A stretch of DNA of 21,528 nt from a virus, in the IMG/VR virus record IMGVR_UViG_3300049479_000160, positions 1 through 21,528 of that record. One strand, given 5' to 3'. A program made the translations under genes and the position numbers. Below are positions 1-21,528 of this stretch, piece by piece (within the stretch, counting starts at the first letter, position 1; every line of letters starts with the position of its first letter). The notes beneath the pieces are model-generated. The model did no database searches and was not told the origin of the DNA. It saw nothing but the letters and a program-made list of their open reading frames with translations.

Positions 1-606
1 ATAGAGAAAGGCTTTAAGAATATCTTCTGTCCTGCCAGAACTTTCAGAAGGGGTTGCTGTTGTTGTTCCTGTGGAAGCAGGTGCATCACCGATCTTCAGT
101 TCCCCGACTTCCTCTGGACGATCCACATTGCCATGCCCGATTCTAAAGACTGTGCGCCCAGAGGGATCTAAGGCTTCTGAATAGTAACCGTAACCACCGC
201 CGGAACCACTACGAACTGTACCTCCTGGAACTGCAGGTAAAAAGATCGAGGCATCTTCTACTGCTCCTTTATCAAATCTAGTTTTTCCCTTGAAGGGAAC
301 ATAGAAATCTAAAGATTGCCAACCAGGATGTTTGCTATGGGCGTGAGCGGCTGCTGCTTGATTTAAAAGCTGAACTTTATCGCTTAAATCTAAAGATGGA
401 TTCCAACGTTGACCAGAAACAGCAGCATTAGAAAATTCAATTTCACGTCCAATAGATTGATATTGTTTTGCAATAGAGTCAACAGCTTTAACCCTCTCTG
501 CAATTGGAAGAGATTCCAGCAATTTCAGATCAATGTGATAATCAGTAGACCCACCAATCTTGGCACTGGGTCCGGTAAAGCCGCGTCTAACTGGAACGTA
601 GGCCAT
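1..606 (-). CDS. Unknown phage protein, C-terminus beyond the window
   Basis: The frame is open from ATG at 606-604 to the left edge, giving at least 202 residues; the stop lies outside the window. The protein begins MAYVPVRRGFTGPS. It has a Gly-rich turn around residues 132-140 (GSGSGGGYGYY), followed by a segment containing DPSGRTVFRIGHGNVDRP and then a Ser/Thr/Pro-rich stretch. No signal peptide or membrane segment is visible. It is the first gene downstream of a strong terminator, so it may have its own promoter or depend on readthrough. Its place after the capsid genes suggests a virion or head-tail connection protein, but I do not recognise the family. Confidence 0.7.
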   Translation of the reverse strand, partial: MAYVPVRRGFTGPSAKIGGSTDYHIDLKLLESLPIAERVKAVDSIAKQYQSIGREIEFSNAAVSGQRWNPSLDLSDKVQLLNQAAAAHAHSKHPGWQSLDFYVPFKGKTRFDKGAVEDASIFLPAVPGGTVRSGSGGGYGYYSEALDPSGRTVFRIGHGNVDRPEEVGELKIGDAPASTGTTTATPSESSGRTEDILKAFLY

Positions 607-633
607 TATTTTGCTTTTCTTTTTATTCTAAAA

Positions 634-658
634 GTAAAAACCCCTGGTTTCCCAGGGG
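634..658 (-). terminator. Rho-independent terminator of the capsid/HhH transcript
   Basis: On the minus strand a perfect 7-bp stem, CCCCTGG/CCAGGGG with a GAAA loop (658-641), is followed directly by TTTTTAC. It lies 17 nt past the stop of the helix-hairpin-helix gene and should end the capsid transcript before the next gene. Confidence 0.85.
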
Positions 659-674
659 CTAGGAGGAGATGTAG

Positions 675-1088
675 TTAAACGCGAATCAGATCAGCGGAGA
701 AGACAGCGTCCCAATCCACCCTCTTAATTTGCTTCAGTTGGTCGAGATTATTAAACCTTTCACCCGATAAGGACATTTGAAGATCTTTGATCTCGCGAGC
801 GGTTTTTAAACCGATGCCCTTAATGTGATCTGCGATCATCTGGGCAGTTGCCGAATTAATATTCAGGCGTGTATCGGGGGGAAAAGTACGAGGCTCTTCC
901 TTTGCTGCCTTATCTTTTACTTGAAGAGTTTTTACCTTTTTAGTAGCATCTTCATCGGGCTCGATCTCTGTGCGATAAGCAGTAAAAAGGCGACCGTCCT
1001 GGTCCTCGACCATGTACCAATCGCCGTTATCCCACTCGGAAACAACTTTGACACGAGCTCCTGTTTTTTTGTGCTGATAAAGCATCAT
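675..1088 (-). CDS. Small protein with C-terminal helix-hairpin-helix domain
   Basis: 137 residues. The N-terminal half (about 1-50) is a compact domain rich in Trp, Asp and Tyr (EWDNGDWYMVEDQDGR), followed by a charged linker. Residues about 73-130 match the ComEA/PsbU-type helix-hairpin-helix pattern: LNINSATAQMIADHIKGIG, then KTAREIKDL, then FNNLDQLKQIKRV. Such domains usually bind DNA non-specifically, and some serve as protein-protein modules, so a role in head filling or DNA-end handling is possible but unproven. It is the last gene before the terminator at 658-641. The ATG (1088, or 1085 just after) follows a perfect hairpin with no visible Shine-Dalgarno site, so its translation may be structure-dependent. 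Confidence 0.75.
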   Translation of the reverse strand: MMLYQHKKTGARVKVVSEWDNGDWYMVEDQDGRLFTAYRTEIEPDEDATKKVKTLQVKDKAAKEEPRTFPPDTRLNINSATAQMIADHIKGIGLKTAREIKDLQMSLSGERFNNLDQLKQIKRVDWDAVFSADLIRV

Positions 1089-1089
1089 G

Positions 1090-1114
1090 GGGACCAGAAA
1101 TTACATCTGGTCCC
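1090..1114 (-). promoter_or_regulatory. 8-bp hairpin directly in front of a start codon
   Basis: GGGACCAG (1090-1097) and CTGGTCCC (1107-1114) form a perfect stem with a 9-nt loop between the accessory capsid gene and the HhH gene. On the minus strand it ends one base before the ATG at 1088. No T-run follows on that strand, so it is a weak terminator candidate. It could act as an mRNA 3'-end stabiliser or a translational control. Confidence 0.5.
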
Positions 1115-1126
1115 AGTTTAACTTAT

Positions 1127-1930
1127 TCAGCTAACAGTGCGACCAGTCAGATAGCCGTCAATGTCTTCGTAGCCAGGAGCCACATCGGGTTGGATGTAGC
1201 AGCACTCGACGACCAGATAGCCAGTGCGGCCACCGGTTGCGTCACCGCTGGAGATATAGAAACCACCAGAAGTAGTAGTCGAGTTAGCGGTCTCCTTCGC
1301 AAACACCTTCAAGGTGGTGGCGGCGGTAGCGGAGTAGTACACGTTACCGGCAGTAACACCAGCAGCACCCGAAGCAATCAGGAAGGGGTTAGCGCTATAG
1401 CCAGCGGAACCAGCGGCAAAGAAGATCTCACCAGCCTGGGAACCAGACACGGTAGAGGTCAGGTTTGCCTGGATCACAGCTTCACCAATACCAGAGGCAG
1501 CGGTGGGGCTACCACTATTGCTACGACCGAAGGAGATCACGTTACCGGTAGCGGCATACACACCAGAAGCAACACGACCATCACCCCAGCCGGAAGCAAC
1601 GGAAATGGTAGAGCGATACACATAAGCAGGCAGGGTGCTGCTGCCAGAGATCACCATGCCAGTGATGTCGGGACGGGTATCGTCCTGACGATAAGGCGAA
1701 GGAACGATCACATCAGCAGCAGCCACAGGGCCGCTACCAGAGGTTGCGGTAACTGCAACGTAACCACGCTGCTGGAAGTAACGATAACCAGGGACGGCCA
1801 GCACAGAAGTGGGGCCGCCTTTGGAACCATCGTTAGTACCGTCATCGGTGGTATCAATATTTTTGTACCAGCCGTTCAGAGGTTCTGCCCAGTTACCTGG
1901 GAAGATTTTTTTTGCGGACAAATAGGTCAT
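1127..1930 (-). CDS. Probable capsid decoration or accessory virion protein
   Basis: 267 residues, starting at ATG 1930 with AGGAAAAG upstream as ribosome site. After an N-terminal segment, MTYLSAKKIFPGNWAEPLNG, the sequence is rich in Gly, Ser, Ala and Thr with alternating hydrophobic residues, as in secreted or virion beta-proteins. There is no signal peptide or membrane helix. It begins 36 nt after the capsid stop, and high-copy decoration proteins are often encoded immediately downstream of the major capsid gene. Codon use resembles the capsid gene (many GGT, ACC and GCC), which fits a highly expressed structural protein. The family is not recognised and the role rests on position and composition. 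Confidence 0.6.
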   Translation of the reverse strand: MTYLSAKKIFPGNWAEPLNGWYKNIDTTDDGTNDGSKGGPTSVLAVPGYRYFQQRGYVAVTATSGSGPVAAADVIVPSPYRQDDTRPDITGMVISGSSTLPAYVYRSTISVASGWGDGRVASGVYAATGNVISFGRSNSGSPTAASGIGEAVIQANLTSTVSGSQAGEIFFAAGSAGYSANPFLIASGAAGVTAGNVYYSATAATTLKVFAKETANSTTTSGGFYISSGDATGGRTGYLVVECCYIQPDVAPGYEDIDGYLTGRTVS

Positions 1931-1966
1931 TTATCTTTTCCTATGTTGTGTGTTTATTGTTAGTTA

Positions 1967-3121
1967 TCAAACAGTGCCGTCGTCTTGGACGAAGCTGAAC
2001 GCAGTGGTCACGAAGTCCTTGTTCAGGATTTCAAAACCAGCGTACAGTTGCCAGATCAGGATGATGAAACGGCTGAAGTCATCGTTGTTGTTGATGAGCA
2101 CCTGGGCGTTAGGACCACCGATGCCAACACCGATCGACTGAGGACCAAAGAAGTAACCCTGAGCCACTTCCTTGGAAGCATAGGTGGAACCGCCATCAAA
2201 GGAGGCAGACACACTCTTGGTCGGGAAGTTGGTGGACTCGTAGAACTTCACACCTTCAAACTGGACGCCAGTAGGCATCACGGGCTCACCAGCCAGGAAG
2301 TAAGCCTGACCAGCCTGAGGACCCATGTAGAAGCTGGCGTTGTTAGGCATCATGGGGTTACCCATGTACATGCCTTGACCAGGGTTACCAGCGTAACGGG
2401 CGATCTCACGGAAGTCAGGATCACGACGCAGGTGCATCATGAAGGTGGGATCGCAGATGCAACGATACAGACCATCAGCGAAGGTCGGAGTATTGCGCTT
2501 GCGGAGATCCTTAACGACGGTCAGCAGGTCAGTACGAACCTGGAACTGCTGAACTTCGTTACCATACTCAGTGCTGGTGTAGGAAACACGACCGGAAGAA
2601 TCCTTGGTCTTGCCGCCAGCGAAGTAGTAACCACCTTGGGTGGTAGAAGCGGCACCATTAGCTTCTGCTTTAGCGAGTTCATCAATGAACACGCGGTCAC
2701 GCCAACGGCGATAGTCGTCGAGCAGGGTCAGGCTGCCGATCGACTGGTGGAACATGTTCAGGTTGCCGGTGTCCAGCAGCAGGCGCTGGGCGGTAACCAG
2801 AGTTTCACGAGCAATCTTGAAAGTCGAAGGCTGGGTCGGATCACCCGGATCTGCAGGACCAGTGTATTCCTTAAGCACCACCAGGACTTTCTCCTTGGTG
2901 ATGTTACGGCTGTTAGCGGTACCGATGGTTTGGTCGGCAATACGCTCACGGCTGTCCTTCGTACCAGGGGTACCCCAGAACTTATAGCGGTCTAACTGAA
3001 CGGTTTGACCTGGCTGACGGGTGAAGTCGTGGACAACCACAGGCTCCACAGCCATTTCGGCAATGTAAGCAGGGTGGGGACGGTAAAGCTCCGCACCCAA
3101 GATCTTTGGAAAATCGTTCTC
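1967..3121 (-). CDS. Probable major capsid protein, exon 2 (codons 4-387)
   Basis: Exon 2 holds 384 codons and ends in TGA at 1967. The frame upstream of 3121 is closed by an in-frame TAA at 3139-3137 inside the intron, and there is no ATG with a ribosome site. A TTG at 3100 could be called as start but would discard ENDFPKI, which fits the frame. Joined to the 9-nt exon at 3954-3946 the product begins MFI-ENDFPKILGAELYRP and has 387 residues. The length, the position after portal and scaffold, the well-biased codons, the segment FTRQPGQTVQLDRYKFWG (about residues 30-47) and the C-terminal IWQLYAGFEILNKDF are consistent with an HK97-fold capsid subunit. It probably forms the icosahedral shell with the scaffold and the downstream accessory protein. 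Confidence 0.75.
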   Translation of the reverse strand, partial: ENDFPKILGAELYRPHPAYIAEMAVEPVVVHDFTRQPGQTVQLDRYKFWGTPGTKDSRERIADQTIGTANSRNITKEKVLVVLKEYTGPADPGDPTQPSTFKIARETLVTAQRLLLDTGNLNMFHQSIGSLTLLDDYRRWRDRVFIDELAKAEANGAASTTQGGYYFAGGKTKDSSGRVSYTSTEYGNEVQQFQVRTDLLTVVKDLRKRNTPTFADGLYRCICDPTFMMHLRRDPDFREIARYAGNPGQGMYMGNPMMPNNASFYMGPQAGQAYFLAGEPVMPTGVQFEGVKFYESTNFPTKSVSASFDGGSTYASKEVAQGYFFGPQSIGVGIGGPNAQVLINNNDDFSRFIILIWQLYAGFEILNKDFVTTAFSFVQDDGTV

Positions 3122-3945
3122 CTGGTCTCTAGTTTCTTAGAGGGGTGGACTATCTCTTCATCCCTGTAGGATGCCGGACGCTGAATCTGGTATTACGTAA
3201 CAAGATCGTGTTACACCCAGTAGTCTCTGCACCTTCCAATCACGCTTGATTGGCTTGGCTCAGGATTACCCTCGTCTTTACGTTAGGGCTTCCCTGAATT
3301 CATCCGGTTTGCACTCATCGATTGCTCGGTGAGGTGACAACGTTGAGCGTTCAGTTGAGGCGTGTTACACTTTGGAAACTTGTTTATAAACAACATGAAT
3401 CCAAAACTTGTTCCAGGATTTGGTAATCTTTACTTGACTGAGGATGGGAAAGCTTTTGAAAAACAACTTGATCCCGACAATCAAGAATATTTTCTTGAGA
3501 TCCCTATCAGTTCAACCAGTGTTTATGACCGTATCTCAGTTCTTGTAAACGGAAGAAGAAAAAGATTTCATCTTCATATCTTGATGGCTATTGCTTTTTT
3601 AGGATTAGATCTGCGTTCTCATGGAACGAGTAACTTTTCCTTACAAGTCGATCACAAAGATAATGACAAGAGGAATAATCGACTTGACAATCTTGAGATC
3701 GTTACCAAACAAGAAAATTTAACAAGGGCCTGGGAGAGCGGTTGTTATAAAAACAATGGCTTTGCCAGTAAAGGAAAACCGAAGAAGTCTTTGAGAAAGT
3801 TTTCTTCGGAAGATGTGACTACGATTAAATCTTTAAAAGACGCAGGTCTTTCTTACAGAAAGATTGCGGAAAAATTTAACTGTAATCACGGAGCTATTTA
3901 CCAAATCTTGAAAGGTCACACCTACCAGGATCTGAACTAGCTATC
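3122..3945 (-). ncRNA. Self-splicing group I intron in the capsid gene
   Basis: The full core can be drawn on the minus strand. P1: exon GTGTTCATT plus intron GAT pair with the guide at 3322-3311, with the splice-site U (3946) opposite G3319. P3: CCGGAT 3307-3302 with GTCCGG 3179-3174. P4: TCAGG 3297-3293 with CCTGA 3264-3260. P5: GCCCT 3289-3285 with AGGGT 3272-3268. P6a: CCAATC 3253-3248 with GATTGG 3241-3236. P7: GACTA 3225-3221 with TAGTC 3152-3148. P7.1: CTGG/CCAG (3220-3217, 3190-3187). P7.2: GTAAC/GTTAC (3214-3210, 3201-3197). P8: CATCC 3173-3169 with GGATG 3163-3159. P9: CTCTA 3142-3138 with TAGAG 3131-3127. The conserved blocks AATCCTGAGCCAAGCC, GGTGCAGAGACTA and AAGAGATAGTCC are the classical Q, R and S elements and closely resemble cyanobacterial tRNA-Leu introns. 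The P7.1/P7.2 insert is typical of subgroup IA. The terminal G is 3122, and only this 3' site is in phase, follows G and allows a short P10 (exon GA with guide UC). Confidence 0.9.
3395..3940 (+). CDS. HNH homing endonuclease, antisense inside the intron
   Basis: 181 residues from ATG 3395; an in-frame GTG at 3362 would add 11 residues but lies too close to the only purine-rich stretch. The N-terminus (KLVPGFGNLYLTEDGKAF) resembles NUMOD4 DNA-binding modules. The nuclease centre is VDHKDNDKRNNRLDNLEIVT (about residues 85-104 from this start), matching the HNH_3 pattern with the metal and catalytic His in VDH and Asn in the RLDN and later positions. The last 45 residues (SSEDVTTIKSLKDAGLSYRK onward) form a predicted helix-turn-helix for target recognition. 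Such enzymes cut intron-less alleles and spread the intron. Its base composition is more A/T-rich than the flanking capsid gene, consistent with separate acquisition. It lies on the strand opposite to the intron, so it needs its own promoter, which I cannot identify. Confidence 0.85.
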   Translation: MNPKLVPGFGNLYLTEDGKAFEKQLDPDNQEYFLEIPISSTSVYDRISVLVNGRRKRFHLHILMAIAFLGLDLRSHGTSNFSLQVDHKDNDKRNNRLDNLEIVTKQENLTRAWESGCYKNNGFASKGKPKKSLRKFSSEDVTTIKSLKDAGLSYRKIAEKFNCNHGAIYQILKGHTYQDLN

Positions 3946-3954
3946 AATGAACAC
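3946..3954 (-). CDS. Capsid gene exon 1: three codons (GTG TTC ATT)
   Basis: GGAGG at 3969-3965, 10 nt upstream, gives this GTG (3954-3952) a good ribosome site. Read without splicing, it runs GTG TTC ATT GAT AGC TAG and stops after five codons. Spliced after T3946, it continues in phase into GAG AAC GAT (3121 onward) and produces the capsid protein. The exon forms one strand of P1, with a U-G wobble at the splice site as group I introns require. The splice positions are inferred from pairing and reading frame, not observed. Confidence 0.75.
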
Positions 3955-3994
3955 TTTGGTTTATCCTCCAGTGTCAGTGTTTTTATCGGGTGAA

Positions 3995-4019
3995 AGATAA
4001 AGACACATGTGTCTTATCT
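3995..4019. promoter_or_regulatory. Palindrome in the capsid 5' leader
   Basis: AGACACATGTGTCT (4001-4014) is a perfect 14-nt palindrome. AGATA (3995-3999) and TATCT (4015-4019) extend it to a 12-bp stem with one bulged A. On the minus strand it is followed by TTTC and lies about 40 nt before the capsid GTG. It could be a weak terminator, an RNA stabiliser or a protein-binding site. Confidence 0.45.
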
Positions 4020-4033
4020 AACAAGATTTTAGC

Positions 4034-4070
4034 AGCCAACAATCTTAAACACAATTGTTGGCTGACTTTT
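4034..4070 (+). terminator. Hairpin between scaffold and capsid, possible end of the HNH transcript
   Basis: AGCCAACAAT (4034-4043) and ATTGTTGGCT (4054-4063) make a perfect 10-bp stem with a 10-nt loop. On the plus strand it is followed by GACTTTT, an imperfect T-run, which suits termination of the endonuclease transcript before it enters the scaffold gene. On the minus strand it directly follows the scaffold stop but is followed by GCTAAAATC, which is poor for termination; there it may stabilise or separate scaffold and capsid messages. Confidence 0.5.
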
Positions 4071-4071
4071 A

Positions 4072-5040
4072 TCACTCCATTACAAACAATTTGTTTGCAA
4101 CGGTTTGAGGTTGAGCCTGGTTCAGAACGCGCCAGGCATTTTGGGGATCACGATTCATGATCTCGCTGAAGTTGCCCCAGAAATTTTCTGGTGCCTGAGG
4201 AGCAGCAGCTGCTGGGGGAGCAGGGAATTGACCAATCTGAGGCTGACCAATTTGCTGGGTCGGATAACCGCGAGTCTCAAGTTGATCTTCGCTTTCGTAC
4301 ACGGGGTACGGACCTTCAGGACCAAAGAACTTGAGCGTGTAATCGCTCAGCACATCAGGATTGGTCAGGATCTCGTTGTAAGCCAGGTTTTCCTGGTGCT
4401 CATTTACAGCGAAATTGGCGTAACCCTTGATTGCATCAGCGGCGCGATTTCCCCACGCGACGGCGCTGTCCACCATCGCCTCGAGATTCAGGGCGTAGTT
4501 GTTCAGAATTGCTGGTGCCTCGATCCCGAACGCGTCCATCACCTGACGGCTCTCCTGGCTCATTCCTACCAGGTCCGCGATTTGCTCCAAGGATGGATTC
4601 GAGGAGGTTTGGGAATAATTGGGCGAGGATTCCTGGCTGGGAGACCAGGTCAGCGGAGCCGATTGTTGCGTAGCTGGGCTGCTGGGTTGTCCGTAATTGG
4701 CCGGGGTATACGCTGTCGGCGCTGGCGATTGTTGACCCTGGAACGGGGATTGGACTGGTGCGCTCAGCAGGTTCACCACCTTGTTGAACGCCGATTCCCA
4801 TGGATTCCCCGCCGATTCCGCCGGTTGGGATTGGGGGGCGTACTGAGTAGGGGCTGATTGGTAGCTGGGGATCGCCTGAGGTACCGCTTGGGGGTAGCTG
4901 GTACCCACCTGATAAGCCACTGGTGCCTGGGATTGCGCCATTTGAGCTGCTTGTGGAGCTGGTGCCACGTAGCTGCTCGGGGCGACGGCCACTGGTACTG
5001 GGCTCGTCTGTGGGATCGATTGGACGGTAGCGTCCTGCAT
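4072..5040 (-). CDS. Probable capsid scaffolding protein
   Basis: 322 residues. The start ATG at 5040 has a strong ribosome site (AAGGAGATGAGTT). The first 145 residues are low-complexity and rich in Gln, Pro, Ser and Ala with many Tyr, probably disordered. Residues about 148-235 are predicted helical (SLEQIADLVGMSQESRQVMD, then an Ala-rich helix), and a short C-terminal helix ends in FVME. A disordered N-terminus with helical C-terminus, placed between portal and capsid genes, is the usual arrangement for a scaffold that co-assembles with the capsid protein and is later removed. The first 605 nt overlap the portal frame on the same strand. The family is not recognised by sequence. Confidence 0.6.
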   Translation of the reverse strand: MQDATVQSIPQTSPVPVAVAPSSYVAPAPQAAQMAQSQAPVAYQVGTSYPQAVPQAIPSYQSAPTQYAPQSQPAESAGNPWESAFNKVVNLLSAPVQSPFQGQQSPAPTAYTPANYGQPSSPATQQSAPLTWSPSQESSPNYSQTSSNPSLEQIADLVGMSQESRQVMDAFGIEAPAILNNYALNLEAMVDSAVAWGNRAADAIKGYANFAVNEHQENLAYNEILTNPDVLSDYTLKFFGPEGPYPVYESEDQLETRGYPTQQIGQPQIGQFPAPPAAAAPQAPENFWGNFSEIMNRDPQNAWRVLNQAQPQTVANKLFVME

Positions 5041-6790
5041 AACTCATCTCCTTTTGTAAAGCTTCTAATGTGCGATATAGATACGGTGTGAGATCTAATC
5101 GCGGATCCGCAGCCATCGGTAGGTCCGGTGATTGCGGGTGGGGAGTTTGCATCATTCCCCCCACTAAGCGAGCGAACTGAGAGTATGCACCCTGCAATTC
5201 GTTCACCATTCTGAACGGGAACCCAGATAACATCTCGGCCCGTTCCTCATCCGTCTTAGACGGGAAGAGGTATTTCAGTGCCTCAATGCTATCAACACCT
5301 AACTCTTGAAGGTTGCGTACCACGATGGAGTTGTTAAGGATATCCTGAGTGGAATCCTCATAAACAGGCCCCAACCAACGCCATTGCATTGTTACGTCCC
5401 CATCGGGAATTAAACCAAGGACACCGGGAGGAATCTGTTGAGTACGCAGGCAAGCCATCATTAACTGCTTGACTTTTTCTTCGTACATCGACATGGCATC
5501 TTCGTAAGCAGCAATGTCTTCATCAGATGCTTCCTCTGGTAGTTCCAGGGGCTTTTCAAGGCCCGCAGCAGCAGCTAACGTCTCCCTAAACAGACGTTCC
5601 TCCTGGAAAATAATCAATTCAAGACAACGGCAAATACCATAGGTATAAAGAGCAATTGCCTTTTTCTTGGCAGTAGCAGAAACCCGACCGAACAAAGATT
5701 TGTATTCCGTCGCAGTTACACCAGCAGAGATAGACAATTCGTCAACACCACCAAGAGCAGTGCGAATTTCTTCTCGATATTGACGAGCAAAAGAATTTTG
5801 ATCACCAGTGATTGCATCTGGAACAATGTAACCAACGCGATCGTTTGGCTCCAGGTTTGCAATGATGCGTGGAACTCGAAGCTGACCGTCGACTCCTCGA
5901 TAAATAGGATCGGCCTTAAAACGAGACTGACTCAAAGGTCCTGCACCACCGAAACCAGAGTTTGCCGCAATAGAAGGACGCTGGACAACGGCTTCTCCAC
6001 CGGACTCCATCAGGTCTGTCTTGGGACGAGAAGAAAGAAGAGTTGGATTACCAAAAAACTGCACGTTCTTCCGCATGGTGCGGACCATTTCATCATGCGT
6101 GCAAATATGATTGGCAAGAGCATCAAACTCGCCCACACCCTCAGTTGAGAAACCCTTTGGATTATTGAAGATTTCTACGCAGGGAATAAAACCAAGTGTA
6201 TTTTTAAATGTTTTAGTTTTACCTGGAATCGCTTGGTAATTGGTATCAAATGAAATCTCACCTTCTGAGTGAGTTTCTTCGATTGTCTTACGTTTGATAG
6301 AAAGCCTGATATAACGCTTGATGCCGCCACGCCCCATGCTTGCAGGACCTGTAAGGCTATTAGCCTCAATGTCTTGTTGATAGCCAAACCCTTGACGAAT
6401 CTTGTAGCTATAGATGATTACAACTTCATCAAGCTCGCCATCAATGTTGTAAAAGGTACGATATTCGTGCTTACGAAAAAAGTAGAGCCGATAATTGTTT
6501 TTAGTAGGACGAATATAAAAAAGACCTTGACCATCACAAAGAAAATAATCCCAGATTGAATCAAGGCGTGTATCAATTTGATTGTATTTAATTACGCGAT
6601 CAATAAAGTCTTTGCGTTGATTTCCAAAGTTATCTTGTGCCGGAAAGAATTCGACGCCTTGTCGAATCCCAAATAATTTCATCTGCGCAAGATGAGCTGC
6701 AACGACGCCCGTATCAATGGCTGCCCCTCCATCTTTTTCGATGTAAGAGTCAATAATTTCTTTAAGCCTAGTCTTAGCGTCCGTTGCCAT
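4436..6790 (-). CDS. Portal protein
   Basis: 784 residues from ATG 6790. The dodecameric portal sits at one capsid vertex, docks the terminase and connects to the tail. The segment DFIDRVIKYNQIDTRLDSIW-DYFLCDGQGLFYIRP (residues 61-95), followed by FFRKHEYRTFYNIDGELDEV, looks like a portal wing/clip region; residues about 340-420 (GGVDELSISAGVTATEYKSL) look like the stem and crown side. It follows the large terminase and three small genes and precedes scaffold and capsid, as usual in phages. From residue about 584 the sequence becomes Ser/Thr/Gly/Pro-rich and ends in RRRVGKSRR; this part is encoded in the stretch shared with the scaffold gene. The assignment rests on size, order and pattern. 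Whether all 200 C-terminal residues are made is unknown. Confidence 0.75.
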   Translation of the reverse strand: MATDAKTRLKEIIDSYIEKDGGAAIDTGVVAAHLAQMKLFGIRQGVEFFPAQDNFGNQRKDFIDRVIKYNQIDTRLDSIWDYFLCDGQGLFYIRPTKNNYRLYFFRKHEYRTFYNIDGELDEVVIIYSYKIRQGFGYQQDIEANSLTGPASMGRGGIKRYIRLSIKRKTIEETHSEGEISFDTNYQAIPGKTKTFKNTLGFIPCVEIFNNPKGFSTEGVGEFDALANHICTHDEMVRTMRKNVQFFGNPTLLSSRPKTDLMESGGEAVVQRPSIAANSGFGGAGPLSQSRFKADPIYRGVDGQLRVPRIIANLEPNDRVGYIVPDAITGDQNSFARQYREEIRTALGGVDELSISAGVTATEYKSLFGRVSATAKKKAIALYTYGICRCLELIIFQEERLFRETLAAAAGLEKPLELPEEASDEDIAAYEDAMSMYEEKVKQLMMACLRTQQIPPGVLGLIPDGDVTMQWRWLGPVYEDSTQDILNNSIVVRNLQELGVDSIEALKYLFPSKTDEERAEMLSGFPFRMVNELQGAYSQFARLVGGMMQTPHPQSPDLPMAADPRLDLTPYLYRTLEALQKEMSYAGRYRPIDPTDEPSTSGRRPEQLRGTSSTSSSNGAIPGTSGLSGGYQLPPSGTSGDPQLPISPYSVRPPIPTGGIGGESMGIGVQQGGEPAERTSPIPVPGSTIASADSVYPGQLRTTQQPSYATIGSADLVSQPGILAQLFPNLLESILGANRGPGRNEPGEPSGDGRVRDRGTSNSEQLRPESRGDGGQRRRVGKSRR

Positions 6791-6822
6791 TAACTATTAC
6801 CTTTTCTTAAATGCTAGCAGAT

Positions 6823-7182
6823 TTAGGAAAGAGTTTTACCTGCAAATCCTTGAAGTGCTTGTCCATATTGTGGACCATAAAACATACCAGCGTTAGCTAG
6901 ACCGCCCATATTTCCAACCGCCCCAGGAAGATTGCTTGAGCCTGGGATTCCAGCCAGGGGGAAAGGTTGCGGCCCAGGGGTATTTAGCCGTCGGTAGTAA
7001 TCTTCGAGATCCTGAGGGCGATCATCAAATTTTTTCAGGTCCTCCAATTGTTCACGTGGCATCCCTTTGAAAGGATTACGTGGGCCGATTGTAAAACTTG
7101 GACTTCCGGCAAGTAAGTTGTTCATTGCCCCAACATTTCCTACTGCCCCGGCAATATTTGATTCTCCAGAAAGATTAAGCAT
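6823..7182 (-). CDS. Unknown small Gly/Pro-rich protein with an internal repeat
   Basis: 119 residues, with AAGAGATAG before ATG 7182. Two related segments, NIAGAVGNVGAMNNLLAG near the N-terminus and NLPGAVGNMGGLANAG near residue 85, flank a polar middle with EQLEDLKKFDDRPQDLEDYY. There is no membrane helix long enough to be convincing. It lies 32 nt upstream of the portal gene and is presumably co-transcribed, so a minor head or neck role is possible. No family recognised. Confidence 0.65.
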   Translation of the reverse strand: MLNLSGESNIAGAVGNVGAMNNLLAGSPSFTIGPRNPFKGMPREQLEDLKKFDDRPQDLEDYYRRLNTPGPQPFPLAGIPGSSNLPGAVGNMGGLANAGMFYGPQYGQALQGFAGKTLS

Positions 7183-7205
7183 TTTACTATCTCTTTTTAA
7201 GTATT

Positions 7206-7388
7206 CTACTCTTCTATAACTTCGTAGCCACTAGGGTCATTGACTTTACTCAAAATAATCCCATTACTCCTGACATCCCAGTTAAGAACGTCACCCTCTT
7301 GCCAACCTAAGTCTTCGATGACTTCTTCGGGCAATGTGATAAACGGATCTCCGTTCTCGTCCTCTTGGACCTCAAGGATGTAACTCAT
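7206..7388 (-). CDS. AbrB-like small protein
   Basis: 60 residues. The core PFITLPEEVIEDLGWQEGDV followed by LNWDVRSNGIILSKV matches the swapped-hairpin AbrB/MazE fold: a short beta strand, the LPEEVIEDLGWQEGD helix-turn, then two strands. Members of this fold bind DNA as dimers or act as antitoxins, and phages often carry single-domain copies of unknown role. The ATG at 7388 overlaps the preceding stop by ATGA, which suggests translational coupling. No toxin gene is adjacent. Confidence 0.65.
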   Translation of the reverse strand: MSYILEVQEDENGDPFITLPEEVIEDLGWQEGDVLNWDVRSNGIILSKVNDPSGYEVIEE

Positions 7389-7681
7389 TTGGACTCAAGT
7401 AATTTCTCCATTAGTTTATCAAGTTTATTATTGATTTGATTGAAGTTATCATGCATTTGTTGGATCTCTCTCAGGAAGTCTACCTTAAGAACGTATTCCA
7501 AAGGCATTCGTTTTAAGTCGTCTTCCAAAACGTCAATCCTTCGTTTCTGTGATCCAATGTAGCTGAACGCCTGTTGTATTTGGTCGTTTTGCCGACCCAG
7601 GATTTTACCTGCGACCCAGCTGCCACCAGTAACAGCAGATACAACGGCTGTTAAGCCAATGGCAATATATTCTGGACCCAC
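7385..7681 (-). CDS. Small membrane-anchored coiled-coil protein
   Basis: 98 residues. Residues about 4-28 (YIAIGLTAVVSAVTGGSWVA) form one hydrophobic segment, followed by a basic turn and a long heptad-rich coiled coil (residues 35-98, with REIQQMHDNFNQINNKLDKL). One N-terminal membrane helix plus a cytoplasmic or periplasmic coil could fit a holin, a spanin-like protein or a membrane-linked virion factor; nothing distinguishes these. It lies between the large terminase and portal genes and overlaps the next gene by 4 nt. Confidence 0.6.
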   Translation of the reverse strand: MGPEYIAIGLTAVVSAVTGGSWVAGKILGRQNDQIQQAFSYIGSQKRRIDVLEDDLKRMPLEYVLKVDFLREIQQMHDNFNQINNKLDKLMEKLLESK

Positions 7682-7714
7682 GACTTAGCGTTAACTTTTT
7701 TCTTATTCTAAAGT

Positions 7715-9241
7715 TTAGTAATCAAGATGCAACTGACCTTTTCTTGCTAAACCGTTAACAAGCCAAACAAGTGCGTCTGCGCAGTCATCATGACTACTTA
7801 CACCGAAATTTGTGAGTTCCTCGAAGAGATTTGTGAAGTTCCGATAGCGATTGAAGATGATTTTGCGATCTTCAAACATGCCCATGATTCCACGGAATCT
7901 TGCAAGCTTGTCTGCACGGAAGCCTTTGATTGGGTGCCAAATCAGATTGTAGAGACCTTCGTTGTTCAAGCAAACTCTTTTGAAATCGGCCTCTAGGGAA
8001 GCCTGGTACTGAACTGCCTCACTCCAGATATCACACGTTGAATAAGTCGGAAAGTAATGTCCGTTATCATCTCGACCAAGAATAGACCAATCATTAAGCA
8101 ATTCTTTTAATGCGTCTAGTTTTTCAAGGTTACCCATCACTCGAATCCGGCGATAATCAATCACATGAACCTGGTCTCCAATGCGGCCACCAAGAATCAT
8201 CACCGTGTAATCGTTCTTTTCTTTTGTACCAGCAGAAAGGTCAACCCCAACTCCAAGCGTATCAAACTCGGTAGCTATCTCCGCTTTAACAATCAGCTCT
8301 GGTGCCAAGGATAGCTCGTTCTGCCTGACGATTTGATTCATGTACTGGAACGAAAAAGCAATAGGAGCTTGTCGTTTCTTTTCCTTTAGATAATCCAATG
8401 ACCACATCTCAGGCCAGTACGATTTTTCTTCTCCTGTCTTTGGATCATTTTGGATTGCGGAAAGAACGATCTGCATCCAATTGTTTTGTTTGTTGAAAGT
8501 GGTTGAGTGAATATCATCGTGACGAAATCGCGTGCCAAGGCAGATAGCCCTGCCACCCTCAAACATCGTGGGGGCAATCACCGCATTCCAGTTTTCCTGC
8601 ATCTGTTTTCTGATGTCAGGATTAGAGATGTCCGCTGAGCTCTTAATGGCGTCATCAATGATCACAAGATGCGATCGTTTGGATGTCACCGAACCTTTAA
8701 GGCCAGCAGCACAAAGAGTGAACTGCTCATCACCTGTTGTGTCGATGCCAGCAAAACGATGGTCAATCGACCAGTACTCATTGCTCGTGACATTCTTCAT
8801 TAAACGAACCGTAGGGAAAACCTCTTGGTAACGTTTGCTTTCAATGATGCGTTTGATTGTTGCTGACTTAGAACGGGCAATGTCAACCGTATAGGACAAA
8901 TAAAGGATCTGCAGCGGCTTCTTGGCTGCAGTATGTACACCAATTGCCCACGCGGTGAATAAACCAAGGACTGTACTTTTAGCTGAGCCCCTTGGTGCCA
9001 GGAGATCGATATTCGGGCCTGCAATTTTGGTTAAACAGGAACTATCCCTTTCTGTTACGAAATGGCGATGCCACTCTTTGTGATGAGCAGCAGGAGGTTT
9101 ATCCGCCACATAATCACAGAAAAAACCAAAGTCTTCCCTTGCAGCTTCTAGATCTTTTAGGTTGCGTGGAACACGAATTTGCTGTTGTTTTGCTGCAGCT
9201 TTAGCGTTACGGCGGTAAGCGAGATGCGTATAGCTGGGCAC
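7715..9241 (-). CDS. terL: Terminase large subunit (packaging ATPase-nuclease)
   Basis: 508 residues. The ATPase domain has a Walker A-like LLAPRGSAKST (80-90), Walker B with catalytic acid HLVIIDDA (191-198) and a coupling-type motif CLGTRFRHDDI (235-244). The C-terminal RNase H-like nuclease has VGVDLSAG (331-338), CDIWSEAVQY (403-412) and SHDDCADALVWL (483-494), giving the expected acidic triad. The length is typical of the family. The enzyme docks on the portal, pumps DNA into the procapsid and cuts the concatemer. The first codon is GTG (9241) without a clear ribosome site; an in-frame TAA lies seven codons upstream, so little extension is possible. Confidence 0.95.
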   Translation of the reverse strand: MPSYTHLAYRRNAKAAAKQQQIRVPRNLKDLEAAREDFGFFCDYVADKPPAAHHKEWHRHFVTERDSSCLTKIAGPNIDLLAPRGSAKSTVLGLFTAWAIGVHTAAKKPLQILYLSYTVDIARSKSATIKRIIESKRYQEVFPTVRLMKNVTSNEYWSIDHRFAGIDTTGDEQFTLCAAGLKGSVTSKRSHLVIIDDAIKSSADISNPDIRKQMQENWNAVIAPTMFEGGRAICLGTRFRHDDIHSTTFNKQNNWMQIVLSAIQNDPKTGEEKSYWPEMWSLDYLKEKKRQAPIAFSFQYMNQIVRQNELSLAPELIVKAEIATEFDTLGVGVDLSAGTKEKNDYTVMILGGRIGDQVHVIDYRRIRVMGNLEKLDALKELLNDWSILGRDDNGHYFPTYSTCDIWSEAVQYQASLEADFKRVCLNNEGLYNLIWHPIKGFRADKLARFRGIMGMFEDRKIIFNRYRNFTNLFEELTNFGVSSHDDCADALVWLVNGLARKGQLHLDY

Positions 9242-9271
9242 AACAATAAAGCAGTGTTATCAAATACTACT

Positions 9272-9433
9272 CTATTTGTCAGTATCTTTGTTTTTCTGTT
9301 CTTTGTATTTACGCGCTTTATCTAACGCAGCCTTACGCTTTTCTTTATCGGACATCTCTGTCCCGTCTTCTTTCTTTGCTTCTTTCTTTTTAAAGTGCTC
9401 CAGGAGCTCAGGAGGCATTTTATTCTTAGCCAT
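9272..9433 (-). CDS. Tiny Lys/Glu-rich protein
   Basis: 53 residues from ATG 9433 (MAKNKMPPELLEHFKKKEAK) to TAG at 9272. More than a third of the residues are Lys, Glu or Asp, and the middle (MSDKEKRKAALDKARKYKEQ) is predicted helical. It lies 6 nt after the preceding stop and 30 nt before the terminase gene. Similar short charged proteins occur in phage late operons, but the function is unknown. No strong ribosome site is visible, so coupling to the upstream gene is likely. Confidence 0.6.
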   Translation of the reverse strand: MAKNKMPPELLEHFKKKEAKKEDGTEMSDKEKRKAALDKARKYKEQKNKDTDK

Positions 9434-9439
9434 GTTTAA

Positions 9440-9643
9440 TCAGTAACGACGCGAACGACCAGGGCCAAACTCAATACCTTCTTGTGGACTACGGGATTGT
9501 GCTTGTTGTTGCGAAAAAGCAGGGCTTGGTTCCCTGTTTGGAAACATTGAAGCTTTACCAGCTTGATTCAAGACGTTTTCTTGCCTGCTACGAATAGCCT
9601 GCCTTTCCATTGGAACCGAAAGATTTCCTGTTTTTGCGCCCAT
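9440..9643 (-). CDS. Unknown 67-residue Gln/Arg/Ser-rich protein
   Basis: The frame begins ATG GGC GCA at 9643 with only a weak AAGAA upstream. The product is polar and probably disordered, ends in EFGPGRSRRY, and has no membrane segment. It lies 34 nt after the probable small terminase and 6 nt before the next tiny gene, so it looks like part of the packaging operon. No family recognised. Confidence 0.55.
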   Translation of the reverse strand: MGAKTGNLSVPMERQAIRSRQENVLNQAGKASMFPNREPSPAFSQQQAQSRSPQEGIEFGPGRSRRY

Positions 9644-9677
9644 AAAAAACGATATTCTTATAAAGATTTTAAAAGAA

Positions 9678-10295
9678 CTACTCTTCTAATTGCATACGAG
9701 CCCAAACGCTCATGGACGCTTCTTCCAGGGGGATCTCGATAGGGTCGTCCTTAAAGATAAACATCAGTTCGCGGATGGCACGGTCAGCGCCAGCCATCAA
9801 TAAGCCCCTACGGTCCTTGACGGTTGTGAACTTTTCAATTTGGTCGATATGACCACGGATTTCTTTTTGCATGGAAGCAATGCGTGCAACACCCGCATCA
9901 CGCTTGACCACGCCATTTTCTACGTCTTCACGGAGCTTTCGGACATCCTCTTGCATCTCGTCGATCTCATACAAGAGTTTTTTGCGGTGGTCCGCCTTCT
10001 TGTAATTGTCTTTGACCCAGAGCTCGCAAGCTGTTACTGTCCCCTTGTAGCCAAGGAAACGTGAGTAGAGATAGATCTCAATCAGAGAATAGTTATCTTT
10101 TGCAAAAGCACAAAAAGATTCCTGAGTTGCAGAATCAAGGTTCTCAACCCAAGTATCAAATAACTCAATATCGATAAGCTCGTTGGGCCTGACCGTAATC
10201 TCTTTCTTCGTCTTTCTGCTTGAACTGCTGTTGTTGTTCGGCAGAGGAGCGGGATTCTTCAGCGCCTTTACCGATGGTTTCACGTTCTTGTTCAC
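9678..10295 (-). CDS. Probable terminase small subunit
   Basis: 205 residues from GTG 10295, chosen because GGAGA lies 7 nt upstream; the frame is also open to GTG 10337, which would add 14 residues. The N-terminus is basic and Ser/Asn-rich, as in a flexible DNA-binding arm. A helical domain follows (ELIDIELFDTWVENLDSATQ onward), then a long coiled coil (about residues 105-165, KLLYEIDEMQEDVRKLREDV) and an acidic tail. Small terminases are rings of about 150-220 residues with an N-terminal DNA-binding part and a helical oligomerisation core, encoded just before the large subunit, as here. The family match is by layout, not motif. The start overlaps the previous gene by about 130 nt in another frame. 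Confidence 0.5.
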   Translation of the reverse strand: MNKNVKPSVKALKNPAPLPNNNSSSSRKTKKEITVRPNELIDIELFDTWVENLDSATQESFCAFAKDNYSLIEIYLYSRFLGYKGTVTACELWVKDNYKKADHRKKLLYEIDEMQEDVRKLREDVENGVVKRDAGVARIASMQKEIRGHIDQIEKFTTVKDRRGLLMAGADRAIRELMFIFKDDPIEIPLEEASMSVWARMQLEE

Positions 10296-10413
10296 CAGCA
10301 GTCTCCATTTTTTTCTTTGAGAATTCGTAAGCCACACCAGCAGCTTGGCGGTACTTATCTAGATCAAACCAATCATCAACATCGGTTTGTCCAGGGGGGA
10401 CACTACTGGTCAT
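10165..10413 (-). CDS. 82-residue protein, distant third member of a small paralogous set
   Basis: Starts at ATG 10413 with no strong ribosome site. Its N-terminus (MTSSVPPGQTDVDDWFDLDK, then YRQ) resembles that of the two 54-residue genes just upstream (APNDDYFDINKFEQ), sharing the DD-aromatic-FD-hydrophobic-N/D-K-aromatic pattern. The rest is Glu/Gln/Lys-rich and helical, ending in QAQRAYRY. The 3' part overlaps the start of the probable small terminase in another frame. The function is unknown. Confidence 0.55.
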   Translation of the reverse strand: MTSSVPPGQTDVDDWFDLDKYRQAAGVAYEFSKKKMETAGEQERETIGKGAEESRSSAEQQQQFKQKDEERDYGQAQRAYRY

Positions 10414-10438
10414 GGCTTATAAATCTTAAAAGAAAAAA

Positions 10439-10603
10439 TCAAAAGTTGCTCATCATGGAAGCAAGACCCTGAGCATAGATGTCACGGCGACCTTCCAAAG
10501 ATTTTTGGCGTTGTTGACGACCCTTAGAACCTTCGAGCCGCTCAAGAAGCTGCTCGAATTTATTGATATCAAAATAATCGTCGTTGGGGGCAATGTTCGT
10601 CAT
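10439..10603 (-). CDS. 54-residue protein, tandem copy B
   Basis: ATG 10603 to TGA 10439. The product begins MTNIAPNDDYFDINKFEQLL and ends GLASMMSNF. It differs from the gene immediately upstream at only four of 54 positions (N3/D, I4/T, E21/Q, G38/S), so it is a recent tandem duplicate. The protein is helical and charged, with RLEGSKGRQQRQKSLEGRRD in the middle. Only 5 nt separate it from the other copy, with no ribosome site, so translation is probably coupled. Too short for many ORF cut-offs but clearly conserved. Confidence 0.75.
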   Translation of the reverse strand: MTNIAPNDDYFDINKFEQLLERLEGSKGRQQRQKSLEGRRDIYAQGLASMMSNF

Positions 10604-10608
10604 GGTTA

Positions 10609-10773
10609 TCAGAAGTTAGACATCATCGAAGCAAGGCCTTGAGCGTAAATGTCACGGCGGCTTTCCAGGGATTTTTGGCGTTGTTGACGACCCTTAGAAC
10701 CTTCAAGCCGCTGGAGGAGCTGCTCAAATTTATTGATATCAAAATAATCGTCGTTGGGAGCGGTGTCCGTCAT
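10609..10773 (-). CDS. 54-residue protein, tandem copy A
   Basis: ATG 10773 to TGA 10609, with a weak GAG 9 nt upstream. The product begins MTDTAPNDDYFDINKFEQLL and ends GLASMMSNF. See copy B for the comparison. Most base differences between the copies fall at third codon positions (CTC/CTT, GGC/GGT), which shows that both have been under selection as coding sequences. The function is unknown; the position between ejection-type proteins and the terminase suggests a virion or packaging role. Confidence 0.75.
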   Translation of the reverse strand: MTDTAPNDDYFDINKFEQLLQRLEGSKGRQQRQKSLESRRDIYAQGLASMMSNF

Positions 10774-10817
10774 TCGGTTAACTCAATAACTAAAGTAATT
10801 ATATCAAACACATTCCA

Positions 10818-11714
10818 TCAAGAGAATGAGAATGATCCGATAAGTTGCTGATAAATAGAACCTTGGCTCTTAATTTTTGCCAACTCTTTCTCACCCTCGT
10901 TCTTCAGTTTTTGAGTTTCTTTGTCAATCTCTCCCTGAAGATTTGTCAAACCAGCACTGTAAAGGTACTTGCGCGTGTCACGAATATTTTGCTGTTGTTC
11001 TTCAATCTCAGCAGGCGTACCAGTAAAGGAGGCCCCAAAGTCAGGTGTCGTGACTTTAGTGCGACCTTCAAGACCTTCAGCGTACTGAGGCAGAAGATTA
11101 GAAGCGAAATTAAAAGTACGTTGCCCTGTCTTCTTACCTTTCTCGTCAACACCTTGTTTGCCAAACATGGTGTCATAATAATTGTCTAGATAGCTTTGAT
11201 TAAACTTATCTTGATATTCAGAACCTTTAACAAGAGAGTCTTTAAGGTCTTGAACAGAACTGTAATAACCTTGTTGGAAGCGCTCCAGAGCTTTGCCTTT
11301 TTCTTCTTCCGTGGCTTGGCGACCAAGTAATTCTTCGTACGCTGCTGATACTCCCGTGGCACGGCGTCCAGGAAGAAGTTCTTCTGTATAGATCTTTGTA
11401 AGATCTGCAATTTCCGACTCAGGGGGAGTTAAATCGTACTTCGCTGCATAATCACGAAGTTGGCCGGTTGCGTCACCATAAGTAATGAGACCCTGCCGAA
11501 GCTGAGATTCAATCCCAGATCTCAAACCCCCATAACCAGCTTGTGCTGAGGCTTTACGTGCTTGTTCTTTTGCTGCTGCTTCTGCTTTTTCATTTGCAGC
11601 GCGTTGTTCAGCAAGTGTTTCTTTTTGCTGTTGATATTGAAGATACTTCTCAAAAGTATCATCTTTTTCAATATTGGGAGCTTTGTATTCAACCCTAGTT
11701 CCACCACCGCCCAT
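10818..11714 (-). CDS. Unknown coiled-coil virion-type protein
   Basis: 298 residues, with AGGAG overlapping the upstream stop 8 nt before ATG 11714. It opens with MGGGGTRVEYKAPNIEKDD. Residues about 20-60 are a Gln/Glu/Ala-rich helix, the middle carries helical units (EELLGRQATEEEKGKALERF), and the last 60 residues form another coiled coil. The weakly repeated pattern around residues 125-165 resembles DUF4214-like helical repeats (YEELLGR, then FQQGYYSS), but this is tentative. It belongs to the run of large proteins before the terminase genes, probably internal virion or tail proteins. Confidence 0.6.
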   Translation of the reverse strand: MGGGGTRVEYKAPNIEKDDTFEKYLQYQQQKETLAEQRAANEKAEAAAKEQARKASAQAGYGGLRSGIESQLRQGLITYGDATGQLRDYAAKYDLTPPESEIADLTKIYTEELLPGRRATGVSAAYEELLGRQATEEEKGKALERFQQGYYSSVQDLKDSLVKGSEYQDKFNQSYLDNYYDTMFGKQGVDEKGKKTGQRTFNFASNLLPQYAEGLEGRTKVTTPDFGASFTGTPAEIEEQQQNIRDTRKYLYSAGLTNLQGEIDKETQKLKNEGEKELAKIKSQGSIYQQLIGSFSFS

Positions 11715-11724
11715 GATTTAACTC

Positions 11725-12339
11725 CTATACAAAATAAGTACTAACTTCTTGCGGAGCAATGCGACCAAACATTCCCGCCATTTGAGCTTGTTTCTCAGCA
11801 AAAGTTCTTTTTAACGCTTCACGATTTTCACGTTGTCGCGACTCACGAGCTTCAGCGGATTCAGTAAGACCAAATTGACGTCGAGCACGTTCAGTATCCA
11901 AAGCTAGTTGCCGCTCTCCCAGTGGACCTGCCGCAAACATTTCTGCTTCGCGCTGACGACCAAACTCAAGGTCAGGAGCAGTGGTGCTTTGGAAAATACG
12001 GCTACCAAGCTCAGCGCCCATCTGGCCTTTTGCTTGTTCACGACCAAGCATTGTTTGCCATTTCAGCTGATCTGCCGCAGCAGCCATCTGAGCATTGGCA
12101 ATATTAGCTCGAGTCTTATTTGCTTCGCTAGCACCAAAAAGATTTGCGCCAATATTGAGAGCACCTAAGCCTAGAGTAACTGGATCAAAAGCCATTCCTC
12201 CTCCTTTGCCAATACCACCAAGTTCTTTAGATGAGTCTAATCCAATTGTTTTTCCAAGGTCAAATTTACCGCTAAAAGAATCTGCAATGCTAGGCATTGA
12301 AGATGAACCAAAAGCAGAAGACCACTTTGGAAAAGCCAT
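11725..12339 (-). CDS. Probable internal virion protein (T7 gp14-like layout)
   Basis: 204 residues. ATG 12339 overlaps the preceding TAA (TAATG), so translation is coupled. A hydrophobic Gly/Ala segment (MAFDPVTLGLGALNIGANLF, about residues 50-70) is followed by a long Gln/Ala/Glu/Arg-rich helix with repeated heptads to the C-terminus. One amphipathic membrane-active segment plus a helical arm is the arrangement of small ejection proteins that form a channel in the host envelope. This is inferred from layout only; no diagnostic motif is present. Confidence 0.6.
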   Translation of the reverse strand: MAFPKWSSAFGSSSMPSIADSFSGKFDLGKTIGLDSSKELGGIGKGGGMAFDPVTLGLGALNIGANLFGASEANKTRANIANAQMAAAADQLKWQTMLGREQAKGQMGAELGSRIFQSTTAPDLEFGRQREAEMFAAGPLGERQLALDTERARRQFGLTESAEARESRQRENREALKRTFAEKQAQMAGMFGRIAPQEVSTYFV

Positions 12340-12770
12340 TAGCTAAAATAACGGTTTGGGGTATAGCTATAGCTGCCGCGATCAAAACGAGTTAATGAGG
12401 GAATGTTTTGAGCACCTTGCGTCATGATATTGGCGATGTTTGCTGCACCTTGTGCGGCGATAATACCTGGAGTAGTTACTGCGCTCATGATTGTTCCAGG
12501 TAGATCAAACAACGCTTTATACTTAGCGGCTTCTTTCATCCGTTCTCTATCGAACGAAAGTTGATCTTCAAGAATTTGTTTGCGATATAGCGGATCTCTT
12601 TCTTCTCTACGAATTTGAAGAATAGGATCAACTAAATCTTTTAATTCACTACCTTTGCCAGACTCAAGTCCTTTAGCAATAAAAGAACTAAGTTGATCAC
12701 CTTCTAAACCGAAATTTTTACCTTCGGTTAAAAGTAAACCATAATTTTTAGCGAATGTTGTTGCATCCAT
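12339..12770 (-). CDS. Unknown 143-residue protein with a hydrophobic segment
   Basis: ATG 12770 has AGGGG 6 nt upstream, overlapping the end of the previous gene. The first 90 residues are polar and helical (NYGLLLTEGKNFGLEGDQLS). Residues about 88-125 are hydrophobic and Ala/Ile/Thr-rich (SAVTTPGIIAAQGAANIANI), possibly membrane-active. The frame ends in TAA, which overlaps the next start. It belongs to the same coupled operon and is probably a virion or ejection component. Confidence 0.6.
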   Translation of the reverse strand: MDATTFAKNYGLLLTEGKNFGLEGDQLSSFIAKGLESGKGSELKDLVDPILQIRREERDPLYRKQILEDQLSFDRERMKEAAKYKALFDLPGTIMSAVTTPGIIAAQGAANIANIMTQGAQNIPSLTRFDRGSYSYTPNRYFS

Positions 12771-12772
12771 AA

Positions 12773-13582
12773 TTAACCCCTAGCTTGGAAGGCGGATTGC
12801 GCATAGGGATTAGCAGCGGTAAGCATCGTTCGTACAGTATCTCCAGCCTGTTGCTGTGCGCCACCTGCAAGCTGAGCCATATAACTTTGACGATTTAAAG
12901 CGCCTGTAATTTGACCGGTTTGTTGAGCAAGCTGCATAGTCCTTTGAAGCTCTGCATTACGCTGTTCATTTTGAATAGGTAGCATTTCTCGAGCAATATC
13001 AACTTGACTGCGTCCAGTAATTTTAGATAGCTGCTCAATTTTTGCGATATCATCATTTGTAAAACCGATGCCGGTACTACCCACGCCAGGGATCACGCTA
13101 GGAGATTGACCACGGGCCATTTCAGTACGTGCAGCGCCACCAGTCACAGCTTCTGCAGCACGGGCGACGCCACCGCCAACTGCACTAGCAACACCGCCAC
13201 CGATGCCACCACCCAGAAGGCCACCGGCCAGACGTACTGCGCCACCGAGAAGCTTGCCCTTTGTGCCACCACCCTGCTCAAGTCCTCTAGCGATACCACC
13301 AACGAGTTGAGAACCAAGGAGGCCGCCACCCAGTTCACCGACACCGCGAGCAATGTCACCACCCATTAAGCTACCGGTTGCATAAAGAGCTGGTGCCGCA
13401 AGACCAGCAACTTTTGCACCTGTTGGAGTTGCAATCTTATCAGCGCCAGTGCGACCAGCTTCACGCAGAGCATTAAGGAGTTGCTCAAATCCGCCAGGGC
13501 CTTGAACCGTTGTTTTAGCGTTAATTACTCCAAGTGGACTCGACGGTCCCATCATCGGATCCGTGGGGAATTGACCAATCAT
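12773..13582 (-). CDS. Gly-rich membrane-active virion-type protein
   Basis: 269 residues from ATG 13582. Residues about 55-150 are a long Gly/Ala/Val/Leu region with glycine-zipper spacing (LLGGAVRLAGGLLGGGIGGG, SLMGGDIARGVGELGGGLLG), able to form several short membrane or amphipathic helices. The C-terminal third is Gln/Arg-rich and helical (REMLPIQNEQRNAELQRTMQ). The glycine pattern resembles pore-forming or ejection proteins; lytic enzymes can be excluded for lack of catalytic motifs. It shares this property with the two genes upstream, suggesting a joint role in delivering DNA across the envelope. Confidence 0.6.
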   Translation of the reverse strand: MIGQFPTDPMMGPSSPLGVINAKTTVQGPGGFEQLLNALREAGRTGADKIATPTGAKVAGLAAPALYATGSLMGGDIARGVGELGGGLLGSQLVGGIARGLEQGGGTKGKLLGGAVRLAGGLLGGGIGGGVASAVGGGVARAAEAVTGGAARTEMARGQSPSVIPGVGSTGIGFTNDDIAKIEQLSKITGRSQVDIAREMLPIQNEQRNAELQRTMQLAQQTGQITGALNRQSYMAQLAGGAQQQAGDTVRTMLTAANPYAQSAFQARG

Positions 13583-13619
13583 TTTTGTACGATTTACTTA
13601 TTAATAGTATTTTATCAGT

Positions 13620-14687
13620 CTATACACCTGATTGGTATTCAAGTGTATCTGGCAAACGTTCTGGATTATTGTTTAGTGAAGCAATCGCTTTGTTGGTTAA
13701 ATTACCTGCAAGAGCACCAGCAAGTGATCCAGCCAGCGTAATACCCGCAGCACGACGTGTGGCACCAGGGACGCGACGCCTAATTTCTTGTGTTCCTCTC
13801 ATCTCAGTAATGACAGGGGGCTGAGATTTCATTGCACTACGCAGTGCTGTTGCACCACCTGCAAGAGCACCAACAGATTGAAGGCCAATTGGGAAGCCTA
13901 CAATTCGAGCTTCCGGTTCACCTTGTAAATTCTCTGGGGTGAACTTGACCAAACCAAGGCCAGTAATGCCTTTATCTTGGTAATAGTTCTTCATGTAATC
14001 CGAATAACGTTCTTTTGTGAGATCTGGAATATCTTCTTTAGCAGTCTCGTATTTCAAGGGGCGTCCTTGGCGTCCCAGGAACATGCGCTCAACAAGTTCA
14101 AGGCCAGGTTGTGTACTCTCACGACGATCTTCCGAACCTTCCTCTGCATAAGACTGAGCAAAACCTTTGGGCCGGAACAACTCTCCTGGATTTGTAATAT
14201 CAAAAACTCCAAGGGAAGCAGCCGTTGGTGCACCCACCATCAAACCAATTGTTGCTTTTTGTGTTGGATTTAGCATCTGATAGGAAGGACCAGCTGCTTT
14301 TTCAATAATGGTGTCTGCGATAGCCATCGGATGGTTGTAACGCCAATAAAGATGACGCGTTGAATCAGTCCCAACATCTGTTAATAGTCTGGCTGCATAT
14401 GCACCAAGGAATTCCTGCGGCGTGTCTTGGAGTGTAATTCCTTTAACTTCTGCGAGTTCTTTTTTGAACTTAGGACTAACAGTGCTGTAATTTGAAATTG
14501 AGCTAAGGATACGCTCACCGCTTTCATCGCGAAGCTCAGCGCGAGCCTGCGGAGACATTAACTCAACGCCAGCTTGGAAACCTTGCTTTACTTTTTGAGG
14601 AAACAGACCACCGATCCCTGCTAAAACATCTTGATAAACCTGTCCCAGGAATGATTGTGCTTTTTGTTTTTGTACTGGGGTTGCCAT
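13620..14687 (-). CDS. Large virion-type protein with C-terminal hydrophobic segments
   Basis: 355 residues. ATG 14687 shares two bases with the stop of the upstream gene (TAATG). The body is mixed alpha/beta and polar. Two Ala/Gly-rich hydrophobic segments lie near the C-terminus (GLQSVGALAGGATALRSAM, about residues 267-286; AAGITLAGSLAGALAGNLT, about 313-331). No enzymatic motif is visible; the segment FLGAYAARLLTDVGTDSTRH and a nearby RYNHP are the most distinctive landmarks. Probably an internal or tail protein of this coupled operon; family unknown. Confidence 0.6.
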   Translation of the reverse strand: MATPVQKQKAQSFLGQVYQDVLAGIGGLFPQKVKQGFQAGVELMSPQARAELRDESGERILSSISNYSTVSPKFKKELAEVKGITLQDTPQEFLGAYAARLLTDVGTDSTRHLYWRYNHPMAIADTIIEKAAGPSYQMLNPTQKATIGLMVGAPTAASLGVFDITNPGELFRPKGFAQSYAEEGSEDRRESTQPGLELVERMFLGRQGRPLKYETAKEDIPDLTKERYSDYMKNYYQDKGITGLGLVKFTPENLQGEPEARIVGFPIGLQSVGALAGGATALRSAMKSQPPVITEMRGTQEIRRRVPGATRRAAGITLAGSLAGALAGNLTNKAIASLNNNPERLPDTLEYQSGV

Positions 14688-15256
14688 TATTGTCCTTCTA
14701 TTACGCGATAAGGAAGACCCTGCAATTGATACAGTGTGCCATCAGCTGTGTACGGTGTATACATCTGATTTAAGACTTCTTGTTGGCCCAGCTGTTGCTG
14801 TTGTGTAATCATTTGGTTTGTATTCTGTTGCTGTTGCATCTGAAGGAATAACGGTTCAAGTCCAATTACAGATGCTGCACTACTGCCAATCATTGCTGCA
14901 TTTTGAGCCATGCTTGGAACGTATTCCCGTTTTAACGCGGAAGCCGGAATATTCCTACTAACTCCCGAATATTTTGCTACATCATCATCAGATGCGTAAT
15001 TACGAAATTTACCCGCAAATCGGGTGCCTCCCAATGCTCTTGCTGCACCAAAACCAAGTCCAAGATCAGCGGCACCGATAGCTAAACCGGCGAGTGGATT
15101 TCCGGTTGTGACTGTGCTGAGAACGGTGGTTAATGCTGCGCCAGGGACAGCAGAGACAAGAAGGTCTTTGCCACCTTTATCCAGTAGCCTTTGACCGACT
15201 TTACTTTGCGCTGCTTGTTGTAAAAGACCGGAAAGTCTACCTGCAAGACCCGCCAT
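14687..15256 (-). CDS. Small virion-type protein with Gly/Ala hydrophobic region
   Basis: 189 residues from ATG 15256, chosen because AGGAGG lies 6 nt upstream; an in-frame ATG at 15274 would include the ribosome site in the coding part. The sequence begins MAGLAGRLSGLLQQAAQSKV. Residues about 28-75 (SAVPGAALTTVLSTVTTGNP, AGLAIGAADLGLGFGAARAL) are hydrophobic and Gly-rich. The last third is very Gln-rich with QQQQ runs. Co-translated with the next gene. The function is unknown but fits the ejection-protein set. Confidence 0.6.
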   Translation of the reverse strand: MAGLAGRLSGLLQQAAQSKVGQRLLDKGGKDLLVSAVPGAALTTVLSTVTTGNPLAGLAIGAADLGLGFGAARALGGTRFAGKFRNYASDDDVAKYSGVSRNIPASALKREYVPSMAQNAAMIGSSAASVIGLEPLFLQMQQQQNTNQMITQQQQLGQQEVLNQMYTPYTADGTLYQLQGLPYRVIEGQ

Positions 15257-15289
15257 ATTATCCTCCTGATACAACTATTTTATCTGTTG

Positions 15290-15940
15290 TTACCCTTGGG
15301 TTTTACCAGGGGATACGTTTGTTTCCACACTTTCCTCGTCAACTGTTTCTTGACCTTGACGTTCTTCTGCGCTCTTTTGTTGCTCCTTGATTACACCCTG
15401 GCGATCCAAGAGTTGTGCAATCGATGGTTTGTCTTCAACTTCGTTTTCTGCACGACGTTCAGCTGCAGCCATAAGATAGCCATTCGGATCAGGGTTCCGC
15501 AGGCGTGGCATTGGATTCTTGGCAGACTTACCTGGATTAAGTGTTGGACTTAATTTATAAGCTTCGATCCAGTTGGGATTAAAATCTGGTTGTTGTTGCG
15601 GCCTTTGCTCAGTGCGTGCACGCCCCTCGTCGAAGTCATAATCTTCTGGGCGATTAAAACGACCTAAGCCCTCAAAGAGCTCGTATGTAGCATTTGGATC
15701 ATTATCGTCAAAGAACGGTGTATTACCAACAAAGTTAAGATCTGGGTTTAAAGTAACTTTGCGAGTCATTGAGCGCTTCAACAAGTCGCGCTCATCAAAT
15801 CTGGATGGGTTCCAGGGGTAATCACCAGTTTCAGGCTTGGCTCGAAACAGATCATCAAAATCTAATCGCTTGGCAATTTCACCACGGCGATTAAAAGGAT
15901 TTTGAATGTAACGACCTAGATCAAGCCTTGCGTCCTTCAC
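15290..15940 (-). CDS. Unknown 216-residue charged protein
   Basis: GTG 15940, 2 bases after the previous stop, with GAGAG 7 nt upstream. The protein is Arg/Asp/Glu/Pro-rich, begins MKDARLDLGRYIQNPFNRRG, and has a polar, probably extended C-terminal half with a Glu/Gln-rich helix (VIKEQQKSAEERQGQETVDE). No membrane segment or known motif. Possibly a structural or assembly protein of the late operon. Confidence 0.55.
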   Translation of the reverse strand: MKDARLDLGRYIQNPFNRRGEIAKRLDFDDLFRAKPETGDYPWNPSRFDERDLLKRSMTRKVTLNPDLNFVGNTPFFDDNDPNATYELFEGLGRFNRPEDYDFDEGRARTEQRPQQQPDFNPNWIEAYKLSPTLNPGKSAKNPMPRLRNPDPNGYLMAAAERRAENEVEDKPSIAQLLDRQGVIKEQQKSAEERQGQETVDEESVETNVSPGKTQG

Positions 15941-15942
15941 AA

Positions 15943-16173
15943 TTAGCTCTCAGACTTAGCTTTCTTTTTCTTTTTTAATCCTACCAAAGTTTGACGAAGA
16001 CGCGCTTGTTTCACCGTCTTTTCGTCATATTTATCTGGATTAGCCAGAACATTTTCTTGTAATTGAGCAGAAGTAATGCCTTTCTTTTTTGCTTTGGCAG
16101 TAAAGGCACCTTCTTTCATTTCCATGCCCTGGATCCATTTTTTATCTTTCTTTTTTTCAGCCATTGTTTTCAC
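15943..16173 (-). CDS. Small Lys-rich basic protein
   Basis: 76 residues. GTG 16173 overlaps the upstream TGA (GTGA) and has AAGGA 5 nt before it; ATG 16164 would be the alternative, with poorer ribosome spacing. Almost a third of the residues are Lys (EKKKDKKWIQGMEMKEGAFT), suggesting nucleic-acid binding, perhaps a DNA-compacting or internal head protein. No family recognised. Confidence 0.55.
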   Translation of the reverse strand: MKTMAEKKKDKKWIQGMEMKEGAFTAKAKKKGITSAQLQENVLANPDKYDEKTVKQARLRQTLVGLKKKKKAKSES

Positions 16174-18590
16174 AGAAGTCCTTCAATTCTACCGCGACGG
16201 AATAATTCCGAAGCAGCTAAAGATTGTTTGGTAATCTCACGTCTAGCAAGTTCTTTTTGTCCCGCCAGGCGCATTGCACCCTCTGGGGCCTTTTCAATAA
16301 AAGATTGCAACTGTTGAGAAGAAAGATCTCCAAAACCTGCGCCGCCTTTTTGTTTTTCTTTAAAGGGCATTTCCGTTGGTGCACGCATCGCTGTTTTTGT
16401 ATACGCACCAGCAACACGTTCTTGTTCTGGATCGTCAAATTTAACAATTGGCCCAGAAGCGAAACGCCTTTCTTCCCCGTACACACCAATTCCGCCCGGA
16501 TCCCCAATTGGCACAAAATAGGTTTGACCTTCTTTGGTCTGCACTGCCCGCATTCCCTTGGGAGCATACTCAGGAGAAAGACCTACTTTCAATTGTTCAG
16601 CTGGTGCAAGGCCAGGTCCAAAGAAAGCTGGACGCTGTTCAGCGGCTTGAGGATTACGTACAAAACGAGTATACGTAGGCTCTTTTGACTCGAATACCAT
16701 TTCAGTTAACTCTTCTCCAGGAGAAACAGTTACTGTTCCACCCTCATCAATGAATACATCATCTGCAGTTACTGGGCGGCCAGAAGAAGATAACCGTGCT
16801 CTTGATTCGTCCGGAACATTTGGAACACGAGAACGACCGCGAATGCTAGTACCTGAAGCTGCTTGTGTAATAAAAGATCTAGGGTCTTCACCAACATTAG
16901 GAATAGTTTCCAGTCGTTCTCCTAATACACCAAGAGATGCGCCTGTTTGTTGTTGTCCGGGTTCAAAAGTTTGACCTTTTAAAGCAAATTTGCCAAGTGA
17001 AGGATCAATTTTGAATAAACGTTGTTCAGTTCCAGTTAGTTCAGCGGTTGGATTAGTAAGTAATGTTAGAGCACGAGAAGGTTCAAGTGCTATGCCTTGT
17101 TCCGCTGCTTTGCCTACAAGATCGTAAACTTTATTTTCAATTGTTAAAACAGGCTCTCTACGTTTTTGAATTTCTAATTGTTTATTAAGCCACGCTTGCG
17201 CTTTTTGTCCTTGCGTTTCCATTTGTTCTTCAAATGCCCACATTTGCTCTTGGACATCTAAAAGATTTTTTCTTTGCGTTGCACGTTGACTAAAAGCACG
17301 GAAACCTTCTGCCTGATCTAATGGCATTCCATCAGGACGCTGAGCTGCAACTGTGTTAATGGCTGCATCGACCTCAATAGAACCAGCGGTTTCAGGTCTG
17401 GTTTGTGCCAGGGTTGCAAGCTGTGCATCAGCCCGATCTTCTGCCAATTCAATTGCGGCAAGGTTTTCATCCTCATTACGTTGGAACGCAAGCTTTACGC
17501 GACCGGTCTGTTGGTCTTCTGCAGAGTTAACCGCATTAACGAACTGGTCAACTTGATTCAGGTTGGAAGAAACTTGTTGATCAACAAGAGTGTTTGCATC
17601 TTTATAGCCTTCGTTGCGAAGGTACTGACTAGCAAAATCTTCTTGTCCTGCAGATTGAACAGTATTTGCTTCACGACGCAGAGCGGCTGCAGCGCCACTT
17701 GCCTCTTGACTAAATTGTGCAAAAGTACCAGGGGTCCTTCCTTGGGGAAGATCAGTACGTTGCCCTGTTAATGCTGGACGCAAACTAATGTACTGTTCTT
17801 TGAAACTTTCAGGGCTTTTTCCTGACCTAAAAATTTCACCAGTATTTGGGTCTGTGATTAATTCAACGTCTGCATCACCTTGAGGCCTGTAGACGCGTGG
17901 AAGTTCAGACTTAGGTTTTTTTGCAACAGCGCTAATAACTTGTTGACGAGTCAGTGGAGTTGGTGAATAAGAAAGTTCTTGAGATTTAGAAAGGACTTTT
18001 GCAAGTTCTGCCTCTGTTGGCTCCGGGAGATCGCCCAAAACAAAAGACATCTCCCTGATATTGGGGCCAGGGGGTACAGTGGCTACACCAAAAGGATCAG
18101 TGATTGTCTCACGTCCGGTCCAGGGATCAAAAGCCGTCTTGGGTTGTGGGAGATTAACGGTGACAATCCCTTGTGGGCGCTCACTCCGTGCACGGATCGT
18201 GTCTTCAATAACTTGACGTTGGCGCTCAACACCAGTCGTTGGTACTGGCCGGGAAGGAGGAACAAGATCTTGAGGGGCAATCTTTTCCGCAGCAGCGCGA
18301 CGAAGATTATCAACACCTTCGCCAGCAAATTTACTCAAGTCGAAGGTTGCACTTGTATTTTTACCGCGAGCTAACCGGCGTCCTGCAACGACAGCACCAG
18401 CAGTTGCGCCAGCGGCTAGAGCAATCTTGCCAATTGTGTCAAGCAAGCTGTCTTGACGGGGTGCACTTTCGGCTTCACGCCGTTTTCTGTCCTCTTCCGC
18501 AAGGTATGCACCCGTAAGGGCCGTATTCATTGCTGAATTACTTGAATACATGCGCCTGAAAGCTTTATTGCTTTGAATTTTTACCTTCAC
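16170..18590 (-). CDS. Large unknown protein, probable virion protein; first gene of the late block
   Basis: 806 residues, the longest in the window. The frame begins with GTG 18590; ATG 18551 (residue 14) is an alternative, and neither has a strong ribosome site. Residues about 49-75 are a hydrophobic Ala/Gly segment with a basic end (IGKIALAAGATAGAVVAGRR). The rest is polar, Pro/Gln/Arg-rich at first, helical in the middle (about residues 300-480, many EEQM and AEDRAD units) and mixed at the end. No catalytic motif is visible, so a lysozyme or polymerase role is unsupported. One membrane-active segment and a very long helical body suit an internal virion protein ejected with the DNA. It is divergent from the plus-strand genes; the 61-nt gap between them should hold promoters for both, but none is clear. 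Confidence 0.65.
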   Translation of the reverse strand: MKVKIQSNKAFRRMYSSNSAMNTALTGAYLAEEDRKRREAESAPRQDSLLDTIGKIALAAGATAGAVVAGRRLARGKNTSATFDLSKFAGEGVDNLRRAAAEKIAPQDLVPPSRPVPTTGVERQRQVIEDTIRARSERPQGIVTVNLPQPKTAFDPWTGRETITDPFGVATVPPGPNIREMSFVLGDLPEPTEAELAKVLSKSQELSYSPTPLTRQQVISAVAKKPKSELPRVYRPQGDADVELITDPNTGEIFRSGKSPESFKEQYISLRPALTGQRTDLPQGRTPGTFAQFSQEASGAAAALRREANTVQSAGQEDFASQYLRNEGYKDANTLVDQQVSSNLNQVDQFVNAVNSAEDQQTGRVKLAFQRNEDENLAAIELAEDRADAQLATLAQTRPETAGSIEVDAAINTVAAQRPDGMPLDQAEGFRAFSQRATQRKNLLDVQEQMWAFEEQMETQGQKAQAWLNKQLEIQKRREPVLTIENKVYDLVGKAAEQGIALEPSRALTLLTNPTAELTGTEQRLFKIDPSLGKFALKGQTFEPGQQQTGASLGVLGERLETIPNVGEDPRSFITQAASGTSIRGRSRVPNVPDESRARLSSSGRPVTADDVFIDEGGTVTVSPGEELTEMVFESKEPTYTRFVRNPQAAEQRPAFFGPGLAPAEQLKVGLSPEYAPKGMRAVQTKEGQTYFVPIGDPGGIGVYGEERRFASGPIVKFDDPEQERVAGAYTKTAMRAPTEMPFKEKQKGGAGFGDLSSQQLQSFIEKAPEGAMRLAGQKELARREITKQSLAASELFRRGRIEGLL

Positions 18591-18651
18591 ACATTCTATT
18601 GTCCGTGAATCCAGGGGATGTGGGGTTTATTATTGAGAAATACATGGATTT

Positions 18652-18873
18652 GTGCCAGGAATGGACGCTGGAACACGCCAAAAACGGGTCGAAGCTTTAG
18701 AGGCTATTAAAAACAAAGCATTAGAACGTGCGCAAGCAGGTGAAGATTCCCTTGCTGTTCGTGATTTTGTTACTTCGGCTAAAAAAGAACTAGCTTATGA
18801 GCTTCCAGATGAGGAAGCTTTTAAAAAAGCAATGAATGCAACCCTCGCATACAAAGCAAAGAAGGGAAAATAA
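18652..18873 (+). CDS. Small unknown protein, monocistronic
   Basis: 73 residues from GTG 18652, or 70 from ATG 18661, which has AGGA too close in front. The product is helical and charged, with DFVTSAKKELAYELPDEEAF near the C-terminus, which ends in YKAKKGK. No known motif. It is the first plus-strand gene and is closed off by a strong terminator, so it is expressed separately from the downstream small genes. The function is unknown. Confidence 0.65.
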   Translation: MPGMDAGTRQKRVEALEAIKNKALERAQAGEDSLAVRDFVTSAKKELAYELPDEEAFKKAMNATLAYKAKKGK

Positions 18874-18897
18874 TAAATTTTTTAAACTTTGAATATG

Positions 18898-18923
18898 GCC
18901 GGGGAAAAGACCCCGGCTTTTTT
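18898..18923 (+). terminator. Strong Rho-independent terminator
   Basis: GCCGGGG (18898-18904), loop AAAAGA, CCCCGGC (18911-18917), then six T (18918-18923). It lies 25 nt after the stop of the small gene and acts on the plus strand only. Confidence 0.95.
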
Positions 18924-19317
18924 GTCTAAATTCTTGGGCAAACTGTTGATTTTGCCTACAAAAGTACATTTATACCTTCAAAGTCAGGCCCTTTATAGCT
19001 CTAAATAGGGGATAAAATTACTTGACTGTTCTCTAACCACCCCGCCGAGTGGGAATGCGTAGGGAAAAAAAAGAAACTGGGGTATCGTCTATGATACACC
19101 GCCTAATTTTCCCGAGAAGAATGTCAGAATTCCCTGACAATTGCATTCTAACTCGCGCGGAACCTCCAAATCGCGCTCCCTGACTGGAGTTTGCAGAAGC
19201 AGACTGTTGTTCTAAGGGAGCTCGGGATAATACCCGAGACAGAAGGTCGGGATTAGAGAGTTAAGTGTCGTCGAGCTGGACGTTAAACGTAGCGTTGCTC
19301 AATTGCATTCAACACCA
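18924..19317 (+). other. Non-coding stretch: probable promoter and structured leader
   Basis: No convincing gene lies here. A possible promoter is TTGATT (18946-18951) with TTTATA (18969-18974) at 17-nt spacing, a modest match. Farther on several hairpins can form: GTATC/GATAC (19082-19086, 19093-19097), TGTCAG/CTGACA (19122-19127, 19134-19139), CTCC/GGAG (19176-19179, 19185-19188) and CTCGGG/CCCGAG (19221-19226, 19233-19238), the last with an ATAATA loop. Together they suggest a long structured 5' leader or a small RNA ahead of the small-gene array. No tRNA, and no copy of the T-loop element, is visible here. Confidence 0.45.
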
Positions 19318-19563
19318 ATGAACAAGACCAACAAGCTTGCACTGGAAGCCAAAGCCAAAGCAGAAGAGATGGGATGGGAAGCTCGGGTTCAATTGGACCA
19401 GAGCGACGTTCTCGACATGGCAACTGTCGTTGCCTGGAAGAAGGGCGCAACAGATGATAGCCCAGCTCGTTACATCCGGTTCACAGAAGAACGGGAATCA
19501 ATTAGAGGCTGGGTTCCGGTCAAGCACGCAATGATCAAGTTGGACTATTGCAACTGCTACTGA
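19318..19563 (+). CDS. Unknown 81-residue protein, first gene of the small-gene array
   Basis: ATG 19318 follows CAACACCA and has no Shine-Dalgarno site; an in-frame TTG at 19303 also lacks one. The product begins MNKTNKLALEAKAKAEEMGW and contains an alternating hydrophobic/charged beta-type middle (VVAWKKGATDDSPARYIRFT) with a Cys-rich end (YCNCY). No family is recognised. Its stop codon falls inside the closing helix of the first T-loop RNA element. Confidence 0.7.
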   Translation: MNKTNKLALEAKAKAEEMGWEARVQLDQSDVLDMATVVAWKKGATDDSPARYIRFTEERESIRGWVPVKHAMIKLDYCNCY

Positions 19564-19628
19564 TAGCTGGTGCGAAGGGAGGTTCGATTCCTCCCATCAG
19601 ATTTGCCTCCAGCGGAGATAGGCACCGC
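19560..19628 (+). ncRNA. T-loop RNA element, copy 1
   Basis: Closing helix: CTGAT (19560-19564) with ATCAG (19596-19600). T-arm: GGGAGG (19577-19582) with CCTCCC (19590-19595) around a canonical tRNA T-loop, TTCGATT. The intermediate 12 nt form at most a 2-bp hairpin, so the second arm is degenerate here. Module: TGCCT (19604-19608) with AGGCA (19620-19624), or GCGG (19612-19615) with CCGC (19625-19628). An AGGAGA ribosome site and the next ATG follow. Confidence 0.75.
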
Positions 19629-19644
19629 ACCACAGGAGATCCCC

Positions 19645-19785
19645 ATGGGAATCCGTAAGTCACTTGCTGCTGGTCTGATCGTCGCTGCCAATGCAGTAGC
19701 TAAGGACCAGAGCAAGGAGAAGGCGCAGAGATGGGTGCGTGATGCACGCATCAAACTCGCCAAGGCTATTGAGCCTAAAGGTTGA
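19645..19785 (+). CDS. Unknown 46-residue basic protein
   Basis: ATG 19645 with AGGAGA 6 nt upstream, so the longer open frame into the RNA element is not the start. The product begins MGIRKSLAAGLIVAANAVAK and continues as a Lys/Arg-rich amphipathic helix. One short hydrophobic helix (residues 6-18) is followed by a positively charged one. The function is unknown; very small phage proteins of this type often modulate host enzymes, but nothing here shows that. Confidence 0.65.
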   Translation: MGIRKSLAAGLIVAANAVAKDQSKEKAQRWVRDARIKLAKAIEPKG

Positions 19786-19853
19786 TCCGTTAAAGCGGTT
19801 CCCAGGGTGCAAACCCCTGGGCTTCCATTGCCCTCAGCAGAGATGGGCACTGC
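19780..19853 (+). ncRNA. T-loop RNA element, copy 2
   Basis: Closing helix: GGTTG (19780-19784) with CTTCC (19822-19826), which keeps three pairs and two U-U mismatches. First arm: ATCCG (19785-19789), loop TTAAAG, CGGTT (19796-19800). T-arm: CCCAGGG (19801-19807) with CCCTGGG (19815-19821), loop TGCAAAC. Module: TGCCC/GGGCA (19829-19833, 19845-19849) or GCAG/CTGC (19837-19840, 19850-19853). The changes to TGCCC/GGGCA and GCAG/CTGC are both compensated. Confidence 0.75.
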
Positions 19854-19869
19854 ACACACGGAGACTACC

Positions 19870-20043
19870 GTGATCATCCACTACACCCTGGCTACTGACA
19901 CTGCTGTGTATCAGTTCCAGGTGAACCAGGATAAAGCACGTGTTACCCGCTGGGTCCTTAAGGGCCAGAAGGGAGCACATGCTTCGACAACAATGTCGAC
20001 TGAGATGGCACGCAAGTTTGCGCGTCAACTACAGACCAAGTGA
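19870..20043 (+). CDS. Unknown 57-residue protein
   Basis: GTG 19870 with GGAG 6 nt upstream; this start places the frame just after the RNA element. The product begins MIIHYTLATDTAVYQFQVNQ and has an N-terminal beta hairpin pattern followed by a basic helical end (MARKFARQLQTK). No membrane segment, no family recognised. The last codons take part in the closing helix of the next RNA element. Confidence 0.65.
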   Translation: MIIHYTLATDTAVYQFQVNQDKARVTRWVLKGQKGAHASTTMSTEMARKFARQLQTK

Positions 20044-20110
20044 GTCATAGCTCCCATGCCAGGTGCAATGCCTGGCTTTGGTCATTACCCACAGCGGAGA
20101 TGGGTACCGC
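20034..20110 (+). ncRNA. T-loop RNA element, copy 3
   Basis: Closing helix: GACCAA (20034-20039) with TTGGTC (20078-20083), overlapping the upstream stop codon region. First arm: GTGAG (20040-20044), loop TCATAG, CTCCC (20051-20055), with one U-C mismatch. T-arm: GCCAGG (20058-20063) with CCTGGC (20071-20076), loop TGCAATG. Module: TACCC/GGGTA (20086-20090, 20102-20106) or GCGG/CCGC (20094-20097, 20107-20110). The primary sequence of the first arm differs from copies 2, 4 and 5 but the pairing is kept. Confidence 0.75.
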
Positions 20111-20130
20111 ATACACCACACGACACCACC

Positions 20131-20319
20131 GTGATCAAGCCTGAGCACGTCTTTGCATCAGTCATCGTCTGGTCATTTGGCCTCGGCATTCTTGCTGGGC
20201 CTGTTGCTGCGTACTTCATTGATAAGGCAACTGCCGAACAATGCCGTACACATGCATGGCCCAAGGAGGCAGACCAGATCCACAGAGACTGGTGCATTAC
20301 TAACGGCTACGACATCTAG
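20131..20319 (+). CDS. Small single-pass membrane protein
   Basis: 62 residues from GTG 20131. No Shine-Dalgarno site is present; the start follows CACACGACACCACC. One transmembrane helix spans about residues 8-30 (ASVIVWSFGLGILAGPVAAY), followed by a polar tail with two Cys (EQCRTHAWPKEADQIHRDWC). It could be an envelope-located accessory protein. The function is unknown. Confidence 0.7.
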   Translation: MIKPEHVFASVIVWSFGLGILAGPVAAYFIDKATAEQCRTHAWPKEADQIHRDWCITNGYDI

Positions 20320-20391
20320 CTGATCCGTCTAAGCGGGTTGGGAGGTGCAAACCCTCCCATAGCTATTGCCTCCGGCGGAGATAGGCACCGC
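20317..20391 (+). ncRNA. T-loop RNA element, copy 4
   Basis: Closing helix: TAGCT (20317-20321, containing the upstream stop codon) with AGCTA (20361-20365). First arm: ATCCG (20323-20327), loop TCTAAG, CGGGT (20334-20338). T-arm: TGGGAGG (20339-20345) with CCTCCCA (20353-20359), loop TGCAAAC. The arms abut with at most one unpaired base at each junction. Module: TGCCT/AGGCA (20367-20371, 20383-20387) or GCGG/CCGC (20375-20378, 20388-20391). Confidence 0.8.
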
Positions 20392-20409
20392 ACACGACAG
20401 GAGTTTCCT

Positions 20410-20604
20410 GTGGACCAAGCTCTTGCGCACACTCTTGAAGTGCTGATCTCACTTCGTGAGGCAGCAATTGAAGATTGTTGTCAGAGAATGGTTAGCCATG
20501 AGATCTGCATGGCTGAAATGGTTGACCGTTTCATTGCGGCTAATGATCCGAATGGTGATATCACCAGGAAGGTTTATCGCTCAATGTTTAGGTCAGACGA
20601 CTAA
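20410..20604 (+). CDS. Unknown 64-residue acidic helical protein
   Basis: GTG 20410 with AGGAG upstream (20399-20403). The product begins MDQALAHTLEVLISLREAAI and is almost entirely helical, with two adjacent Cys (EDCCQRM) and an acidic C-terminus (FRSDD). It could dimerise through the amphipathic helix. No family recognised; part of the same array of small genes. Confidence 0.65.
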   Translation: MDQALAHTLEVLISLREAAIEDCCQRMVSHEICMAEMVDRFIAANDPNGDITRKVYRSMFRSDD

Positions 20605-20606
20605 TC

Positions 20607-20675
20607 AGCTGATCCGTTAAAGCGGGAGGCTAGGTGCAAACCCTAGCCCAGTTATTGCCACCCACCGAGGGTGGC
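20607..20675 (+). ncRNA. T-loop RNA element, copy 5 (variant 3' module)
   Basis: Closing helix: AGCTG (20607-20611) with CAGTT (20649-20653). First arm: TCCG (20613-20616), loop TTAAAG, CGGG (20623-20626). T-arm: GGCTAGG (20628-20634) with CCTAGCC (20642-20648), loop TGCAAAC. The two-way module of the other copies is replaced by one simple hairpin, GCCACCC/GGGTGGC (20657-20663, 20669-20675). The following ATG has no Shine-Dalgarno site. Confidence 0.75.
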
Positions 20676-20695
20676 TAACAGATCAACACCACACC

Positions 20696-20929
20696 ATGAT
20701 GATCTATCAACCCAAGTGCGACACTCTGTACCGCGTCACGTGGTACGGAGGTGAAAGCACCATGCTTCGCTTCGAGAAGAAGATTGCTGGCGAATGGAAA
20801 GAACTATCTGTCCAGACGCTAATGCATGGTATTCCTACAGGTACCAAGGAGTTGTACCAGGAGATGCAGGACGTTTATAACTACGGCATCACCATGGAAC
20901 AAGACAATCTCGTTGGAACAATCTTCTGA
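20696..20929 (+). CDS. Unknown 77-residue protein
   Basis: ATG 20696 (or ATG 20699), preceded by AACACCACACC without a ribosome site. Residues 1-45 are beta-rich with aromatic residues (YQPKCDTLYRVTWYGGESTM), followed by a short helix (KELYQEMQDVYNY). No membrane segment. Two nucleotides separate its stop from the next start. No family recognised. Confidence 0.7.
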   Translation: MMIYQPKCDTLYRVTWYGGESTMLRFEKKIAGEWKELSVQTLMHGIPTGTKELYQEMQDVYNYGITMEQDNLVGTIF

Positions 20930-20931
20930 TC

Positions 20932-21135
20932 ATGACTGACAATCACTTCCTTGACTCCTGTGTTGCTCTTGTACTTGGCACTGGTATTGGCTTACTCCTA
21001 TCTGTTGGAGCACAGAAAGTTCTCAACAAACACTACAAAGCCACGTGCCATGACCAACCAGGACATAACCTGATCTACACCAAGGGATTCCTTGGTGATA
21101 CGTACTACTGCATCAACAGTAAGTACATGAACTGA
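20932..21135 (+). CDS. Small single-pass membrane protein
   Basis: 67 residues from ATG 20932, 2 nt after the previous stop, so probably translationally coupled. A hydrophobic helix covers residues about 8-28 (SCVALVLGTGIGLLLSVGAQ), followed by a polar domain with two Cys that could pair (TCHDQ and YYCIN). It resembles the earlier membrane gene in layout (N-terminal helix, Cys-containing tail) but not in sequence. The function is unknown. Confidence 0.7.
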   Translation: MTDNHFLDSCVALVLGTGIGLLLSVGAQKVLNKHYKATCHDQPGHNLIYTKGFLGDTYYCINSKYMN

Positions 21136-21136
21136 T

Positions 21137-21197
21137 CTCTGCACTTAACCCTTCTCATCTATGTGATGAGTGGGTTTTCTGCAGAGTTCTCTCTGCA
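21137..21197 (+). promoter_or_regulatory. CTTAACCC/GGGTTTTC hairpin element A, with competing stem
   Basis: Starting just after a stop codon: outer stem CTCTGCA (21137-21143) with TGCAGAG (21180-21186), AACCC (21147-21151) with GGGTT (21173-21177), and inner stem CTCATC/GATGAG. The bases CTTAACCCTT and TGGGTTTTC are identical in element B while both stems differ. A second CTCTGCA (21191-21197) can pair with the same TGCAGAG, so two folds compete. The GGGTTTTCT end looks like a weak terminator. Confidence 0.65.
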
Positions 21198-21225
21198 CTA
21201 CACCACACGACACCAAGTTAGTTCT

Positions 21226-21465
21226 ATGAACTACCAAGCTGTTGAACATCTCCTCACCCAGGATGCTCGTCTCCTGGCACGTAGAGATTCTCCTGTCATT
21301 GACAAAGAGATTGAAGCTGACCGTCAGGCAGCACTCGATCTTTTCTTCCAATGGCAGGATGGTATGGCTCAGTTTCAAGACCTGATGCCATTCGTTGTTA
21401 TTCTCCAGAAGAAGGTAGATCTCAATCGAGATCTCATTCGTTGGGAGCGACGCAACGAAGACTGA
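21226..21465 (+). CDS. Unknown 79-residue helical protein
   Basis: ATG 21226 is chosen because the frame upstream runs back into the hairpin element; the leader (CACCACACGACACCAAG) has no Shine-Dalgarno site. The product begins MNYQAVEHLLTQDARLLARR and is predicted to be all-helical, with an aromatic-rich centre (LDLFFQWQDGMAQFQDL) and a charged end (RWERRNED). No family recognised. Hairpin element B begins right after its stop. Confidence 0.65.
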   Translation: MNYQAVEHLLTQDARLLARRDSPVIDKEIEADRQAALDLFFQWQDGMAQFQDLMPFVVILQKKVDLNRDLIRWERRNED

Positions 21466-21466
21466 T

Positions 21467-21525
21467 TCCTGTACTTAACCCTTCCGTCAGTACATATGTA
21501 CTACGACGGTGGGTTTTCTACAGGA
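21467..21525 (+). promoter_or_regulatory. CTTAACCC/GGGTTTTC hairpin element B
   Basis: Outer stem TCCTGTA (21467-21473) with TACAGGA (21519-21525), AACCC (21477-21481) with GGGTT (21511-21515), inner stem CCGTC (21484-21488) with GACGG (21505-21509), capped by the palindrome AGTACATATGTACT. Compared with element A, outer and inner stems change on both sides while the CTTAACCCTT and TGGGTTTTC strands stay fixed. The window ends 3 nt later, so any competing downstream strand is not visible. Confidence 0.65.
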
Positions 21526-21528
21526 CTT

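Follow-up and report, generated by a model that had tools for sequence, protein, structure and literature searches.

The window, that is, the whole 21.5-kb stretch of a virus record analysed here, carries head and packaging genes (terminase, virion protein) on its minus strand and an array of small ORFs on its plus strand, over which the closest cultured match is Synechococcus phage S-EIV1. The array includes ORFs of 81 aa (19318-19563, with no family match), 46 aa (19645-19785), 57 aa (19870-20043), 62 aa (20131-20319), 64 aa (20410-20604) and 77 aa (20696-20929), and searches of its small ORFs against Pfam and PHROGs gave no confident function. Five gaps between these ORFs (19.56-20.66 kb) share one RNA fold, and all five tandem copies that a first-pass annotation had placed there are present. 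The stop codon of the upstream ORF falls within copies 1, 2 and 3, overlaps the edge of copy 4 and precedes copy 5 by 2 nt, while the 77-aa ORF lies 3' of copy 5. Within the window, model R1 matched copies 2, 4 and 5 (E 7e-22 to 3e-25) and only the T-arm of copy 3, and a structure scan recovered copy 1 and the whole of copy 3. A strict structural scan counted four elements in the window but zero both on its opposite strand and in 10 shuffles.

Copy 1 (19560-19603, plus strand, as are all copies), seen in the sequence, in the structure scan and in the MFE fold of the isolated 43-mer, consists of a closing helix (19560-19564/19596-19600) that contains the upstream TGA (19561-19563), a first arm (19566-19573) with a TGGT loop, and a T-stem (19577-19582/19590-19595) capped by the T-loop TTCGATT (19583-19589). 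This copy had been described as degenerate; it is more than that, namely the canonical variant, in which a UUCGAUU T-loop goes together with a UGGU first loop and which also occurs in cyanophage S-TIP37 and others. Copy 2 (19780-19829; R1 64.5 bits, E 6.8e-22) has a weak closing helix (GGTTG/CTTCC) with the TGA at 19783-19785, a first arm CCG-TTAAAG-CGG and a T-stem CCCAGGG/CCCTGGG (19801-19807/19815-19821) with the loop TGCAAAC. Copy 3 (20034-20086), identified by sequence, folding and the structure scan, closes with GACCAA/TTGGTC around a first arm GAG-TCATAG-CTC and a T-stem GCCAGG/CCTGGC with the loop TGCAATG; the upstream TGA is at 20041-20043, and the discriminator A20084 is followed by TT. 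Copy 4 (20318-20367; R1 70.7 bits, E 2.8e-24) follows the TAG at 20317-20319 and combines the closing helix AGCT(G)/(T)AGCT and first arm CCG-TCTAAG-CGG with a T-stem TGGGAGG/CCTCCCA (20339-20345/20353-20359), loop TGCAAAC and discriminator A20365 plus TT. Likewise, copy 5 (20607-20656; R1 73.3 bits, E 3.0e-25), downstream of the TAA at 20602-20604, closes with AGCTG/CAGTT and has a first arm CCG-TTAAAG-CGG, a T-stem GGCTAGG/CCTAGCC (20628-20634/20642-20648), the loop TGCAAAC and discriminator A20654 plus TT.

Directly after the UU lies a conserved hairpin that the first-pass annotation missed, so that the unit, with discriminator, UU and hairpin, reaches about 25-30 nt further than had been noted. 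For copy 1, this 3' module (19602-19632) consists of a U-run and the hairpin TGCCTCCAGCGGAGATAGGCA with an alternative GCGG/CCGC pairing, as judged from the direct repeat family D2 and from related loci compared by eye. Sequence, repeats and folding define the modules of copy 2 (19827-19858; discriminator A19827, UU and hairpin TTGCCCTCAGCAGAGATGGGCACTGCA) and copy 3 (20085-20115; TTACCCACAGCGGAGATGGGTACCGCA, with TACC/GGTA in place of TGCC/GGCA), a direct repeat defines that of copy 4 (20366-20396; TTGCCTCCGGCGGAGATAGGCACCGCA), and sequence and folding define that of copy 5 (20655-20677; TT and the hairpin GCCACCC-ACCGA-GGGTGGC). In several copies both the GCGG/CCGC and the TGCC/GGCA pairings are supported by eye, which would give an H-type pseudoknot, but their simultaneous formation is doubtful because the third loop would have zero length. 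In freshwater arrays the hairpin after the UU is of GCC...GGC types, and another marine group has CCCUC...GAGGG; T7-like cyanophages carry a longer conserved leader at this place, ahead of the major capsid gene.

The element recurs in more than 100 viral contigs, and a relaxed pattern found it in at least 119 stretches of IMG/VR; a scan of freshwater sequences with a TTCRA pattern gave no matches. Among cultured phages it occurs in S-EIV1 (two copies), P-SSP7 (one), S-SBP1 (two, of which the early copy sits exactly at the gp02 stop) and P-SSP3. The same relaxed pattern hit 10 loci in the cellular genomes of 84,980 species. By their sequence and score, only the one on a cyanobacterial MAG contig (L147) is credible, and the others look like chance matches. 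The element is thus essentially absent from cellular genomes. Of the 139 contexts in A2, mostly copies from freshwater arrays, 100 have the upstream stop codon exactly inside the closing helix; some freshwater copies (e.g., L009 and L088) have no obvious upstream ORF.

The first-pass annotation had named the lack of covariation in homologues as the outcome that would count against a conserved fold; covariation is strong. Across 25 diverse homologues aligned to the three-helix hand structure, 97.3% of cells pair compared with 73.6% in shuffles, sliding the partners by 1-3 columns lowers pairing to 31-52%, and the covariation score is 0.68 against 0.20 in the comparison. In line with these results, 97.0% of cells are paired among 127 distinct model matches, which contain 473 double-change cells versus 135 in shuffles (0 of 500 shuffles reached as many), and 13 of 15 pairs are altered on both sides. 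These include pairs of the first arm (UCG/CGA, CAG/CUG, CUG/CAG), which is variable overall, CCG/CGG and GAG/CUC also occurring. The patterns used to fetch homologues fixed part of the first arm and the T-loop, so the fixed letters say nothing about conservation; no such constraint applied to the closing helix or to the five outer pairs of the T-stem. The structure is kept by selection at the RNA level.

Several properties show how far this fold resembles tRNA. Closing helix and T-stem had been said to total 12 bp in copies 2-5, which does not strictly hold for copy 2, whose closing helix (GGUUG/CUUCC) contains two U.U mismatches, but 12 bp is the mode among 133 homologues (77, followed by 11 bp in 28). 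The acceptor-like helix contributes about 5 bp to this length and the T-arm 7 bp. In this set of homologues each of the 12 layers pairs at 0.78-1.0, the outermost being the least conserved (0.78), whereas a 13th layer pairs at 0.17 against 0.22 expected; the element thus has the 12-bp acceptor/T-stem stack of tRNA (RF00005). The stack ends in a discriminator, A in 114 of 133 homologues, followed by UU in 133/133 and by CCA in 0/133, as in substrates of RNase Z. The elbow contacts 19-56 and 18-55 are supported by covariation: the last two bases of the first-arm loop and T-loop bases 55-56 read AG/GC in 158 copies, GG/TC in six, CG/GC in four, GA/TT in two and CA/GT in two, a table that leaves out about a dozen copies whose first arm is shaped differently and whose rare combinations, A19-U56 included, stem from few independent sequences. 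Among parsed copies with the standard first-arm shape, G19-C56 alternates with A19-U56, U55 accompanies G18, and neither G19-U56 nor A19-C56 occurs. Thus, the element shares with tRNA the stack, the T-loop, the D-loop/T-loop contacts and the discriminator, but differs in its short first arm and in having only a closing helix, that one arm and a T-arm (A1/A2), without an anticodon arm with a 7-nt loop. Between 18850 and 21528 of the window no copy matches RF00005, even at E up to 10, and ARAGORN reports no tRNA in the window; the window copies are therefore not tRNAs. Rfam searches at gathering and at permissive thresholds gave no family for the element, plant virus TLS included, and those of 18850-21528 at E up to 10 bear out the initial impression that it corresponds to no described riboswitch or phage RNA. 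Likewise, a literature search covering few subscription papers found no description of it.

The capsid gene of T7-like cyanophages offers a slot in which the element can be compared with its substitutes. With the conserved capsid leader CCGTCNNGACGGTGGGATAGACCACA as an independent bait, the module immediately 5' of it proved to be a mimic with a TGCRA T-loop in 50 cases, a mimic with a TTCRA T-loop in 17, an ARAGORN tRNA in two and a different hairpin in 38 plus most of 20 cases classed as other. Because this hairpin, which has the loop YACCTCRRWGTMGGA and lacks a T-loop, often occupies the slot, the slot does not strictly depend on a tRNA-like fold. In cyanophage NATL1A-7 the slot holds a real tRNA-Gly(TCC), according to its GenBank annotation, ARAGORN and Rfam (70.5 bits). 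A second scan for TTCRA loops retrieved 65 distinct leaders, among them 10 ARAGORN tRNAs, of which nine are tRNA-Gly and the tenth, a different one, has a damaged anticodon arm, and eight tRNA-Gly-like forms without a normal D-arm, three of which pass the Rfam tRNA cut-off, counts that are not frequencies because the bait selects TTCRA forms. These tRNAs and D-arm-poor forms all join TTGG after a discriminator T, whereas the mimics mostly do so after A, and in T7-like cyanophages mimic, real tRNA and other hairpin all share one UU junction with the downstream leader. The slot tRNA-Gly genes lack an encoded CCA, which is present in five phage tRNA-Leu genes elsewhere. Rfam matches at the capsid-leader loci searched were limited to Glutamine-II, real or near-real tRNAs, a group I intron, one abiF and chance-level matches. 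The forms found, namely tRNA-Gly, D-arm-poor tRNA-Gly, a mimic with an extra arm and the minimal mimic, would form a series pointing to a possible evolutionary route.

The two classes differ on their 5' side. In tRNA-class modules a hairpin stands next to the tRNA on its 5' side: the 40 nt there fold at a median of -10.6 kcal/mol (z -3.3), and the upstream stop is often found beyond this hairpin, at a distance of 30-36 nt. By contrast, the same region of 37 marine mimic slots has no hairpin (median -5.0, z -0.1), a difference whose p = 2e-7 overstates independence because the leaders are related. In both, the capsid start lies more than 100 nt downstream of the slot, past further structure.

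The tRNA-likeness noted at the outset is borne out by the 12-bp ruler, the elbow covariation and the replacement of the element by real tRNAs in the same slot; judged from these comparisons of sequence, the element is a genuine tRNA mimic. That mimic and real tRNA share a slot suggests that viral messages are divided by the tRNA-cutting enzymes of the cell. We favor, with a probability of roughly 0.6, tRNA-like punctuation of polycistronic cyanophage mRNA in which the cut is most likely made at the 3' edge, by RNase Z. Host tRNA-processing enzymes would recognise the element and RNase Z would cleave after the discriminator. The upstream mRNA would then retain its stop codon and end in a tRNA-like cap that shields it from 3' exonucleases, and the 5' end newly made on the downstream mRNA would be protected by a hairpin lying two nucleotides further on. 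A cut at the 3' edge only best explains the mimic because the 3' junction is shared, the stop codon lies in the 5' strand and no hairpin stands upstream. RNase Z would be the natural enzyme since it exists in cyanobacteria (PMC10989914) and is needed there, 51 of 55 tRNAs in one cyanobacterial genome being without an encoded CCA. Where the slot holds a real tRNA, its maturation implies RNase P as well as a 3' enzyme; RNase P would also cut 5' of the tRNA, and the separate upstream hairpin would guard the 3' end of the remaining message. Counting against this explanation, full-leader MFE folds of copies 1, 2 and 5 favor other pairings over the closing helix; the weak closing helix of copy 2, the hairpin without a T-loop in many capsid slots and the freshwater copies with no obvious ORF before them also speak against it.

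The conserved UU can be read differently. As a scaffold, the fold might present the A-UU linker to RNase E, and its tRNA shape would do no more than stabilise the 3' end of the upstream message. The invariance of the UU and the ability of non-tRNA hairpins to replace the element agree with this idea, and RNase E is a real alternative because its sites in Synechocystis are enriched for U at +1/+2, which the UU suits about as well as it suits RNase Z, and host rne is induced by P-SSP7 (PMC10989914). However, the linker is only about 3 nt long and lies between two helices, and the 12-bp ruler, the elbow covariation and the replacement by real CCA-less tRNAs would be left unexplained; we thus regard cleavage by RNase E as unlikely.

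Bacterial RNase P reads the 12-bp stack and elbow of pre-tRNA, both of which the element has, and the tRNAs that occupy this slot have to be substrates of RNase P. It is conceivable, then, that RNase P cuts the mimic at the 5' edge of its stack, on or beside the stop codon. Such a cut would deprive the upstream message of its stop codon, leaving a non-stop mRNA in the 100 of 139 contexts described above, mimic slots lack the 5' hairpin found at real-tRNA slots, and the outermost pair is the least conserved of the stack, making this quite improbable. Accordingly, of the earlier proposal of a processing site cutting at stop codons, the processing site is upheld, indirectly, and the cut at the stop codon is the less likely part. 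The other function proposed there, a ligand-binding leader, finds no support, and a riboswitch was rejected for want of a link to gene function and of a ligand-type conserved core beyond the elbow positions.

At the DNA level, the element might be a cassette junction that promotes recombination and shuffling of small genes. Integron attC cassettes and the T4-type mobile regulatory cassettes (PeSL) are such repeated structured units between small shuffled genes. With flanking genes clustered by their C-termini and element-derived translation left out, one upstream family in freshwater arrays, seen 13 times, is followed across the element by nine different families, and one downstream family, seen seven times, is preceded by seven; neighbors are therefore shuffled across the repeat, as at attC and PeSL sites, which fits recombination between repeats. 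Yet the compensatory changes preserve RNA pairing of a tRNA fold, a constraint unnecessary for homology-driven recombination; moreover, the gene downstream of the capsid slot is fixed, real tRNAs take the element's place at the same RNA junction, and shuffling can be a by-product of repeats. We consider a cassette function very unlikely. Least probable of all is a role in translation, in which re-initiation would be coupled to the stop codon or the element, as an IRES-like tRNA mimic, would load the small gene that follows. Although the array copies are tRNA-shaped, lie between a stop codon and the next start and have a stop of fixed position in most contexts, the capsid start is distant, the stop of many tRNA-class slots lies beyond the upstream hairpin, and real tRNAs do not suit re-initiation.

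Punctuation by an RNase Z substrate has parallels in known systems. As in the tRNA punctuation of animal mitochondria and bacterial tRNA-mRNA cotranscripts, tRNA-shaped RNAs lie between genes on one transcript, message release would be carried out by tRNA-processing enzymes, and some slots hold genuine tRNA. Unlike there, the units are mostly anticodon-less mimics of about 45-50 nt in a DNA phage, the stop codon of most array copies lies within the acceptor-like helix, and a dedicated 5' hairpin would serve the next message. MALAT1/mascRNA is a non-tRNA RNA that mimics tRNA and uses tRNA-processing enzymes; the element shares such mimicry with it and with plant virus TLS, but is intergenic and often tandem rather than at the 3' end of a genome or transcript, and has no anticodon arm, CCA or Rfam match. 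The intercistronic RNase III sites of T7 are processing signals between genes that give structured message ends, as would be the case here, also in T7-like phages. An RNase III site of the T7 type was rejected, as the fold is not a long near-continuous duplex but a tRNA-like three-way junction of 3-7-bp helices with an elbow.

These RNA elements thus make up a new family, one that belongs to the known concept of tRNA-like processing signals and is unusual for phages. The more inclusive proposal, to which we give slightly less than even odds, is that a family of tRNA mimics not described before, which lack an anticodon, can be exchanged for genuine tRNAs and are linked to them by intermediates that suggest an evolutionary route, serves as a general intercistronic punctuation of cyanophages in which host RNase Z is recruited and messages are split and capped. 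We know of no earlier tRNA-mimic punctuation system in bacteriophages; if true, this would be the first, and the bacterial-virus counterpart of mitochondrial tRNA punctuation. The capsid slot shows that RNA structures and real tRNAs can swap, and the element would offer a compact, portable means of probing the substrate needs of RNase Z and RNase P. Since it lies directly upstream of the major capsid gene in the standard laboratory cyanophages P-SSP7, S-SBP1 and S-TIP37, it would help explain message boundaries and capsid-gene expression in marine T7-like cyanophages.

In the capsid leaders of several related loci (L153, L155-L157, L160, L163 and others), the slot otherwise occupied by the tRNA mimic is filled by a different hairpin, with a stem of ~10 bp and a conserved YACCTCRRWGTMGGA loop, which Rfam matched in none of the loci searched. 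Glutamine-II riboswitches are present in the T7-like cyanophage loci L042, L096, L112, L153, L154, L155, L191, L203 and L284; several of them lie shortly before a small gene with a YRG motif, which in turn precedes the slot. Additionally, the capsid slot of locus L281 holds a tRNA with an abiF RNA immediately on its 5' side (3901-3937, minus strand; Rfam 47.8 bits).

A second stop-proximal structured repeat lies at 21131-21190 and 21461-21523 of the window and at about 4780-4825 of the related locus L038. It consists of TGATYYCTGYACTTAACCC, a hairpin and then GGGTTTTCTRCAGR, and its ends (CTGCA/TGCAG versus CTGTA/TACAG) show apparent covariation. Also recurrent is an (A)CGTC..GACG hairpin followed by TTAAMCGTAGC (19255-19300 of the window; also in L009, L063 and L088), which occurs both as the first array gene's leader and beside some of the mimic copies. 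Elsewhere in the window, a group I intron (3126-3367, minus strand; Rfam 90.7 bits) is adjoined by a plus-strand ORF (3362-3940) that looks like an HNH-type endonuclease.

Other motifs border phage tRNA genes. An RNA-like repeated motif with the 3' end GTRTAAGTCC(C)A, found in S-EIV1, the closest cultured match over the array (L038, about 6023-6065 and 6714-6775), also lies immediately 5' of the phage tRNA-Leu genes of L048, L055, L066, L113 and L019. Likewise, the phage tRNA-Ala gene of L196 carries directly on its 5' side an element with a TGCAATT T-arm (about 11620-11645, minus strand).
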